Assembly (NCBI RefSeq): GCF_003479425.1
Contig: NZ_QUHC01000003.1
Location: forward strand, 394,929 to 458,928
Reading direction: 5' to 3'
DNA: 64,000 nt
Source: Odoribacter sp. AF15-53
Lineage (GTDB): Bacteria; Bacteroidota; Bacteroidia; Bacteroidales; Marinifilaceae
Made by a program: the position numbers and the translations under genes. Below the pieces are notes generated by a model. The model worked only from the letters and a program-made list of their open reading frames with translations, was not told the DNA's origin and did not search any database. This document shows, one piece after another, positions 1-64,000 of the stretch; within the stretch, counting starts at the first letter, position 1; each line of letters starts with the position of its first letter.

Positions 1-894
1 CAAGAGGTGGCAGAACGCGGGAAGGCTTTATTGAATGATAGTAAAATTGTTAAATTGTTGGAGAATTCACGTCGGGAGAATCCCGGTTTAATGGATTTGA
101 TTCTTTTTGATCAGAATTTGCGTTGCTCTTGTCATAAAAAATTCAAGGAGGTGATCGAGATTCTTCAAGATGTTGATGTGAACGTGGTTGTGGGAAATGT
201 CGCCAGGGAAAAGAATTTCTGTTTTGCCGAGGCTGTTGTTGACGGTGATGTATTGATTTCCGTGAAAGGGGTGCATCATCCCCGGATTGATGGGGCGATT
301 TCGAATGACGTGGATGTGACTGTTGATAAAAACGTGTTCTTCCTGACGGGTGCGAATATGGCCGGTAAATCAACTTTGATGAAGTCATTCGGTATTGCCG
401 TGTACGTGGCTCACATGGGGTTCCCCGTGGCCGCAACATCTATGAAATTCCGGATTCAGGACGGTATGTATACTTCTATTAATGTGCCTGATAATATTAA
501 TCTGGGATATAGCCATTTTTACGCTGAGGTTCTTCGCGTGAAGAAGGTTGCCATCGAGGTTAGCCGGGATAAGCATTTGCTCGTGATCTTTGACGAGTTG
601 TTCAAGGGAACGAACGTGAAAGATGCTTTCGATGCGACACTGGCTGTAACGGAGGCTATTGCCGAGAGGAAGAATTGCGCGTTCATGGTTTCGACCCACA
701 TTATCGAGGTTGGACAGGAACTTGGAAAACATTGTAATAACGTGACGTTCGAGTATCTCCCGACCGTGATGAAGGGTAAGTTACCGACTTATACTTATAA
801 GTTAGAACAAGGTATTACGAGCGATAAGCATGGTATGATTATTATCAATAACGAGAAGATTATCGAGATTATTAAAGGCGAGATCGCTTCTTAG
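1..894 (+). CDS. MutS-related ATPase, C-terminal part (5' end outside window)
   Basis: The reading frame is open to the first base, so the gene starts upstream; a GTG at position 7 is probably internal. The visible part is the MutS domain V ATPase: Walker A TGANMAGKST at 346-375, Walker B LLVIFDE ending at 597, then STHIIEVGQEL. Canonical MutS has DEIGRGTS after Walker B. Here it reads DELFKGTN, which fits the shorter MutS-related family of Bacteroidetes better than true MutS. The family binds and rearranges DNA using ATP, but a mismatch-repair role is not shown here. A good intrinsic terminator follows the stop. Family assignment is secure; the exact subfamily is inferred. Confidence 0.85.
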   Translation, partial: QEVAERGKALLNDSKIVKLLENSRRENPGLMDLILFDQNLRCSCHKKFKEVIEILQDVDVNVVVGNVAREKNFCFAEAVVDGDVLISVKGVHHPRIDGAISNDVDVTVDKNVFFLTGANMAGKSTLMKSFGIAVYVAHMGFPVAATSMKFRIQDGMYTSINVPDNINLGYSHFYAEVLRVKKVAIEVSRDKHLLVIFDELFKGTNVKDAFDATLAVTEAIAERKNCAFMVSTHIIEVGQELGKHCNNVTFEYLPTVMKGKLPTYTYKLEQGITSDKHGMIIINNEKIIEIIKGEIAS

Positions 895-922
895 GCTGGC
901 GAATCGTTTGGATTATATATTG

Positions 923-955
923 TCCCGGGAATATGACTGTTCCTGGGATTTTTTA
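923..955 (+). terminator. Intrinsic terminator after MutS-related gene
   Basis: The arms TCCCGGGAA and TTCCTGGGA (923-931 and 940-948) form a 9-bp stem with one G-U pair and an 8-nt loop, followed directly by six T residues. It closes the MutS-related transcript and insulates the sigma-factor gene downstream. Confidence 0.85.
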
Positions 956-1045
956 TTTATATAGATGAATTGGAATAGAATGAAACGAGTAAATTTAATG
1001 AATGTTAAAATACAAGATAATTATAGTTTCGTATTTATATTTCAT

Positions 1046-1053
1046 TATTTTTG
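1046..1053 (+). promoter_or_regulatory. Candidate -7 element of sigma gene promoter
   Basis: TATTTTTG matches the Bacteroidetes TAnnTTTG element and would start transcription about 43 nt before the sigma-factor ATG at 1103. No convincing TTTG is seen about 19 nt upstream, so this call is weak. Confidence 0.35.
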
Positions 1054-1102
1054 AATAATAAGATTATATGTCAGCGAGTGTGCATCTTTTTATACGAGAG
1101 AA

Positions 1103-1660
1103 ATGTTTAGTGATAAATCAATAGAGGTCGTGGATCTATCCGATTCCAAACAGTTTAAAGCGAATTACGAACGGTATTTTACCGCTTTAAAACACTTTGC
1201 TATGCATTATTTGGGGGATGAAGAAATGGTTTTTGATTTATTACAAGATTTTTTTTTGAAACTATGGGAAAAGGGAGAGAGTTTTAAGAATGAAGAAGTT
1301 TTTAAAGTTTATCTTTACCGGGGCGTGCGAAATAATTGTTTGACTTATATACGGGATAAAAAAAGGGCGGAAAAACGTTTGGAGGATTATGGTAGTGATG
1401 AAGTTGAGGAAGATTTTGTAAGTCGTGTTATTGAATCAGAAGTTTTTTCTTTAATTAATCAAGTTTTTGAGGAATTGCCCGAATCTTGTAAAAGAGTGTA
1501 CCGTTTAAGTTTGGAAGGAAAATCTCATCAGGAGATAGCAGATGAACTGCATATAGCGATAAATACGATTAAACGGCATAAGAATAATGCCAATCATTAT
1601 ATAAAGGATCGATTAGAAAAATTACTTGTATTAATGATGTTAATTTCTTCTGATATCTAA
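1103..1660 (+). CDS. ECF RNA polymerase sigma factor (Sus locus 1)
   Basis: A 185-residue sigma-70 family protein of the Bacteroidetes ECF expansion. Region 2 is visible at about residues 22-62 (YERYFTALKHFAMHYL, then a D-LLQD-F-KLWE segment). Region 4 is at about 125-175 (LPESCKRVYRLSLEGKSHQEIADEL followed by the recognition helix IAINTIKRHKNNA). It would direct polymerase to the downstream SusC/SusD genes once released by the FecR protein encoded 112 nt later. There is no anti-sigma domain in the protein itself. It is closely similar to the sigma factor at 10508, so cross-talk between loci 1 and 2 is possible. Confidence 0.93.
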   Translation: MFSDKSIEVVDLSDSKQFKANYERYFTALKHFAMHYLGDEEMVFDLLQDFFLKLWEKGESFKNEEVFKVYLYRGVRNNCLTYIRDKKRAEKRLEDYGSDEVEEDFVSRVIESEVFSLINQVFEELPESCKRVYRLSLEGKSHQEIADELHIAINTIKRHKNNANHYIKDRLEKLLVLMMLISSDI

Positions 1661-1772
1661 GTTTTAGAATTATTTTCTAAAAAACATTAAATGATATAAC
1701 ACCTTTCCAGATATTTGGCGTCTTTGATATAAAATCAGATACACGTTGTGTTTGATGTTATATAGAAAGGAT

Positions 1773-2975
1773 ATGTATAAAATATCTCGAATATTGTTAA
1801 AATATTTCACATTCGGAACGAATGACGAGGAATCTCAACTGTTGGACCAGTGGAGACGTGAGTCTGACCGTAATGAGAATCTTTTCCAAGAAATGGATTC
1901 CCCTGATTTTTGGGAAAGGGCAATAGACCCTATCCACAAGAAAATGCAGGAAGAACAGTGGCATTTGTTACAAATGAAAATTAGGATTATCAAGGATCAG
2001 GGCGAATTAGTTCGGGATGATATTGAAAAGACCTACAAGCGAATAAGACGTCGTTTGTATATTCGTCGTCTGTCGTCCGTGGCTGCTGTTCTCGTTTTAT
2101 TGTGCGGAATAGGTGTGAGTGTTTGGAAATATGCGGGAACATGGGATAAATCAAAAGGCATGGAACAAATTGAGTCTATCCGGCCCGGGGGGAAAAAAGC
2201 TGTGTTGTATTTAGCTTCGGGAGAAACGATCCCTCTGGCAAAAGTAACCGGTGAGATTCAGAAGGAGGGAACAGTGATTCGGGTGGACGAGAAGGATGGA
2301 GTCTCTTACGATCCCGTGACAGAAGAGAAGGAAAAAATCGTTCACCGTATAGTCGTTCCTCGGGGAGGGGAGTACAAGATGGAGCTGGGTGATGGAACTA
2401 AAATCTGGTTAAATTCAGATTCGGAAATTAGCTACCCGGTGCAATTTGCTGAAGATAAACGTGCCGTCACGTTAAGAGGGGAGGCCTATTTTGAGGTGTC
2501 AAAGGATGAGTCACGACCTTTTATCGTGAATGTTGAGCAAATGACCGTGAAGGTGTACGGGACCAAATTTAACGTCAACAGCCAGATGAAGGGGATCGTG
2601 GAGACGGTATTGGTAGAAGGTCGTGTCGGAATCATCGCGGATGATAAAGAGATTATATTGCTGCCGAAGCAAAAAGCTGTCTATGATCAGGAAAAAGGGG
2701 ACGTGTATGTCCAAAATGTCGATATCACTTCTTACGTGGCGTGGAAAGACGGTAACTTCGTGTTTGATAATGCCTCTTTAGGGGCAATCATGGATAAGTT
2801 GTCGTTGTGGTACGATGTGGATGTTTTTTACGGGAACGATGAAGTACGGAACGTACATCTTTCCGGGGATATGGTGCGTTATAAGGAGATTCAGAATTTA
2901 CTCTATTTTTTCGAGCAAATTTCCGATGTGAAGTTTGAAATTAAAGGAAGAACGATCGTAGTTAATTATAAATAA
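1773..2975 (+). CDS. FecR-family anti-sigma factor (Sus locus 1)
   Basis: An inner-membrane anti-sigma factor. The N-terminal cytoplasmic part (DEESQLLDQWRRES) would bind the sigma factor. A single transmembrane helix lies near residues 95-115 (SVAAVLVLLCGIGVSVW). The periplasmic FecR domain contains VPRGGEYKMELGDGTKIWLNS, and a DUF4974 domain forms the C-terminus (from about residue 330), which should contact the STN domain of the SusC partner. I chose ATG 1773 because it follows AGAAAGG and gives the usual family N-terminus; ATG 1755 in the same frame would add six residues. It is 96 nt upstream of the SusC gene, with a hairpin between. Confidence 0.92.
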   Translation: MYKISRILLKYFTFGTNDEESQLLDQWRRESDRNENLFQEMDSPDFWERAIDPIHKKMQEEQWHLLQMKIRIIKDQGELVRDDIEKTYKRIRRRLYIRRLSSVAAVLVLLCGIGVSVWKYAGTWDKSKGMEQIESIRPGGKKAVLYLASGETIPLAKVTGEIQKEGTVIRVDEKDGVSYDPVTEEKEKIVHRIVVPRGGEYKMELGDGTKIWLNSDSEISYPVQFAEDKRAVTLRGEAYFEVSKDESRPFIVNVEQMTVKVYGTKFNVNSQMKGIVETVLVEGRVGIIADDKEIILLPKQKAVYDQEKGDVYVQNVDITSYVAWKDGNFVFDNASLGAIMDKLSLWYDVDVFYGNDEVRNVHLSGDMVRYKEIQNLLYFFEQISDVKFEIKGRTIVVNYK

Positions 2976-2978
2976 AAA

Positions 2979-3008
2979 GAGATGAAAATGGTGACACATA
3001 TTCATCTC
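2979..3008 (+). terminator. Hairpin between fecR and susC (locus 1)
   Basis: GAGATGAA (2979-2986) and TTCATCTC (3001-3008) form a perfect 8-bp stem immediately after the FecR stop. A second small stem, GACAGG/CCTGTC, lies at 3021-3043. Neither has a strong T run, so they may act as a partial terminator or processing site separating regulator mRNA from susC mRNA. Loci 2 and 3 have hairpins at the same place. Confidence 0.5.
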
Positions 3009-3071
3009 ATACTAACTAAAGACAGGGTTAATAGATTCCTGTCCTATTGTTAAACTTTCAAACACAAATTT

Positions 3072-6000
3072 ATGAAATGTAGTTGGATTTTCGCTCAATG
3101 GGAGCTTAAAAAATCGAAAATTCTAAAGATTATGAAATTATTCTCGATTTTTATGTTTGCTTTTATGTGTTATGCGACAGCAAACACGTATTCGCAAAAA
3201 CAAATTGTGTCTTTGAATTTGCATCGTGCAGACGTGAATTCCTTATTCAAAGAAATTCGTAAACAGACAGGGTTACGTTTCGTTTACAATGAAGAACACG
3301 TGGCGAAATTGTCTCGTTTTGATATGAAGGTGGAGAAGTGTACGGTACAGGAGGTGCTGAACAAGGTATTTAAAAACACGTCTTTGCAATATTTTTTTGA
3401 AGATGACGTTATTTTTATCGTTCTTCAGAAGCCTACCGTGCAGGCTGATTCCGTGAAATCGGAGGTCGTGAAGGGTATTGTTGTGGACGAGAAAGGAACG
3501 GTCCTTCCGGGGGTAACCATTCAGATAAAAGGTACATCTCTGGGGGTATCAACGAATGTAAACGGGGCTTTCCAGATCACCGTGCTACAGGATACCGTCA
3601 CTTTGGTATTTTCTTTTATCGGTATGGAGACAACAAGCGTGAAATTGCAAAAATTGAAGGCGGGGGAGGTGCGGAAGGAATTGAAGGTCGTGATGAAAGA
3701 GCAAGAAATAACTTTGGAGGATGTGGTGATAACGGGATACGCCAACGTGAAGAAAACGAGTTTTACCGGTAGTGCAACTTCTGTTACAAGAGAGGAGTTG
3801 AAGAAGGTTACTTCGGGTAATATTATTAGTGCCTTGCAAGTTTTTGATCCTTCTTTACGAATGATCAAGAATAATTTGATGGGGTCCGATCCGAATACCT
3901 TACCCGAGTTTTACGTGCGGGGACGTTCTGGAATAGAGAGCGTGAAGCAATTGGATAAAATCAATGCCACGACAGATGATATTTCACAATATGCTTTGAC
4001 AAATAATCCGAATACGCCGATTTTTATTATGGATGGTTACGAGGTTTCCGTCGAGAAGGTGTACGACTTGGATTTGAACCGGGTGGAGAGCGTGACGATC
4101 CTGAAAGATGCGGCGGCAACGGCAGTGTACGGTAGCCGGGCTTCCAACGGGGTTGTCGTGATTGAAACGGTGGCGCCGTCACCCGGGCGGTTGCGGATGG
4201 CTTATTATTTTACGGGATCGGTAACGGCTCCAGATCTTTCAGATTATAATTTGATGAATGCACGGGAGAAATTGGAGGCCGAGCTGGCCGCCGGGTTATT
4301 GGATGCCGAGAGCCCAAACGGTACGAGTGGTACGAATGATTATTTTCAGCGTTTAAGCGATTACCGGAACAAATACCGGAATGTAGCTATGGGAATCGAC
4401 ACGTATTGGATGTCGCAGCCTTTGCAGACGCAATTTAATCACAAGCATAGTTTGTATATAGACGGTGGGGCTGAATCCGTGCGTTTCGGGTTGGGATTGA
4501 ATTATAGCGGGCAGAATGGTGTGATGAAGGAATCCTATCGCCGGACTTATGGGGGAGACTTTAAGGTGGATTACCGGCTAAAAGGGTTTCAGTTGAATAA
4601 TCAGGTAATATTCAGTATGATGAAGGCACAAAATTCACCCTACGGGAGTTTTTCCGATTACACGACAAGACAACCTTATTACACGCCCAAGGATATGGAA
4701 ACCGGGGAATATTCCCCGACAATCGAAGGCGGTTGGGGATCGTCGGGAGCGAAACCAAATCCTTTATTTGAAGCGACATTAGGTAATTTCGACAAAAGTG
4801 ATTATCGTGAATTTACGAATAATCTGACGATGAATGCGTACTTTACCCGGGGGCTTCAGCTTAAAGCCCAATTGGCATTAAAGTACAAGGAAAGTGGCAC
4901 GGAAAAATTTTTAGATCCCAATTCTTCGAAATATGCTCTTCAAACAATATCTCCTTTTCAGAAGGGTGAGTTGACGAAAACTAGGCAGGAAGCGTTCAGT
5001 TGGAACACGAATGTGCTGTTGATATACAACAACACGATCGGAAACCATAATTTGAATCTTTCTTTAGGATTGAATATTACGGAGGACAGATCGACTTACG
5101 AGTTATCTTCGTTCCGGGGATTCCCGTCGGCCCAATTGCATGATCAAAAGTACGCCAAAGAAATTATCAATAATCCGTCCGTTTCGGACAGTCATTCCCG
5201 GTTGATAGGTACATTCCTTTTTGCGAATTATACTTGGAAAGATATTTATCTGATGGATGTTTCCATGCGTTTTGATGGTTCTTCACAGTTCGGATCTGAT
5301 CAACGTTGGGCTACTTTCTGGTCTTACGGTGCAGGAATCAATTTGCACAAGTATGCCTTTCTAAAACCCATTACCTGGTTGAACACGGCTAAGATCAAAG
5401 GAAATTACGGGCAGACTGGTAAAGTGACTTTTCCACCTTATGCGGCGAATCATACCTACCAGTTGATGCTTGACAGTTGGCACCCGACGGGTATTGGCGG
5501 CAAGTTGTCCTATATGGGAAACAGTCATTTGAAGTGGGAGAAAACCAACACGTTGAATCTTGGTATTGAATTGAGTTTCTTTAGTCGTTTGAGCGTGAAT
5601 TTCTCGTGGTATGACAAACGAACGGTGGATTTGATCACGGATGTGACAATTCCTTCTTCCACCGGGTTCACGGCCTATAAGGAAAACATGGGAGAGGTGT
5701 TGAATCGGGGATACGAATTTGATGTAAATTATGCCGTTTGCCGCAGTAAGGATTTTGATGTTAACCTGTTTGTTCGCGGGGCACATAACAAAAACGAGAT
5801 ATTGAAAATCTCGGATGCCTTAAAGGCATACAATGATGCGGTAGATGATTTTTTTAATACCTATCTGAACAAGCCTGAGGGTGGCTATTCCACACCGATC
5901 ATGAAATACGAAGAGGGTGGATCCCTGACCTCGCTTTTCGGGATGAAATCATTGGGTATCGCACCGGCGAACGGGGAAGAATTATTCATGAACCGGGATG

Positions 6001-6512
6001 GAAGTGTCACTTACGAGTGGAATTCGGCCGAGCAAATAATTCTTGGAAACACGGAACCGGATTTACAGGGATCTTTTGGTTGTAACGTGCGTTGGAAAGG
6101 ATTTACTCTTTACACATCTTTCCTTTTCGAATACGGTGGGGAGTCTTATAATCAGACGTTAGTGAACAACGTGGAAAACGTGAATTTGTGGCAACAAAAC
6201 GCCGATCGTCGAGTGATGACCATGCGTTGGCAGAAACCCGGTGACGTGACAAAATTGAAATCTATCAAAGATCGTTACAAGGTGACGAATCCGACCTCTC
6301 GTTTCGTGCAGAAAAACAATAATATAACGTTTAATTCTTTATCCTTGGGTTATGATGTAAATCCCAATTGGGTTAAGAAAATAGGGCTAAATATGCTGAA
6401 GGCTCAGTTTAGTATGAATGACGTGGCAACGTTTTCTACGGTTAAGCAGGAGCGGGGTTTGAGTTATCCTTTTGCCAGAACTTTTAATTTTAGTTTAAGT
6501 GCAAGTTTTTAA
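3072..6512 (+). CDS. SusC/RagA family TonB-dependent outer membrane transporter (locus 1)
   Basis: A 1146-residue outer-membrane transporter. An N-terminal signal peptide (about 1-42, ending near TANTYSQ) is followed by an STN domain (about 45-117), the signalling domain that touches FecR. Next are a carboxypeptidase-regulatory-like domain (about 133-215, containing LPGVTIQIKGTSLG), the SusC box LEDVVITGYANVKKTSFTG, a plug domain with IFIMDGYEV and ILKDAAATAVYGSRASNGV, and a 22-strand beta-barrel ending in an aromatic-rich C-terminus (FNFSLSASF). It imports a ligand with the SusD lipoprotein encoded 11 nt downstream, powered by TonB. The substrate is unknown; no glycosidase is linked, so a peptide or other non-glycan is possible. 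Confidence 0.95.
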   Translation: MKCSWIFAQWELKKSKILKIMKLFSIFMFAFMCYATANTYSQKQIVSLNLHRADVNSLFKEIRKQTGLRFVYNEEHVAKLSRFDMKVEKCTVQEVLNKVFKNTSLQYFFEDDVIFIVLQKPTVQADSVKSEVVKGIVVDEKGTVLPGVTIQIKGTSLGVSTNVNGAFQITVLQDTVTLVFSFIGMETTSVKLQKLKAGEVRKELKVVMKEQEITLEDVVITGYANVKKTSFTGSATSVTREELKKVTSGNIISALQVFDPSLRMIKNNLMGSDPNTLPEFYVRGRSGIESVKQLDKINATTDDISQYALTNNPNTPIFIMDGYEVSVEKVYDLDLNRVESVTILKDAAATAVYGSRASNGVVVIETVAPSPGRLRMAYYFTGSVTAPDLSDYNLMNAREKLEAELAAGLLDAESPNGTSGTNDYFQRLSDYRNKYRNVAMGIDTYWMSQPLQTQFNHKHSLYIDGGAESVRFGLGLNYSGQNGVMKESYRRTYGGDFKVDYRLKGFQLNNQVIFSMMKAQNSPYGSFSDYTTRQPYYTPKDMETGEYSPTIEGGWGSSGAKPNPLFEATLGNFDKSDYREFTNNLTMNAYFTRGLQLKAQLALKYKESGTEKFLDPNSSKYALQTISPFQKGELTKTRQEAFSWNTNVLLIYNNTIGNHNLNLSLGLNITEDRSTYELSSFRGFPSAQLHDQKYAKEIINNPSVSDSHSRLIGTFLFANYTWKDIYLMDVSMRFDGSSQFGSDQRWATFWSYGAGINLHKYAFLKPITWLNTAKIKGNYGQTGKVTFPPYAANHTYQLMLDSWHPTGIGGKLSYMGNSHLKWEKTNTLNLGIELSFFSRLSVNFSWYDKRTVDLITDVTIPSSTGFTAYKENMGEVLNRGYEFDVNYAVCRSKDFDVNLFVRGAHNKNEILKISDALKAYNDAVDDFFNTYLNKPEGGYSTPIMKYEEGGSLTSLFGMKSLGIAPANGEELFMNRDGSVTYEWNSAEQIILGNTEPDLQGSFGCNVRWKGFTLYTSFLFEYGGESYNQTLVNNVENVNLWQQNADRRVMTMRWQKPGDVTKLKSIKDRYKVTNPTSRFVQKNNNITFNSLSLGYDVNPNWVKKIGLNMLKAQFSMNDVATFSTVKQERGLSYPFARTFNFSLSASF

Positions 6513-6523
6513 ACCAACAAATT

Positions 6524-8020
6524 ATGAGAAAGATATTGAATAAGATAATCATGTTTGCGGTCTGTGCCGTGTTACTGTCTTGTAACGACTGGTTGGACGT
6601 GGATTCCAGTACAAACGTGAAAGGTGAAGAGTTATTTAGCAAACCCGACGGGTTCTACACGGCCGTGAATGGTGTCTATCGTTTGCTGGGAGATGTTTCG
6701 TTGTACGGGGAGAGCCTGACTTGGGGACTTGCCAGTGTTATCGGAAACAATTATGACGAGAGTAAATTGCCGGAGAAGTATGCAAATTTGTCTAATTACG
6801 CTTATGACAAGAATAACAATAAAGCGTTGATTGATCCGGTGTGGGAGTCCGGGTATTCCGTGATTGCGAATTGTAATTATATTATCGAAAATATCGAGGG
6901 ACGCGATTCATCGTTCTTTCCATTGAAGCAAATAGAGAAAGATATGATCCTCGGGGAGATGCTCGGGGTTCGGGCCATGATGCATTTTGATTTGTTGCGG
7001 CTTTTTGCTCCGGCACCGGCAACACATCCTTCCGGGGCGTGGATGCCTTACGTGACGACTTATCCTTGTCATTCGACAAAACACTTGACGGTGGATGAGA
7101 TGTTGGAGTGCATTATCCGAGATTTGGAACAGGCTAAAAAGTTGGTGGCCGCTCACGATACGTCAACGTTGGATAAATATTCTGCGAGTATGCAAACGGT
7201 GAATTTGCGTTTTTACGCAACTTCTACGTTAACAGCCGGAGGAAATTTCTTTGGCATGCGCGGGGTGAGAATGAACTATTGTGCGGTGTCGGGGATCCTT
7301 GCCCGTGCATACCAGTATCGAAACGCACCGGGTGATGGTGAGAAGGCTTACCGGAGTGCGTTGGATATGTATCATTTCAAGAAGGATCGTACTTGGTTCA
7401 AATGGACGGACTGGTATACGATGGAATACGGAAATAAGTATATCAAGATGTGGGATGATATTTTGTTTGCCGGATATAATGCTAAGTTGTATGATATCTG
7501 TGCCGCAACGAGAAATATGGGTAACTATTTTTGTTACAAAAATTACAAGGGAAGTAAAGATCTTTTCGGAGATGAATTGAGCGATTTTCGATATAAAAAA
7601 TTTATTGCCGCGGATGGAAGTTCGACTCGTTGGGAAAAGAATCCGGATAAATCGGATGCAACGATAGAGAAGAATCAGGGACCGTTGGCACCCGTGATAC
7701 GGATGAGCGAGGTGTACTACATTATGTGCGAGTACTTGGCTGGAACAGAGAATGAAGCGGATTTGAAACAGGCAAAGGTGTTTTTGAAAGAGTTGAAAAC
7801 GGCTCGCGGGTCTACAACGGCTCTTGATAATTTGACCGCGAAGGATTTCCTCGAAGTGTTGTACAATGACATGACCCGGGAGTTTATGTCCGAGGGACAG
7901 ACGTTCTTCTTGTACAAACGTTTGAACCGTCCGATTTACAACGGAGAACAACTGAAAGACATGAGTCGTCGGTGGGTACTACCGAGACCTTATAGTGAAG
8001 ATGCTTATTCGAATCTTTAA
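6524..8020 (+). CDS. SusD/RagB family nutrient-binding outer membrane lipoprotein (locus 1)
   Basis: A 498-residue surface lipoprotein. A signal peptide ends in the lipobox VLLSC with Cys near residue 20, followed by NDWLDVDSS. TPR-like helices include LGEMLGVRAMMHFDLLRLF, a hallmark of the family. The C-terminal half has the usual RMSEVYYIMCEYL and REFMSEGQTFFLYKRL motifs. It caps the SusC barrel and captures substrate. Spacing to SusC is 11 nt and to the DUF4843 gene 11 nt, so the genes are co-transcribed. Confidence 0.95.
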   Translation: MRKILNKIIMFAVCAVLLSCNDWLDVDSSTNVKGEELFSKPDGFYTAVNGVYRLLGDVSLYGESLTWGLASVIGNNYDESKLPEKYANLSNYAYDKNNNKALIDPVWESGYSVIANCNYIIENIEGRDSSFFPLKQIEKDMILGEMLGVRAMMHFDLLRLFAPAPATHPSGAWMPYVTTYPCHSTKHLTVDEMLECIIRDLEQAKKLVAAHDTSTLDKYSASMQTVNLRFYATSTLTAGGNFFGMRGVRMNYCAVSGILARAYQYRNAPGDGEKAYRSALDMYHFKKDRTWFKWTDWYTMEYGNKYIKMWDDILFAGYNAKLYDICAATRNMGNYFCYKNYKGSKDLFGDELSDFRYKKFIAADGSSTRWEKNPDKSDATIEKNQGPLAPVIRMSEVYYIMCEYLAGTENEADLKQAKVFLKELKTARGSTTALDNLTAKDFLEVLYNDMTREFMSEGQTFFLYKRLNRPIYNGEQLKDMSRRWVLPRPYSEDAYSNL

Positions 8021-8031
8021 AACTGATTGTT

Positions 8032-8712
8032 ATGAAAAGAATATTCTTATATGTATTGAGTTATTGTTTCTTGCTGGCAGCTTGCGAGAAAGATGATATA
8101 AAGACGTACGTCGGGGGGGATTATATTCAGTTCGCCGAGTCGTACGTGGATTCAACTACGGTGTCGTTTGCTTATTACCCGGGCGAAAAGGTTTTGCAGG
8201 TGCCCGTGGTGATGAATATGTCCTCGTTTGCGTCGACGCTGGAGCGGGATTACAAAATTGTTGCGGATTCGAAGCTTTCGACGGCTAAGGAGGGTGTGCA
8301 TTTTGATCTTCCGGAAAGAACCTTTTTCAAAAAGGGCACCATTGCCGACACGGCTTATATTACGCTTTATTTGACGGATGATATGCAGACAAATTCCTAT
8401 CGTTTGGTGTTGCGGGTTGTAGAGAATGATAATTTTAAGGTAGGACAAGCGGAGAAAATTGTTAAAATCTTCTGGATGCATAACCAGCTGTCCAAACCAG
8501 CGTGGTGGGATGGAGTAGAGAAGGCGTATTTGGGTAAATATTCCCGGAAAAAATACGAACTTTTGATTCAGGAGGCCAAGGTTAGTGATTTGAGTAGTGC
8601 TTCCGACAGTGAGAAACGGGCTGCCGCTTTGGCATTGTATTATTACTTGCAAAGGAATCCCACGTGGGACACGGAAAATGAAATGCAAATGTCTGTACCT
8701 GTGAAAATATAA
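8032..8712 (+). CDS. DUF4843 domain lipoprotein (locus 1)
   Basis: A 226-residue lipoprotein: signal peptide with lipobox LLAAC (Cys near 18) followed by EKDDIKTY. The DUF4843 pattern is visible: an acidic start, a DYIQFAESYVDSTTVSFAY-like strand region, a KEGVHFDLPER segment and an IVKIFW strand near residue 145. The family regularly follows SusD in this type of locus and is thought to be a surface accessory protein; no biochemical role is established. It is about 25 residues shorter than its counterparts at 17478 and 36421. Confidence 0.85.
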   Translation: MKRIFLYVLSYCFLLAACEKDDIKTYVGGDYIQFAESYVDSTTVSFAYYPGEKVLQVPVVMNMSSFASTLERDYKIVADSKLSTAKEGVHFDLPERTFFKKGTIADTAYITLYLTDDMQTNSYRLVLRVVENDNFKVGQAEKIVKIFWMHNQLSKPAWWDGVEKAYLGKYSRKKYELLIQEAKVSDLSSASDSEKRAAALALYYYLQRNPTWDTENEMQMSVPVKI

Positions 8713-8724
8713 TTAGAGAGAGTT

Positions 8725-10275
8725 ATGAAAACAAAGATATTATTTTGCGTGATAGCATGCTTGATGTTGTTAGGAGCTTGCTACGAGGATAAGGGACATT
8801 ATGATTATGATACCCCGAATGATGTTAAGGTTGATTGGGGTAGTGTATGGAATCCTACCGCTTACGTGGGGGAAGAGTTTCGTTTGCAGCCGGAGAAACT
8901 GACATGGACTCGACCGCAGGATTCAACGAATTTTAAATTCTGGTGGGAATTGACCAACAAGCTGGATGCCAATGGCAATGTGATCGTCTTGGGCACGGGG
9001 CGGGAATTGGTTTTTACCCCGACTGAAGCAGTACGTACGCTTGTGCAATTGTGTGCTCAGGACACGACGAACGGAATCATCACGCAATTGGGTTTTGCTT
9101 TTAACGTGAAATCTCCTTACGAGAAGGGCTGGATGATCCTGAGTGATGAAAACGGGCAGTCCGTGCTCTCTTATATCCGCCCGGAATATAAAAAGGAGAA
9201 TGAGGAGGAGAAGCGGGTGTATGTCCCGTATCTGGATTTCTTCAAGGGACGGCAAACCTTGGGTACGGGGCCCGTGAAGCTGAGAACACTTTACAATTCC
9301 TCTTCTCTTTTGTTGGTTATTCAGGAGAGTGGGGCCGTCTGGTTGAATGGGAATTCTCTTGATAAGGAGGTATTCCTGAAAGATGAATTTGTCGGCAGTG
9401 GCGTGACGGGCTTGAAGGTGAAGGATTTCGCACAAAGAAATTATGCCGGGTTAGTGCTGGACGAGAGCGGAAAAATCTATACGCGGGTTACCTCGAACGG
9501 ATCGAGTACTCCTTTCTATTCGACCGAATTTGTGAATTTCCCGTCGGAATACGAGGGTGAGGTTATAGAAATCGATCGGTTGTTACAAGTGGAATCCACT
9601 CAGTACACGGCCATGTATGACAAGAAGAAAAATCGTATATTATGGATTAATACCGATTTTTATAAACCCGGCCGGATTATGAAAACAGAAAAAATAGAGT
9701 TGGATGGATTTCTGGATTTGAACGATATGGGCGATGCCCGGTTGATTTATTGTGCCGGATATAAAGAGGTATATCCTAATGCGGATATGGTTCTATTGTA
9801 TGAAAAGGACGGGAAGATTTATTTCCAAAAGTGGCGGGCTACTTACAACAATCGTGAAGATCCGTTATATACCACGATAAAAGATGGCTCGGTGATAGAA
9901 TTTTCCGGGGCGCAGTATATCACGGAAAATACACTTTTCTATCAATTGCGTATTCGTGATTACTTGTTCTTTGCCGAGAGTGGGGCCATTTATTATTATG
10001 ATTTAATGACGAAAAAGACAACTCTTTTTTATGACAACTTTCCGGCGGGAACCCGTATCATTGATTTCTCGTCTAATCCACAGGAATCGGAGTTGGGTGT
10101 GGTGGTGGAAACACCTTCTGGTTCCAAGTTTATGACCTTTGATATAACAACAACCGGGTTGATAGAACGGAACCCTCCTATTTGGGAGACGAATATTCCC
10201 GGCAGGGTATTGGATTTGGAATATAAATATATTTCAGAGACTGATTTTGCTAATAGATCCCGTTATGCAGATTAA
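8725..10275 (+). CDS. PKD-like family lipoprotein (locus 1)
   Basis: A 516-residue lipoprotein with lipobox LLGAC and the typical start CYEDKGHYDYD found in the PKD-like SusE-position proteins of these loci. The N-terminal third has an Ig/PKD-like strand pattern (FKFWWELTNK, then VRTLVQLCAQD). The rest looks like a beta-propeller-type region with repeated short strand motifs (GWMILSDENGQSVLSYI). It is probably surface exposed and may bind ligand next to SusCD. Last gene of locus 1; a terminator follows 36 nt later. Confidence 0.85.
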   Translation: MKTKILFCVIACLMLLGACYEDKGHYDYDTPNDVKVDWGSVWNPTAYVGEEFRLQPEKLTWTRPQDSTNFKFWWELTNKLDANGNVIVLGTGRELVFTPTEAVRTLVQLCAQDTTNGIITQLGFAFNVKSPYEKGWMILSDENGQSVLSYIRPEYKKENEEEKRVYVPYLDFFKGRQTLGTGPVKLRTLYNSSSLLLVIQESGAVWLNGNSLDKEVFLKDEFVGSGVTGLKVKDFAQRNYAGLVLDESGKIYTRVTSNGSSTPFYSTEFVNFPSEYEGEVIEIDRLLQVESTQYTAMYDKKKNRILWINTDFYKPGRIMKTEKIELDGFLDLNDMGDARLIYCAGYKEVYPNADMVLLYEKDGKIYFQKWRATYNNREDPLYTTIKDGSVIEFSGAQYITENTLFYQLRIRDYLFFAESGAIYYYDLMTKKTTLFYDNFPAGTRIIDFSSNPQESELGVVVETPSGSKFMTFDITTTGLIERNPPIWETNIPGRVLDLEYKYISETDFANRSRYAD

Positions 10276-10311
10276 GGGGAAGGGATAAACGGGAAATAAT
10301 GTTAATGCGAG

Positions 10312-10352
10312 ATGCGTCAGAAGTCCAAAACACTTTTGACGCATTTCTTTTT
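10312..10352 (+). terminator. Intrinsic terminator of Sus locus 1
   Basis: ATGCGTCAGAAGT (10312-10324) pairs with ACTTTTGACGCAT (10332-10344), a 13-bp stem with one G-U pair, followed by TTTCTTTTT. A strong terminator between loci 1 and 2. Confidence 0.9.
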
Positions 10353-10475
10353 AGTTATTTTCTATGCCATGTTGCATTTCTATCTTTTGTAAATGAAAAA
10401 ATAGCAATTCGATGTGTTGTGCGAGGTGTAATTTTGAAATTTTCTAATTCGTTCGTGATTTTCTTTGAATGTCGC

Positions 10476-10483
10476 TATATTTG
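10476..10483 (+). promoter_or_regulatory. Promoter -7 element of locus 2 sigma gene
   Basis: TATATTTG is an exact TAnnTTTG match. A weak TTCG lies about 20 nt upstream (10452-10455). Transcription would start near 10490, giving a leader of about 18 nt before ATG 10508. Confidence 0.6.
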
Positions 10484-10507
10484 TATTCATTTTAATATAA
10501 TGCATGA

Positions 10508-11056
10508 ATGTCAAATGCTGTATTTGTAGATGGGATATGTTTGTCGAATTCGAGAATATTTAAAGAGGTATATGAAGAGTACTTTACCGCTTTAAAGTAT
10601 TTCGCTATGCGTTATGTGAAAGACGAGGAGGTTGCATGTGATTTGTTACAGGATGTATTTATTAAGCTGTGGGAGAAAGGAGATCGGTTTGAGGACGAGA
10701 TGCAGTTGAAAACTTATCTGTACCGGGTTGTTCGAAATCATTGCTTGACTTTTATTCGGGATGCTCAACGAAAAGAGAAACGAATGGAGGGCTTTAAGGT
10801 GGAGGAGACGGAAGAATCGTTTGTTCAGCAAATGATAGAGGCGGAGGTGTACGCTTTGATAAATGATATTTTTGAAGAGCTTCCGGATGCCTGCAGGAAT
10901 GTTTACATGAAAAGTCTGGAAGGGAAAAGTCATAAGGAGATAGCCGAGGAGTTGAATATCGCTATCACGACAATCAAGAAGCATAAGACGAATGCAAATA
11001 ATTATCTGAGAGGGCGTTTGAAGAATCTGATGTGTTTTATGATGTACGTCGGATAA
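10508..11056 (+). CDS. ECF RNA polymerase sigma factor (Sus locus 2)
   Basis: A 182-residue ECF sigma factor. Region 2 reads YEEYFTALKYFAMRYVKDEE then CDLLQDVFIKLWEKGD. Region 4 reads LPDACRNVYMKSLEGKSHKEIAEEL then IAITTIKKHKTNANNYL. It is strikingly similar to the locus 1 factor at 1103 in both the linker (CLTFIRDAQRKEKR) and region 4, which suggests a recent duplication of the locus. It would be held by the FecR protein at 11304 and act on the 12.6-24.8 kb genes. Confidence 0.93.
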   Translation: MSNAVFVDGICLSNSRIFKEVYEEYFTALKYFAMRYVKDEEVACDLLQDVFIKLWEKGDRFEDEMQLKTYLYRVVRNHCLTFIRDAQRKEKRMEGFKVEETEESFVQQMIEAEVYALINDIFEELPDACRNVYMKSLEGKSHKEIAEELNIAITTIKKHKTNANNYLRGRLKNLMCFMMYVG

Positions 11057-11303
11057 TCTTATCTTTATTTTTTTGGAAAAAAAGTGCTTTTTGGAGTACT
11101 ACCATTTTTACTTTTTGGAGTTCTTAATTAAAATCGAAATAAACGATCCTTTTTTGATCTCTTCAATTTGAAATTTTTATCTGTATTTTTTATTAGACAA
11201 AATTCCATTATCAATTCATTCTTAACTCATTAGTTATTTTCTACAAATCAATATTCTTAACCTTATTAATTGATCGTTTGTTGATATTAAGGATTGAGGA
11301 AAA
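11057..11303 (+). repeat. Sigma-fecR intergenic region with short direct repeat
   Basis: A 247-nt AT-rich gap without a gene. CTTTTTGGAGT occurs twice (11087-11097 and 11111-11121), a direct repeat with a 24-bp period. Poly-T/poly-A tracts surround it (TTTTTTTGGAAAAAAA, 11068-11083). It might bind a regulator or simply be low-complexity DNA. No clear promoter was found. Confidence 0.35.
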
Positions 11304-12455
11304 ATGAATCGTAGAGAGATTGAAAATTTGGTAGTTAAGGCTCTTTTTAAAGAGATTTCGGATGAAGAGCAGCATCGTTTGGACGAATGGCTGGGAGCAT
11401 CCGAAAGTAATCGAGCTTTGTTTGAACGATTGCATTCTGAAAATTATTTGAAAGGAGCTATTGGCGATCATAACCGGAGATTACGGGAAGAGAGATGGCA
11501 AAGATTGAAGAAAGAGACTGTTCAAACGAAAGAACGAAGTCTTCGATCACTTTTGCCACGGGTGGCAGCCGTGTTAATTTTACCGTTGTTGGCGGGTGCA
11601 GTTATGTGGTATATGTCGAATGCCGGTAATCCGGGTTCGCAATTGGCCCAACGGGAGATTAAGGTTGGGGGATCAAAGGCGGTTGTCACGTTGTCAACGG
11701 GAGAGCGAGTTTCTCTTTTCGGTGATACAACCCTGTGCGTGAATGATGGATTGGCCACGTTGGTGAACACGAAAGATACATTGAATTTCATGAAGAATAA
11801 CGATATTGTTGTTGCAGATAATAGTTTTAATGTTATTCAGATTCCTCGGGGTGGCGAGTATATCGTGCGTTTGGAAGATGGTACGACCGTGTACTTGAAT
11901 TCAGAATCGGAGTTGCGTGTTCCCGTGCATTTCGGGAAAGGCGAACGGGTGGTTTGGTTTACCGGAGAGGCTTATTTTAGCGTGAAACACGAGGATAACC
12001 GGAAATTTATCGTGAGAACGGATAAAGCGGATATCGCCGTATTGGGTACGGAGTTTGGGGTGAGAGTGTACACGGAAGAGAAGGAGTTATTGACCACCTT
12101 AGTGAAAGGTTCCGTGGAAGTGAAAAGCGATAATGACGTGTATCGAATTGTTCCGGGCGAGCAGGCAAAAGTCGATCATGAGGGAAAGATTGTTGTGCGG
12201 GAAGTAAACGTGGATGAATTTGTTGCCTGGAAATCGGGACGTATCGTGTTCGTGAATGCCCGCTTGGAGGATATTATGAACGAATTGCAACGATGGTATG
12301 ATTTTAATGTCTTTTATTCAACTCCAGAATTAAAAGATATACGTTTTACAATGGATATAATGAAGTATAAAGAGGTATCGGAAATTTTTGAATTGATGGA
12401 GAAGATTAAGAGAGTGTCATTTAGCGTGAACGGGAATACCGTGATACTAAAATAA
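11304..12455 (+). CDS. FecR-family anti-sigma factor (Sus locus 2)
   Basis: A 383-residue inner-membrane anti-sigma factor. The cytoplasmic N-terminus has DEEQHRLDEWLGASESNR. A transmembrane helix lies near 88-105 (VAAVLILPLLAGAVMWYM). The FecR domain contains IPRGGEYIVRLEDGTTVYLNSESELRVPV, given here only in outline, at about 180-300. The C-terminal DUF4974 domain covers about 315-383. It should transmit occupancy of the SusC at 12637 to the sigma factor at 10508. A 181-nt gap containing a hairpin separates it from susC. Confidence 0.92.
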   Translation: MNRREIENLVVKALFKEISDEEQHRLDEWLGASESNRALFERLHSENYLKGAIGDHNRRLREERWQRLKKETVQTKERSLRSLLPRVAAVLILPLLAGAVMWYMSNAGNPGSQLAQREIKVGGSKAVVTLSTGERVSLFGDTTLCVNDGLATLVNTKDTLNFMKNNDIVVADNSFNVIQIPRGGEYIVRLEDGTTVYLNSESELRVPVHFGKGERVVWFTGEAYFSVKHEDNRKFIVRTDKADIAVLGTEFGVRVYTEEKELLTTLVKGSVEVKSDNDVYRIVPGEQAKVDHEGKIVVREVNVDEFVAWKSGRIVFVNARLEDIMNELQRWYDFNVFYSTPELKDIRFTMDIMKYKEVSEIFELMEKIKRVSFSVNGNTVILK

Positions 12456-12456
12456 A

Positions 12457-12483
12457 GAGAGCGGTACCGCAAATACCACTCTC
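12457..12483 (+). terminator. Hairpin between fecR and susC (locus 2)
   Basis: GAGAGCGGTA (12457-12466) pairs with TACCACTCTC (12474-12483), a 10-bp stem with one G-U pair and a 7-nt loop, directly after the FecR stop. It has no T run. Its position matches hairpins in loci 1 and 3, so it may be an attenuator or mRNA-processing site. Confidence 0.5.
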
Positions 12484-12636
12484 CTATATGCCTGATAACA
12501 GACTAATGTAAAATCAAAGACAAAGTTATGGAAATAAATTAAAAGAAAAAAGGAAAAATTTAATCATTTCTGCCGCAAACAGAAAGACGAAAAAAGAAGA
12601 GAAAATAGATTAATGTAAAATCAAACAAATTACTTT

Positions 12637-15600
12637 ATGAAAAAAGAACGCAAGTGTTTCCGGGTTTTGCCCCGGTGGCTATGCCATTTACTATTATCGG
12701 TGAAGATTGTACTGGTTACAGTATCGTTTTCATTCGCGCAACAAAACACGGATCGGGTGAATATTGACATGAAGAATGCTTCATTGTCGGAGGTGTTTGA
12801 CGAGATTAAGCGTCAGACGAAACTGAGTATCATGTTTAGCAATGATGACGTGAAACATGTGCAACGGAAAGATTACGCGATAAAGAATGCAACGGTTGAC
12901 GCTGCCTTTAAACAATGTTTGGAAGGTACCGGTTTGGAATACGAGTTGACTAGCAATCAGGTTGTGATTATCCGTAAGGCCCCGATAAAAGCGGAAAAGG
13001 TAGAACGTGTTACTCTGACCGGTGTGGTGAAAGATAAACAAGGGGAGACATTGCCGGGCGTTACCGTGATGATTAAAGGAACAACGTTGGGAGGGACTAC
13101 GGATATTGATGGAAAGTATGCGTTGACGGTACCTTTTACTAAAGATATGATTCTTGTGTTTTCATTCGTGGGAATGGAACCCTTGGAAATAGCTTATAAA
13201 GGACAAAGTGAAATCAATGTGGCCTTGGCTCCTTCTGTAACAGAAATGGCTGAAGTGGTTGTAACCGGTATTTTTACCCGAAAGGCGGAAAGTTATACCG
13301 GAGCTGCCCGGACATTGAAAAAAGAAGATTTGGCACGGGTGGGTAATACAAACGTGTTGCAGTCTTTAAAGAATCTGGATCCTTCTTTTCAAGTAATCGA
13401 GAGTAATGCTTTTGGTTCTGACCCGAATAAAACTCCTGACATTCAAATGCGTGGAGCTTCCAGTTTTTCAGGGATGAAAGATAAATATCAAACAAATCCG
13501 AATCAACCTTTGTTTATCGTGGATGGTTTCGAACAGGCTATTGATAAAGTGATGGACATGGATATGAATCGAGTGGAATCTATTACTTTATTAAAAGATG
13601 CGACCGCAAAAGCATTGTACGGTTCTAAAGGTGCTAACGGTGTTGTGGTTATCGAGACCATTCGTCCGGAAGCCGGAAGTTTGAAAGTAAGTTACACGGG
13701 AAGTTTGGATATACAAGCTCCTGATTTAGGTAGTTATGATTTGTGTAATGCCCGTGAAAAATTGGAGGTTGAGTTGTTGGCCGGGCGATACACTTCTGTG
13801 AATAATAATCCGCTTGTTCAGCAACAAAAAGATGAGGCTTACGCGAAGATAAAGCAAGAAGTAGAACGTGGGGTGAATACTTATTGGTTGGATAAACCCT
13901 TGCGTACGGGTGTCGGTCATAAACATTCTTTGAATTTTGAAGGAGGAGATGAAGCTATTCGTTATGATATTTCAGTGAATTATAATGATGTGAAGGGTGT
14001 AATGAAAGGATCTGATCGGCAGAATTTTGGAGGTGGTTTTACTTTCTCTTATCGTTTCGGGAATTTATTATTCCGGGAGCAACTTACGTTGTCAATGAAT
14101 AAAGCATCTAATTCACCTTATGGTTCTTTTGCGGATTATGCGAAACTGAATCCTTATTGGAGACCTTATAACGAGGATGGTTCTGTTAACGAGATTTTGG
14201 GGTATTATGATAACAATCAATCTACTCCTATTTATAATCCATTGATTAACGCTTCGTTGAACACGAATGATAACAGCAAATACACGGATATCACGAATAA
14301 TTTCTATATCGAGTGGAATATTTTGAAAGATTTGAAAGCAACCGGACGTGTTGGAGTTACTCACCGTACGGATGAATCTGATATTTTTTATCCCCGTGAT
14401 CATACGAAATTCAGAAATGTATCTATTAATGATGAGGATTATTTTAAAAGAGGCGAGTACACGAAATCTAACGGGAAAGTGTCTAACGTGAACACGGATA
14501 TTTCTTTGAACTATTCTAAAATATGGCAAGAGAAGCATGTTTTGTATGCGAATGGTCAATGGAGTATGAGTCAGAATAAATCAGAATCGGTTGCTGTTAA
14601 GGCACAGGGATTTGCGAACAATAAGCTGGATTATATAACCCATGCTTTGCAGTACGAGGAAGGTGGAAAACCGACGGGAAGCGAATCATTATCCAGAGAA
14701 ACAAGCGTTCTGGCATCTATCAACTATTCCTATGATTTACGTTATTTATTTGATGCAAACTACCGGGCGAATGCTTCTTCCTTGTTTGGGGCAGATCGGA
14801 GATGGGGACATTTCTGGTCGGTAGGAGCCGGTTGGAACGTGCATAACGAGGCGTTTATGAAAAATCAGGCTTGGTTACAGCAATTGAAACTTCGTGCTTC
14901 AACGGGTTATACCGGATCGCAGAATTTTAATTCATACCAGGCGATGTCTACTTATCGTTATTATGCAGAGGAGGTATATGATAATATTATCGGTGCTTAC
15001 TTGATCGCGTTGGCAAATCCAGATTTGCAATGGCAGAAAACGCAGGACAATAATATTGGTGTAGACTTAAGCATTTTCAATAAGTTCGATATTTCTTTTG
15101 ATTATTACGTGAAGAACACGAGTAATCTTTTGACTCCTGTAACATTGCCTCCTTCTGTCGGTTTCGATTCTTACGTGGAGAATTTGGGTAAATCTCAGAA
15201 TAAAGGTTTTGAGGGACGTGTGAATTGGAGAGCCATTAGCGATGCTAACCGGGATTTGCATTTGAGTGTGTTTGCTTCTGTAATGCATAATACAAACAAA
15301 ATCAAAGAAATTAATAAGGCTTTGTCAAGCATCAATGATACCAATGATGAGGATAAAGGTTTGAATTATAATCCGGATGATAAAGAAAAAACAACGAAAC
15401 CTTCTGTTCGGTATATTGAAGGACAATCCATGAGTGCAATCTGGGCCGTACGGTCTTTGGGGATTGATCCGGCGACGGGAGATGAGATGTTCCTGACAAA
15501 AGACGGAAAGTTGACTTATAAGTGGAATGCCGCTGATCAGGTTGTTTGCGGTGATGAATTACCCAAATACACCGGAACGTTCGGTTTTAACATGGAGTGG

Positions 15601-16017
15601 AAAGGTTTTTCCGTAAATACTTCTTTCTATTATCGTTTGGGAGGACAGACTTATAATCAAACGTTGGTAGATAAGGTGGAAGATTCTGATATTGAATATA
15701 ACGTGGACAGACGGGTTTACACGGGACGTTGGACGGCACCCGGTCAACATGCCAAGTATAAACGTTTGACGGATCCAGCTTATTTCACGCGGCCGACTTC
15801 ACGTTTCGTGCAGGATTTGAATGAATTGCAGATGACATCATTGAATATCGGGTATGATTTCAGGGATTGGAAGTTCTTGCAAAAAGGAATTGTTGAGCGA
15901 CTAAAGCTTTCTTTCTATATGAATGATGTATTCCGTGCTTCTACTGTAAAAATAGAACGAGGAACAGAGTATCCTTTTGCTCGTTCTTTCTCTTTCCAGT
16001 TGCAGGCAACTTTTTAA
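12637..16017 (+). CDS. SusC/RagA family TonB-dependent outer membrane transporter (locus 2)
   Basis: A 1126-residue transporter. The signal peptide runs to about residue 33 (VTVSFSFAQQ). An STN domain at about 38-112 (VNIDMKNASLSEVFDEIKRQ) is the contact for FecR. The carboxypeptidase-regulatory-like domain has GETLPGVTVMIKGTTLGGTT. The SusC box is MAEVVVTGIFTRKAESYTGA, and the plug carries LFIVDGFEQA and LLKDATAKALYGSKGANGV. The barrel ends in ARSFSFQLQATF. It pairs with the SusD at 16041, 23 nt downstream. Substrate unknown. The following thioredoxin genes suggest a ligand or surface complex that needs thiol chemistry. Confidence 0.95.
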   Translation: MKKERKCFRVLPRWLCHLLLSVKIVLVTVSFSFAQQNTDRVNIDMKNASLSEVFDEIKRQTKLSIMFSNDDVKHVQRKDYAIKNATVDAAFKQCLEGTGLEYELTSNQVVIIRKAPIKAEKVERVTLTGVVKDKQGETLPGVTVMIKGTTLGGTTDIDGKYALTVPFTKDMILVFSFVGMEPLEIAYKGQSEINVALAPSVTEMAEVVVTGIFTRKAESYTGAARTLKKEDLARVGNTNVLQSLKNLDPSFQVIESNAFGSDPNKTPDIQMRGASSFSGMKDKYQTNPNQPLFIVDGFEQAIDKVMDMDMNRVESITLLKDATAKALYGSKGANGVVVIETIRPEAGSLKVSYTGSLDIQAPDLGSYDLCNAREKLEVELLAGRYTSVNNNPLVQQQKDEAYAKIKQEVERGVNTYWLDKPLRTGVGHKHSLNFEGGDEAIRYDISVNYNDVKGVMKGSDRQNFGGGFTFSYRFGNLLFREQLTLSMNKASNSPYGSFADYAKLNPYWRPYNEDGSVNEILGYYDNNQSTPIYNPLINASLNTNDNSKYTDITNNFYIEWNILKDLKATGRVGVTHRTDESDIFYPRDHTKFRNVSINDEDYFKRGEYTKSNGKVSNVNTDISLNYSKIWQEKHVLYANGQWSMSQNKSESVAVKAQGFANNKLDYITHALQYEEGGKPTGSESLSRETSVLASINYSYDLRYLFDANYRANASSLFGADRRWGHFWSVGAGWNVHNEAFMKNQAWLQQLKLRASTGYTGSQNFNSYQAMSTYRYYAEEVYDNIIGAYLIALANPDLQWQKTQDNNIGVDLSIFNKFDISFDYYVKNTSNLLTPVTLPPSVGFDSYVENLGKSQNKGFEGRVNWRAISDANRDLHLSVFASVMHNTNKIKEINKALSSINDTNDEDKGLNYNPDDKEKTTKPSVRYIEGQSMSAIWAVRSLGIDPATGDEMFLTKDGKLTYKWNAADQVVCGDELPKYTGTFGFNMEWKGFSVNTSFYYRLGGQTYNQTLVDKVEDSDIEYNVDRRVYTGRWTAPGQHAKYKRLTDPAYFTRPTSRFVQDLNELQMTSLNIGYDFRDWKFLQKGIVERLKLSFYMNDVFRASTVKIERGTEYPFARSFSFQLQATF

Positions 16018-16040
16018 TTACGTGAGGAAATAAAAGAAAA

Positions 16041-17471
16041 ATGGGATTTATGAAACAGAGAATATTAAAATATAGATTTATCACGGGAATATGTTTGGCT
16101 TTATTTGCCATGACGTCTTGTGATAGTTGGCTGGATGTTAAGCCCAAAACAGAAGTGGAGGCCGAGGATTTGTTTAAAACGCAAGATGGTTTTAAAGAAG
16201 CATTGGCTGGGGTTTATACTTCAATGAATGCAACAGGCCTGTATGGGAGGGAGTTGACATTCGGTATGTTGGATGCTGTTGCTCAGCAATGGAATATTAC
16301 AGCAGAGGATAATAGCCATACTTATTATGATGCTGTAAATTATGATTATGAATCCACTAGTATCCGTCCGAGAGTGGATACAATGTGGAGTAATATGTAC
16401 AAGACGATCGCTTATGCTAACAATATTCTGAAATATGTTGATGAAAAGAACGTGTTTACCGGGGATAATCAGCAGATTATAAAAGGAGAGGCTCTGGCTA
16501 TTCGTGCTTACGTTCATTTTGATCTGTTACGATTGTTCTGTAAAAATGGAATTAGTACATCGGATGAAGACGGGATTCCCTATATATCCGAGATTTCAAA
16601 ATTGGTAACAAAGTCTGTATCTCCGAAACAGGTGATTGATAACGTGATTGTGGACTTGGAAGCGGCAGCGGAATGTTTGGCTAAAGATCCGATTTTGACG
16701 GGACGTGAGGTTTCAACTGATGATGATCACGGATACTTGTTAAATCGTCAATATCATTTGAATTATTATGCCGTTCAAGGTTTAATGGCCCGAGTATACA
16801 TGTATGTTGGAAATACCACGGAAGCTCGGAAGAAAGCAATGTTAGTGATCAAGGCCCATGATGAACAAGAGAAGTTCCCGTGGGTAAAAAGCGATGACGT
16901 GACTGCGGACAAGGAGATGAGAGATCGTACTTTTGCTTCAGAGCATCTTTTCGCCTTGAATAACAAAAAGTTGATTGATAATATTAAAGGTTATTTTACC
17001 TCAACTGATAAACCTCTAATGGTGAGAATTCCTACTTCCGAATTATTCCCGGTTTCTGAATACAGATCGTATGCTTTTGATGATATTGCTAATTTGCCGA
17101 TGAAATTAGCCCAGTATAATGGAAAATTCGTGGCCGGAGTTGGAACCGTGTATCCTAAACGGGATCGGATGCCGATGATTCGTTTGAGCGAAATGTATTA
17201 TATCATGGCTGAATGTGATAAAGCAGAGCCGACAACCGCTGTAGGTTGGTTGAACACGGTGCTTGCTGCTCGCGGTTATGAAGCTAGTAATTTATTGAAG
17301 CCGTCGGAAGTAAACGTGGAAGACGAGATATTGAAAGAGTTCCAGAGAGAGTTCATTTGTGAAGGACAATTATTTTTCTATCACAAAAGAAAAGGAACTT
17401 CTTCTTTGAATAACAAAGAGGTAAAATACGTGTTCCCGAAACCGGAAACTGAGTTAGAGTTTGGTAAATAA
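16041..17471 (+). CDS. SusD/RagB family outer membrane lipoprotein (locus 2)
   Basis: A 476-residue lipoprotein with lipobox FAMTSC (Cys near 29) then DSWLDVKPKTEVEAEDLF. Family motifs are GEALAIRAYVHFDLLRLF, MIRLSEMYYIMAEC and FQREFICEGQLFFYHKRK. It should form the lid over the SusC barrel encoded just upstream. A second ATG (16050) three codons downstream gives MKQRILKYRF, also plausible as the start; the signal peptide works with either. Confidence 0.95.
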   Translation: MGFMKQRILKYRFITGICLALFAMTSCDSWLDVKPKTEVEAEDLFKTQDGFKEALAGVYTSMNATGLYGRELTFGMLDAVAQQWNITAEDNSHTYYDAVNYDYESTSIRPRVDTMWSNMYKTIAYANNILKYVDEKNVFTGDNQQIIKGEALAIRAYVHFDLLRLFCKNGISTSDEDGIPYISEISKLVTKSVSPKQVIDNVIVDLEAAAECLAKDPILTGREVSTDDDHGYLLNRQYHLNYYAVQGLMARVYMYVGNTTEARKKAMLVIKAHDEQEKFPWVKSDDVTADKEMRDRTFASEHLFALNNKKLIDNIKGYFTSTDKPLMVRIPTSELFPVSEYRSYAFDDIANLPMKLAQYNGKFVAGVGTVYPKRDRMPMIRLSEMYYIMAECDKAEPTTAVGWLNTVLAARGYEASNLLKPSEVNVEDEILKEFQREFICEGQLFFYHKRKGTSSLNNKEVKYVFPKPETELEFGK

Positions 17472-17477
17472 TTTAAA

Positions 17478-18230
17478 ATGAGAATCATGAAAAGGAAATA
17501 TATGATATTTGTTCTTTTGGGGGTATTGGGAGTATTCTCTGCCTGCCAGAAAGAAAATATTGCGGCCTATTCGGATGCAGAGCGTATCAATGTGGATTTG
17601 AGACAAATGAATTTGACGAAAGATACGATAGAGGTTTCTTTAGGTTTTTACGAAGGAGACGTTATGGATATTGACATGAAATTATATGTCATGGGGTACC
17701 CGAAAGATTACGACCGGGAGGTTGCTATAGAGGTGGTTAGCAGTAATAATGCCGAAGCGGGTAAAACGTACGAGTTACCGGAGAAAATTATTATGCCTGC
17801 AAATGATATCCGGTGTACGATTCCATTGAAGGTTTTGCGTGACCCGGATTTAATGAAGGCTGCCAAATCTTTCCGGATAAATCTGAAAAGTTCTGATGAT
17901 TTTGAGGTGGGTCTGTATCCCACACTTTACATTAGTGTTACAGATGATGTTCCCACGGTATGGATTGGAGATGAGAATTGGATGAAGGACGGGTCATTCT
18001 ACTTAAGTATTGAAGATTGCTTTGGGAAGTGTAGCCGGGTTAAATATAAATTTGTATATGAGGTACTTGGAATCTATGATTTTTCTGTTTGGAATGTATG
18101 GGGATTCATGTATGATAAAGCCAAATTTGTGCCTGCTAAGAAATTGTTGAAGAAAGAATTGGAGAAGTGGGAGGCCGTTAATGGCCCCATGATGGATGAA
18201 AATAATGAACGGGTGACATTTCCGGATTAA
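17478..18230 (+). CDS. DUF4843 domain lipoprotein (locus 2)
   Basis: A 250-residue lipoprotein with lipobox VFSAC (Cys near 23) then QKENIAAYSDAERINVDLRQ. A DUF4843-like beta pattern follows, with a GKTYELPEKIIMPAND segment and ARxFRINLKSSDDF-type strands. The start could be ATG 17478 or ATG 17487 (MKRKYMIFVLL), the latter giving a more typical signal peptide. It lies 6 nt after SusD and 19 nt before the PKD-like gene, matching the order in loci 1 and 3. Confidence 0.82.
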   Translation: MRIMKRKYMIFVLLGVLGVFSACQKENIAAYSDAERINVDLRQMNLTKDTIEVSLGFYEGDVMDIDMKLYVMGYPKDYDREVAIEVVSSNNAEAGKTYELPEKIIMPANDIRCTIPLKVLRDPDLMKAAKSFRINLKSSDDFEVGLYPTLYISVTDDVPTVWIGDENWMKDGSFYLSIEDCFGKCSRVKYKFVYEVLGIYDFSVWNVWGFMYDKAKFVPAKKLLKKELEKWEAVNGPMMDENNERVTFPD

Positions 18231-18249
18231 TGATTAAAAGACGAAGATT

Positions 18250-19779
18250 ATGAACAAAATGAGAAATATTGTTTGGTGTCTTGTGTTCTTAGTAACAGGA
18301 CTATGGGGTTGTTATGATGACAAGGGTAATTATGATTATAAAGAGTTGCCCGGATTGGAAATTGATACAACCGGATTGAATATCTCGGGTGAGAAAATTG
18401 CTTATCAATTCCAGACTTTACTGGTGGATCCTAAAATTAATTATGCGGGTAATAAGGAGGATTTGAGTTATTCTTGGAGATTATACCCGACGAATCCGGT
18501 TTTGGATGCGGATAAAAATAGATTTGATACAATTAAACCTTTGGCAACAACTCCGGTGTTTAATGAGGTTATTTATAATGCTCCCGATTCTTATTATTTG
18601 ACACTGACCGTGGAAGATAAAAGTGTGGATGTGAAATATTACTGGACGTGTAAAATTAAAGTAGAGTCCGAGTTGACCAGCGGATTATGTGTGTTGGACG
18701 AACGGGATGGAGAGTACGATTTGAATTTGATCAAGAGTGCTCGTCTGATTACGAACCTGAATCCAGAAGATGAAGGTGCTTTGTATAATATATTCTCGCA
18801 AGTGAATGACGGAGAAAAAATAGTAGATGGCCGTTGTTTAGGACTTTCCGGTAGTTCGGTGTTGAATGGAGTCTATGTTTTCGCTAAAAATTCAAATAGT
18901 TATAAGTTGAATTTTAACACGTTTGAAAGTATCACGGAGGGTTTTGGTGATTTATTTACCTTCTCTTTAGGTATAATTCCTGATCCGGCATGTTTTGCTC
19001 GAAGTACAAATGGTCCGACGGAATTATTTATCAATGATGGTCTGCTTTATTACGTGGATCACATGGCTATGGGAGGGGCGAAAACTTTTGGTGAGGTTAC
19101 AGGACCCGTTTATGATGCTGCTCCGTTTATTGCAGAAGTAAATACAAGTACTTATACTTCTGTTATTTTTGATAAGTCTCAACACCGTTTCTTGGGAGCC
19201 GCTCGGAGTTCCGTGAAAGAATTCTTGAATCTGCCTTCGGATGCAGTGTGGAACATAAATAAGGTTAATAAAGAGTTGGTTTACTTGGGGAGCGGGATGG
19301 ATAACGAAACTTATGCTGTGTTCAATGACGAGGGAACTTCCAATTATTATTTGTACGTGGCGAATTTCACGGAGGCTTCTTCGGATGAGAATCCGACACC
19401 GGCCAAAGCTGTCGCTATTTATAACATGAATAATTGTCCCGGGGTGACGAATAGCACGTTATTTACTTTCGGAAATTTGGGAAAAGTATGTTATTATGCG
19501 GCTGGCGATAAATTGTATCAATACAATTACACGGAGTCTGCCAATAAGGCTAATCCAATTGCAGATTTTCCGGCAGCAGGAGAAACAATTACTTATTTGA
19601 AAGTCTTTAAACAAAATAATCATGTTCAAAATGGTAAGACTCTTATCGTTGGAACGTGGAATGGTACGGAGGGGAAAGTCTATTTGGTAAACTTTAACGA
19701 GGTAAGTGGAACACTTGATCTGAGTAGTATACAATCTTTTGGTCAGTTCGGAAAAATTGTCGACGTGTTATTTAAGTAA
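18250..19779 (+). CDS. PKD-like family lipoprotein (locus 2)
   Basis: A 509-residue lipoprotein with lipobox-like GLWGC then YDDKGNYDYKELPG, the same N-terminal signature as the protein at 8725. A PKD-like domain lies at about 20-135 (LSYSWRLYP, YYLTLTVEDKSVDVKYYWTCKIKV). It is followed by a long propeller-like region with GLCVLDERDGEYDLNLI and later YFAAG-type repeats. Presumed surface accessory protein of SusCD. The next genes encode thioredoxin-fold proteins; a strong hairpin separates them. Confidence 0.85.
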   Translation: MNKMRNIVWCLVFLVTGLWGCYDDKGNYDYKELPGLEIDTTGLNISGEKIAYQFQTLLVDPKINYAGNKEDLSYSWRLYPTNPVLDADKNRFDTIKPLATTPVFNEVIYNAPDSYYLTLTVEDKSVDVKYYWTCKIKVESELTSGLCVLDERDGEYDLNLIKSARLITNLNPEDEGALYNIFSQVNDGEKIVDGRCLGLSGSSVLNGVYVFAKNSNSYKLNFNTFESITEGFGDLFTFSLGIIPDPACFARSTNGPTELFINDGLLYYVDHMAMGGAKTFGEVTGPVYDAAPFIAEVNTSTYTSVIFDKSQHRFLGAARSSVKEFLNLPSDAVWNINKVNKELVYLGSGMDNETYAVFNDEGTSNYYLYVANFTEASSDENPTPAKAVAIYNMNNCPGVTNSTLFTFGNLGKVCYYAAGDKLYQYNYTESANKANPIADFPAAGETITYLKVFKQNNHVQNGKTLIVGTWNGTEGKVYLVNFNEVSGTLDLSSIQSFGQFGKIVDVLFK

Positions 19780-19790
19780 TATAGGATTAG

Positions 19791-19820
19791 ATTCATGGAG
19801 AGTTGATTCTCTCCATGAAT
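19791..19820 (+). terminator. Perfect 12-bp hairpin between PKD-like and thioredoxin genes
   Basis: ATTCATGGAGAG (19791-19802) and CTCTCCATGAAT (19809-19820) are perfect complements around a 6-nt loop. No T run follows, so it may stabilise or process the mRNA, or partially terminate, reducing expression of the thioredoxin genes relative to susCD. The next gene begins 14 nt later. Confidence 0.6.
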
Positions 19821-19833
19821 ATTAATAAGATGA

Positions 19834-21726
19834 ATGGAAATGAGAAAAATCAGAAACATCAAGGTATGGTTTGGTATTGTTAGCTTATTGCTAATATTTG
19901 CGTTACCCGTGAATGCGCAGAAGTCTAAATCGATTTTTAAAAATTTGACCTGGGAGCAAGCCGCGGAACAGGCCGAAAAAGAGGGCAAAATTGTGTTGGT
20001 CGATGCCATGAGACCGGGGAGAACACCAGAGGATCAGAAGAAACAAGATCAGGCTGAACAAAAGCTATTTGCTAACCCTGGTATTATGGATTTTTGTAAT
20101 CAACATGTTATTGCTATTCATATTAATATGAACACCGAGGCAGGGAAGGCTTTTGCTCCGAAATTGATGATGAATATGTATCCGACATACGGTTTCTTTA
20201 TGCCTAATGGCGATATCCTGGGTGTTATTAGTCCTTATTTGTTAGCTCAGAAACCGGAATTGTTCTTGCCGGCAGGCGAGAAGGCTGTGAAAGCGGCAGA
20301 GGAGAAAAGAAGTAATAACCGTTCTATTCAGTTTGAGGAAATTGGATTGAAGGAGGCTATGGAGAAAGCCAAGAAAGAAAATCGTTTGATTTTTATTGAT
20401 GCTTACACGGATTATTGTCAACCTTGTATGTTGATGGTGAAAAATGTATTCTCGTTGAATAAGGTTGCTGATTTCTATAACCAGAATTTTATTAATTTGA
20501 AGATACATTTTGGAAAGGAAAAAGAATTAGCGGAGAAGTATGGAACCAGTGGTTATCCGGCCTTTCTGTTTATTAACGGTGACGGTAAGGTCGTGTATTC
20601 GGCCGGAGGATATACCGAAGGGGATGAATTTATCGGTTATGGAGAGATGGCTTTGAAAAAAGCAAAGGGGATCGAATTTATCGAAGGTGATTGGCAACAG
20701 GCTTTAAAGCAAGCTCAACAAGAGAATAAGTTGATCTTTATGGATTGTTATACTTCTTGGTGTGGTCCTTGCAAACAATTGGCAAAAACAGTATTTACCG
20801 ATCCGGATGTGGCGAATTTCTTCAACGAGCATTTCGTGAATCTGAAAATGGATATGGAGAAAGGGGAAGGTAAGGAATTGAAAAATCGTTTTAACGTGAA
20901 AGCTTACCCCACATTGAATTTTATAAATGGGAAAGGAGAAGTTGTGCATTGTTTGGTTGGCGCTCCGGGAATGAAAGAATTGATGGAACAAGCTCAGATT
21001 GCTTTGGAAGGGAAAGGCTTGGCGTATACTCAAGCAGAGTATCAAAATGGTAACCGGGAACCGGAATTAATACAAGCTTATTTGGTTTTCTTGGGGAATG
21101 CCGATTTAAGAGATGAAGCTGAAAAAGTTAGTCTGGAGTATTTTGCTACATTGGATAAAAATAACCTGAAAGAAAAAAAATACTGGGATATGTTTGTCAA
21201 GTATGTGAATGATGTCGATTCAGATATATTCCAATACGTGTATGAACATCGGGATGAATTCTATTCTATTTACGGGGAAAGAGATGTAAAACGTAAAATT
21301 CAAGGAGTGTGGTCTCTGGGTGCAAATGAATTTGTAAATAAGGTCGGGGATCAGATGGAATTGGATAAAAAGGGCTTTAAACGTTACGTGAAGAGAATGG
21401 AAAAAGCCAAAGTTGAGGGGAGAGAGGATATTGTGATTAACGCGGAAATGACTAATGCCGAAAAAATAGGGGATTGGAAAACTTATATAGAAATAGGTAC
21501 GGAGCGTCTTAAAAAAGGTGGTGTTTCTGATCTGTTGCTTTATAATTGGGGTTTGCGAGTAAATAAGCAGTGTAAGGATAAGGTATTGAGATTATTGGCT
21601 GCTAAATGGTTTGATGATGCTGCGGCTGAAGCGGCTAAAAAAGAAACAGAGGGGAAGAGGAATATGATGTCGTATAAAACTTACTTTGAGAGAATCGCAA
21701 AAGATTTGAAAGCGGATGCTCAGTAA
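19834..21726 (+). CDS. Three-domain thioredoxin-family protein, exported (locus 2)
   Basis: A 630-residue protein with a signal peptide (about 1-30, ending ALPVNAQKS). It has three thioredoxin-like domains in series, each begun by a W/I-xx-A-xxxAxxE-type helix. Domain 1 (about 37-150) has lost the active-site cysteines (VLVDAMRPGRTPEDQ). Domain 2 (about 165-280) has CQPC at 195-198. Domain 3 (about 285-400) has a classic WCGPC with CGPC at 310-313. The C-terminal 220 residues are helical, with no recognised domain. Probably periplasmic disulfide reductase or isomerase. ATG 19834 and ATG 19840 are both possible starts. Confidence 0.88.
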   Translation: MEMRKIRNIKVWFGIVSLLLIFALPVNAQKSKSIFKNLTWEQAAEQAEKEGKIVLVDAMRPGRTPEDQKKQDQAEQKLFANPGIMDFCNQHVIAIHINMNTEAGKAFAPKLMMNMYPTYGFFMPNGDILGVISPYLLAQKPELFLPAGEKAVKAAEEKRSNNRSIQFEEIGLKEAMEKAKKENRLIFIDAYTDYCQPCMLMVKNVFSLNKVADFYNQNFINLKIHFGKEKELAEKYGTSGYPAFLFINGDGKVVYSAGGYTEGDEFIGYGEMALKKAKGIEFIEGDWQQALKQAQQENKLIFMDCYTSWCGPCKQLAKTVFTDPDVANFFNEHFVNLKMDMEKGEGKELKNRFNVKAYPTLNFINGKGEVVHCLVGAPGMKELMEQAQIALEGKGLAYTQAEYQNGNREPELIQAYLVFLGNADLRDEAEKVSLEYFATLDKNNLKEKKYWDMFVKYVNDVDSDIFQYVYEHRDEFYSIYGERDVKRKIQGVWSLGANEFVNKVGDQMELDKKGFKRYVKRMEKAKVEGREDIVINAEMTNAEKIGDWKTYIEIGTERLKKGGVSDLLLYNWGLRVNKQCKDKVLRLLAAKWFDDAAAEAAKKETEGKRNMMSYKTYFERIAKDLKADAQ

Positions 21727-21765
21727 ATTGAAAATAATGGATTTGAATGAATTAAAATAATATTT

Positions 21766-22944
21766 ATGAGAAAGATGTTAAGATTATTGTTTGTAGTTTG
21801 TATGTTGATTAGTACAAGTACAGTTTTTGCTCAAAAAACCATAACGATCAAGGGAAAAGTAAAATTCCCGTATGATCGTTTCAACATGGAGATCGTGGAG
21901 CGTCAAGGATTTGACAAGATTATCCTTGATTCATGCAAGGTAAAACCGGACGGGACGTACGAGTTTAAGATGAAAGTAGACAAACCGGGTGTTTACACGT
22001 TGGATTGTCAAAAATGGCAGTCCGTGTCTTTCTGGGCGGAAGATGAGGATCTGGAAATTAATTTCCGGGGAGAGGATACGGCCAAGATTAAAATAAAGAA
22101 TCCTCCTTACGTTTATATCAATGGTGGGCCGAAAAATGAGGTGATGAACCTGATGAATTGGGATGGCTACCGGGGATATCAATTGATGATCGGAATTTCT
22201 CAAGGTGTGTATCGTATTCCGGGAATTGATGATCAGGCAAAACAAGAGGTGTCCGGGAAGTTTTACACGATGTTAGGTGATGAGTCAAGAGCAAGAATGA
22301 GATTTCTGGCCGAGCATTATGCTGATCGGAGTAGCGTGTTAGCCGTGTTGCCCATGTTGCGGGGAGAGGAAGATGCCGAATTGGTGGAACAAGTAATCGC
22401 CCGTTTGGAGAAAATCAATCCGAATTATGCGCCTTTGTTGAAATACAAAAAAGACATGGCCGAGGCTAAGGCTCAAAAAGAGCGTTTGGCAGAAGGTAAG
22501 GTTGCTCCCGAGTTTTCATTCCCGACACCTGACGGGAAAAAGAATCTAGGACCTCAGGATTTCAAGGGGAAGATTTTGGTGTTGGATTTCTGGGCTTCTT
22601 GGTGTGGACCGTGTCGGGCGGAGATTCCTCACTTGAAAGAGGCTTACAAAGAATACAGTGATAAGGGCGTGGCTTTCTTTAGTGTTTCTATCGACAAGGA
22701 CAATGCCGCTTGGAAAAAGGCCATGAAGGAAGAGAATATGGCTTGGCCGCAAGTATGCGCCCCGAAAGCCGGAAAAGACGTGATGAAACAATATCAGTTC
22801 TCCGGTATTCCTTATATTCTGGTGATCGACAAAGAAGGTCGTATCGTTGCCAAGAATTTAAGAGGTAAAGCTTTGACCGACAAGTTGGCCGAATTAGTTA
22901 GCGGGAAAAAGAAAAGCGTGGCTATGCCTGCCATGGGAATGTAA
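21766..22944 (+). CDS. TlpA-type thiol-disulfide oxidoreductase with DUF4369-like N-terminus (locus 2)
   Basis: A 392-residue exported protein: signal peptide 1-23 (STSTVFAQ). An N-terminal beta domain of the DUF4369 type (ITIKGKVKFPYDRFNMEIVERQ, in outline) covers about 25-120. A helical linker is followed by an AhpC/TSA-TlpA thioredoxin domain from about 245, with FWASWCGPCRAE (CGPC at 280-283) and the cis-Pro segment FSGIPYILVID. Such proteins reduce disulfides or receive electrons in the Bacteroidetes periplasm. It lies 39 nt after the three-domain thioredoxin gene, and the same genes continue downstream. Confidence 0.92.
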   Translation: MRKMLRLLFVVCMLISTSTVFAQKTITIKGKVKFPYDRFNMEIVERQGFDKIILDSCKVKPDGTYEFKMKVDKPGVYTLDCQKWQSVSFWAEDEDLEINFRGEDTAKIKIKNPPYVYINGGPKNEVMNLMNWDGYRGYQLMIGISQGVYRIPGIDDQAKQEVSGKFYTMLGDESRARMRFLAEHYADRSSVLAVLPMLRGEEDAELVEQVIARLEKINPNYAPLLKYKKDMAEAKAQKERLAEGKVAPEFSFPTPDGKKNLGPQDFKGKILVLDFWASWCGPCRAEIPHLKEAYKEYSDKGVAFFSVSIDKDNAAWKKAMKEENMAWPQVCAPKAGKDVMKQYQFSGIPYILVIDKEGRIVAKNLRGKALTDKLAELVSGKKKSVAMPAMGM

Positions 22945-22958
22945 GCATATCAAAGAGA

Positions 22959-23038
22959 TAGGGGGATGTCGTGTAAGGTTGGGAGTAAATGCTTCTTCTT
23001 ATCACACAGTTCTTTGCATGCATCTCCCTACTTCTTTT
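22959..23038 (+). terminator. Possible terminator after TlpA-type gene
   Basis: TAGGGGGATG (22959-22968) pairs with CATCTCCCTA (23021-23030) with one G-U pair, followed by CTTCTTTT. The 52-nt loop is long for a terminator, so readthrough into the SRPBCC gene is likely at least in part. Confidence 0.45.
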
Positions 23039-23062
23039 GAAATAGATTTAAAAATGTAAGAT

Positions 23063-23554
23063 ATGAGATTATTGCTTTGTTTTGTATTGATGTGCTGTAT
23101 GTCGGGATTGGCTTCCGCGCAGATGACCGCGGCAAAAAAGATTCCACCAGCCGTTGAAAAGAAAGTTGTGTTGAACGCTAACGCGCAGAAAGTGTGGGAT
23201 TATCTTTCCGAACCGGGAAATTACAAGAAGTTTTCGGGCGTGCAAGAATTCACTTGCGAGGAAAAAGCGTTGAATGCTAAAATTGAATTGACAACGAAGG
23301 CTGGTAAAAAAAGAAGTCAATATATCAGCGTGATTGACTATGATAACTTCAAAATTTGTTACTTTGTAACGAAATCCGATTATGCCGGGGATAAACAATG
23401 GGTTTATGCTTTTGAAGTTAAATCGAAGGGGAGCAAAAAATGCGAGGTAACCTTGTCTATTTATTTCGGATTTGATGAACTCTCGCCCGAATTCAAGGAA
23501 GGTATCACCAAAGAATTTGATGATATTGTTGCAGGCTTGAAGAAAAAGTTCTAG
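23063..23554 (+). CDS. Exported SRPBCC/START-like protein
   Basis: A 163-residue protein with a signal peptide (1-19, SGLASAQM). It has the SRPBCC pattern: an N-terminal strand (KKVVLNANAQKVWDYLSEPGNYKKF), antiparallel strands with YDNFKICYFVTKSDYAG, and a long C-terminal amphipathic helix (EFKEGITKEFDDIVAGLKKKF, shown in part). The fold makes a hydrophobic cavity that binds lipids or small molecules. The ligand is unknown, and its place between thioredoxin genes suggests a periplasmic partner role. The start is the only ATG that gives a clean signal peptide. Confidence 0.8.
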   Translation: MRLLLCFVLMCCMSGLASAQMTAAKKIPPAVEKKVVLNANAQKVWDYLSEPGNYKKFSGVQEFTCEEKALNAKIELTTKAGKKRSQYISVIDYDNFKICYFVTKSDYAGDKQWVYAFEVKSKGSKKCEVTLSIYFGFDELSPEFKEGITKEFDDIVAGLKKKF

Positions 23555-23587
23555 TAAGAATGGATGTTTGATCTAATATTGTATGTA

Positions 23588-24811
23588 ATGAAGAAAATGT
23601 GTTTATTGGTCATGTTATTGGCCGGAATTATTTTAGGTTCTCAAGCTCAGGAAAAAGGTATTCGTTTCGAGCAGACGAAAGAGTGGAAGAAAGTATTGAA
23701 GAAAGCGAAAAAGGAGAAGAAGTTGATATTTATTGACTGTTACACTTCTTGGTGTGGCCCATGCAAGATGCTTTCATCACAAGTTTTCACTCTTGAAAAC
23801 GTGGGAAATCAGTTTAACGCGGATTTCGTGAACGTGAAGTATGATATGGAGAAAGATGCGGATGGCGTGAAGTTGAAAGATGCCTTTGAAATAAAAGCAT
23901 TCCCGACCTTGGTTTTTGTTGATCCGAAAACGGAACAAGTGGTACACAAGATGGTGGGAGCCGGTTCTGCCGAATGGTTGATGGAAGGCGGAAAGATTGC
24001 TAAAGATCCCCAGAATAACCTGAGCGGGTTGACAAAACGCTATGATGCCGGGGAACGTAATGTTGATTTGTTAAGTCGTTACCTGAATGCTTTGGCTTCT
24101 GCTTACATGCAAGAGAAACAGGGTGCCGTGGCGGCCGAATATCTGAATGCGTTATCGGATGATGAAATCGTCACGAAAGATAATTGGGATCTGATCAAAA
24201 AGAACGTAAACGATCCGTTGTCAAAACCGATGCGTCAAGTTTTAGCTAATGTTGAACGTTTCTATGAAGTGGCTGGTAAAGAAGTCGTGGACTATAAAAT
24301 AGAAATGACAATCAGGGGAGCCGTGGTGGGAATCTCGCTTTGGCGTCCGGAGCGTGGAGAGTTTGACGAGGCTAGAAATGCCGAGTTGATTAAACTTCTC
24401 CAATCTTTGGATTATGCTTTTGTTCCAGGAGCTTTGGCAACCCTGTACACGGCTGAATATGTTCGGAAAGGGGATTATAAAGGTATGTTGAACAGCATGC
24501 GAGAGGCATTTAAATATAACGTGTTCAGAAACGGGGGAGAACAAATGTATTTCCAGAATAATATTGAAGCGTTGACGGGATGTGATGATAAAGCTTTGGT
24601 GCAGGAAGGAATTGATTGGATTGATGCAAGATGTGCACAGACAAAAGATTATTTCGCAAAAGCCAACTTGATGAATTCAAAGGCTCGCCTATTGACGAAA
24701 AATGGCGATACGCTGGGTGCAGACAAAGCCAAGATGGAAGAAGAAAAATATAATAAGGAGGGGGAGAAGAGAAGTGGAGGTAAAGCAGTTAGAGCGATTC
24801 GTATGAATTGA
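23588..24811 (+). CDS. Exported thioredoxin-family protein (locus 2, last gene)
   Basis: A 407-residue protein. ATG 23588 was chosen over ATG 23564 because it starts a standard signal peptide (MKKMCLLVMLLAG, cleavage near GSQAQ). The thioredoxin domain at about 25-130 carries DCYTSWCGPCKML with CGPC at 56-59 and the cis-Pro segment IKAFPTLVFVD. The remaining 270 residues are helical and resemble the C-terminal part of the protein at 19834. The domain is very close in sequence to domain 3 of that protein (FIDCYTSWCGPCK versus FMDCYTSWCGPCK), implying paralogy. A strong terminator follows. Confidence 0.9.
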   Translation: MKKMCLLVMLLAGIILGSQAQEKGIRFEQTKEWKKVLKKAKKEKKLIFIDCYTSWCGPCKMLSSQVFTLENVGNQFNADFVNVKYDMEKDADGVKLKDAFEIKAFPTLVFVDPKTEQVVHKMVGAGSAEWLMEGGKIAKDPQNNLSGLTKRYDAGERNVDLLSRYLNALASAYMQEKQGAVAAEYLNALSDDEIVTKDNWDLIKKNVNDPLSKPMRQVLANVERFYEVAGKEVVDYKIEMTIRGAVVGISLWRPERGEFDEARNAELIKLLQSLDYAFVPGALATLYTAEYVRKGDYKGMLNSMREAFKYNVFRNGGEQMYFQNNIEALTGCDDKALVQEGIDWIDARCAQTKDYFAKANLMNSKARLLTKNGDTLGADKAKMEEEKYNKEGEKRSGGKAVRAIRMN

Positions 24812-24832
24812 TAATGGTTTTTTTGTGTGTAG

Positions 24833-24872
24833 AAAGCAGTCTGCGGTTTATCTTGCAGACTGCTTTTTATTT
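24833..24872. terminator. Bidirectional terminator between thioredoxin and cstA genes
   Basis: AAAGCAGTCTGC (24833-24844) and GCAGACTGCTTT (24855-24866) are a perfect 12-bp stem with a 10-nt loop, with T-rich sequence on the plus side. It lies between convergent genes and ends only 4 nt from the minus-strand stop codon, so it can serve both. Confidence 0.9.
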
Positions 24873-24875
24873 TGA

Positions 24876-26309
24876 TTATTTGTTTTTAGCAATTTTCGTG
24901 ATGAAAAGGATGAAGAGGCCTATTCCCACGATGGCTCCAACCGGGTAACTGATAGAGGGCGAAAGGAATAATCCTCCCACTTTGTAGGGGGCGATCAGGA
25001 AGTAGGTCGCGCACACGATGCTGAGGAAGGTGGCGGGGATGGACATCATCCAGTGGGCTTTACCTTTTTTAGCCAGATAGGTGGCGGCTGTCCATAAGGT
25101 AATGGTTGCCAAGACCTGATTCCCGATCCCCACGTATTTCCAGATCGTGGAGAAGTCCACGTTACAGAGCAAGTAGGCAATGACGAATATGGGAATGGAC
25201 ACCATCAAACGGTTTCTGATCGGTTTCTGGTTAAATCTCAAGGCGTCGGCAATGATCAGTCTCATGCTGCGGAAGGCCGTGTCCCCGGAAGTGATCGGGC
25301 AAACGACAACCCCGATGATGGCGATAATCGCTCCGAAGCGTCCTAGCCAAGTGTTGCAGATGGCATCCACGATGATGGCGGGTGTTTTACCGGTGGCGGC
25401 CGCCTCATTCAATCCTTCGGCTCCCCCGAAGAAAGCCATGGCCGCCGTGGCCCAGATCATGGCAACAATACCTTCCGAAATCATGGCCCCGTAGAAAATG
25501 GGTCTCCCGTATTTCTCGTCTGCCATGCAACGTGCCATCATGGGAGATTGGGTGGCATGGAAGCCGGAAATAGCCCCGCAGGAGATCACGATGAACAGCA
25601 TGGGGAAAAGAATATTGTTTGTCGGGTCAGCGTGCATGTTTCTCATGGCGTCGAATGTCAACTCTTCCAAATAGAGTTTTCCGGAAAATCCACCGTAAAG
25701 GAGGTATCCGCCCACGGCGAGAGCCATGAATATCAAGGCCATTCCCATGAATGGATAAATCTTTCCGATGATTTTGTCGATAGGTAATAACGTGGCAAGG
25801 ATATAATAGGCGAAGATGATATACAACCACGGGGTCATGCTCATGTTAGTCAGGTTCCCGAGCAGATCTGCCGGGCCGTTCACGAAAGAAACTCCCACGG
25901 CTAGCAACAGGAATCCGGTGAAAAAGGTCATGAATTTACGAACGTTGTTTCCAAGGTATTTCCCAACAATATCGGGAAGGCTTGTCCCGTCGTGGCGAAT
26001 GGAGAGCATACCGGAAAAATAATCGTGGGTGGCACCCATGAAGATACAGCCGATCACGATCCATAAATATGCCATTGGCCCGTAGGCGGCTCCGAGGATG
26101 GCCCCGAAAATCGGTCCCAGGCCGGCAATGTTTAAAAATTGGATGACGAAAATACGCCAGGGTTTCAATTCGTGGTAATCAACCCCGTCTTCCAGACGTT
26201 TTACAGGAGTTGCGTTTGCCGATGAGGCTCCGAAGAATCGTTCAACGAATTTCCCATAAGTGAAATAAGCAACGATTAATAAACCGATAGAAATAATGAA
26301 TGTTACCAT
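24876..26309 (-). CDS. cstA: Carbon starvation CstA-family membrane transporter
   Basis: A 477-residue polytopic inner-membrane protein with about 12-14 hydrophobic segments. CstA features are visible: WRIFVIQFLNIAGLGPIFGAILGAAYG near residue 50 (in outline), an ATHDYFSGMLSIRHDG segment near 92, LPDIVGKYLG, and SGFHATQSPMMARC near 250. CstA and YjiY-type proteins take up pyruvate or peptides in other bacteria. This is the shorter Bacteroidetes form (E. coli CstA is about 700 residues), so the substrate here is uncertain. It has its own promoter-like element and is transcribed alone. Confidence 0.92.
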   Translation of the reverse strand: MVTFIISIGLLIVAYFTYGKFVERFFGASSANATPVKRLEDGVDYHELKPWRIFVIQFLNIAGLGPIFGAILGAAYGPMAYLWIVIGCIFMGATHDYFSGMLSIRHDGTSLPDIVGKYLGNNVRKFMTFFTGFLLLAVGVSFVNGPADLLGNLTNMSMTPWLYIIFAYYILATLLPIDKIIGKIYPFMGMALIFMALAVGGYLLYGGFSGKLYLEELTFDAMRNMHADPTNNILFPMLFIVISCGAISGFHATQSPMMARCMADEKYGRPIFYGAMISEGIVAMIWATAAMAFFGGAEGLNEAAATGKTPAIIVDAICNTWLGRFGAIIAIIGVVVCPITSGDTAFRSMRLIIADALRFNQKPIRNRLMVSIPIFVIAYLLCNVDFSTIWKYVGIGNQVLATITLWTAATYLAKKGKAHWMMSIPATFLSIVCATYFLIAPYKVGGLFLSPSISYPVGAIVGIGLFILFITKIAKNK

Positions 26310-26333
26310 TTGTTTAAATTTTTCGCACGATCA

Positions 26334-26341
26334 CAAAGTTA
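26334..26341 (-). promoter_or_regulatory. Promoter -7 element of cstA
   Basis: On the minus strand this reads TAACTTTG, an exact TAnnTTTG match, 25 nt before the cstA start. It predicts a leader of about 17 nt. The -33 region has no clear TTTG. Confidence 0.55.
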
Positions 26342-26502
26342 TAAAAAATGTGGTATATATGATTTTCGGATTCTCGTAAAATGACATCAGTTCTATGAAA
26401 TATGATTTATTGTAAATGTGCTGTTAAATAATGAATGTGTAGTGAATAGGTTATGAGTACTTGATCACTACCTATAATAAAATAATAAATCATTTATATA
26501 TA

Positions 26503-26568
26503 TACTTTATGAAGCTTATAATAAATAAGCTTCATATAAGCTTTCTATAAAGTATCTATAAGCTTCAT
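26503..26568. repeat. Nested inverted repeat of ATAAGCTTCAT
   Basis: ATGAAGCTTAT (26509-26519) is a perfect inverted copy of ATAAGCTTCAT at 26525-26535 and again at 26558-26568. TACTTTAT (26503-26510) is likewise inverted at 26547-26554. The DNA can therefore fold into alternative hairpins, using the first arm with either the second or the third. It lies about 200 bp upstream of cstA; a regulator-binding or structural role is conceivable. Confidence 0.6.
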
Positions 26569-26757
26569 GACGGTACTCATCAGGTAGTCACCAAGCATTA
26601 ATGACGGATTCATATTTAAACACGCCCTTACAATTCTACTTGCTTAGACCGAACTGGTGTAGATTACTAGCGACATGTTGGGGAGCTGGAGTGAAACCGG
26701 TTTGCCGCGTGTGATTGGCAATATTTCAAAGGATTGCGTTTTTCGGGTTCGCGTTGA

Positions 26758-26895
26758 AATAAAAAAATGGCGATCAGTCAGGCTGTGTGTAGGTAGTTGA
26801 GGTTGCTCTGGAACTGATCGCCCGGCCAAGGGACACGATATTGGTATAACCTGTTTCAACAGGAGGAATTAATTCCCTCGTGTTATCCGGGTTAT
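26758..26895 (-). ncRNA. Candidate structured small RNA with intrinsic terminator
   Basis: Read on the minus strand, CCCGG (26891-26887) and CACGA pair with TCGTG and CCGGG (ending 26821), making a long interrupted stem. It encloses the small hairpin CCTGT-TGAA-ACAGG and the palindrome GGAATTAATTCC. A terminator follows: GGCGATCAGT/ACTGATCGCC (26822-26813 and 26778-26769), 10 perfect bp, then ATTTTTTTATTT. The T run exists only on the minus strand, fixing direction. A TAATTTTG -7 match lies at 26993-26986, about 90 nt upstream of the first stem. No riboswitch or 6S RNA class could be recognised. Confidence 0.5.
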
Positions 26896-26993
26896 TTCTG
26901 GATGTGGAATTGGATGTGGCCGTAGGTAATGTGATAGATCATTGTTATGTAAATTTAATCATTTTTGTTCTACTTTTGAATGTAACAAAATTA

Positions 26994-27436
26994 GATAGAG
27001 GTTTGGTAATTCGGATAGAAATACGAGAGGAATTTTATCTGGATCAGTTCTAAATAGGAATGGTCGTTATTTCTTTATTTCTATTATTGAATATGCCGTG
27101 ATTTGTAACACTACGGGGATTCGATTTTTGAAACAAAAAGCACCAGTGGCTTTATTTAATGAAAAAACGGTTTATTCGGGTAAATTCGTTTTGTGATTAT
27201 TTTGGTGTGAATTTTGTTAGTTTATATGGGCCGAAAGATCATGCCGTTTGTATTTATTTAGAAAAAAATATATCTTAGACGGGGCAATCTTAGGCCTGAA
27301 TACAATGTTTTCGTCCGAAATGTCTATCCGAAGACGGAAGTATGCTGTCCGGCAAAAATCCTGAAGCGTTTTTTGATAACATGGTGGAGATTGGGTTTGT
27401 TGATGATTTTAGCGGGTAACTAAAGAATAACATGAA
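26994..27436. other. Intergenic region without a visible gene
   Basis: About 440 bp of AT-rich DNA before the HTH gene at 27437. No frame with coding character was seen on either strand. A plus-strand TACTTTTG (26971-26978) matches the -7 element and could start a long leader for the HTH gene, but no TTTG sits at the right distance. AAAGC-ACCAGTG-GCTTT at 27137-27153 is a minor hairpin. Confidence 0.4.
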
Positions 27437-28399
27437 ATGAAACAGGAATTTTTACATGATAATTTGTTGAAAGCGATTCGGGAGAAAATCCCACAAGAAG
27501 AAAATCTGGCAAGTGTTTTGGGGAATATGTTGTGTATCGGAAAGGAGGCGATCTACCGGAGGCTACGGGGAGATGTTCCGTTCACGTTGTTGGAAACTGC
27601 CATGATCTCGAAAGAGATGAATATTTCGATTGATGGGATATTCGAGTCGGTATCCCCGAAAAGTCGTCCTTTTCAGTTGAAGTTGACGGAGTTTATAAAT
27701 CCGTTAGAGCTTGATTTTTTGATGATGGAGGATTTCGTGAGAGTTTTCCGGTCGATAGAACCGAATTCTTATTCCGAGTGTGCCTCTTCGGCTAATATCC
27801 TTCCGCAAGCGCTTTATTTGAATTATAAGTTTCTGGCTCGTTTCTATTTGTTTAAATGGAAGGCGCAACATGACGGGTTAGATGCCGTGCGACCTTTACA
27901 CGAGATCACGATTCAGGAACGTTTGTTGAATATTCAAAAAGATTTTGTTATCGAAACGCAACGAGTGAAAGATACTTGTTATATATGGGATAACATGATT
28001 TTCCTTTATTTGATTAATGATATCAAGTATTTTTCGAGCGTGAATCTGATTTCCGATGATGACGTGCAGGAGTTGAAAGAGGAATTGTTCCATTTTTTGG
28101 ATTATATAGAACGACTTGCTGCCAAGGGGAAGATGGAAAACGGGAACGGAATTCATTTTTATATTTCCAATATCAATTTTGACACGACCTATTCATATAT
28201 ACAGACCCAGAAATGTAACTTGACTTTGATTAAAGCTTTCACGTTAAACGCGATCGCTTCGTTGGATGACAAGACGTTTGATAGCGTGAAAAACTGGATT
28301 TTATCATTGAAGCGTTTCTCGACGTTGATATCGCAAAGCGGTGATTTGCAGCGTATCCATTTTTTCAAAAAACAACGGGAATTGGTTTCGACTTTGTGA
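27437..28399 (+). CDS. HTH-type transcriptional regulator (Bacteroidetes-specific)
   Basis: A 320-residue protein with an N-terminal Cro/XRE-like helix-turn-helix at about 20-65 (NLASVLGNMLCIGKEAIYRRLRG then FTLLETAMISKEMNIS, in outline). The rest is helical, with no membrane segment and no recognised ligand domain. This architecture is common in Bacteroidetes genomes, often annotated only as an HTH protein. Its targets are unknown; the neighbouring MBL-fold gene is 88 nt downstream behind its own promoter, so it need not be a partner. Confidence 0.75.
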   Translation: MKQEFLHDNLLKAIREKIPQEENLASVLGNMLCIGKEAIYRRLRGDVPFTLLETAMISKEMNISIDGIFESVSPKSRPFQLKLTEFINPLELDFLMMEDFVRVFRSIEPNSYSECASSANILPQALYLNYKFLARFYLFKWKAQHDGLDAVRPLHEITIQERLLNIQKDFVIETQRVKDTCYIWDNMIFLYLINDIKYFSSVNLISDDDVQELKEELFHFLDYIERLAAKGKMENGNGIHFYISNINFDTTYSYIQTQKCNLTLIKAFTLNAIASLDDKTFDSVKNWILSLKRFSTLISQSGDLQRIHFFKKQRELVSTL

Positions 28400-28418
28400 T
28401 TTGTTGAGAAAAAATATA

Positions 28419-28426
28419 TAACTTTG
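28419..28426 (+). promoter_or_regulatory. Promoter -7 element of MBL-fold gene
   Basis: TAACTTTG is an exact TAnnTTTG match. TTTG elements lie 15 and 22 nt upstream (28400-28403 and 28393-28396). Transcription from about 28433 would give a 55-nt leader before ATG 28488. Confidence 0.6.
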
Positions 28427-28487
28427 AATAGGAGTTTGGCGTAAATCGACAAACTGGTGATTGTTATCATTTTAAATTGAAATCATC

Positions 28488-29210
28488 ATGAAAATAGTAG
28501 TAACGGTATTGTTGATTATGACGGGAATTATGACTGGAACGGGGAAATTTGAATCCGACGTTTTTAAAACAAAAGACGGGAAAGAGTTGAAAATTACTTT
28601 TATCAAACATGGAAGCCTGATGTTCGAGTTCGACGGGAAAATCATGTATGTGGATCCGGTTTCCGATTATGCCGATTACACGAAATTGCCTAAAGCGGAT
28701 GTTATTCTGATCACGCACGAGCATGGTGATCATCTGGACCCGAAAGCTATCTCGGCCGTGGAGAAAGAGGGCACTATTCTTATCGCGAATGCTAACTCTC
28801 AAAAAAAGTTAGGCAAAGGAGTTGTCATGAAGAACGGGGACCGTTTACAACCCGCGGGTTGGTTTACGTTGGATGCAGTTCCGGCTTACAACACGACGCC
28901 CGGTAGGGAGATTTATCACCCGAAAGATCGGGATAACGGTTATGTACTGACGTTCGGGGGGACAAGGGTGTATATCGCGGGAGACACGGAGGATATCCCG
29001 GAAATGCAAAAATTGAAAGATATTGATATAGCCTTTCTACCAGTTAATCAGCCCTACACGATGACGGTGCTCCAGGCGGATCACGCGGCCCGAATGGTAA
29101 ATCCCCGGGTTTTGTATCCTTATCACTATGGCGATACGAACGTGGCGGAGTTGAAATCTTCCTTGAAGGACGTTCCGGGAATAGACGTGCGAATCCGGCA
29201 ATTACAATAA
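28488..29210 (+). CDS. MBL-fold metal-dependent hydrolase (UlaG-like)
   Basis: A 240-residue metallo-beta-lactamase-fold protein with a probable signal peptide (MKIVVTVLLIMTGIMTG). The metal ligands are visible in ITHEHGDHLD (about residues 80-89), in VYIAGDTEDIPEM (the Asp of motif 4) and in LYPYHYGD near the C-terminus. This resembles the UlaG/AttM-like group, which often acts on lactones or phosphodiesters, but the substrate cannot be read from sequence. It is followed 38 nt later by the zinc-ribbon gene, which has its own -7 match. Confidence 0.88.
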   Translation: MKIVVTVLLIMTGIMTGTGKFESDVFKTKDGKELKITFIKHGSLMFEFDGKIMYVDPVSDYADYTKLPKADVILITHEHGDHLDPKAISAVEKEGTILIANANSQKKLGKGVVMKNGDRLQPAGWFTLDAVPAYNTTPGREIYHPKDRDNGYVLTFGGTRVYIAGDTEDIPEMQKLKDIDIAFLPVNQPYTMTVLQADHAARMVNPRVLYPYHYGDTNVAELKSSLKDVPGIDVRIRQLQ

Positions 29211-29214
29211 TCAT

Positions 29215-29222
29215 TATATTTG
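29215..29222 (+). promoter_or_regulatory. Promoter -7 element of zinc-ribbon gene
   Basis: TATATTTG is an exact TAnnTTTG match 34 nt before ATG 29249; a clear -33 TTTG is absent because the site overlaps the end of the MBL gene. Confidence 0.45.
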
Positions 29223-29248
29223 TGACATTTCAAATTAAAAACTATACT

Positions 29249-29521
29249 ATGAAAGTGAAATTTTGTCAGAGTTGCGGGATGCAGATGACGGCTGCGGAAC
29301 AATTCGGAAGTAATGCTGACGGTACTCCCAACGAGGAATATTGTAGTTATTGCTATCAGGACGGGGCTTTTACCGAGGATTGTACGATGGACGGGATGAT
29401 TGATCATTGTCTGGAATTCCTGGATGAATTTAATAAAGATATGGAGCGTCCGTACACGAAGGAGGAAGCGAGATCCGAAATGAAAAAATTCTTTCCGATG
29501 TTGAAACGCTGGAAGGGTTGA
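29249..29521 (+). CDS. Small zinc-ribbon protein
   Basis: A 90-residue protein of the putative zinc-ribbon family (Zn_ribbon_2 type). Cys pairs CQSC (residues 5-8) and CSYC (about 34-37) would bind zinc, followed by AFTEDCTMDGMIDHCLEFLDE and a helical C-terminus (YTKEEARSEMKKFFPML). ATG 29249 is used because upstream in-frame codons overlap the promoter element. The function is unknown; homologues are widespread in Bacteroidetes and Firmicutes as single genes. Confidence 0.85.
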   Translation: MKVKFCQSCGMQMTAAEQFGSNADGTPNEEYCSYCYQDGAFTEDCTMDGMIDHCLEFLDEFNKDMERPYTKEEARSEMKKFFPMLKRWKG

Positions 29522-29557
29522 CTTTCTAATTGAAAACGACATAATTGTATTTATCTG

Positions 29558-29580
29558 TCACTTCGTTTTGTGTGAAGTGA
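29558..29580 (+). terminator. Weak hairpin after zinc-ribbon gene
   Basis: TCACTTC (29558-29564) and GAAGTGA (29574-29580) form a 7-bp stem with a 9-nt loop. The T tract is poor, so termination would be weak. Confidence 0.4.
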
Positions 29581-29626
29581 GGATATATTATTGTGTATAA
29601 AGGCGAATATAGTTGGAATAAAGTCT

Positions 29627-29790
29627 TATATTTGTATTATTAAATGAACGTTTAATAATAATAAACTCTTAAATAATATCACACGTACCGATGTTATTTA
29701 AACGTATAATAATTAGTTATTTATATTTTGCACAATTCCTCTCAAACTTGAACGTAATAATCTATTTCAGATATTATTAAACGTTCATTT
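29627..29790 (+). promoter_or_regulatory. Locus 3 sigma promoter flanked by a 19-bp inverted repeat
   Basis: TATATTTG at 29627-29634 is an exact -7 match, predicting transcription from about 29641. The sequence AAATGAACGTTTAATAATA (29642-29660) is repeated as a perfect inverted copy at 29772-29790, ending one base before the sigma-factor ATG at 29792. Each arm centres on AACGTT. A related TTTAAACGT lies between them (29697-29705). One arm covers the predicted start of transcription and the other the translation start, so a looping repressor or an mRNA hairpin hiding the start codon are both possible. Confidence 0.65.
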
Positions 29791-29791
29791 T

Positions 29792-30373
29792 ATGACATCG
29801 AAAATTCCAATAAATCAAGATCGTTTAATAAACGGGGACGAGAAGGAATTCAAATCTTTGTTTGATTTGTTGTATGTTGGAATGGTGCAACGTGCTGTTT
29901 ATTATATAAATGATGCTGACGCCGCGGAAGATGTCGTTCAAGAAGTTTTCGTGCGTTTGTGGGAGAAAAGAGAAGAATTGAAGGGGGTGGATAATCTTCG
30001 GGGATATTTATTATTTAGCGTGAAGAATCGTTGTTTGAATTATCTTGAACATCGGCAAGTGGTAGATAAATATAAGCAGCATTATTTGTTACAGGAGGTT
30101 CAATATGATGATTGTGATCCGGAATCATTCATCGAGGATATCGCGAAGTTATTGGAAAAATTGCCCGAGAAACGTAGAAAAGTTTTAGAAATGAGCGTGA
30201 TAGATTCTAAGTCTTATGCCGAGATCGCGGGTGTTTTAGGGATTTCGTTGAATACGGTGAAGGATCATGTAAAAAAAGCATACGCCTTTTTGCGGGAAGA
30301 AGCGCGTAAAGAAATTTCTTATCCGGTATTATTTTTTGCCCTCTATTACAGGGAAAAAGCATGTATAAAATAA
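29792..30373 (+). CDS. ECF RNA polymerase sigma factor (Sus locus 3)
   Basis: A 193-residue ECF sigma factor. Region 2: FDLLYVGMVQRAVYYINDAD then DVVQEVFVRLWEKREEL. Region 4: LPEKRRKVLEMSVIDSKSYAEIAG then ISLNTVKDHVKKAYAFL. It differs clearly from the pair at 1103 and 10508, so it probably recognises its own promoter. The ATG lies one base after a 19-bp inverted-repeat arm. Its FecR partner begins 76 nt downstream. Confidence 0.93.
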   Translation: MTSKIPINQDRLINGDEKEFKSLFDLLYVGMVQRAVYYINDADAAEDVVQEVFVRLWEKREELKGVDNLRGYLLFSVKNRCLNYLEHRQVVDKYKQHYLLQEVQYDDCDPESFIEDIAKLLEKLPEKRRKVLEMSVIDSKSYAEIAGVLGISLNTVKDHVKKAYAFLREEARKEISYPVLFFALYYREKACIK

Positions 30374-30449
30374 TTAATCTTTAATTTTTTTATTTTTTGA
30401 GCCACTCGTTTTATTTCTTCTCCTGTCTTTAGGGTATAAAGCAGAAATA

Positions 30450-31592
30450 ATGGAAATAGATATAGAAGAAATAGTAATAAAACGACTCTCTGAAGAACAT
30501 TTGTCAAAAGATGAAGAGAAATGTTTTGAAGAATGGTATCAAAATCCGGTTAATCAGGAATATTATCGGGATTTGATAAAGATTCGTTCCGGGCTTATTG
30601 CTTCCCAAGCGGGGGAAAAGATCAATAAAGGGTTAGCATGGAATAAAGTACGTCCCGTGCGAAAAATTTTCCGAATGCGGGTATTATTAAAATATGCTGC
30701 ACTTGTTGTATTACCCCTGTGCGTGGGATTTTTCTTACTTACCAGAGAAAGTAAACGGGAAAAGGTCATTTTCGCGGATGTCATGGTACAACCCGGTAAA
30801 AAACAAGCGGTATTGACATTATCCACCGGACAGCAAGTCGTGCTTGCTGATACGATCGTGCACGTGAATGAAAAGGGAATCTCGATTTCTAATTTTCCGG
30901 ATAAAGAATTAGTATATAAACAAGTTGCCGATACGCTGAAAACGAAGGAAGTTTATAATACGGTCACGGTACCTCGCGGGGGAGAGTACAAATTAACTTT
31001 GTCTGACGGGACAACGGTTTGGTTGAATTCGGATAGTTATATTCGTTATCCGGTTGCTTTTTCGGGGGATACGCGATGGGTTGAATTAGAGGGAGAAGCC
31101 TATTTCGAGGTTGCCAAAAATGCGGGAAAGTCTTTTATCGTGAAGATGAACGACTATAATGTTCGGGTAACCGGCACTCAATTTAATGTTCGAAATTATT
31201 CGAACGAGAATCTGGCAACAACTTTGGTTGAAGGGGGAGTGCAGATCGAAAGAAAGGGGCGAGTTGATAAATTGAAACCCGGTCAACAAGCGGTGTTGGA
31301 GGGGAGCGAGATTTGTATCCGAACAGTTAACGTTGAAGAGCAAGTGGCCTGGAGAAACGGGGTCTTTTCGTTTTCCCAGTGTCGTTTGGAGAATATAATG
31401 GAAGAGCTTGCCCGTTGGTATGATGTCGATGTATTTTACATGAATCAACAGGTGAAGAATTATCATTTTTCGGCGTGGTTTAAACGTAGTTCTTCTATAA
31501 ATGAGGTGATAAGTATATTGGAAAAAACTCAAAAAATAAGTCTGGATCTGAAGGGACGAATTCTCACGGTAAAAGATATAAGTAGAAATTAA
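30450..31592 (+). CDS. FecR-family anti-sigma factor (Sus locus 3)
   Basis: A 380-residue anti-sigma factor: cytoplasmic N-terminus with EEKCFEEWYQNPVNQEYY, a transmembrane helix near 77-96 (LLKYAALVVLPLCVGFFLL), a FecR domain with VPRGGEYKLTLSDGTTVWLNS at about 170-290 (in outline), and a C-terminal DUF4974 domain from about 305 (WYDVDVFYMNQQVKNYHFS). It should relay the SusC state to the sigma factor at 29792. The 89-nt gap before susC holds a hairpin. Confidence 0.92.
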   Translation: MEIDIEEIVIKRLSEEHLSKDEEKCFEEWYQNPVNQEYYRDLIKIRSGLIASQAGEKINKGLAWNKVRPVRKIFRMRVLLKYAALVVLPLCVGFFLLTRESKREKVIFADVMVQPGKKQAVLTLSTGQQVVLADTIVHVNEKGISISNFPDKELVYKQVADTLKTKEVYNTVTVPRGGEYKLTLSDGTTVWLNSDSYIRYPVAFSGDTRWVELEGEAYFEVAKNAGKSFIVKMNDYNVRVTGTQFNVRNYSNENLATTLVEGGVQIERKGRVDKLKPGQQAVLEGSEICIRTVNVEEQVAWRNGVFSFSQCRLENIMEELARWYDVDVFYMNQQVKNYHFSAWFKRSSSINEVISILEKTQKISLDLKGRILTVKDISRN

Positions 31593-31599
31593 AAATAAA

Positions 31600-31629
31600 A
31601 CAGGAAGCTTGCGCCAACATGCTCCCTGT
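31600..31629 (+). terminator. Hairpin between fecR and susC (locus 3)
   Basis: ACAGGAAGC (31600-31608) pairs with GCTCCCTGT (31621-31629), 9 positions with one A-C mismatch, 7 nt after the FecR stop and followed by CTAAAAA. It has the same position as hairpins in loci 1 and 2 but a different sequence. Confidence 0.5.
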
Positions 31630-31681
31630 CTAAAAACTCCTCGCCAAAGGAATTTTAATGTTAAACTTGAAAAACAAAGTT

Positions 31682-34600
31682 ATGAATTTTTTATGTAGAA
31701 ACCTAATCTGGATTATGATTAAAATCAAGCTGGTATTTCTGGTATTGATTTTGGGCTTTTCTAGTTTAAATGCGAAAGTGTGGTCGCAGCAAGATCGGAT
31801 TGATCTGGTGTTTGAGAACATGAATATGGTTCAGCTTTTTGAACAGATTCAGCAAAAGACCAATTTGAAGTTCGTGTTTAATCATGAAGATGTTCAAAGG
31901 TATACCGTTAGTGGAGAAATGCATTACAAAACCGTGTCGGAGATACTTGATGCTATCTTTGCCGACAAACCTTTACGGTATGAAATTACAAGTGATCATG
32001 TCGTGATCTTTTACGCCAAGCAACAGGATGACGAGAAGAAAGTAGCCGGGATTAAAGTGAAAGGTACGGTTACGGACGAGGAAGGGATCCCGTTACCGGG
32101 TGTCACGGTGATGATTAAGTGGACAACGATAGGGACGGCTACGGATATTGATGGAAAGTTTAATTTGGAGGTTCCTCAATCCGACACGACGAGATTGGTG
32201 TTTTCTTTCGTGGGTATGCAAAATTACGAGTTGAGGGTGTCTAAGAAAAAGACGGAATATAATGTCGTGATGAAGTCTGACACGAAGGCATTGGATGATG
32301 TTGTTGTTACCGGTATGTTCACGAAGAAAAAAAATAGTTTTACCGGAGCCGTAAAAAGTATGACGGTAGAAGAGATTAAGGCGATATCTCCAACTAATAT
32401 TATTAGTGCGATTTCAATGTTAACTCCAGGATTGAGACTTATTGAAAATAATCAGGCAGGATCTAACCCGAATCGTTTGCCGGAAGTTGTTATTCGTGGA
32501 ACTTCTTCGTTATCCACGGAGGCGGATCAATCAGCAAATCAGCCGTTGATTATTCTTGACGGAGTGGAGATCTCTATGCGAGATTTGTATGATATTGATG
32601 TTAACGATATTGAACGTGTGGATGTTTTGAAAGATGCTTCAGCAACAGCCATGTATGGAGAGCGGGCTGCGAATGGAGTTATTGTAATAGAACGTAAACG
32701 AGTCTTGAATGATCAATTGCGGTTGACTTATAATTTGGAAGGTTCTTTAGATGTGCCTGATTTGAAGTCATACGATTATTTGAATGCCGAAGATAAATTG
32801 GAATTTGAACGTTTGGCGGGATTGTATAATTTCGAGACAATGCAGGGATTTGAGGAGTATAATCGAAAGAAAATATTGATCGCTAAAGGAATGGATACGG
32901 ATTGGATGTCACAGCCGTTGCGTTCCGGTTTTATAATAAATAATTCGATCGGGGTTAGCGGACGCGGTAGTGGTATGACTTATCGGATGAATGCTAACGT
33001 GAGAAACGTGAAAGGTGTTATGAAAAAAGATTATCGTAACACGGTTGGATTAGCGATGTATCTTTCTTATCATGTAGATAATAAGGTTACGGTTTCTTTT
33101 CAATCTCAATATTCTAGTGTAAAATGGAAGGAGAGTCCTTTTGGTAATTTTTCCGATTACGTGATTATGAATCCTTATGATGCACCTTATGATGAATATG
33201 GAAAAATTATTAAAACGCTCTCTTGGGATATGGCAAATCCATTGTTTGAGGCGCAATGTGGAAATTATAATAAGGGGAATTCTCATTCTTTCACAAATAC
33301 ATTATCTTTTCGTTGGGACGTGGTGCCTGGTTTTTTTATCAACGGTTCGGGAACAATTCTTTCTTCTAATGAAGCAAAAGAAGATTTTATATCACCGGAA
33401 TCTAATGATTTTATAGGTGTTGTCCGGGAGGAGCGAGGATCACTTGATATGACAAAGACTAAAACATTGGAGTATACGGGGAGTTTGAACTTGAATTATA
33501 GTAAAAGTTTCGGAGATAATACATTGTTGACTTTGAATGCTGGAGGGGAGGTTAATAAGAGGGAAGATATTGAAGATGCTTATCAAGCTATTGGATTTTA
33601 TAAACCTAATTTGAATGCTCCTAATTTTGCAGCCAAATATCCGGAGGCTTCTCGTCCTTCTGCCAGAGAAGATATCAGTACTCGTTTAGGGGTTTATGGC
33701 GGATTGAACTTTATTATGAGGAATAAATATTTCGTGGATGGTTCGTTCCGACGTTCCGGTTCGTCAAAGTTTGGAGAGAATAATAAATATGCACCTTTTT
33801 GGTCGGTAGGTGCCGGTTGGAATATTCATAATGAATGGTTTATGAAACGTTTCGGTTGGGTGAACACGTTTCGGTTAAGATATTCTTACGGGGTTACCGG
33901 TGAGGTTAAATTCGCTCCCTATCAAGCGGTGACAACTTATTTTTATCACGGTGATAATTATTACCTACATGGGATGGGAACTTTGCCTAAAACTATGGGG
34001 AATGAAGATTTGACATGGCAATCCACGGGAATGCATAATCTTGGATTGAATCTGAGTATGTGGAATGGGCGTTTGGATTTGACCTTGGATGCTTATATCA
34101 AGACAACGGAAGATATGCTGATTGATATGAGTGTTCCTCCTTCCGTCGGAGAGAGTACAGTAATGAATAACTTGGGACGTATGAGGAATAAAGGGATTGA
34201 GTTTGATGTGACCGGGCTTATTGTTAATACGAAAAATTGGCGTTTCAGTCTTAAAGTGAATGGGGCTCATAACACGAATAAGATTTTAGCAATCAGTAAT
34301 GCATTGTTAAAGTATAATAACGAGATGAGTACGGATAAATCGGTTGCGCCTAAAGTGTTGTATCAGGAGGGAGAGTCGGAAACGGCAATTTACGCTGTTC
34401 GTTCGGCAGGTATTAATCCGGCGACGGGAGAAGAGGTATTTATCAAGAAAAATGGAGCGTATACTTTGGTATATGATTCGAACGATAAGGTGGTTGTAGG
34501 GGATGAAACTCCTGTATTGGAAGGTGCTATATTGCCAATGCTTTCTTATAAAGGCTGGTCGTTGAATTTGAGTATGATGTATCGGTTTGGAGGTCAAAAA

Positions 34601-34966
34601 TATAATAGTACTCGTGCGCAAAACGTGGAAAATGTGAACCCTCGGCATAATGTAGATCGCCGTGCTTTTGACGAGCGTTGGAAAAATGTAAATGATATTC
34701 CCCCTTATTTGGATATCGCAAATGCTGACTCTCGTACTTCGATTCATACGAGTCGTTTTGTAGAAGATGATAATACATTGGAAGTAAAAACAATAACCGT
34801 AGCGTATGAGTTTAACCCGGAATTGCTAAAATCCATCGGGTTTAAACGGTTGCGCGTGAGTGTCGGGATGAACGATCCTTTCCGTTTGTCAACGATTAAG
34901 TATGAACGTGGAACGAGTTACCCGTTTAGCCGTGGATTTGTGTTTTCCATTAGTCCCACTTTTTAA
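31682..34966 (+). CDS. SusC/RagA family TonB-dependent outer membrane transporter (locus 3)
   Basis: A 1094-residue transporter from ATG 31682, chosen because AAACAAAGTT precedes it as in the other susC genes; ATG 31658 would add eight residues. Signal peptide to about residue 36 (LNAKVWSQ), STN domain (about 40-112), carboxypeptidase-regulatory-like domain, SusC box LDDVVVTGMFTKKKNSFTGA, plug with LIILDGVEIS and VLKDASATAMYGERAANGV, and a beta-barrel ending RGFVFSISPTF. One oddity: the conserved Gly of the K-G-T-T motif is Trp (MIKWTTIG, Trp near residue 147), a single-base change (GGG to TGG). The SusD gene begins 12 nt later. Confidence 0.95.
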   Translation: MNFLCRNLIWIMIKIKLVFLVLILGFSSLNAKVWSQQDRIDLVFENMNMVQLFEQIQQKTNLKFVFNHEDVQRYTVSGEMHYKTVSEILDAIFADKPLRYEITSDHVVIFYAKQQDDEKKVAGIKVKGTVTDEEGIPLPGVTVMIKWTTIGTATDIDGKFNLEVPQSDTTRLVFSFVGMQNYELRVSKKKTEYNVVMKSDTKALDDVVVTGMFTKKKNSFTGAVKSMTVEEIKAISPTNIISAISMLTPGLRLIENNQAGSNPNRLPEVVIRGTSSLSTEADQSANQPLIILDGVEISMRDLYDIDVNDIERVDVLKDASATAMYGERAANGVIVIERKRVLNDQLRLTYNLEGSLDVPDLKSYDYLNAEDKLEFERLAGLYNFETMQGFEEYNRKKILIAKGMDTDWMSQPLRSGFIINNSIGVSGRGSGMTYRMNANVRNVKGVMKKDYRNTVGLAMYLSYHVDNKVTVSFQSQYSSVKWKESPFGNFSDYVIMNPYDAPYDEYGKIIKTLSWDMANPLFEAQCGNYNKGNSHSFTNTLSFRWDVVPGFFINGSGTILSSNEAKEDFISPESNDFIGVVREERGSLDMTKTKTLEYTGSLNLNYSKSFGDNTLLTLNAGGEVNKREDIEDAYQAIGFYKPNLNAPNFAAKYPEASRPSAREDISTRLGVYGGLNFIMRNKYFVDGSFRRSGSSKFGENNKYAPFWSVGAGWNIHNEWFMKRFGWVNTFRLRYSYGVTGEVKFAPYQAVTTYFYHGDNYYLHGMGTLPKTMGNEDLTWQSTGMHNLGLNLSMWNGRLDLTLDAYIKTTEDMLIDMSVPPSVGESTVMNNLGRMRNKGIEFDVTGLIVNTKNWRFSLKVNGAHNTNKILAISNALLKYNNEMSTDKSVAPKVLYQEGESETAIYAVRSAGINPATGEEVFIKKNGAYTLVYDSNDKVVVGDETPVLEGAILPMLSYKGWSLNLSMMYRFGGQKYNSTRAQNVENVNPRHNVDRRAFDERWKNVNDIPPYLDIANADSRTSIHTSRFVEDDNTLEVKTITVAYEFNPELLKSIGFKRLRVSVGMNDPFRLSTIKYERGTSYPFSRGFVFSISPTF

Positions 34967-34978
34967 TGTAACAGAGAT

Positions 34979-36409
34979 ATGAAAAAGATTAAATATTTGA
35001 TACTTATTCTGTTCGGTTTTTATTCCTGCGATAGTTTTTTGGAGGTTAAACCGACGGGAGAGATCGTGAATGATAAGTTGTTTGAAACGGCCGAAGGTTT
35101 TGAAGAGGCTCTTTACGGGAGTTATTCTTTTCTAGCGAGAGAACCATTATATGGTCAAAACTTGAGTTATTATATCATGGATATTGCCGGTCAATATTTT
35201 TATAATGATTGGAGTTCTCATTGGAGTCGTCATTTGTGCACGTATGATTATAAGCACATGGATGTTCGTCCCAAGTTAGATACGGTATGGACGACTATGT
35301 ATAAAGGGATTTCATACGTGAATAATATTTTGGGTAATTTATCGAAAAAAGATTCAACGACTTTTCGTTTGTATGATTTATATAAAGGGGAGGCTTTAGG
35401 ATTACGTGCTTTTATGCATTTTGAACTTTTACGATTATATGCGGAGAGTTATTTAAAAGCTCCGAACACGCGGGGAATTCCTTATTATGAGAAGTATTCT
35501 TATGAAGTTGCTCCTTTTGAAACGGTAAAAGATGCCTATGAGAAAGTTATTCGGGATTTTAAAGAAGCCGAACGTTTGTTAGCGAAGCACGGGGAGTATT
35601 TTGATCGAAATGATGAACAGGCTGGAGGGTTTGTTTTAGATCGAGTGATACACATGAATTTGTATGCCGTTCAAGCTTTATTAGCAAGAGTTTATTGGGA
35701 GATGGGGGATTTGGAAAAAGCAAAAGATTATGCTTTGAGCGTGATTAATTGTGGCTTTTTTAAACTGGAAGAGAAAACCGATGTTGAAGATATCATGAAT
35801 GGAGTCATCTCGAACAAGGAGACAATATGGGGAATTTATTCAGAGGAATTTCCGACTTTTACTCGACGTACCATGTATGCGTCGGGCGGAGATTACAGTT
35901 TGGATGTTAAAAGTGGTTATGAGGATATCTATAATGAAGATAAAGAAGGATTCGATTATAGGCAGGATAAATGGTTTCAGGTTCTTGGTGATTATGAAGC
36001 TACGGGGTTAAGATGTATGAAGATTGTTGACCGTTATAAAGTAAAACAAGCAAGCAGGCCTGTAGCTAAATTAAGCGGATTGAACATGATTAGATTGCCT
36101 GAGTTGCATTATATCGTTGCGGAATATTATTTGCGTATGGATGATCAGGATAATGCAACTAAATATTTTGATCCCGTGTTGCGGTCAAGGGGATTGAATG
36201 GTTTTGCAGGTCGTGAAGGTATGAAGCTTAATTTGAAGCATATAAATAATGAACGTCGTAAAGAACTTGTTTGTGAAGGACAATGGTTTTTCATGATGAA
36301 GCATTATGAAATGACGGCCTATGATAACATAACTGATCAGACGTTCCAACCTTCGTCGGCAATTTACGTGTGGCCGATTCCGGATAGTGAATTTGAGTAT
36401 AGAGATTAA
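34979..36409 (+). CDS. SusD/RagB family outer membrane lipoprotein (locus 3)
   Basis: A 476-residue lipoprotein with a short signal peptide (MKKIKYLILILFGFYSC, Cys 17) then DSFLEVKPTGEIVNDKLF. Family motifs: GEALGLRAFMHFELLRLY, MIRLPELHYIVAEYYLR and NERRKELVCEGQWFFMMKHY. Surface substrate-binding partner of the SusC encoded upstream. The gene for the DUF4843 lipoprotein starts 11 nt later. Confidence 0.95.
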   Translation: MKKIKYLILILFGFYSCDSFLEVKPTGEIVNDKLFETAEGFEEALYGSYSFLAREPLYGQNLSYYIMDIAGQYFYNDWSSHWSRHLCTYDYKHMDVRPKLDTVWTTMYKGISYVNNILGNLSKKDSTTFRLYDLYKGEALGLRAFMHFELLRLYAESYLKAPNTRGIPYYEKYSYEVAPFETVKDAYEKVIRDFKEAERLLAKHGEYFDRNDEQAGGFVLDRVIHMNLYAVQALLARVYWEMGDLEKAKDYALSVINCGFFKLEEKTDVEDIMNGVISNKETIWGIYSEEFPTFTRRTMYASGGDYSLDVKSGYEDIYNEDKEGFDYRQDKWFQVLGDYEATGLRCMKIVDRYKVKQASRPVAKLSGLNMIRLPELHYIVAEYYLRMDDQDNATKYFDPVLRSRGLNGFAGREGMKLNLKHINNERRKELVCEGQWFFMMKHYEMTAYDNITDQTFQPSSAIYVWPIPDSEFEYRD

Positions 36410-36420
36410 TTTGGTTGATT

Positions 36421-37182
36421 ATGAGAAAATATTTATTGTATATTGTTATCTTATGGTGTTCTTGCACATTATTTTCGTGTACGAATGATGATTACCAGGT
36501 GTATAATGCCGAACAGGTAAATAAGATGTATTTTGATCGAGATACTTTTACTTTCGTTTATGGTCCCCGGGAAGATAAGGAGTGTGATTTGGAAATTCCG
36601 ATTAGTTTGATCGGATTGGCTAATTTGGAGCGGGATGCAGAGTTTAAGGTGAGTATTGATACCCGTAATTCTACTGCCAAGTTAGGAGTCCATTTTAACA
36701 TGGATGAGATCCAATATTTTAAAAAGGATTCAGTGAAGGGTACAATAAAAATTGATTTTATTCGCTCCGCTTTAATCCGGGATATGCAATATAAATTGTA
36801 TTTACATCTTGAGGCGAATGACGAGTATGTTCCAACGAATAAAACGGTGTGTACAGTACTTTTCGGTGATATTACTTTGGCACAACCCAAATGGTGGATG
36901 CCGGATAGATTAGGTACTTATACCCAAGAGAAATTTGTACTCTTCTTTAAATATTTTAGGGAGACAGAGGATATTGTTCCAGCATTGTATTCGGCTATCG
37001 TGAATAACTGGGGCGAATATCTCGATGATGAGAGTTATTGGCGTTTCCCGTGGTTGTTGACGACTTACACGTACGTGGGTTATTTTAAACAATATGTCTA
37101 TACCCCGATGTACGAGTACTTTTTAGAAACAGGAGATGAACGTTACAGATTACCGAACCCTTTAACGACAGATTATGAATAG
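36421..37182 (+). CDS. DUF4843 domain lipoprotein (locus 3)
   Basis: A 253-residue lipoprotein. ATG 36421 starts a good signal peptide with lipobox LFSC (Cys near 20) followed by TNDDYQVYNAEQVNKMYFD. The DUF4843 features are an early strand (DTFTFVYGPRED), a TAKLGVHFNMDEIQYFKKDS segment similar to the KEGVHFDLPER region of the locus 1 protein, and AQPKWWMPDRLG matching KPAWWDGVEKAYLG there. Its last 8 nt overlap the next gene, so translation is coupled. Confidence 0.85.
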   Translation: MRKYLLYIVILWCSCTLFSCTNDDYQVYNAEQVNKMYFDRDTFTFVYGPREDKECDLEIPISLIGLANLERDAEFKVSIDTRNSTAKLGVHFNMDEIQYFKKDSVKGTIKIDFIRSALIRDMQYKLYLHLEANDEYVPTNKTVCTVLFGDITLAQPKWWMPDRLGTYTQEKFVLFFKYFRETEDIVPALYSAIVNNWGEYLDDESYWRFPWLLTTYTYVGYFKQYVYTPMYEYFLETGDERYRLPNPLTTDYE

Positions 37183-38680
37183 AATAAAATATATTGTCGG
37201 CATGTTAATCATGCTGTACGTGATGCAGGCTTGCTATGATGATAATTCATCCTTGGCGGATCAACCTATTATTGAAGTAGGTATAAATAGTGGAACAAGA
37301 GATTCAATAGATATTTATTTTAATGATACTTTGAAGATTAATCCCGAATTAGAAATTAGTCGTTCGACTGAATTGACTTATCAATGGAGCATGGGAGTAT
37401 TTAAAGCAGATTCTACTACGGTGTATAAGGAAATATCAACGGAAAAGGATTTGAAGTATATTGTTAGAGAATTGGGGCATTTCCACTTGAGACAGGTAGT
37501 TACAAGCGAAGATGGGAGTACAATTAAGTATTATCATGTGTTTGTGAATTCTCCTTTTGAAGAGGGGTTTACAATTTTGGGACGCCGTCCTGACGGGAAA
37601 GGAAGTCTTGCATTTATGAAGACTTTGACTAAAAACGAGGAGGCTTCGGGGATGCGCCCTGAGTTTATTCAGAATGCTTTTGTTTTTGCAAATGAGGGTA
37701 AAGAACTTTATCTTGATCCTGTAGATTGTGATAAAGTAGAGCAGAGTTTGTACATTTTACATGGAGAAGGGCAAAAATTAGTACAAATAGATGCTAAAAC
37801 TTTCAAGATACTTATGGAATATGACTTTAGGTATTACGATGCAAATTTTATTCCGACACGTTTGATGTGTTACGATGGCCGATTCAGTCGCGAATTTTAT
37901 GTTCCTTCAAAAAATGGAGGAGTGGCACAAGTACAAACTGTGGAACAGTATATATTTCCTTATCCTGATCTACCCAAGGAAAAGGGGATCATATATACAG
38001 ATGCAAACGATCGTCCGAGTTATTTTTCTTCTTGTAATAAAGTGTATATAGGGGCTACACCGGGGAAAGAAAGGAATGTCGTGTGTTTCAGCGGGGCGAA
38101 TGCAGATCGGGAAATAACGATGCGTAATTGTTATGATTATTTTGAGAATCGTTACGTGATGCATATTTTTCAAAATGAAGAAACGGATGGTAATAATGTT
38201 TACGTGATTAATAAAGACGGGGGACAATTGAAGGTAACGGGGATACACCGGATGATGTATAATTTTAACGAGGGAACAGCTCCTTGGGTATTATTTGAAC
38301 GCGTGTTAGATCGGCCGGAAATTATTACTGAAGCTACACGTTTTCTGGTGAACGATTATTATACATGTGTGTTTTTTTCTCATAAAAATGAAGTTTACAA
38401 ATGGTTTTACACTCAATTGAACTTGCCTGCAACTCCTTTTATAACGTTACCTGAAGGGGAGGAGATTCGTTGTTTAAATCATTATCAAAGAAATCGCGGA
38501 GATGAGGATTATCAAGATTATTCCGTGCAGAAAGAGGTCTATGTTGCTTCTTATAACCCGAATAGAACGGGGGAATATAAAGGGTCATTATATGTTTATA
38601 ATGCGGATACAGGAGAACTTGTGAATAAATACGAGGGGATTTCTCACGAACCTGTTGCGATGTTTTACAAGATTAAATGA
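37175..38680 (+). CDS. PKD-like family lipoprotein (locus 3)
   Basis: A 501-residue lipoprotein with a lipobox-like VMQAC then YDDNSSLADQPIIEV. A PKD-like domain covers about 25-125 (LTYQWSMGVFKAD, GHFHLRQVVTSEDGSTIKYY), followed by a propeller-like region beginning EEGFTILGRRPDGKGSLAFM. It overlaps the DUF4843 gene by 8 nt and ends ATGA-style against the LRR gene frame. Counterpart of the proteins at 8725 and 18250. Confidence 0.83.
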   Translation: MNRIKYIVGMLIMLYVMQACYDDNSSLADQPIIEVGINSGTRDSIDIYFNDTLKINPELEISRSTELTYQWSMGVFKADSTTVYKEISTEKDLKYIVRELGHFHLRQVVTSEDGSTIKYYHVFVNSPFEEGFTILGRRPDGKGSLAFMKTLTKNEEASGMRPEFIQNAFVFANEGKELYLDPVDCDKVEQSLYILHGEGQKLVQIDAKTFKILMEYDFRYYDANFIPTRLMCYDGRFSREFYVPSKNGGVAQVQTVEQYIFPYPDLPKEKGIIYTDANDRPSYFSSCNKVYIGATPGKERNVVCFSGANADREITMRNCYDYFENRYVMHIFQNEETDGNNVYVINKDGGQLKVTGIHRMMYNFNEGTAPWVLFERVLDRPEIITEATRFLVNDYYTCVFFSHKNEVYKWFYTQLNLPATPFITLPEGEEIRCLNHYQRNRGDEDYQDYSVQKEVYVASYNPNRTGEYKGSLYVYNADTGELVNKYEGISHEPVAMFYKIK

Positions 38681-38694
38681 TAAACTTCCCAATT

Positions 38695-40836
38695 ATGAAA
38701 AAACAGAATATACTATATTTCATGATAATTAGCATGTTGTTGACTTGGATGCTTTCAGCATGTAGAGATTATACATTTGAGAATATACCAGACCCGGTTG
38801 TACCCGAAGATATGACTCCGGGATTAAAACTTACGACAGATGTTGTGCTTGTTGATGCTACGGCAGATCCCCGAGGTTTTGAATTACGTGCAATTGGTGG
38901 AAAATGGACAATAGAGCCAGAAAGACAAGAATCTTGGTTAAAAGGATTGGAGCCGACCTCCGGAGATGAAGGTAATGCCGTTATTGGAATAACGTTAGAG
39001 CGAAATGATGGAATGGAAGAACGTTCGGTAAAATTGATTATCCGACAAGAGCAAACGGGGGTGATCGACACGGTTTTAGTACGTCAATTTACTCATGAAT
39101 CAAAATATACACGGGAAACGGATAGTTTGTCTTTGATCGTGTTGTATGAGGAATTGAACGTGGAGAACTGGAGAAGTCCGTGGAATCTGAAACAACCGAT
39201 TACAGGATGGAGCGGGCTTACTTTTGACGAAATTAACGGAGAGCAACGAGTGGTAGGGATTACTTTTAATGATTGGCAGATGAAAGGAGAACTCCCGAAC
39301 GAGATCGGAAATTTAAGAGAATTGAAAAGTATAAAAATGTCAGGGAATAGCCTTACCGGTAGAGTGCCTAACGGGCTTGTGAATCTGCGTAAACTGGAAA
39401 TTTTGGATATTTCTTTTTCGGAGAACGTGAGTTGGTTCTTGCCAGAAAATATGTCTGATCTGAAGTCTTTAAAAGAATTTAAGGTCGGAGGCCTTGATAT
39501 TCATCTAACCTCTTTTGATCGTCTTTATAAAGTGGAAACTTTAGAAGCAATAGCGATTACCTCGTCTAAAATTCAAGGAGAATTACCAGATGGGATTTCA
39601 AGTTTGACAAAATTGAAAAACTTGAATCTTGGAGGGACAAGAATAACAAGTTTACCTTCGGATATTACGGCATTATCGGAATTGCTGGTTTTGAATATAG
39701 GTAGATGCTCCAAATTAACATCTTTGCCTGAAAATATTGGAGATTTGTCTCAATTGGAACAACTTGATATGAATAATTCAGGCGTGGAAGTTTTACCGGA
39801 AGGGTTTGGACGGTTAGCCGGGCTAAAAACGTTAAATATTTCCTATTGCGGCGCATTGAAAACATTATCTCAGGATTTCGGAAATTTGAGAAATGTGACG
39901 TCATTTAATATGACTTCCTGTGCGGCTCTGGTGAGTCTGCCGGAAAGTTTTGGCGATTTGGTGCAGTTGACCTCTCTCTCTCTTAGTCGTTGTGAATCTT
40001 TAGTTAGTCTACCAGAGAGTATAGGTAAGCTTACCGGTTTGACTTCTTTGGATTTGTCTAATTGTAAATCATTACAAACTCTACCATCGTCTATTAGTAA
40101 ATTGAGCGGGATCAAGGAATTATCTATGAGTTATTGTGAGTCTCTTTCTTCTTTACCTGAGACGGTGGCTGATATGAAATGGTTGAAGAAAATTGTACTA
40201 ACGAATACTTCCCTGACGTCTCTTCCTGCCTTTTTCAGTCAAATGACCTCATTGGAGGAACTTGACATTACCGGTCCTTATGAAGGAGGGGGAATGCAGG
40301 GTGATGCTGCAACTTTATTTGCCGGGATGACTGGATTGAAGAAATTGAGTGCGGACTATAATAGTTTTTCCGGAGACCTTGCTTGGATAAAGAATTTGCC
40401 AAATTTGGAAGTTTTGAAAATGAATAAAAACCAACTTTCAGGAAACATTGACTTTACGAATTTTGGTAGTAAACTCACGGAAATTTCTTTAGCTGAGAAT
40501 TTATTGACAGGGACGTTAAAAGGTATTGGTAATTTGACAGCGGTAAAGAAATTGGATTTAAATAAAAATCAACTTTCGGGGGCGTTGCCGTCCGAAGTGG
40601 GAGCATGTACTGTGATGACAAATTTGAATTTGAAAGATAACAATTTGACGGGGACAATTCCTGTTGAAGTTACTCAAATGATGCAGCTTACTTGGGGAGG
40701 TTTAGGGCTTTCCGGTAATCAAATGTCGGGAGTGATTCCTTCGGAAGTGCTTTCGTGGAGTAAATGGAATAATCTTAGTCCTACTTGGAATATTTACCCG
40801 CAGCAAGAAGGTTACGGATTTACGAATGTACCGTAG
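38695..40836 (+). CDS. BACON-like and leucine-rich-repeat lipoprotein
   Basis: A 713-residue lipoprotein from ATG 38695 (signal peptide MKKQNILYFM, lipobox MLSAC); ATG 38677 overlaps the previous stop and would add six residues. Residues about 35-130 form a BACON/Ig-like domain (WTIEPERQESWLKG, KLIIRQEQTG). From about 170 to the end there are some 20 leucine-rich repeats of two kinds: plant-like LTGxVP and LSGxIP units at both ends and LxxLPExxGxLxxLxxLxLSxC units in the centre. The LRR surface suggests protein or ligand binding outside the cell. It is specific to locus 3. Confidence 0.88.
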   Translation: MKKQNILYFMIISMLLTWMLSACRDYTFENIPDPVVPEDMTPGLKLTTDVVLVDATADPRGFELRAIGGKWTIEPERQESWLKGLEPTSGDEGNAVIGITLERNDGMEERSVKLIIRQEQTGVIDTVLVRQFTHESKYTRETDSLSLIVLYEELNVENWRSPWNLKQPITGWSGLTFDEINGEQRVVGITFNDWQMKGELPNEIGNLRELKSIKMSGNSLTGRVPNGLVNLRKLEILDISFSENVSWFLPENMSDLKSLKEFKVGGLDIHLTSFDRLYKVETLEAIAITSSKIQGELPDGISSLTKLKNLNLGGTRITSLPSDITALSELLVLNIGRCSKLTSLPENIGDLSQLEQLDMNNSGVEVLPEGFGRLAGLKTLNISYCGALKTLSQDFGNLRNVTSFNMTSCAALVSLPESFGDLVQLTSLSLSRCESLVSLPESIGKLTGLTSLDLSNCKSLQTLPSSISKLSGIKELSMSYCESLSSLPETVADMKWLKKIVLTNTSLTSLPAFFSQMTSLEELDITGPYEGGGMQGDAATLFAGMTGLKKLSADYNSFSGDLAWIKNLPNLEVLKMNKNQLSGNIDFTNFGSKLTEISLAENLLTGTLKGIGNLTAVKKLDLNKNQLSGALPSEVGACTVMTNLNLKDNNLTGTIPVEVTQMMQLTWGGLGLSGNQMSGVIPSEVLSWSKWNNLSPTWNIYPQQEGYGFTNVP

Positions 40837-40868
40837 TCTGATAATTTGTTGTTAGTGTGTTGTTTTAT

Positions 40869-40900
40869 TTAAGAAGAAGGCCTTGCAACCTTCTTCTTAA
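40869..40900 (+). terminator. Perfect 12-bp hairpin after LRR gene
   Basis: TTAAGAAGAAGG (40869-40880) and CCTTCTTCTTAA (40889-40900) are perfect complements around an 8-nt loop. No T run follows, so termination is uncertain. It sits 20 nt before the TlpA-type gene, much like the hairpin at 19791 before the locus 2 thioredoxin genes. Confidence 0.6.
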
Positions 40901-40920
40901 ATTATAAATAAAGTATCGGC

Positions 40921-42009
40921 ATGAAAATAATCGTTATAGGACTATTCTTGATTACCTTGTTTGGGTGTAAACAAGCTTCCGTGCAGTTCACGGGAGAGAT
41001 CGAGAAACAATGGAAGAGTGATAGTGTTGAAGTCGTGTTGTGCGATGCCCGGCGGGGGGAACGTTTGTTCGTGGCTCCTATTCGTGAGGATGGAACATTC
41101 CTTTTGTCCGGGGATATAGCACCCGATAAGCTTGTGTTTATTAATTTCCCGAAGGATTATATGCGAATCCCGGTTTATGTGGAGAAGAATCATTACGTTC
41201 TTGTCGAGTCGGGTGATAAATATTACGCACTTTCGGAGAATCCGTCGTTACAGAATCAATATGTGGAATTTCAGAAAGAACTTGACGTGTTGAACCGGGA
41301 TTACGAGGATGCGTGTCGAGGGTATGATACAATTACGGATATTCATCGAAAAGCGGTACGTTCCGAATTGTTAGACAAAAAGTTTACGAAGAAAAACGAA
41401 TTTGTATTAAAAGGTATCCGAAAATTTGCAGGGACGGAAATAGCGCAAAATCTGATATATGAAATTCTTTTTTATTGCGAGGTGGATTTTAGATTCTTTA
41501 CCCGGGCAATTGAAGCTTTAGGGGATAGTATCCCTAGTAGTGGAATGAAAACAAAGATTTTTGATACGTATAATAGAATAAAAGCAAAACAGTTGATCGG
41601 ACAGGCTCCTGATTTTGAATTGCCTGATGTGAAAGGACGGAAAATTAATTTGACTGATTTTCGAGGGAAACATGTGCTTTTAGATTTTTGGGCTTCTTGG
41701 TGTGCTCCTTGTAGAAAAAAGAATAAGGAATTGAATCAACAATATCCGGAATTGCAGAAAACGGGTTTGGAAGTTATTTCGATATCGTTAGACAATAAAA
41801 AAGAGTCTTGGTTACAGGCCCTGAAAGAGGATCAGGTTCAATGGATTCAGGTAATAGATGAAAGAGGATTCGAACAGAGCCGTGTACGTGCTGCTTATAA
41901 AGTGGAGCAAGTTCCCACGGTTTACCTGATCGGACCGGATGGAAATATTCTTCTGAAGAATCCTGAATTACAAGAAATCTATGAAATCATAAAACAAGAG
42001 GGGGCATGA
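40921..42009 (+). CDS. TlpA-type thiol-disulfide oxidoreductase lipoprotein
   Basis: A 362-residue lipoprotein: lipobox TLFGC (Cys 16) then KQASVQFTGEI. An N-terminal DUF4369-type beta domain (about 20-110) and a helical segment precede a TlpA thioredoxin domain from about 225. The active site is FWASWCAPCRKK with CAPC at 261-264, and the cis-Pro segment is VEQVPTVYLIG. Probably a periplasmic or surface thiol reductase. Its stop overlaps the start of the amidohydrolase gene (ATGA), so the two proteins are translationally coupled. Confidence 0.9.
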   Translation: MKIIVIGLFLITLFGCKQASVQFTGEIEKQWKSDSVEVVLCDARRGERLFVAPIREDGTFLLSGDIAPDKLVFINFPKDYMRIPVYVEKNHYVLVESGDKYYALSENPSLQNQYVEFQKELDVLNRDYEDACRGYDTITDIHRKAVRSELLDKKFTKKNEFVLKGIRKFAGTEIAQNLIYEILFYCEVDFRFFTRAIEALGDSIPSSGMKTKIFDTYNRIKAKQLIGQAPDFELPDVKGRKINLTDFRGKHVLLDFWASWCAPCRKKNKELNQQYPELQKTGLEVISISLDNKKESWLQALKEDQVQWIQVIDERGFEQSRVRAAYKVEQVPTVYLIGPDGNILLKNPELQEIYEIIKQEGA

Positions 42010-43253
42010 GAATGATATTTTGTATTGTAAGTATATTCCTGTTGTTGCATATCGAAGGATATGCGCAACAGAAAGCCATTATTCTGAAGAATGTAAATGT
42101 GGTAGATGTCGTTCAGGGGAATATTCACCGGGGGGTGGATATAGTTGTGAAAGATGGGATAATTCAGGCCGTGGGTAAGAATGTAGGGAATGGGATTGTT
42201 GGTAACGTGAAGGATTTGGCGGGAATGTACGTGATGCCGGGATTGATTGATGCTCACGTGCATATCGCGAATGATCCGAAAGAGACGCAGGACGATCGAG
42301 CCAAACACTTGAAATATTTCTTGCGTCATGGGATTACTTCTATCCGGGATGCGGCGGGTGATGCCCGTGTGTTACGGGATTTGAAAGAGGGAGTTCAACA
42401 GGGAAAGTATGAGGGACCCGATATATATTATGCCGCTTTTATGGCTGGTCCTGCTTATTTTGAGGGGAATGACCGGGAGAAAAGTATGGTGGAAGGTTGG
42501 CCGGAACCTTATGCTCCTTGGATGCAATGTATCCGTCCGGATTCTGATTTGGATCAAGTCATGAAAGAAGCAAAAGAGTGGGGATGTACGGGAGTGAAGA
42601 TTTATGGCGGATTTGATCGGGAGGCTTTGTTGCCATTGGTTAGGAAGGCTAAAGAGCATGGATTGCAAGTGTGGGGACATGCCACTTTGTTTCCTGCTAA
42701 ACCGTGGGATGTGGCAGATGCCGGGGTTCAAGTGATTTCTCATGCTTATATGTTGGAGTGGGAAGGAGTATCCGAGGAGTTAAGTGGTAATATTTTTGAA
42801 AATTACGAGAAATTCTACGATAAGATCGATCATGAGAAGATGTCTGTTGAACGTTTTTTACAGACTGTAAAAAAGAAAGGGCTTATTTTTGACCCGACGT
42901 TATTTTTGTGCATGGAGAATAAGATGGATTGGGCGACTCGATTCGTGAAGCGAGCGAATCAAATCGGGGTAAAGATTTGTGCGGGTACCGATTACGTTAA
43001 TGATTTGAATCGTCCTTTCCCTTTCCTGTTTGACGAGCTTGACCTTTACGTGGAGAAATGCGGATTTTATCCGATGGAAGCTATATTTACGGCAACTAAG
43101 GTTGCGGCAGAGGTTTTAGGCGTTGGTGATAAGGTCGGAACAGTCGAGGTCGGGAAACAGGCAGATCTGTTGATACTTCCCGAAAATCCGTATGATGATA
43201 TCAAGGCGTTACGGAAGATAAGCATGATAATAAAAAGTGGGGAAATTATTTAA
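42006..43253 (+). CDS. Exported amidohydrolase-family protein
   Basis: A 415-residue protein with a signal peptide (1-21, HIEGYAQQ). It has the amidohydrolase fold: a short beta domain with AIILKNVNVVDVV, the metal motif MPGLIDAHVHIA (HxH near 80-82), GCTGVKIYGG where the bridging Lys is expected, the later metal histidines in LQVWGHATL and QVISHAYM, ICAGTDYVND with the catalytic Asp, and a C-terminal GKQADLLILPENP. The family includes imidazolonepropionase-like enzymes and dipeptidases of the Xaa-Pro type. The substrate is unknown. It ends locus 3. Confidence 0.9.
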   Translation: MRMIFCIVSIFLLLHIEGYAQQKAIILKNVNVVDVVQGNIHRGVDIVVKDGIIQAVGKNVGNGIVGNVKDLAGMYVMPGLIDAHVHIANDPKETQDDRAKHLKYFLRHGITSIRDAAGDARVLRDLKEGVQQGKYEGPDIYYAAFMAGPAYFEGNDREKSMVEGWPEPYAPWMQCIRPDSDLDQVMKEAKEWGCTGVKIYGGFDREALLPLVRKAKEHGLQVWGHATLFPAKPWDVADAGVQVISHAYMLEWEGVSEELSGNIFENYEKFYDKIDHEKMSVERFLQTVKKKGLIFDPTLFLCMENKMDWATRFVKRANQIGVKICAGTDYVNDLNRPFPFLFDELDLYVEKCGFYPMEAIFTATKVAAEVLGVGDKVGTVEVGKQADLLILPENPYDDIKALRKISMIIKSGEII

Positions 43254-43283
43254 GTAAGTATGAATCATTAATATAAATTGCAT

Positions 43284-44783
43284 ATGGAAAAAAATATTTA
43301 TTTTTTGATATTTATTTGTTTTAGTATATTGTATGGATGTACAGATAAACAAGATGGACAACAAGTTCAAGATAATGAGACTATTTTGAAGTATGATGGG
43401 AGCAATTCTATTGCTCATTCATTTATAAAAAAAATAGAGGAGAATGAGACTAATTTAAATGACATTTTAAGTAACTCTAAAATATTATTGTTTGATTACG
43501 CAATGCGTGGGTTTAACAGTAGTAATGAGTTATTTTATGCAATACCAATTCAAGATACGGGCCTTGACAGTATTAGTGAATATTTAATGATGAAGTTGGA
43601 TGCAGTTAATGAACCTATCGAAAATGAAGGCTATAAGGGACTCTTAGTTGTGAATAAAGATTTTGTCCTTTCAGCATCATTATCCCAGGATATTAATGCT
43701 GTTTTAGTGTTTTTAATGTGGAAAGATGGTGGATTGGACATTGATTCTGAATTGTATAATCTTATTTTGAAATTGAATTTTAAGAAAGGAAATCAGATAA
43801 ATTCTAGATCTTTTGAGAATTATGGATCATATACATGTGATGTTAATTTTGAAATTGACTATTCATTTATGTATGGCGAAAGTGTAAAAGGTAAGAAAGT
43901 TTCGTGGTATGAACTGAGGAGTGCATATGATAAAGCTGAACGGTGGGTCCTAACTCATGATGATAATTATAGGGAAAGGGTTGGTCATATAAATGTATCA
44001 ATAGATACGAATCGATTTTATTTTTTGATATCAGCACCACAGTTTTCTGGGCCAGAAGAAGTTGAGAGTATGGTAAATGCAATTATGTGGGACGTTGAAT
44101 ATAATTTGAATGTGAAATATGCTGGTATAAATTTAAATATTTTATATATGATAACAACGGGACATGGACCAAATTCTGGGTCAGGCTCGGGCTCTAATCC
44201 TGGCACGAATCCAGGTGACTCTTATCCACCTATTATTCCTTGGGAACCTGCTAAACCCGGTTTCCCGGAGGATAATCAATTAGATATTCATAGAAGAATA
44301 TTACGTGTTGGTTTTAGAGGTTCAAAAGCATTTCAAGATAGCTTGTTTAAAGGTGATAGTCTTGCGGATTCAAGAGAATACAGATCGTTAGGTAAATCTT
44401 ATATTCATGCTTTAGTAGAGCCAGGACAAACAAAAGCTCAAGTACAATCTGCTATGGGAGAATTTTTTAGAGAACAAATGGATTTATATTTTGAGAACGG
44501 CAATGTTGTACATCTTGGAATGGCTTTGCATCCTATTATAGATTCGTATTGTCTTGGGCATGACAAAAAATATTGGTTTGATAACCAGTGGCATACTGAT
44601 GTAATTCATTGTTTTGAAGAAACTTTTAAACTTTATGGTAACGAAGATGCTGCAATAAGTGCTCTTGAAGTATTATTTCAGTATGTTATGGTTGAGGGAC
44701 AGAGAGATGTATATGCTTTATTCAATCAATGGTTATATAGTAGTTATTATGGTCCACTGAATCCGTATAATATAAAGTATTAG
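43284..44783 (+). CDS. Lipoprotein of unknown function with a Ser/Gly/Pro linker and a His/Asp-rich C-terminal domain
   Basis: A 499-residue lipoprotein from ATG 43284 (MEKNIYFLIFICFSILYGC, Cys 19), not recognised as any family. Residues 20-290 are mostly beta/helical without motif. A linker at about 293-330 (HGPNSGSGSGSNPGTNPG then prolines) leads to an all-helical C-terminal domain of about 170 residues with H416-x3-D420-x5-H426 and H437-x4-H442-x2-E445. That spacing resembles the metal sites of zinc-dependent phospholipase C or S1/P1-type proteins, which is inference only. The gene is more AT-rich than its neighbours, suggesting transfer. A terminator follows. Confidence 0.6.
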   Translation: MEKNIYFLIFICFSILYGCTDKQDGQQVQDNETILKYDGSNSIAHSFIKKIEENETNLNDILSNSKILLFDYAMRGFNSSNELFYAIPIQDTGLDSISEYLMMKLDAVNEPIENEGYKGLLVVNKDFVLSASLSQDINAVLVFLMWKDGGLDIDSELYNLILKLNFKKGNQINSRSFENYGSYTCDVNFEIDYSFMYGESVKGKKVSWYELRSAYDKAERWVLTHDDNYRERVGHINVSIDTNRFYFLISAPQFSGPEEVESMVNAIMWDVEYNLNVKYAGINLNILYMITTGHGPNSGSGSGSNPGTNPGDSYPPIIPWEPAKPGFPEDNQLDIHRRILRVGFRGSKAFQDSLFKGDSLADSREYRSLGKSYIHALVEPGQTKAQVQSAMGEFFREQMDLYFENGNVVHLGMALHPIIDSYCLGHDKKYWFDNQWHTDVIHCFEETFKLYGNEDAAISALEVLFQYVMVEGQRDVYALFNQWLYSSYYGPLNPYNIKY

Positions 44784-44812
44784 AAGATTTTGAAGGTGAA
44801 ATTTTGCAATAA

Positions 44813-44856
44813 GAAAGAGATAGTTCTATTGATGAAATTGTCTCTTTCCTATTTTC
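44813..44856 (+). terminator. Probable terminator
   Basis: GAAAGAGA (44813-44820) and TCTCTTTC (44841-44848) form a perfect 8-bp stem with a 20-nt loop, followed by CTATTTTC. It lies 30 nt after the stop of the preceding lipoprotein gene. Confidence 0.6.
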
Positions 44857-45091
44857 ACGAAACAGTATTCTTGTCGATTGCTCTCTAGCAATCTTGATGG
44901 GGTTTGCGTTTGTTTTGTTGGAGGTGATTCCCAGGGAATTTTAGCTCAGTTTGTCGTGGTGGATAGATTGCTTGTTGTTTGAATTGGAATAAAAAATATG
45001 GATTTATACTGTTGAGTATTTTAAATTCTTTTTATTGTTTCTTGAAAAACTTCAGTTTGTAATTTGGTTATAACTGATTAAATGTGCAATG

Positions 45092-45113
45092 ATTTTCGTT
45101 TATAAACGAAAAT
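45092..45113. promoter_or_regulatory. Perfect 22-bp palindrome, candidate operator
   Basis: ATTTTCGTTTA is followed directly by its exact reverse complement TAAACGAAAAT. Four bases later TATTTTG (45117-45123) approximates a -7 element, so a dimeric repressor bound to the palindrome would cover the -33 region of a promoter for the remnant and lipoprotein downstream. The rest of the gap 44857-45091 shows no gene. Confidence 0.55.
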
Positions 45114-45141
45114 TGTTATTTTGGTGTGTAAGATTTAGGTT

Positions 45142-45289
45142 ATGAACGAAAAAATAGGCATGCTTGGGAGGTACAATTTGAGGGATTCCCCAAATTTGTT
45201 GTATCACTTGATGATCTCCTGATGTTGTGTTTAATAATTGGCTTTATGGTCCTTATGGACCTAAAAATCCGCAAAATATGAAGAAATGA
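45142..45289 (+). pseudogene. Frameshifted short coding remnant similar to the tail of the 43284 protein
   Basis: Reading from ATG 45142 gives MNEKIGMLGRYNLRDSP and then a stop at 45220-45222. One base out, the frame 45221-45289 encodes DVVFNNWLYGPYGPKNP then QNMKK and a stop. That tail matches the C-terminus of the lipoprotein ending at 44783 (FNQWLYSSYYGPLNPYN). It therefore looks like the end of a paralogous gene with a one-base frameshift and most of its 5' part lost. Its TGA overlaps the ATG of the next lipoprotein gene (ATGA), as in coupled gene pairs. Confidence 0.5.
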
Positions 45290-45972
45290 AAAATATAGTA
45301 TTAGTAATGTATCTTTTTTTTCTTGCTTCCTGTGCCTGTTATTATGAAGATATACGTCGGGAGGGGGAGATGTTGAATCCCACGTCTTACGTTTATGATT
45401 TTCCAGAAATGGAAGTACGAGAGGTGTTGGATTCTTGTTTTGCTTTATCCACATCGCGATTTCCTCCTGATGCTAGGGGAAAATATCAGATGGGATTAAA
45501 ATCTCTTTCGCATGTTTCCGGAGAATTGTTTAAAGAAGCACCTATTTTGTACTTTCGTAAGAAAAACGAGAAGATTTTTCCTGTTTCAAGGAACTTGAAA
45601 TCATACGTGTTTAAAGATCGTAAAGGACGTTTTTTAGATGCGTATGCGGAGTATGTGTTAAGAATTGATTCTGTTGCATTAAAGAAAACAAGTGTAAGTG
45701 TTTTTTTGCACAAAAATTACGTGACTATAGGAAGGAAATTGGGACTAAATCCTATTTCGTTGGGTATAACAGTAGATCGTAACAAAGATGTGCCTTCCAG
45801 CACGATAGAGGAATACGAGATATTAAAATATATAGGTAATAAATTGGGACAAAAAGGAATGCCTCCGATTCACTATCCTAAAGCGTTGACGAAAGAAGAG
45901 ATATTGGAGCATTTTCACGATGGATCCTCTTTAAGCTTCCCTTTCACGGAGAAGGATATTTACGGATGGTAG
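45286..45972 (+). CDS. Lipoprotein of unknown function
   Basis: A 228-residue lipoprotein: MKNIVLVMYLFFLASC (Cys 16) then ACYYEDIRREGEM. No known domain was recognised. The central part is rich in basic and aromatic residues (VFKDRKGRFLDAYAEYVL), and the C-terminus is acidic and ends FPFTEKDIYGW. It overlaps the stop codon of the remnant upstream (ATGA). If the remnant once encoded a secreted effector like the 43284 protein, this could be the partner or immunity protein; that is a guess from position only. Confidence 0.65.
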   Translation: MKNIVLVMYLFFLASCACYYEDIRREGEMLNPTSYVYDFPEMEVREVLDSCFALSTSRFPPDARGKYQMGLKSLSHVSGELFKEAPILYFRKKNEKIFPVSRNLKSYVFKDRKGRFLDAYAEYVLRIDSVALKKTSVSVFLHKNYVTIGRKLGLNPISLGITVDRNKDVPSSTIEEYEILKYIGNKLGQKGMPPIHYPKALTKEEILEHFHDGSSLSFPFTEKDIYGW

Positions 45973-46014
45973 TGTAAAATGATATGAAATCTTCATGAAA
46001 TATTGTGATCGAAA

Positions 46015-46058
46015 AAGAAGAAGTTTTCCGAATATAACTTTTCGGAGAACTTCTTCTT
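46015..46058. terminator. Bidirectional terminator between lipoprotein gene and rnr
   Basis: AAGAAGAAGTTTTCCGAA (46015-46032) pairs with TTCGGAGAACTTCTTCTT (46041-46058), 18 bp with one imperfect pair and an 8-nt loop. It is flanked by A/T-rich tracts on both sides (CTTTTTC when read on the minus strand) and serves the two convergent genes. Confidence 0.9.
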
Positions 46059-46083
46059 TCGAAGTAAATAACGTCTGTATCTT

Positions 46084-48369
46084 TTATTTTTTCCCTTTAC
46101 TTCTTTTCCCTTTTTTCCGATCGGGGGCGGCATCTCCACGGCGTCCTCGTCTAAATTTGCGTTCGGTTTTACCCAGACGACTCTCTGGGGCTTTGGAAGT
46201 CGTTGGTTTGGAGGTTGTGCTAGCATTTACGCTTTCCGCGAGGGCAAAGTCTAGTTGGCGGGCAACAAGGTTTGCTTTAGCTACTTTCACGAGTACCTGG
46301 TCTCCTAATTGGTATACTTTCCGGTGATGGCGTCCCACGATGCAGTAGTTTTCCTCGTCGAACTCGTAGTAATCGCCTTCCAGTTCGTTGATGGCGACGA
46401 GTCCCTCGCATTTCGTGTCATTCAATTCCACGTAGAAGCCCCATTGCGTGACACCGGAGATGGTTCCCATGAAATTCTCTCCGAGCTTGTCACTCATGAA
46501 CTCGACTTGCTTGTATTTGATGGAAGCTCTTTCCGCGTTGGCTGCTATCTGTTCCATGTCGGAACAGTGTTTACACATCTCCTCGTATTTCTCGGCGTTG
46601 GCGGAACGTCCCCCGTCAAGATAGCGTTGTAGCAACCGGTGGGTCATCACGTCCGGGTAACGACGGATCGGGGAGGTAAAATGCGAATAGTAGTCAAAAG
46701 CCAATCCATAGTGCCCCACGTTCACGGTTGAGTAGACGGCTTTTGCCATGGTACGAATAGCTAAAGTTTCAATCATATTTTGTTCCGGACGTTCCTGTAC
46801 ATCTTCCATTAATTTATTCATGGAAGAGGAAATCTGGCGGGGGGTACTCGTGCGAATCCGGTAACCGAATTTAGCAATGAAGCGGCCGAAATCCTCCAGT
46901 TTCTCGCTGTTTGGTTGTTCGTGGATACGATACACGAAGGTTTTGGCTTTCTGATTTTCTTTGACTTTACCGATTCTTTCGGCTACTTTCTTGTTGGCGA
47001 GGAGCATGAATTCCTCGATCAGTTTGTTCGCCTCTTTCGAGCGTTTAAAATAGACTCCCGTGGGTTTCCCGTTTTCGTCAATGTCGAAGCGCACTTCAAT
47101 CCGGTCGAATGCGATAGCCCCGTTCTGGAACCGGGCGGCCCGGAGTTTTTGTGCCAGATCGTTGAGTGTTAATATCTCTGCTTTGTAATCGCCTTCTTCC
47201 CCTTCGATCATGGCCTGTGCCTCCTCGTAAGTGAAACGACGGTTGGATTTGATGATCGTTCGTCCGAACCATTGTTTTACGACCTCGGCATTCGTGTTCA
47301 ATTCGAAGACTGCCGAGAAACAAAGTTTTTCCTCGTCGGGGCGTAGGGAACATAACCCGTTGGACAGGTGTTCCGGCAACATCGGGATCGTGCGATCTAC
47401 CAAGTACACGGAAGTTGCCCGCGCGTAGGCTTCTTTATCCAGCACGGAATCGGGTGTCACGTAAAAACTGACATCGGCGATATGCACGCCGACCTCGTAA
47501 TTTCCGTTTTTCAGTTTTTGAATGGAAAGGGCATCATCAAAGTCCTTGGCATCTTTCGGGTCGATCGTGAATGTCGTGATCTCCCGGAAATCTCTCCGGT
47601 TTTTTATTTCTTCTGCCGGGATGGCATCTTTTATTTTCTTGGCGGCTTTTTCCACTCCCGCGGGAAATTGCACGGGGAGTTCGAATTCGGCCATGATGGC
47701 GTTCATCTCCGTGTCGTTGTCTCCGGGGGTGCCGAGGACTTCCAGTACTTTCCCGATCGGGTTCTTCTGGTTCTCCGGCCATTCCGTGATTTTCACGATA
47801 GCTTTTTCCCCGTCTTTCGCCCCGTTCAGTTCGGCGAGGGGAATGAATATGTCGTAGGGTAATTGTTTTCCCGTGGGGACCAGGAATGCGTAGTGCTTGG
47901 AACATTGAATGATCCCTACAAAAGTTTCTTTTTTGCGTTCCAGGATTTCCACGACTTCGCCTTCCGGTCTGCGTCTTGCACTCCGGGCGTATACCACTAC
48001 TTTCACTTTGTCCCCGTTCAGCGCGTGGTTCAACCCTACCTGCGGGATGAAAATGTCGTCCTTACACTCGTCCGAAATCAGGTAAGCGGTTCCCTTGGCG
48101 GTGAGGTCTATAATTCCGGTCACGTAAGTCGTGTTGATTTTGAATTTGAATTTCCCGGTGGACTCTTCCGTGAGCATTTCATCGTTTTTCATCTCGTAAA
48201 GAACCGTCGTGATCAATTGCTTGGCATTCATGTTCTTGATACCTAATCGCTGGGCTAGTTCTTTATAATTGAAATATTGCTCGGGGTTACCGGAAAATAT
48301 GTCATATAACAATCGGTGTAATTCTTTCTTACCGATATCTCGCGTGCTTTTCTTTTCTTTTTTTGGCAT
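46084..48369 (-). CDS. rnr: Ribonuclease R
   Basis: A 761-residue 3'-5' exoribonuclease starting MPKKEKKSTRDIG; an ATG four codons upstream is less likely. A helix-turn-helix-like N-terminus (LLYDIFSGNPEQYFNYKELAQRLG, in outline) is followed by two cold-shock/OB domains. The RNB catalytic domain has TIDPKDAKDFDDALS (the aspartates bind magnesium), HIADVSFYV, LPEHLSNGLCSLRPDEEK and YSHFTSPIRRYPDVM. An S1 domain (FMGTISGVTQWGFYVEL) precedes a Lys/Arg-rich tail ending RKKGKRSKGKK. It degrades structured RNA and takes part in rRNA and tmRNA quality control. DedA lies 63 nt upstream on the same strand. Confidence 0.95.
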   Translation of the reverse strand: MPKKEKKSTRDIGKKELHRLLYDIFSGNPEQYFNYKELAQRLGIKNMNAKQLITTVLYEMKNDEMLTEESTGKFKFKINTTYVTGIIDLTAKGTAYLISDECKDDIFIPQVGLNHALNGDKVKVVVYARSARRRPEGEVVEILERKKETFVGIIQCSKHYAFLVPTGKQLPYDIFIPLAELNGAKDGEKAIVKITEWPENQKNPIGKVLEVLGTPGDNDTEMNAIMAEFELPVQFPAGVEKAAKKIKDAIPAEEIKNRRDFREITTFTIDPKDAKDFDDALSIQKLKNGNYEVGVHIADVSFYVTPDSVLDKEAYARATSVYLVDRTIPMLPEHLSNGLCSLRPDEEKLCFSAVFELNTNAEVVKQWFGRTIIKSNRRFTYEEAQAMIEGEEGDYKAEILTLNDLAQKLRAARFQNGAIAFDRIEVRFDIDENGKPTGVYFKRSKEANKLIEEFMLLANKKVAERIGKVKENQKAKTFVYRIHEQPNSEKLEDFGRFIAKFGYRIRTSTPRQISSSMNKLMEDVQERPEQNMIETLAIRTMAKAVYSTVNVGHYGLAFDYYSHFTSPIRRYPDVMTHRLLQRYLDGGRSANAEKYEEMCKHCSDMEQIAANAERASIKYKQVEFMSDKLGENFMGTISGVTQWGFYVELNDTKCEGLVAINELEGDYYEFDEENYCIVGRHHRKVYQLGDQVLVKVAKANLVARQLDFALAESVNASTTSKPTTSKAPESRLGKTERKFRRGRRGDAAPDRKKGKRSKGKK

Positions 48370-48432
48370 AATATATATCATAAAATACGAGGAGTTGACG
48401 ATAAGGTCGTCGTCCTCACTTGAATAAGATTA

Positions 48433-49131
48433 CTAATGTAATGTTTTTTTTCGTATATTAGTAAATTCGGTTTCAAAATCTTGGTTTTTCTTTTTACGTT
48501 TGTTCTTCCAAACCTCGATGATTGCCGGGAGAATGGAGAGTACAATAATCAGGATGATCAATAGTTTTAGGTTGTTTTGTACGATTTCCAGTCCCCCGAA
48601 AATGTATCCGGTATACGAGAATAAAACCACCCAGATGGTACCTCCCGTAATATTATACAAGGCAAAATGTCGATAACTCATGTGTCCCATCCCGGCCACG
48701 AAAGGAGCAAAAGTACGGATAACAGGTACGAATCGGGCCAAGATAATTGTTTTTCCACCGTGTTTTTCGTAAAATTCGTGAGTTTTCGTCAAGTAGCTTT
48801 GTTTGAATATTCTGGAATTCGGGTTGCTAAATAGTTTTACCCCGAAAAATCGGCCTATGGTATAGTTGGAAGCATCTCCCAAAATAGCGGCGGCAGCCAG
48901 GATTAGTATGGCCAGATGTACGTTAACATCGTTGTTCGGAAGTGAAGCCAACGCCCCGGCCACGAATAACAGGGAATCCCCCGGGAGAAAAGGCGTGACA
49001 ACCAATCCGGTTTCACAGAAGATAATGATAAATAAGATCCCGTAAATCCACATGCCATACAAAGCAACCATTTCTGTCAGGTGTATGTCAATGTGAAGGA
49101 TAAAATCAACAAGATAATGAATGTATTCCAT
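48433..49131 (-). CDS. DedA-family inner membrane protein
   Basis: A 232-residue integral membrane protein with several hydrophobic helices. The DedA/VTT pattern is clear: [19 protein letters not shown] (about 40-58), [15 protein letters not shown] (about 86-100) and [22 protein letters not shown] (about 130-152, in outline) with the conserved Arg residues. The family flips undecaprenyl phosphate or phosphatidylethanolamine across the membrane in other bacteria. The lysine-rich C-terminus ([11 protein letters not shown]) is cytoplasmic. Likely co-transcribed with rnr. Confidence 0.93.
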
Positions 49132-49216
49132 AAATAATTTAGTCGTGAATCATTCTGTAAAGATAAGAAAGGGGAGATGTGTTCTTGTTACAATTCGATT
49201 AAATTATTTTCGGGCA

Positions 49217-49250
49217 ACAAAAAAAGCTGTCCCGTGAAGAACAGCTTTTC
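49217..49250 (-). terminator. Intrinsic terminator of the dehydrogenase gene
   Basis: On the minus strand AAAAGCTGT and ACAGCTTTT pair around the sequence at 49231-49240 and are followed by a run of T residues (plus-strand A run at 49218-49225). It lies 20 nt after the stop codon of the minus-strand gene. Confidence 0.85.
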
Positions 49251-49269
49251 TTGTTTTGAGTTTATATCT

Positions 49270-50238
49270 TTATTTGATCAGGCCTTTGTCGAATTTTTCT
49301 TTTACCTTGATCAACATGTCGTTCGTCATGCTGGTAAGGTCGTATTTCGGGGCCCAACCCCATTCTTGACGGGCGCAAGTGTCGTCCATGCTGTTCGGCC
49401 AGCTGTTGGCGATAGCTTGTTTAACCGGGTCAATTTGGTAATCCAGTTTGAAATCGGGCATGTGTTTGCGAATCTCGGCAGCAATTTGCTCCGGTTCGAA
49501 ACTCATGGAGGCGATGTTGAAACTGTTCCGGTGTTTCAACTTGCTGGGATCTGCTTCCATTAATTGCACTACTGCATGTAAAGCATCCGGCATGTACATC
49601 ATATCCATGTAGGTACCTGCTTCCACGTTACAAGTGAAGGAACCTTTGCGGATAGCGTCATAGTAAATTTCCACGGCGTAATCGGTAGTACCGCCGCCGG
49701 GGAGAGTCACGTAAGAAATCAATCCCGGGAAACGTACGCTTCGGGTATCAACCCCAAACCGGTGGAAATAATAGTCGCTTAAAAGTTCTCCGGTTACTTT
49801 GCAAACCCCGTAAATCGTGGTATTGGAACGTTGTAAGGTGTCCTGGGGAGTTTTATCCTTGGGGGTGTCGTTACCGAAAGCCCCGATAGAACTCGGCGTG
49901 AACACGGCGCAATTGTTATCTTTGGCAATGTACAAGGAGTTGGTTAAAGCCCCGATGTTGATATCCCATGCCAGTTTCGGGTTCTTCTCTCCCGTGGCGG
50001 ATAACAAAGCGACCAGGTTGAAGATCGTATCAATGTTATATTTTTTCACGATGGCACTGAAACCCTCCCCGTCAAGGGCGTTCAATTCCTCGAAGGGACC
50101 GGCTTCTGCCAATGCTTTACATTTTTCTGCACTGATATCAGCGGCTACCACGTTAGTCTCGCCATAGATAGATCTCAAATAGGGAACCAGTTCGGAACCG
50201 ATTTGTCCCCCTGCACCAACGATTAATATTTTTTTCAT
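49270..50238 (-). CDS. GalE-like NAD-dependent L-threonine 3-dehydrogenase (probable)
   Basis: A 322-residue short-chain dehydrogenase. The NAD-binding Rossmann motif GAGGQIGSELV is at about 8-18, and the catalytic pair is YGVCK (about 143-147) with FTPSSIGAFG as the preceding Ser region. SVRFPGLIS, PGGGTTDYAVEIYYDA and YMDMMYMPDAL match the GalE-like threonine dehydrogenases rather than sugar epimerases. It would oxidise L-threonine to 2-amino-3-oxobutyrate, the first step of threonine conversion to glycine. No 2-amino-3-ketobutyrate CoA ligase gene is nearby. Single gene with its own terminator. Confidence 0.88.
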   Translation of the reverse strand: MKKILIVGAGGQIGSELVPYLRSIYGETNVVAADISAEKCKALAEAGPFEELNALDGEGFSAIVKKYNIDTIFNLVALLSATGEKNPKLAWDINIGALTNSLYIAKDNNCAVFTPSSIGAFGNDTPKDKTPQDTLQRSNTTIYGVCKVTGELLSDYYFHRFGVDTRSVRFPGLISYVTLPGGGTTDYAVEIYYDAIRKGSFTCNVEAGTYMDMMYMPDALHAVVQLMEADPSKLKHRNSFNIASMSFEPEQIAAEIRKHMPDFKLDYQIDPVKQAIANSWPNSMDDTCARQEWGWAPKYDLTSMTNDMLIKVKEKFDKGLIK

Positions 50239-50349
50239 CTCTATTAGTTTTTGTGATGAATGATGTTACTTTTTCTAGTTATAGATTGTAGCGCGAAAAT
50301 AACTATTTTAGAATCTTTGCGACTAACAAATGGAATATTTTTTTGCCTT

Positions 50350-50835
50350 TTAACTGAAAATTTGTTCGTCAGAACGGGGTTCTGCTTCATAATATTCATC
50401 TATTTGAAGGTTAGGTGCTTTGTAGGCGGCCACGGCGAGTTGATCGCAGCGTTCGTTTTCGGGGATGTTGGCGTGTCCTTTTACCCAGATAAATTTTACG
50501 TGATGTTTGCGATAGAGCGCCAGGAATTTTCGCCAGAGATCGGGATTTTTCTTTTTCTTAAACCCCGTTTTTTCCCAACCGAACACCCAACCTTTCTCCA
50601 CGGCATCGACCACGTATTTCGAGTCGGAATAGATCGTCACGTTGCTCCCCTCGAAGCGCAGGGCGGCAAGCCCGATGATGACGGCGAGTAATTCCATGCG
50701 GTTGTTCGTGGTTAACCGGAACCCTTCCGACAACTCTTTGCGATGAGGTCCCGCCATAAGCACGACCCCGTAGCCTCCCGGTCCGGGATTCCCGCTAGCG
50801 GCTCCGTCCGTGTATATCGTGATGTTTTGTGGCAT
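50350..50835 (-). CDS. rnhA: Ribonuclease HI
   Basis: A 161-residue RNase H fold protein. The four catalytic carboxylates are visible: Asp in [14 protein letters not shown] (about residue 9), Glu in [10 protein letters not shown] (about 48), Asp in [11 protein letters not shown] (about 70) and Asp in [11 protein letters not shown] (about 130). It also has the [19 protein letters not shown] handle region of the bacterial enzyme. It removes RNA from RNA-DNA hybrids during replication. The ten or so residues after AAYKAPNL form an acidic tail ([11 protein letters not shown]). Confidence 0.95.
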
Positions 50836-50969
50836 ATCAATTTTTTTTACGGCGTAAAAGTAATTATTTCCTTTGATATTTTTGTCTTGCTTTGCTCTGG
50901 TATGAATAACCCTTTTTCAAGGAAAACACTTGGGATAAACTATATTTTTAAGCGACCATTGCCTCACGT

Positions 50970-51035
50970 CTAGGCCACCTCTAGGCGACTTGGCCGCCAT
51001 TTAGCCGCCACCTAACCGCCACTTAGCCGCCATTT
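50970..51035. repeat. 11-bp tandem repeat, six copies
   Basis: Six consecutive degenerate 11-bp units run from CTAGGCCACCT, CTAGGCGACTT, GGCCGCCATTT, AGCCGCCACCT, AACCGCCACTT to AGCCGCCATTT. It is a GC-rich island in AT-rich intergenic DNA, and the unit length is close to one DNA helical turn. The frame is not conserved across units, so it is not coding. Possible protein-binding or variable-number repeat. Confidence 0.8.
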
Positions 51036-51373
51036 TAGTAGGGGATAAGCTTTTTTAACGTTTGCGAGAAATCAGTATCCCGGATCATAAAAGGAATAGC
51101 TAACAGGCTATTTCGATACCACGAGACAGTTCATCTCTTGTGTATTCCTTGTTTATCTCTTGTTTATTGTTTTTCGTCCCCGGTGAAATATATTTTTTAC
51201 ATTTTACCGCGACAAATCATCCCAAGGACTTTAAGTGCTTTATGGATTAGGGCGAAAGCGTTTTTCACGTGTTTACCCTAGTCTCGGATAGGGCGTGATA
51301 TGGTTGTCAACCCTTATTTCTATTTGATCAGTGTTCTAAATGCAAGGGAAAAGGGATAAAACCGTGTGCTTTT
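51036..51373. other. Intergenic region without a visible gene
   Basis: Holds two small hairpins (AATAGC-TAACAG-GCTATT at about 51091-51108 and CCCTA-GTCTCGGA-TAGGG at about 51277-51294) and two copies of ATCTCTTGT (51132-51140 and 51155-51163). No coding frame was seen on either strand. Confidence 0.4.
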
Positions 51374-51404
51374 CTTGTAAATTGTTAAAATATTCGTACA
51401 TTTA
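51374..51404 (+). promoter_or_regulatory. Promoter of the thioredoxin lipoprotein gene
   Basis: CTTG (51374-51377) and TACATTTA (51397-51404) are separated by 19 nt, the usual Bacteroidetes spacing of -33 and -7 elements; the -7 differs from TAnnTTTG only at the last base. Transcription would begin near 51411, 42 nt before ATG 51453. Confidence 0.55.
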
Positions 51405-51452
51405 TATCGAGGAAACAACAGGCTTTGTGCGAGTCCTGATAAAATAATAATT

Positions 51453-53357
51453 ATGATGAAATTGAATCGAATAGTCATGGCATGCTTGTTCACGAGTATT
51501 TTGTATGCTTGTGGAGAGCGGGTAATTGATTACCCGGCTTTTGAGATCAAGAATTCTTCCGGGTTGGAAATTACCCGGGTAGTGTTGAATGACACGGCCA
51601 CGGTGGTGTATGCCGAGGCCTATACGTATCCCGGTGGTTGGGTACGGGTTGATTCCAGTATGTATATTCAGGCGGAAGGAAAGCAGTATCTTGTTCAGAG
51701 ATCGGAAGGGTTGACTCTGAATGAACGTTTCGTGATGACTGATTCTGGGATGTGTTCCTTTAAATTATTTTTCCCCCCGATCCCGCGAGGGGTAAATACG
51801 ATTGATCTTATCGAGGGACGGATGAATTTGGGTGGATGGCATGTCTGGGGACTTAATTTGAATCCGGAGATAGAGGTGGCCCCCTCTTCGATACAACGGG
51901 AAATGGAGGCTCGGACTTGGGAAGAAGCGGATGTTCTGCCTCCTGCCGAATTGAAGATGGGAAGGACGAGAGTAAAAGTGTGCTTGTGCGGTTATCGTGA
52001 ATTGATGGATGGTCGGGATGTTGAAATTTTGGTCAGTGATTTGTTTTGCGGGGGAAGGGAATTCACGGAAAGAATTGACAAGGATTATAATTGCACTTTT
52101 GAGTTTGACCAGTATTCCACGACTTGGGTTTATTTGAGCAATGCGCTTTTTCGCACGTTGATTGTGCTCGCCCCGGGTGATGATGTGGAGGTATACGTGG
52201 ATCTGCAGGAGGCAACCCGGCAGGCTTCCCGTTACCAGAACAACCGGATTAAGGCTCACCCGTTGGTTTATGTCATCGGGGATAGCAAGTATATTGCTTT
52301 GAATCATGCTTTGCAGAATTATTCAAGAGGAAATCAGTTTTTCCCGGAGTCTTTCTACAAGGATATAAACGGGATGAATGCTGATGAGTATACGGCATAC
52401 GTGATGAAGCTTTACCGGGCTTCTCTGGATAGTTTGGCAAGCGATACGACAATCCCGTCCGGATTACGTCAGTATCTGGCAATTGGTATTAAAAGTTTTG
52501 CAGCCAGGTTTATTTGTGACGGGGGACGTAATTTAGAGAGTGCTTATCGAGAAGCCAATAGTATTGATTGGGATCAACGGGAAATAGATTTTGAAGCTCC
52601 GGTTTTCACGGATAAGCATTTTTCGATATTAAAAGAATTGGATCTGAATAATTTGAATGTTTTGTATTCCAGAGATTTCCCCTATAGTATAAATGATATT
52701 TTTTACCGGGTAAACACGTCGGAACGGTTGGAAAAAGTGCTGGGAACGAACAAGGGATTTCTGTTTGATTATTTTAAAATACAAGGTATATATGGTCAAC
52801 TGGAAAACATGCAGCCGTTGACAAAAGAGCAACAAAAGAACTTGGCTTCTATTGATCCGTATTACACGCGAGTTGTCGAGCAGGTACAACGGCAGATCGA
52901 GGCTAAGGTGGCGGCGAGTAAGGAAGAGGCCGGTAAGCGTATTCGGGAGGTGCCGCAAGTTCCTGTTGAAAAATTATTTGACGCGATTGTGTCTCGTTAT
53001 AAGGGAAAAGCGGTGTTGGTCGATTTTTGGGCAACTTGGTGTGGACCTTGCCGGAGTTCTATCGCCCAGTTTGAACCCAGGAAAAAAAGGTTCGAGAATG
53101 ATGACGTCGTTTTCGTGTACCTTACGGGAGAGTCTTCTCCGCAGGTAAAATGGTTGGAAATGATTACTGGTATACAGGGAGATCATTATCGGTTAAGCGA
53201 GAGGCAATGGAACTATGTTTGTGATCATTTCGGGATAGATGGAATTCCTTCTTACGTGTTTGTGGATAAACAGGGAAAGGCCAGTTTGAGGGATGATTTT
53301 CATCAGATCGGAATAGAAACGGGGTTACGACAAGTGTTGGATTCTATTGGTAATTAA
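51453..53357 (+). CDS. Large lipoprotein with C-terminal TlpA-like thioredoxin domain
   Basis: A 634-residue lipoprotein: ATG 51453 (or 51456), lipobox ILYAC (Cys near 20) then GERVIDYPAF. Residues 25-480 have no recognised domain; they begin beta-rich and become helical. The C-terminal thioredoxin domain starts near 505 and has VDFWATWCGPCRSS with CGPC at 530-533, and the cis-Pro segment IDGIPSYVFVDKQG. Likely a periplasmic or surface thiol reductase. It stands alone between a promoter and a terminator, away from the Sus loci. Confidence 0.88.
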   Translation: MMKLNRIVMACLFTSILYACGERVIDYPAFEIKNSSGLEITRVVLNDTATVVYAEAYTYPGGWVRVDSSMYIQAEGKQYLVQRSEGLTLNERFVMTDSGMCSFKLFFPPIPRGVNTIDLIEGRMNLGGWHVWGLNLNPEIEVAPSSIQREMEARTWEEADVLPPAELKMGRTRVKVCLCGYRELMDGRDVEILVSDLFCGGREFTERIDKDYNCTFEFDQYSTTWVYLSNALFRTLIVLAPGDDVEVYVDLQEATRQASRYQNNRIKAHPLVYVIGDSKYIALNHALQNYSRGNQFFPESFYKDINGMNADEYTAYVMKLYRASLDSLASDTTIPSGLRQYLAIGIKSFAARFICDGGRNLESAYREANSIDWDQREIDFEAPVFTDKHFSILKELDLNNLNVLYSRDFPYSINDIFYRVNTSERLEKVLGTNKGFLFDYFKIQGIYGQLENMQPLTKEQQKNLASIDPYYTRVVEQVQRQIEAKVAASKEEAGKRIREVPQVPVEKLFDAIVSRYKGKAVLVDFWATWCGPCRSSIAQFEPRKKRFENDDVVFVYLTGESSPQVKWLEMITGIQGDHYRLSERQWNYVCDHFGIDGIPSYVFVDKQGKASLRDDFHQIGIETGLRQVLDSIGN

Positions 53358-53403
53358 TTTATAGAAGGCGGGGACGAAGCGACCTTTAGCTATAAAATTT
53401 AGA

Positions 53404-53459
53404 AAAAAACGAGAGTATCCTGAAAGTTTGTATTGACTTTTCAAGATGCTTTCGTTTTT
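53404..53459. terminator. Bidirectional terminator
   Basis: AAAAACGAGAGTATCCTGAA and the following AAGT pair with ACTTTTCAAGATGCTTTCG plus TTTTT (53404-53459) with G-U pairs and one bulge. A T run on the plus side and the A run at 53403-53409 (T on minus) allow use by both the convergent thioredoxin and GNAT genes. Confidence 0.8.
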
Positions 53460-53460
53460 A

Positions 53461-53892
53461 TTATTGGGGGAATACCATTTTAAATTCTTTGTGTCCGGTT
53501 GCCTCGTCTGTTTGTTCGTCTACAATCTTAAAACCTTGTTGTTTGTAAAATAAGATGGCTTGGGTGTTTTCCGTGTAGACGTTTAGTACTAGTTCGTTTT
53601 TTAGCTTTTTTGCGTGGGCCATTAATGCTTGCCCGATGCCTCTTCTCTGACAGGAAGGTGCGACAAAAATAGCTGCCAGGTAGTCGCCCACGAGGGAAAT
53701 GAATCCGGAGATTTTCCCGGTGGTGGTGTCCGTGTAGATATAAGTTTCACTTTGAGGTAAATATATTTCCCGCATATTATCAATTTTACTTTCCCAATAA
53801 GAACGGGGAATAAAGGCGTGCCCGATAGTGGAGGCTTCCAACCAGATGTGAAGAACGGACTCTTCGTCTTGTGGTTTATATGGACGGATCAT
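53461..53892 (-). CDS. GNAT-family N-acetyltransferase
   Basis: A 143-residue acetyltransferase. The acetyl-CoA-binding motif is visible at about 80-95 (VAPSCQRRGIGQALMAHA), preceded by the strand ISGFISLVGDYLAAIFV and followed by LNVYTENTQAILFYKQQGF, the usual C-terminal GNAT motif. It resembles the YjaB-type small-molecule or protein acetyltransferases. The substrate is unknown. It starts 2 nt after the GH2 gene stop on the same strand, so the two are co-transcribed. Confidence 0.9.
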   Translation of the reverse strand: MIRPYKPQDEESVLHIWLEASTIGHAFIPRSYWESKIDNMREIYLPQSETYIYTDTTTGKISGFISLVGDYLAAIFVAPSCQRRGIGQALMAHAKKLKNELVLNVYTENTQAILFYKQQGFKIVDEQTDEATGHKEFKMVFPQ

Positions 53893-53894
53893 GT

Positions 53895-56396
53895 TTATTT
53901 TTTTTGAGTTTTTAGAATCAAGGTACTTCTTTTTACACCGGGGGCCGTGGCTTCGAATGTAATTTCTCCCTCGTCTTCCCGACTTTGCACGATTGCAGTA
54001 AGTTGCCCGTGAAATAATTTCATCTTGGGGGTCTGGAAAGATTCAAGACTGGCGGGATTGCCGTTGGCTACAGCTTTGAAATTTCCTTTCCCGTTTACGG
54101 TAAACGAGATTTGGCGATCGTCATCCGGGCAGAGATTCCCGTCTTTGTCTACGATCCGAACGAGAATAAACGCGAGGTCTTGCCCGTCGGCGTGTAATTG
54201 TGTTCGGTCTGCCGACAATTCAATATGATGTGGCTTGCCCGCCGTGCGGACTTCTTTTTCGGCAACGGCTTGTCCCTCGGAGTTATAAGCAACAACTCGT
54301 AGGGTACCGGGTTCGTAAATCGTGTTCATCCACATCAGGCGATAACGTTTTTGACGGGTAAATGCTTGTCGATCTTCTTTATTTTCGGTGTTCCCCGCTT
54401 TCACGGAGGAATTTTTAGTTACTTTTCCTTGGCTTTTCCCGTTGATGAATAGCTCTGCCGAGGGGTAGTTCGTGTAAACGAAGACGGGGATCGTGTCTCC
54501 CTCTTTTCCGGGCCATGTCCAATGCGGTAGCACGTGTAGCGTCTCCTGATCCGGGTTCCAATGACTGCGATACAGGTAGTAGCGATCTTTAGGAATTCCG
54601 GCCAGATCAATGATCCCGAACAGGGAACTGTGACTGGGCCAATTCGTGTAGTAGGGCGTGGGTTCCCCCAGGTAATCGAATCCGGTCCAAACGAATTCCC
54701 CGATACAATAGGGGTAATCTTCGTGCCGAATAAAGTCGTCTTCCGGCAGGTTCGACCAACCGCAATGTTCCACGTCATAAGAAGAGCTTTGATGATCATC
54801 GTACGTGTGCATGGAGCGTCGTACGACTGGGAATTTGTATGCACCTCGTGAGCTTATCGTGGAGGCGGTTTCCGTTCCAAGAAGAAGGGGTTGCGGTAAT
54901 TTGCGGTAGTTTTCCGGATACATGAATGGGCGATAGTTAAAGCCTGGGATGTCCATGACTGCGGCGAAATTGTTGTTGATCACGGCAGTTGGATTATCCA
55001 TCCCTTGGGTTACCGGGCGTGACGGGTCTTCCCGGTGACAGATATTTTGCAGGCGTAAGGTTAGTTTAGCCCCGGATTCCGATGCTTGTTCAATAACTTC
55101 GTTGCCGATGCACCACATGACGATGCTGGGGTTATTCCGGTAATGACGGATCAGGTTGACCAGGTCTTTTTCTACCCATTCGTTGAAATACAAGTGGTAG
55201 CCATTTTGACATTTGGCGGCTTGCCATTCGTCAAAACTTTCGGCCACGAGCATCATTCCCATTTCATCGCAGGCGTTGACTAATTCGGGGGCTGGCATAT
55301 TATGTGACGTCCGGATGGCATTACACCCCATGTCTTTCAGTAACCGGATTTGCCTGCGGATGGCGGCATCATTCACGGCCGCACCCAAGGGACCTAAATC
55401 ATGATGATTGCAGACTCCTTTGAATTTTACCGGTTTCTCGTTGAGTAAGAATCCTTGGTTTCCCCATGCCAGTGAACGGATGCCGAATCGTGTCGTGTAA
55501 ATATCTTTCAGCATTCCGTTTTCGAAAAGTTCCGAGGTGGCGGTATACAAGGCGGGATTTTCCGTGTCCCAGCATTGGGGCGAAGGGATGATGAAATCTT
55601 GTTTGAACGTGTCGTCGTCATAGAGCGTTAGTTTGTCTGTTCGGGTGGCCACGGTCATTCCCGCCGGATCGTGAATCGTGGTAACAAGCTGGTAGGCTTC
55701 TGGCTTTTGTGTCGCGGGTTTTATGATTTGACTTTGAAGGTGTATGCGGGCGAACTCTTTTTTCACCACAGGGGTGTTTATGCGTGTACCCCAAACGGGA
55801 ATATGGGCTTCTTGGGTGACGATAACATGCACGTTGCGGTATAAACCGGCTCCGGGGTACCAGCGGGAGGATTCGGGCAGGTTTTCAAGGCGTACGGCAA
55901 GTGTGATTTCTTTCCCGGGACGAATGAATGGAGAGATGTCGAAGTGAAAGGAGTTGTATCCGTTGGGCCAACAGGCAACTTCTTGACCGTTAATGTATAC
56001 CCGGGCATTACTCATCGCTCCATCGAAAAGAAGTGAAACCCGTTTGTCGGGAGTGTGATCGGGGATGTTGAATTTTATCCGGTACCAACCGACTCCCACG
56101 AAAGGAAGGCCGCCTGTTCGCCCGGCGTGTTCCGTGGGTGCGGTTTGTCCGTCTTGGGTGATAGCGACGTGTTGCCTGTCATTGCGGGAGGAGAACGGGC
56201 CATAAATGGCCCAATCGTGAGGGACGGAAACTTGCTGCCATTGGTGATCGTCAAATTCCGGTAATTTACTATCGGGGTGATCTTCTCTCGTGAACTTCCA
56301 ACCTTTTTGGAGTAGGAATTCATGACGTACTTGTGCGTTCAAAGTAAACCCGGAAAGGATAATAATAAGTAAAAATAGAGGGCCGATCTTTTTCAT
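53895..56396 (-). CDS. Glycoside hydrolase family 2 enzyme (beta-galactosidase-like), exported
   Basis: An 833-residue protein from ATG 56396 (signal peptide MKKIGPLFLLIIILSG, cleavage near LNAQ). Domain order: sugar-binding jelly roll (VSVPHDWAIYGPF, VGWYRIKFNIP), Ig-like domain, TIM barrel from about 300 with FKGVCNHHDLGPLGAA. The acid/base Glu is in MWCIGNEVIEQ and the nucleophile in YCIGEFVWTGFDYLG. Then come a DUF4982 domain (YPSAELFINGKSQGK) and a C-terminal Ig-like GH2 domain (LHADGQDLAFILVRIVD). It removes terminal beta-galactose or related sugars in the periplasm. It is not linked to a SusCD pair here. Confidence 0.93.
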   Translation of the reverse strand: MKKIGPLFLLIIILSGFTLNAQVRHEFLLQKGWKFTREDHPDSKLPEFDDHQWQQVSVPHDWAIYGPFSSRNDRQHVAITQDGQTAPTEHAGRTGGLPFVGVGWYRIKFNIPDHTPDKRVSLLFDGAMSNARVYINGQEVACWPNGYNSFHFDISPFIRPGKEITLAVRLENLPESSRWYPGAGLYRNVHVIVTQEAHIPVWGTRINTPVVKKEFARIHLQSQIIKPATQKPEAYQLVTTIHDPAGMTVATRTDKLTLYDDDTFKQDFIIPSPQCWDTENPALYTATSELFENGMLKDIYTTRFGIRSLAWGNQGFLLNEKPVKFKGVCNHHDLGPLGAAVNDAAIRRQIRLLKDMGCNAIRTSHNMPAPELVNACDEMGMMLVAESFDEWQAAKCQNGYHLYFNEWVEKDLVNLIRHYRNNPSIVMWCIGNEVIEQASESGAKLTLRLQNICHREDPSRPVTQGMDNPTAVINNNFAAVMDIPGFNYRPFMYPENYRKLPQPLLLGTETASTISSRGAYKFPVVRRSMHTYDDHQSSSYDVEHCGWSNLPEDDFIRHEDYPYCIGEFVWTGFDYLGEPTPYYTNWPSHSSLFGIIDLAGIPKDRYYLYRSHWNPDQETLHVLPHWTWPGKEGDTIPVFVYTNYPSAELFINGKSQGKVTKNSSVKAGNTENKEDRQAFTRQKRYRLMWMNTIYEPGTLRVVAYNSEGQAVAEKEVRTAGKPHHIELSADRTQLHADGQDLAFILVRIVDKDGNLCPDDDRQISFTVNGKGNFKAVANGNPASLESFQTPKMKLFHGQLTAIVQSREDEGEITFEATAPGVKRSTLILKTQKK

Positions 56397-56417
56397 AAAC
56401 AGACTATTTAATTGAAA

Positions 56418-56425
56418 CAAATATA
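56418..56425 (-). promoter_or_regulatory. Promoter -7 element of the GH2 gene
   Basis: On the minus strand it reads TATATTTG, an exact TAnnTTTG match, 22 nt before the GH2 start codon. The -33 position shows no clear TTTG. Confidence 0.5.
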
Positions 56426-56584
56426 GATAAATAAATCTTATTTTGAGATTTTTTTTCTTTTTATGGTTTAATGTATCAGTTTTCGAAAAAAAGTTTGTAC
56501 CTATGTAATGAATTATTTGGGTTAAACGTAGATATTGGGAGGGGAATGCTTGTTTGAATGTTTGTTGCAATCATTAATAGTGAC

Positions 56585-59161
56585 ATGGAAAATAAAGTAA
56601 TAGATTTCGTGTCTCTCGAACGTTTGTTTGAGGTCATCCCGATGACTGACGATGAAGCGGAAGTTTTCGAGAGATATACTTGTGATTATGATTTTACTTC
56701 TGTTGAGGAGCAGGGGCCGGAATGGATTTTTTCTCTGTTGAGCGTGATGCGGTCCGAGTTGGCCAGGGATGAAATAGGGATTGAAGATTACGATCTTTTG
56801 AATCACGTGTTTATTCGTATTCTGGAATGGTTGCTCGAGGGTTCCGGTTATTTGAAGTACTATGACGGCGTGAAATTGAATGACGCACGTATGCAAGTAG
56901 AGCGTTTTCTGGATGAGGCTATCGCGGGGAGAGAGGCCGCCCGGTTAATTCATGATGGGGATGACGGGAAGTATATCATGGAGAAGTTGGGAAAGTTGAC
57001 AATTTCCGGTTATTTATATAAAAAATCATTGGTATGGATCACGATCTTGACGATCGTGCGTCTTAGTTCCAAGTTACATCTTTTGCCGGTGCAGGGACTT
57101 GTGCTTCTGGTATATCACACGTTGAACAAGAGTTGTCCCAAGATTTTGGATTGTTTTAATGCACGGGTGAAATTGGTAAGAGAACGGGATGATAAATTAT
57201 GTTTTGACGGGTATTCGGAAGATCAGCTTCGGGAGACGGTATGGATTCTGGGAGCCCGTATTTTGCTTGGAGAGTCCGTACAGGAAGAACTGGCTTGTTT
57301 ACGCTCGATGTTTTTCAGATACTTGTATGTTTTACTGGATAAGGAGGAAACGTCCATTCGTGAAAATGCTTTTAATTCTTTGCTATTCAATCAGAAGACG
57401 GCATTGTTTGCTTGGGAGGATTTGTTGACCTTCTCTATCCCTGAGCTGGCGGAAGCGATTGCCGGGAAAACGATGGAAGCCTTGAGGAATTGTCAACGAA
57501 GATTATTCGAGGGGTACGGGCAGGTATTGGTGGAAAATAAGGCCATAACGATAAATTCGCCTGGGGTTTCTAATTTTGTGCCTTTGTTGGACGTGGAAGG
57601 AGTTGCTTTGCGTGTTGGGACTGGGCGTGATAAATTGAACTTCGAGGAGGAACTCACGGCTGTGGTAAACTCATGGAGAAGCGTGTATGCTGATTTTTCC
57701 GATGAATTGAAGAAAAATATCATACGCAAGCGACGCCCGGTAGAAGGAACTGTTGTGAATATACGTGTAAAGTTGGTGTATAACATGAAGCCGACCTTGG
57801 CCTTCGTGTCGATCGTGGACGATCAGTACGAAGGGGACGGTGCGTTGCACGTGAGTCAGATCACGCGGGCTAAACTAGATAGTTTGGAAGATATACTTCA
57901 GCCTGGAGATATCATGACAGCCACGGTGATTGAGGCAGAGGACGGGCGACTCCGGTTTTCCATTTGGGAGCAATTGGGGCGGTTTTCGGTTGGAAACGTG
58001 CAGGAGGGAGAGCGTTGTAACGCTCTGCTGTTGAACGAGCGGAATGGTATATTAACGTGGCTTGCAGAAGCCGGTTTTATCGTTTATACCCGGACTTCGG
58101 AAATGTTTGACGTGGAAGAGGGCGATTATTGTCTGTTGGAGTTAATTCCTGTGCCTTCGTTCGGTAAGATAAACGGTAATATTGTCCAGCTCCAAGCGGA
58201 AGGTTTTGATCGTTATGATGCCGTGGCACATCTGATACGCGGGTATGTCGAGAGTTGCAAGAAGGGAAAACAGGTAGAAGGGCCGGAGAATTTTAACACG
58301 GGTAAGATAGAGCGTTCCACGGATGTTTCCGGTAAATATGTGAGGGAATTGATCCGGTTATTACAACTTTACCTGACCCGGGAAGTGAATCTTCAAAACC
58401 TGAATCTGTTGTATTATCTCCGTTTGTTAGCTCACGTGTTGGGAGATAATCGACTGAAAGGGTATTACGAGTGTCTGATCAATCATTTGATCGTGAAGTA
58501 CGAGTTTATCAGTGGAAATCTGCATGATATGGATCTGGGAGCACTGGAAAAAGATTTCCGCACTTTCCCGGCGTTGGAACCGCAATGGGCTATTGTGAAA
58601 ATGCTCGCGTTGTATGGTGATGCTTCCCGGGCGAATGATATTGTTCGTTATTCTCATTCCGATAACGAGTATCTGGCTAAGGTGGCAAAGTTCGTTTTGG
58701 CCGGGGAAGTGAAAAGTGAGTCTTCCGGTGGGGCTTGTATCGTTCAGGATGAATTGTTGGATTTGTTACTTGGTGCCCAAGAGTCTGGTGTTATAACGGA
58801 TAAGACTTGTAAGTTTAAAAATTCGATCGTTTATACAGACGGGGTACGGGGTGTTGATGTGGAAAAACAGATTGATTCGGTCATGCAGGATATTTGTGAT
58901 TATCTGAATGATGAGGGAGGATTGATTTATATCGGGGTGAACAATAAGGGAGTTCCGGTCGGGGTACAGGCTGATTTGGATTATTTGTGTTGTAATCAGG
59001 ATAAATACGAGTTATTCCTTCATAAAAGAATCGTGGAGGCTTTTGATAAGGAGATCGACAAGGCGATCAAAATAGATAGAAAACAATTTGGAGACAAGAT
59101 TGTTTTTGTCCTTTCCGTACCGCCTTCGCATCAACTGGTTGAATATCACTCGACAATTTAG
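56585..59161 (+). CDS. Large protein with S1-like RNA-binding region and C-terminal AlbA/Schlafen-type domain
   Basis: An 858-residue soluble protein from ATG 56585 (MENKVIDFVSLERLF); ATG 56558 would add nine residues. Residues 1-370 are helical and unrecognised. An S1/OB-like region follows at about 378-460 (RRPVEGTVVNIRVKL, ALHVSQITRAKLD, IWEQLGRF), perhaps with a second OB region to about 545. The C-terminus (about 738-858) matches the AlbA_2 domain of Schlafen-like proteins (EKQIDSVMQDICDYLNDEGG, LIYIGVNNKGVPVGVQ, VLSVPPSHQLVEY). The domain stops abruptly at TAG 59159, before its usual final strand, so truncation or a frameshift is possible. Likely RNA- or DNA-binding; function unknown. 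Confidence 0.75.
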   Translation: MENKVIDFVSLERLFEVIPMTDDEAEVFERYTCDYDFTSVEEQGPEWIFSLLSVMRSELARDEIGIEDYDLLNHVFIRILEWLLEGSGYLKYYDGVKLNDARMQVERFLDEAIAGREAARLIHDGDDGKYIMEKLGKLTISGYLYKKSLVWITILTIVRLSSKLHLLPVQGLVLLVYHTLNKSCPKILDCFNARVKLVRERDDKLCFDGYSEDQLRETVWILGARILLGESVQEELACLRSMFFRYLYVLLDKEETSIRENAFNSLLFNQKTALFAWEDLLTFSIPELAEAIAGKTMEALRNCQRRLFEGYGQVLVENKAITINSPGVSNFVPLLDVEGVALRVGTGRDKLNFEEELTAVVNSWRSVYADFSDELKKNIIRKRRPVEGTVVNIRVKLVYNMKPTLAFVSIVDDQYEGDGALHVSQITRAKLDSLEDILQPGDIMTATVIEAEDGRLRFSIWEQLGRFSVGNVQEGERCNALLLNERNGILTWLAEAGFIVYTRTSEMFDVEEGDYCLLELIPVPSFGKINGNIVQLQAEGFDRYDAVAHLIRGYVESCKKGKQVEGPENFNTGKIERSTDVSGKYVRELIRLLQLYLTREVNLQNLNLLYYLRLLAHVLGDNRLKGYYECLINHLIVKYEFISGNLHDMDLGALEKDFRTFPALEPQWAIVKMLALYGDASRANDIVRYSHSDNEYLAKVAKFVLAGEVKSESSGGACIVQDELLDLLLGAQESGVITDKTCKFKNSIVYTDGVRGVDVEKQIDSVMQDICDYLNDEGGLIYIGVNNKGVPVGVQADLDYLCCNQDKYELFLHKRIVEAFDKEIDKAIKIDRKQFGDKIVFVLSVPPSHQLVEYHSTI

Positions 59162-59232
59162 TGTGCAACCGGACGATTGCAAGAGAGGAGGTATTGAATA
59201 GATGGATCGAAAGAACCATGTGTCCAATGTAA

Positions 59233-60255
59233 CTACTCCTTTTCATCGTAGAGTTTTGTTGCTGAACGAAGTTTGGAGGCCATGAAGTGAACGAGGGAAG
59301 GCGGGGAAAGAACTTTTATCCCCTCGGCGAAACCGAATATTTCACGTTGTAGTTCTTGGTTAATAACAACTTTTATCTCGAAAATGATATCCCCGTTTTT
59401 TAGCCTTTCCACGATTCTTTGGGATTTGTGTAAAGGTTTCGTTTCAACGTATGGAGCATTTTGGGGGTTGACTTGAAAACGAACCACTTCGGCCTTCGAG
59501 CCTCTGTTTTTGGTTACCCCGACAAGATCATCGAAAAAGGTTGTCAGGTCAAATAGGGTATTCTCTTTGTAGGTTTCTCCTTTGGCGATTTCGAGATGGT
59601 GAATCCGGTCAAGGGCCAGGTTTACAAGCGTGGAGGAACCTTGTCTGATGCCAAATACAAACCAGCGATTCCGGTATTCTTTTAACAGGTAGGGATGAAA
59701 CATGAACGTGGAGGCCGAACGGGCCTTGAAGGAGCGGTATTTCATGGAGAGCACCTGTTTGTTGACAATCGCGTGATATATGACATCCAGGTAGTCGATA
59801 CCTTTCAGGCTCTCGTTTTTCTCGAAATCGATGACCGGGATGGTTTTCTGGCGGGCTGAGGTCACGTGGTCTTCCAGTCGGTTGATAATATCCCCCATGT
59901 TGGCGAAGTACGAGAATCCCTTGAATTGACGTAACACTTCGACGGCCTCGGACATCACGTGCAGGTCTTGCTCGGATAAGGGAGTATTCGTGATACTGTA
60001 ATTTTCGTCCTCGTATTTGTAGTATTTGTTGTCATATACCACGATCGGAGCATTATATCCCAGTTTTTCACTACGCATGACCTGTATATCCATTTGAATG
60101 GTGCGGCGGCTGATTCCTTTAGAGATCCCTTCATATTCATCCAGGGCATCGGAACACGCGTCAATTAAATCTTCAAGGGTCCATCGCCTGTACTTGTTGC
60201 GAAGACAATTATCTATTGTTTTATAGCGAATTAGGGCATTCCGGTTTGCTGGCAT
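59233..60255 (-). CDS. WYL-domain transcriptional regulator
   Basis: A 340-residue regulator. An N-terminal winged-helix lies at about 8-75 (RYKTIDNCLRNKYRRWTLED, SRRTIQMDIQVMRS). A WYL domain from about 150 to 235 carries VLSMKYRSFK and RNRWFVFGIRQG, where the W-[FY]-[VL] signature is visible, and a WCX-like C-terminal domain covers about 250-330. WYL domains sense nucleic-acid or nucleotide ligands and commonly control RNA repair, DNA damage or defence genes. It is divergent from the Ro60 gene with 113 nt between start codons, so it probably controls that operon and itself. This is inference from position. Confidence 0.9.
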   Translation of the reverse strand: MPANRNALIRYKTIDNCLRNKYRRWTLEDLIDACSDALDEYEGISKGISRRTIQMDIQVMRSEKLGYNAPIVVYDNKYYKYEDENYSITNTPLSEQDLHVMSEAVEVLRQFKGFSYFANMGDIINRLEDHVTSARQKTIPVIDFEKNESLKGIDYLDVIYHAIVNKQVLSMKYRSFKARSASTFMFHPYLLKEYRNRWFVFGIRQGSSTLVNLALDRIHHLEIAKGETYKENTLFDLTTFFDDLVGVTKNRGSKAEVVRFQVNPQNAPYVETKPLHKSQRIVERLKNGDIIFEIKVVINQELQREIFGFAEGIKVLSPPSLVHFMASKLRSATKLYDEKE

Positions 60256-60280
60256 GAGGATGAGATTAAAATTATTTTTT

Positions 60281-60341
60281 CAAAAATATGAAAATTATTT
60301 TTGTTGCGCAAAAAGATTGCGCACCCGTGCATGCATCTTTG
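60281..60341. promoter_or_regulatory. Divergent WYL/Ro60 promoter region with TTGCGCA repeats
   Basis: For the minus-strand WYL gene, TATTTTTG (60288-60281) and TTTG (60312-60309) are 20 nt apart, a good Bacteroidetes promoter. For the Ro60 gene, CATCTTTG (60334-60341) is one base off a -7 element. TTGCGCA occurs twice, at 60304-60310 and 60317-60323; the first copy overlaps the WYL -33 element. These 13-bp-spaced repeats are the natural candidate operator. Confidence 0.6.
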
Positions 60342-60368
60342 TCGTGTAAAACGAAAAAAGATACAATT

Positions 60369-61991
60369 ATGAGGTTCAATTTTACAAACAAGGGAAAAGA
60401 TACGACCGTGAATTACATGGGTGCGAGGGCTTACAAGATGACCCCGGAAATGGAATTGTATTCTACCGTGGTAACTTGTGTCGTGGATGATTCTTATTAC
60501 GAATCAAACGCTGACAGGATAAACCGGATCAAAAATCTGATCTCAAAATGCCGTCCGGAGTTCGTGGCTAAACTGGCCGTGTACGCTCGTACGGAGATGA
60601 ATTTACGTTCTGTTCCGGTGATTTTGGTTGTAGAATTGGCAAGATTGTATTCCGGGAATGAAGTTGTGAAGCGTGCCGTATCGGGAATCGTGAGACGTGC
60701 CGATGAAATTACTGAGGTCCTGGCGTATTACCAGGTGGCCAACGGACGTGAGGGGACGAAAAAACTGAACCGTTTGTCAAAGCAGGTACAAAAAGGATTG
60801 ATTGAGTCGTTTAACCAATTTGACGAGTATCAATTTGCCAAATATAACCGGGAGACGGCAGTAAGTTTGCGGGATGCCTTGTTTCTGGTTCACCCGAAAG
60901 CGAAGGATGAGGCTCAACAAGCTATATTTGATCGAATTGTTTCCGGTAGTCTGGCAACTCCCTATACCTGGGAGACGGAATTGTCCGAGTTGGGTAAGAT
61001 GTCGTTCGGAAACGAGAAGGTGCGGGCTATGGCTGTTTCTGAAAAGTGGGAAGAGTTGTTAGCGAGTGGAAAATTGGGATATATGGCGATATTGCGGAAT
61101 TTACGAAATATCGTGATGAAAAGTTCTTCCGTGGCGTTGGATATCGCTTTGGATGTTTTGACAGATAAAAATAGAATCAGGAGATCAAAGCAAATGCCTT
61201 TTCGTTATTTGTCGGCTTTCTTGGAAATAAATAAGTTGACCAAAGAATCTTCCATGTTTGAAGAGGAAAAGGCCAAAATCAAGAGAACGTTGTCAGCTTT
61301 GGAGCAGGCGTTGGTTGCCAGTTGTGACAACATTCCCGTGTGTGGGGGAAAGACTGTGATATTGTCTGATAATTCGGGGAGTATGTACGGTGACCGGGGA
61401 GGAAAATCGTTGGTTTCGGCCATGAGCGACCGTAAATCGGCGGATATTGCCAACCTGTTTGCCGTGTTGTACTGGAACAGGTGCAAGGATACTTACGTCG
61501 GTTTGTTCGGCGATCGCCTGGTGGATGCCGGCTTGGATCGTTCGGTGAATGTATTTGAGAATTTCAACATCATTAACCGTGCCGCCAAGAAATGCGGACC
61601 GTCGACAGAACGCGGGATATTCGATTACATGGAAAGTTTGATCAAGTCGAAAAAGATCGTGGATCGGATTGTGATATTTTCGGACTGTCAGGTCGGGACG
61701 GGATGTAATTGGTATGATAGTAAGGGGCATCGGGGTGATTATTTTAATCGTCTCTTCCAGAAATACTTGCAAATCAACCCGGCTGTGAAAATCTATACGA
61801 TTGACTTGCGGGGATACGGGAACAGCATGACGAAAGACGATGGGAACGTGATTTTGGTAAGCGGGTGGAGTGAAAAGATCTTTGATATGATATATTACAT
61901 CGAGCAGGGATCATCCGTCGTGAATGAAATAATGAAGATCGAGTTGCAAAAAAATCAAGCTACGCAAAAAGAGTGCGTACCGGGATGCTAA
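60369..61991 (+). CDS. rsr: Ro60/Rsr ortholog, TROVE-domain RNA-binding protein
   Basis: A 540-residue protein from ATG 60369 (MRFNFTNKGKDTTVN); the upstream in-frame ATG 60288 lies inside the promoter region. The TROVE HEAT-repeat ring covers about 1-320 (MELYSTVVTCVVDDSYY, ARTEMNLRSVPVILVVELA, LRDALFLVHPKAKDE). A von Willebrand A-like domain follows with the MIDAS motif DNSGS at 334-338. Ro60 binds Y RNAs on its outer surface and the ends of misfolded RNAs in its ring; bacterial Rsr works with PNPase and with Y RNAs. Here it is followed directly by three Y RNA-like units and rtcB, which supports the assignment. Confidence 0.93.
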   Translation: MRFNFTNKGKDTTVNYMGARAYKMTPEMELYSTVVTCVVDDSYYESNADRINRIKNLISKCRPEFVAKLAVYARTEMNLRSVPVILVVELARLYSGNEVVKRAVSGIVRRADEITEVLAYYQVANGREGTKKLNRLSKQVQKGLIESFNQFDEYQFAKYNRETAVSLRDALFLVHPKAKDEAQQAIFDRIVSGSLATPYTWETELSELGKMSFGNEKVRAMAVSEKWEELLASGKLGYMAILRNLRNIVMKSSSVALDIALDVLTDKNRIRRSKQMPFRYLSAFLEINKLTKESSMFEEEKAKIKRTLSALEQALVASCDNIPVCGGKTVILSDNSGSMYGDRGGKSLVSAMSDRKSADIANLFAVLYWNRCKDTYVGLFGDRLVDAGLDRSVNVFENFNIINRAAKKCGPSTERGIFDYMESLIKSKKIVDRIVIFSDCQVGTGCNWYDSKGHRGDYFNRLFQKYLQINPAVKIYTIDLRGYGNSMTKDDGNVILVSGWSEKIFDMIYYIEQGSSVVNEIMKIELQKNQATQKECVPGC

Positions 61992-62020
61992 TTTTGTATG
62001 GTCAACATGAAAGTTCTTTG
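61989..62020 (+). promoter_or_regulatory. Possible promoter of the Y RNA cluster
   Basis: TAATTTTG (61989-61996) is an exact -7 match overlapping the rsr stop codon. GTTCTTTG (62013-62020) is a near match, with the TTTG of the first lying 16 nt upstream. Transcription from about 62027 would fit the 5' end of the first Y RNA stem. Weak, since the -33 elements are poor. Confidence 0.35.
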
Positions 62021-62030
62021 AATTAACAGT

Positions 62031-62184
62031 ATAAAGCAAGTGCCGTAGATAAGAGTTACTTCGCATTTACGCCCGTGTCGCGGGTTCGATTCCCGCCACT
62101 CCCTCGATGAATTAATTTTACGGGAGTGTAGCTCAGTAGGATAGAGCAGGATATAGTCTTTTCTCGTTTGTTGCCTTGCTTTTT
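62031..62184 (+). ncRNA. Y RNA (YrlA type) with circularly permuted tRNA-like domain, unit 1
   Basis: AAAGCAAG (62033-62040) pairs with CTTGCTTT (62175-62182) to form the Y stem, next to the presumed Ro-binding elements TGCCGTA and GTTGC (62041-62047, 62170-62174). The core AGAGTTACTTCG follows at 62052-62063. Inside, tRNA parts occur in permuted order: T arm GCGGG-TTCGATT-CCCGC (62080-62096), acceptor 3' strand CACTCCC (62097-62103), an 18-nt loop, acceptor 5' strand GGGAGTG (62122-62128), then TA and D arm GCTC-AGTAGGATA-GAGC (62131-62147). The acceptor stem is 7 perfect bp. The Y stem takes the place of the anticodon loop, as known for YrlA. Five T residues follow. Confidence 0.88.
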
Positions 62185-62189
62185 AAGAT

Positions 62190-62308
62190 ACAGGACAAGT
62201 GCCGTAAAAAAGAGTTACTTCGGTAAAGATGTAAATCTGTGTGGGTTCAAATCCCACTTATCCTTGTGATAATTAAAATAAACTTTTTTGCCTGTTGCCT
62301 TGTCTTTA
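62190..62308 (+). ncRNA. Y RNA-like unit 2, T arm but no D arm
   Basis: GGACAAG (62193-62199) pairs with CTTGTCT (62299-62305). The core is TGCCGTA, four A, AGAGTTACTTCG (62200-62222). The T arm is GTGGG-TTCAAAT-CCCAC (62241-62257), and a short acceptor-like hairpin TTATC-CTTGT-GATAA follows (62258-62272). GTTGC (62294-62298) precedes the 3' Y-stem strand as in unit 1. No GCTC/GAGC D arm is present; instead there is an AT-rich stretch. Confidence 0.8.
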
Positions 62309-62320
62309 AATGTAAACTAA

Positions 62321-62411
62321 ACGTGGATGCCGTAGGGTAGAGTTACTTCGTTCAAGTGGTTATCGTGGGTTCGAATCCCGCACGGAACTTTACCCGCAGG
62401 TCGCTCCGCAT
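62321..62411 (+). ncRNA. Y RNA-like unit 3, shortest, upstream of rtcB
   Basis: The core TGCCGTA, GGGT, AGAGTTACTTCG (62328-62350) is identical to units 1 and 2 outside the four variable bases. The T arm is GTGGG-TTCGAAT-CCCGC (62365-62381). GTGGA (62323-62327) can pair with TCCGC (62405-62409), which is preceded by GTCGC in the place of GTTGC. There is no D arm and no terminator before the rtcB start at 62430, so this unit may be part of the rtcB leader. Confidence 0.72.
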
Positions 62412-62429
62412 ATTAATAAAATTAGAGTT

Positions 62430-63740
62430 ATGATAGAATTAAAAGGAAAATATAATCAAGATTGCAAGATTTTTATTGATGAGGTTGAAACGGGAGCCAT
62501 CGAGCTGGTGCAAAATATTTTGAATAACGAGATATCCGCAGGTGTTCCGGTACGAATCATGCCGGATACTCACGAGGGTAAGGGGATTGTCATCGGGTTC
62601 ACAATGCCTATGACGAAAATGGTTAACCCGAATTATATTGGTGTGGATATCGGTTGCTCGGTCACGACCTATAAGTTGAATAAACGAATTGAAAAAGAGC
62701 GTTTTCCTGTTTTGGACCATGCGATCAGGCGTTCGATTCCTATGGGAATGCATATCCGGAAAGAGAAAACCTTTGATGATTGGTGGGTGAAGGCTTATTT
62801 TGAAGAGGTGAATAAGAATATCGCCGCTTTTCAACAAGAGTGGACGCAACGATTCGGAGAGGAGAAGGATGCTATCGTTGTTGATAAAGAGTATATTGCC
62901 GGGCTTTGTAAAAAAATAAAGATCAGAGAGAATATTTTCTATTATTCCGTGGGAACACTGGGAGGAGGAAATCATTTTATTGAACTGGGGGAATCCACTA
63001 ATGACGGGGCGCATTATTTGACGATACATTCCGGTTCAAGAAATTTTGGGTTGAAGGTTTGTAATTACCATGCCAAGAAAATGTATGGAACGAATATTCT
63101 CCCGGCGGAGTATCAGGAAGAATTTAAGTATATCACGGAGAATACGTTGCCGACAAGTGATATCCCGAAGAAGTTGGAAGAATTGAAACGTCGGTATGAA
63201 GTGGGTAAAAAAGAGCATCTGTTGGAAGGCGAGAATATGTATGAATATCTTGTTGATATGGTTATTGCCCAGACTTATGCGCAATTTAATCATAAAGTGA
63301 TGGCTTGGGCGATATTTAAGGATTTGGGAGAAGATTATCAGGCCGAGGATGTTGTTTATTCAATGCATAATTTTATTGATACAACGGATTGGATTATCCG
63401 AAAAGGGGCTATTCGAGCTTATCAGGGAGAGAAAATGGTTATCCCGTTTAATATGCGTGACGGATTGTTGATTTGTGAGGGGAAAAGTAACCCGGACTGG
63501 AACTGTTCTGCTCCTCATGGAGCGGGAAGAGTTCTAGCACGAAGCAAGGCTTTCAAGACCTTGGACATGGATGAATTCACGAGAGAAATGTCCGGGATTT
63601 ATTCTACTTCCGTCTGTCAACGAACGCTTGACGAGTCTCCGATGGCGTATAAGGACAAGGATGTGATCATGGAAGCAATACAGGATACGGCCGTGATTCT
63701 CGATACGATTAAACCGATTATGAATATCAAGGCGTTGTGA
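62430..63740 (+). CDS. rtcB: RNA-splicing ligase RtcB
   Basis: A 436-residue GTP-dependent RNA ligase. Manganese ligands lie in YIGVDIGCSV (Asp73, Cys76), GGGNHFIELG and LTIHSGSRNFG. The guanylylated histidine is in SAPHGAGRVLARSKA (His363). RtcB joins 2',3'-cyclic phosphate or 3'-phosphate ends to 5'-OH ends, and so repairs cleaved tRNAs or can circularise RNA. It is a short RtcB variant, about the length of the Bacteroidetes forms. It follows the Y RNA cluster by 18 nt and ends at a strong terminator, so rsr, Y RNAs and rtcB form one unit. Confidence 0.95.
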   Translation: MIELKGKYNQDCKIFIDEVETGAIELVQNILNNEISAGVPVRIMPDTHEGKGIVIGFTMPMTKMVNPNYIGVDIGCSVTTYKLNKRIEKERFPVLDHAIRRSIPMGMHIRKEKTFDDWWVKAYFEEVNKNIAAFQQEWTQRFGEEKDAIVVDKEYIAGLCKKIKIRENIFYYSVGTLGGGNHFIELGESTNDGAHYLTIHSGSRNFGLKVCNYHAKKMYGTNILPAEYQEEFKYITENTLPTSDIPKKLEELKRRYEVGKKEHLLEGENMYEYLVDMVIAQTYAQFNHKVMAWAIFKDLGEDYQAEDVVYSMHNFIDTTDWIIRKGAIRAYQGEKMVIPFNMRDGLLICEGKSNPDWNCSAPHGAGRVLARSKAFKTLDMDEFTREMSGIYSTSVCQRTLDESPMAYKDKDVIMEAIQDTAVILDTIKPIMNIKAL

Positions 63741-63741
63741 G

Positions 63742-63774
63742 GGAAGAGAAACAGAGATGTTTCTCTTCCTTTTT
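63742..63774 (+). terminator. Intrinsic terminator of the rsr-Y RNA-rtcB unit
   Basis: GGAAGAGAAAC (63742-63752) and GTTTCTCTTCC (63759-63769) are a perfect 11-bp stem with a 6-nt loop followed by TTTTT, beginning right after the rtcB stop. Confidence 0.92.
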
Positions 63775-63775
63775 A

Positions 63776-63801
63776 GGGGGTGTAAATTAAACTGTGTCAT
63801 C
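63776..63801. mobile_element. Probable terminal inverted repeat of an IS256-family element
   Basis: GGGGGTGTAAATTAAACTGT and the following GTCAT lie two bases after the rtcB terminator and resemble the ends of Bacteroidetes IS256-family elements. Between here and the transposase stop (63802-63875) is GC-rich DNA with a small hairpin around GTGCACCAGCAC. The other end and target duplication are outside the window. Confidence 0.6.
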
Positions 63802-63875
63802 TTCATTTTTGACTCAACGGTCGGGGATCGGCCAAGCGCCAAGGGGGTGCACCAGCACTCCCGACGAGCGTAAAA

Positions 63876-64000
63876 TTACCATAATTTAAACCTTTCTCCA
63901 AATTTAATAGCCAGTTGTTGAGCAACAGCCGCCCAATTCGGGATTGGCATGGTCCATTTTTTCCTGATATTGCGATAAGCCAGGTAAACTAGTTTTTCAA
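63876..64000 (-). CDS. IS256-family transposase, C-terminal fragment (gene continues outside window)
   Basis: Read on the minus strand, the last 41 codons give VYLAYRNIRKKWTMPIPNW then AAVAQQLAIKFGERFKLW and stop at 63876. This matches the typical C-terminus of mutator/IS256 transposases (a KKWT, NW, LxxxFxER pattern). The DDE catalytic region lies outside the window. An apparent terminal repeat is found about 75 bp beyond the stop, as expected for such an element. Confidence 0.8.
   Translation of the reverse strand, partial: EKLVYLAYRNIRKKWTMPIPNWAAVAQQLAIKFGERFKLW

Follow-up and report, generated by a model that had tools for sequence, protein, structure and literature searches.

A Bacteroidota Ro60, Y RNA and RtcB locus with a WYL regulator gene and an operator shared with other RNA-repair genes

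The window analysed here, a DNA stretch of 64,000 nucleotides, contains a WYL regulator gene, the Ro60 gene rsr, three Y RNA-like units and rtcB, together with two copies of a 19-bp palindromic operator. Across Bacteroidota this operator keeps a fixed spacing to the promoter, is tied to one WYL subfamily and is found at other RNA-repair genes. The locus is likely to belong, as one node, to an RNA-repair regulon that a WYL factor governs in Bacteroidota, and the WYL protein is predicted to bind the palindrome and activate its targets. The original prediction had called the locus self-contained; this part is not supported, since in other genomes the operator also precedes unlinked RNA-repair genes.

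Gene content and recurrence of the locus

The region from 56558 to 63740 comprises four genes and three RNA units, of which three genes and the units form the locus studied. The WYL gene (59233-60255, reverse strand) encodes a WYL-WCX transcription regulator with an N-terminal winged helix, whose WYL (PF13280, 48.2 bits) and WCX (PF25583, 43.8 bits) domains both score above the Pfam cut-offs. The divergent rsr gene (60369-61991, forward strand) encodes a Ro60 protein with a TROVE domain (PF05731, 91.5 bits against a Pfam cut-off of 23). Residues D334, S336, S338, T413 and D439 of Rsr are identical across 30 aligned sequences, and we take them to be a MIDAS-type D-x-S-x-S motif with its downstream T and D. 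The NCBIfam equivalog for the RNA-binding protein Rsr (NF041674) gave 27.1 bits and did not reach its curated cut-off of 900 bits, which places the protein in the Ro60/TROVE family outside this equivalog. The rtcB gene (62430-63740, forward strand) encodes an RNA ligase by family (PF01139, 198.5 bits against a Pfam cut-off of 27). Its translation harbors the DIGCS, GGGNHF, HSGSR and PHGAGR motifs, presumably the catalytic motifs of RtcB, and ligase activity is predicted. Just SLFN_AlbA_2, WYL/WCX, TROVE and RtcB domains were found by Pfam in the four genes, and the window stops 260 bases past rtcB. The gene adjoining the WYL gene (56558-59161) encodes a large protein with a SLFN_AlbA_2 domain at its C-terminus and an S1-like stretch that scores below the cut-offs.

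The Pfam domains, together with the covariance-model matches given below, agree with the predicted order of WYL, Ro60, three Y RNA-like units and RtcB. A comparison of the neighbors of TROVE genes, as originally proposed, revealed that this order recurs in Bacteroidota: a divergent WYL gene is present in 38 of 80 rsr loci, a downstream rtcB in 29 and both in 23. This order of genes may have been published before, as Chen 2014, Burroughs and Aravind 2016 and Sim 2020 reportedly treat Y RNAs and RNA-repair neighborhoods widely. Two loci carry two rsr copies each (L013 and L016), and in L016 each copy has its own operator. Among 80 viral rsr loci (L081-L160, of which at least L084 and L085 are identical to each other), the Y core described below was found in 18 and rtcB in 3, and the operator precedes rsr in none.

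Y RNA-like units

A 27-nt direct repeat is present three times between rsr and rtcB. A scan with a new covariance model, a variant of another step suggested with the original prediction, found three units in the window with E values from 4e-13 to 2e-11. This model, R1, was trained on 36 units from other genomes and none from the window. It matches unit A at 62031-62184 (61.3 bits, E 3.7e-13), unit B at 62190-62308 (57.7 bits, 3.2e-12) and unit C at 62318-62414 (54.5 bits, 2.1e-11), all on the forward strand, with no further match in the window at E values up to 1. The start codon of rtcB lies 16 nt after the end of unit C. In the accompanying Rfam scan, YrlA (RF02553) aligns end to end with unit A (62033-62180, 42.2 bits, E 5.1e-8), but this is below the gathering score of 69, so that a default Rfam scan of the window is silent. 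ARAGORN found no tRNA in the window. Minimum-energy folding of the three units, on stretches cut before their borders were known, gave no signal (z of -0.79, 0.27 and -0.15), and the support for the RNA units is comparative.

As predicted, the three units differ from one another: unit A contains both T-arm and D-arm motifs, and units B and C, each with a T-arm-like apical hairpin, contain the T-arm motif alone. Unit A comprises a circularly permuted tRNA-like domain in the order T-arm, 7-bp acceptor stem, UA, D-arm, and may be read as a tRNA whose anticodon arm has been swapped for the Y stem.

We surveyed such units in 81 rsr loci, namely the window and 80 loci taken from genome records, which include many metagenome assemblies. 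A core of UGYCGUAG-N6-GUUACUUCG and a 3' partner that matches it were counted 260 times just 3' of rsr, in 75 of the 81 loci with 1 to 8 copies each; in a few of the 260 the 3' partner is wrongly assigned, with apical parts reaching 287 nt. Two of the six loci without downstream units, L032 and L074, carry units upstream of rsr. A call inside the rsr gene of the window (60479, 4 mismatches) is false; it is outside the counted group and absent from the covariance-model matches. From the outside in, each unit consists of a closing stem, an internal loop with UGYCGUA opposite ..UURC, an inner stem of 6 to 7 pairs and an unpaired GNUACUUCG. This last element, right after the inner stem (62055-62063 in the window), is highly conserved and predicted to be unpaired, and no role was found for it.

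The 36 aligned units, like the 260 surveyed, were selected partly by pairing, so the following figures are inflated: 190 compensated cells were counted against 62 (sd 7.7) in shuffles, and paired cells fall from 90% to 43-51% when the partner is slid by 1 to 3 columns. A weaker measure, pairs changed on both sides, gave 16 against 14.0, with 46 of 500 shuffles reaching 16. A covarying pair inside the internal-loop motif is C-G in 98 and U-A in 56 of 159 non-redundant units. A closing stem, a conserved internal loop, an inner stem with covariation and a position beside a TROVE gene characterize the units as Y RNA-like, and we infer that they are expressed, act as Y RNAs and are bound by Rsr.

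The apical parts vary widely. By simple motif tests, 67 of the 260 units are permuted tRNA-like, 15 have the D motif alone (several with a variant T-loop), 59 have the T-arm motif alone, 33 belong to a GGGGAGGAAUAG class and 86 have none of these, including 47 with an apical part below 26 nt. The GGGGAGGAAUAG...CCGGUUCGACUCCGGC...GCCCC class occurs as a single copy in each of 33 loci (e.g. L034:7595, L008:9719 and L069:3647), and the units from these three examples have no Rfam match up to E 0.1. In one unit (L054:7066-7310), which shares its array with tRNA-like units, the apical part contains a piece that equals E. coli 23S rRNA near position 1910 in 34 of 34 bases. A further 8 bases near the end of this unit equal the 23S bases immediately preceding the 34-base piece, a weak hint that the rRNA piece may be circularly permuted.

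Operator, promoter register and the WYL subfamily

Comparison of the rsr promoters across loci revealed a 19-bp palindrome, TRCGCA-N7-TGCGYA, which a pattern scan places at 60305 and 61961 in the window. Operator 1 (60305-60323, TGCGCA-N7-TGCGCA) lies between the WYL gene and rsr, and operator 2 (61961-61979, TACGCA-N7-TGCGTA) within the 3' end of rsr, ahead of the Y RNA array. An exact operator precedes rsr in 65 of the 80 genome loci, or 72 of 80 with one mismatch allowed. Counted over everything fetched, the 1.29 Mb of genome loci contain 111 exact sites and the 1.18 Mb of viral loci 0.

The palindrome is placed at a fixed distance from a -7 box; we take the -7 and -33 consensus to be Bacteroidota promoter elements. 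The register was examined at 72 sites that have a gene downstream (61 rsr, 10 rtcB and 1 WYL): in 68 of them the TTTG of the -7 box begins 13 nt (38 sites) or 14 nt (30 sites) past the palindrome, where 0.55 are expected from the frequency of TTTG elsewhere in the same stretches. The register is kept in 47 of 51 sites once near-identical promoters are removed, the four misses being the one WYL site and three operators that lie far from rsr (156-157 nt). The window obeys it twice. The putative -7 box of the rsr promoter, CATCTTTG (60334-60341, forward strand), has its TTTG at 60338, 14 nt past operator 1, and that of the Y RNA/rtcB promoter, a perfect TAATTTTG (61989-61996, forward strand) overlapping the rsr stop, has it at 61993, 13 nt past operator 2. 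Among 12 pairs of divergent WYL and target genes, 9 have the -7 TTTG (offset 12-15) on the target side and 3 have it on neither side, and none of 25 WYL-facing sites in rsr loci has a TTTG at +13/+14. Some operator matches are due to chance: 8 of 99 sites in the fetched regions lie within ORFs, and 7 of these lack the -7 TTTG. The eighth, in L195, is an rsr operator that falls within an ORF because the ORF call is too long.

The named nearest relatives of the WYL protein are from Dysgonomonas, Parabacteroides and Tannerella, with 76-80% identity, which makes a host within the Bacteroidales probable. A sequence search of the PDB gave no relative up to E=1. The AlphaFold model (pLDDT 81.4, pTM 0.51) has a DriD-like fold and DriD as its top PDB match, the WYL-WCX part of DriD leading by about four Z units.

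Presence of the operator follows this WYL subfamily from genome to genome. Over two sampled sets (316 genomes), the operator is present in 23 of 25 genomes with the subfamily against 25 of 291 others. In the first set, 118 genomes drawn evenly from the phylum, the subfamily (above a line of 300 bits, set after a gap was seen in the list) occurs in 15; the operator is found in 14 of these against 13 of 103 others, and the reversed pattern in 11 of 118. Two of another eleven genomes in this set, which match the WYL protein at 121-220 bits, carry the pattern. The second set comprises 198 Bacteroidales genomes; the operator is present in 9 of 10 with the subfamily against 12 of 188 others, with the reversed pattern in 9 of 198. 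Fisher p values are 5e-10 and 2.6e-9 for the 118 and 198 genomes, or 2e-9 and 2e-8 after dropping two center genomes that were picked for their rsr. Twelve Bacteroidales genomes have the pattern and no WYL match; four were fetched, and three of their sites lie at fragmented or truncated copies of rtcB or WYL (L255, L256 and L258). In L255 and L258 rtcB is in fragments and the operator is intact; these are decaying copies or sequence errors. The two WYL genomes lacking an exact site are G031, where sites with one mismatch occur (one ahead of rtcB), and G351, whose fetched region has none; G118 has the pattern outside the 8 kb around its WYL gene. Both the association with the subfamily and the DriD-like layout point to the WYL protein as very probably the regulator of the locus, the role first proposed for it.

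In rsr-bearing genomes, rsr sites included, the pattern outnumbers its reversed form by 49 to 2 (19 genomes) and 123 to 5 (49 genomes). We picked 52 regions by hand as off-rsr sites, 20 from the 49 sites and 32 among the listed sites of the set of 123; two of them were rsr loci. Of the remaining 50, 15 have an rtcB, hen1, T4-type RNA ligase or WYL gene within 160 nt of the operator, a count that excludes further regions chosen partly for their WYL gene. Pfam domains at the operator are Hen1_L and PNKP_ligase in L187, Hen1_N, PNKP_ligase and HAD_PNKP in L193, Hen1_N and RNA_lig_T4_1 in L199, and RNA_lig_T4_1 in L202. Other regions were assigned by similarity to the genes of these four, among them L218 (a record named Prevotella) and L237, both for hen1. 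Hen1_L (PF12623) was found in none of the 118 sampled genomes, and the Hen1 link thus rests on single loci (L187, L193, L199, L218 and L237).

Many operator sites precede genes of unknown function. Those led by an operator in L179 and L182 (a duplicated 223-aa protein), L180 (SUKH-similar), L194 (288 aa), L209 (HopJ-family, its operator with one mismatch) and L231 (208 aa) are candidate new RNA-repair or toxin-immunity genes. In L238 (3573-4314), L239 and L240 the operator is followed after about 0.7-0.8 kb by a Band_7 gene, and the gap in L238 contains a YrlA-like domain (39.1 bits). Operators also lie beside Y RNA units in L217 (3533-3741) and L230 (3298-3541), with R1 scores of 63.8 and 54.9 bits, and no rsr was recognized in the fetched stretches.

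Predicted mechanism and relation to known systems

The WYL factor, a DriD-type winged-helix/WYL/WCX protein, would bind the palindrome, with copy 1 serving rsr and copy 2 the Y RNA array together with rtcB. At its target genes, the palindrome spans the -33 region. DriD is an ssDNA-sensing WYL activator of the Caulobacter DNA-damage response, and its site, TACGAC-N7-GTCGTA, overlaps the -35 region (excerpt of PMC12340889); SiwR is likewise an activator with a fixed site-to-promoter register (excerpt of PMC10693628). Because the palindrome lies over -33 and its spacing to the -7 box is fixed, as with DriD, the WYL factor is most likely an activator. It might instead be a repressor, as are BrxR and CapW, that blocks the -33 region until a ligand frees the site, but this is unlikely given a register held in 68 of 72 sites, as in DriD and SiwR, and the lead of DriD among the structural matches.

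That another, unseen regulator owns the palindrome, with the WYL gene merely a member of the regulon, appears very improbable. WYL binding to the operator is itself a prediction from sequence, and in the phylum sample a WYL match is missing from three of the nine genomes with a TROVE gene, which counts against WYL ownership; 24 of 35 rsr loci with no WYL gene in the fetched stretch still have the operator. Several of the latter genomes, however, have their WYL gene elsewhere (L184, L192, L197 and L220), operator presence follows the WYL subfamily across genomes, and the TACG half-site and 7-nt spacer equal the values published for DriD, as excerpted.

With the WYL protein as activator, the inducer would most likely be broken RNA, a purely inferred signal, such as cleaved tRNA with 2',3'-cyclic phosphate ends; RtcB would reseal the cut RNA, and Rsr and the Y RNAs would sort, guard or hand over damaged RNA. 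The locus could alternatively act in RNA surveillance and decay, with Rsr and Y RNA tethering PNPase as in Deinococcus and RtcB as an accessory. The Y core, including its internal loop, is conserved, and D. radiodurans Rsr and Y RNA act with PNPase (PMC7790460, in part); yet we regard this as somewhat unlikely, since the same operator lies at further RNA-ligase systems in other genomes, which argues for a function in damage handling.

The RNA-repair genes and tandem tRNA-mimicking RNAs of many Bacteroidota appear to be under one DNA switch, probably operated by a single nucleic-acid-sensing regulator; together these would make up a dedicated response to RNA damage. As one operator joins rtcB, rsr with Y RNAs, hen1-rnl-pnkp and T4-type ligases, a common damage signal is predicted. 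A bolder and rather doubtful proposal is an RNA counterpart of the SOS response, in which the WYL protein senses broken RNA and switches on RNA-ligase systems, and the Y RNAs are modular, fast-evolving RNAs imitating ribotoxin targets, namely a tRNA with the Ro60-binding stem in place of its anticodon arm and, in one genome, part of 23S rRNA. If the apical modules do imitate such targets, the arrays would be decoys or docking RNAs; this mimicry is a guess based on the widely varying apical parts, with the rRNA piece of L054 as a single example.

These results bear on the control of bacterial RNA repair outside the RtcR system and on the long-standing question of what connects Ro60 and Y RNAs with repair. 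They suggest a WYL sensor dedicated to RNA damage, beside the known ssDNA sensors. The genes behind the operator offer a way to list unknown RNA-repair genes, and an operator reporter a way to find the inducer.

The class of locus is already known, because Rsr, Y RNA and RtcB are known to occur together. The Salmonella rsr-yrlBA-rtcBA operon with RtcR places Ro60, RtcB and Y RNAs that mimic tRNA in a single locus, as does the window, and the original comparison with proteobacteria agrees with this description (PMC7790460, in part). In contrast to Salmonella, the window has a WYL factor, a palindromic operator set at a -33/-7 promoter, and three Y units, and neither RtcA nor RtcR is among its four genes scanned with Pfam. 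Another article treats RtcR as a CARF protein, and its excerpted text on RtcB and RtcR gives no link between a WYL gene and rtcB (PMC4012209). Jumbo-phage TROVE proteins are described as partners of tRNA-like RNA (PMC7824862, in part). Among the literature matches listed, none concerned this operator or regulon by title or start of abstract. Within the literature searched, the WYL operator, its promoter register and the common control of several ligase systems appear to be new. Hen1-Rnl-Pnkp systems share the operator in other genomes and are absent among the four genes scanned with Pfam here. Unit A matches the whole Rfam YrlA model, permuted tRNA-like domain included, under its gathering score, and units B and C are not matched as YrlA; unlike YrlA, the Bacteroidota units have their own core and form tandem arrays with other apical domains. 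Finally, the WYL protein shares with DriD the fold, TACG half-sites and the 7-nt spacer at 16-18% identity. The layout is also the same, in that the site lies over the -35 region and its distance to the -10/-7 box is fixed, with binding predicted here. DriD senses ssDNA after DNA damage, whereas the WYL targets here are RNA-repair genes.
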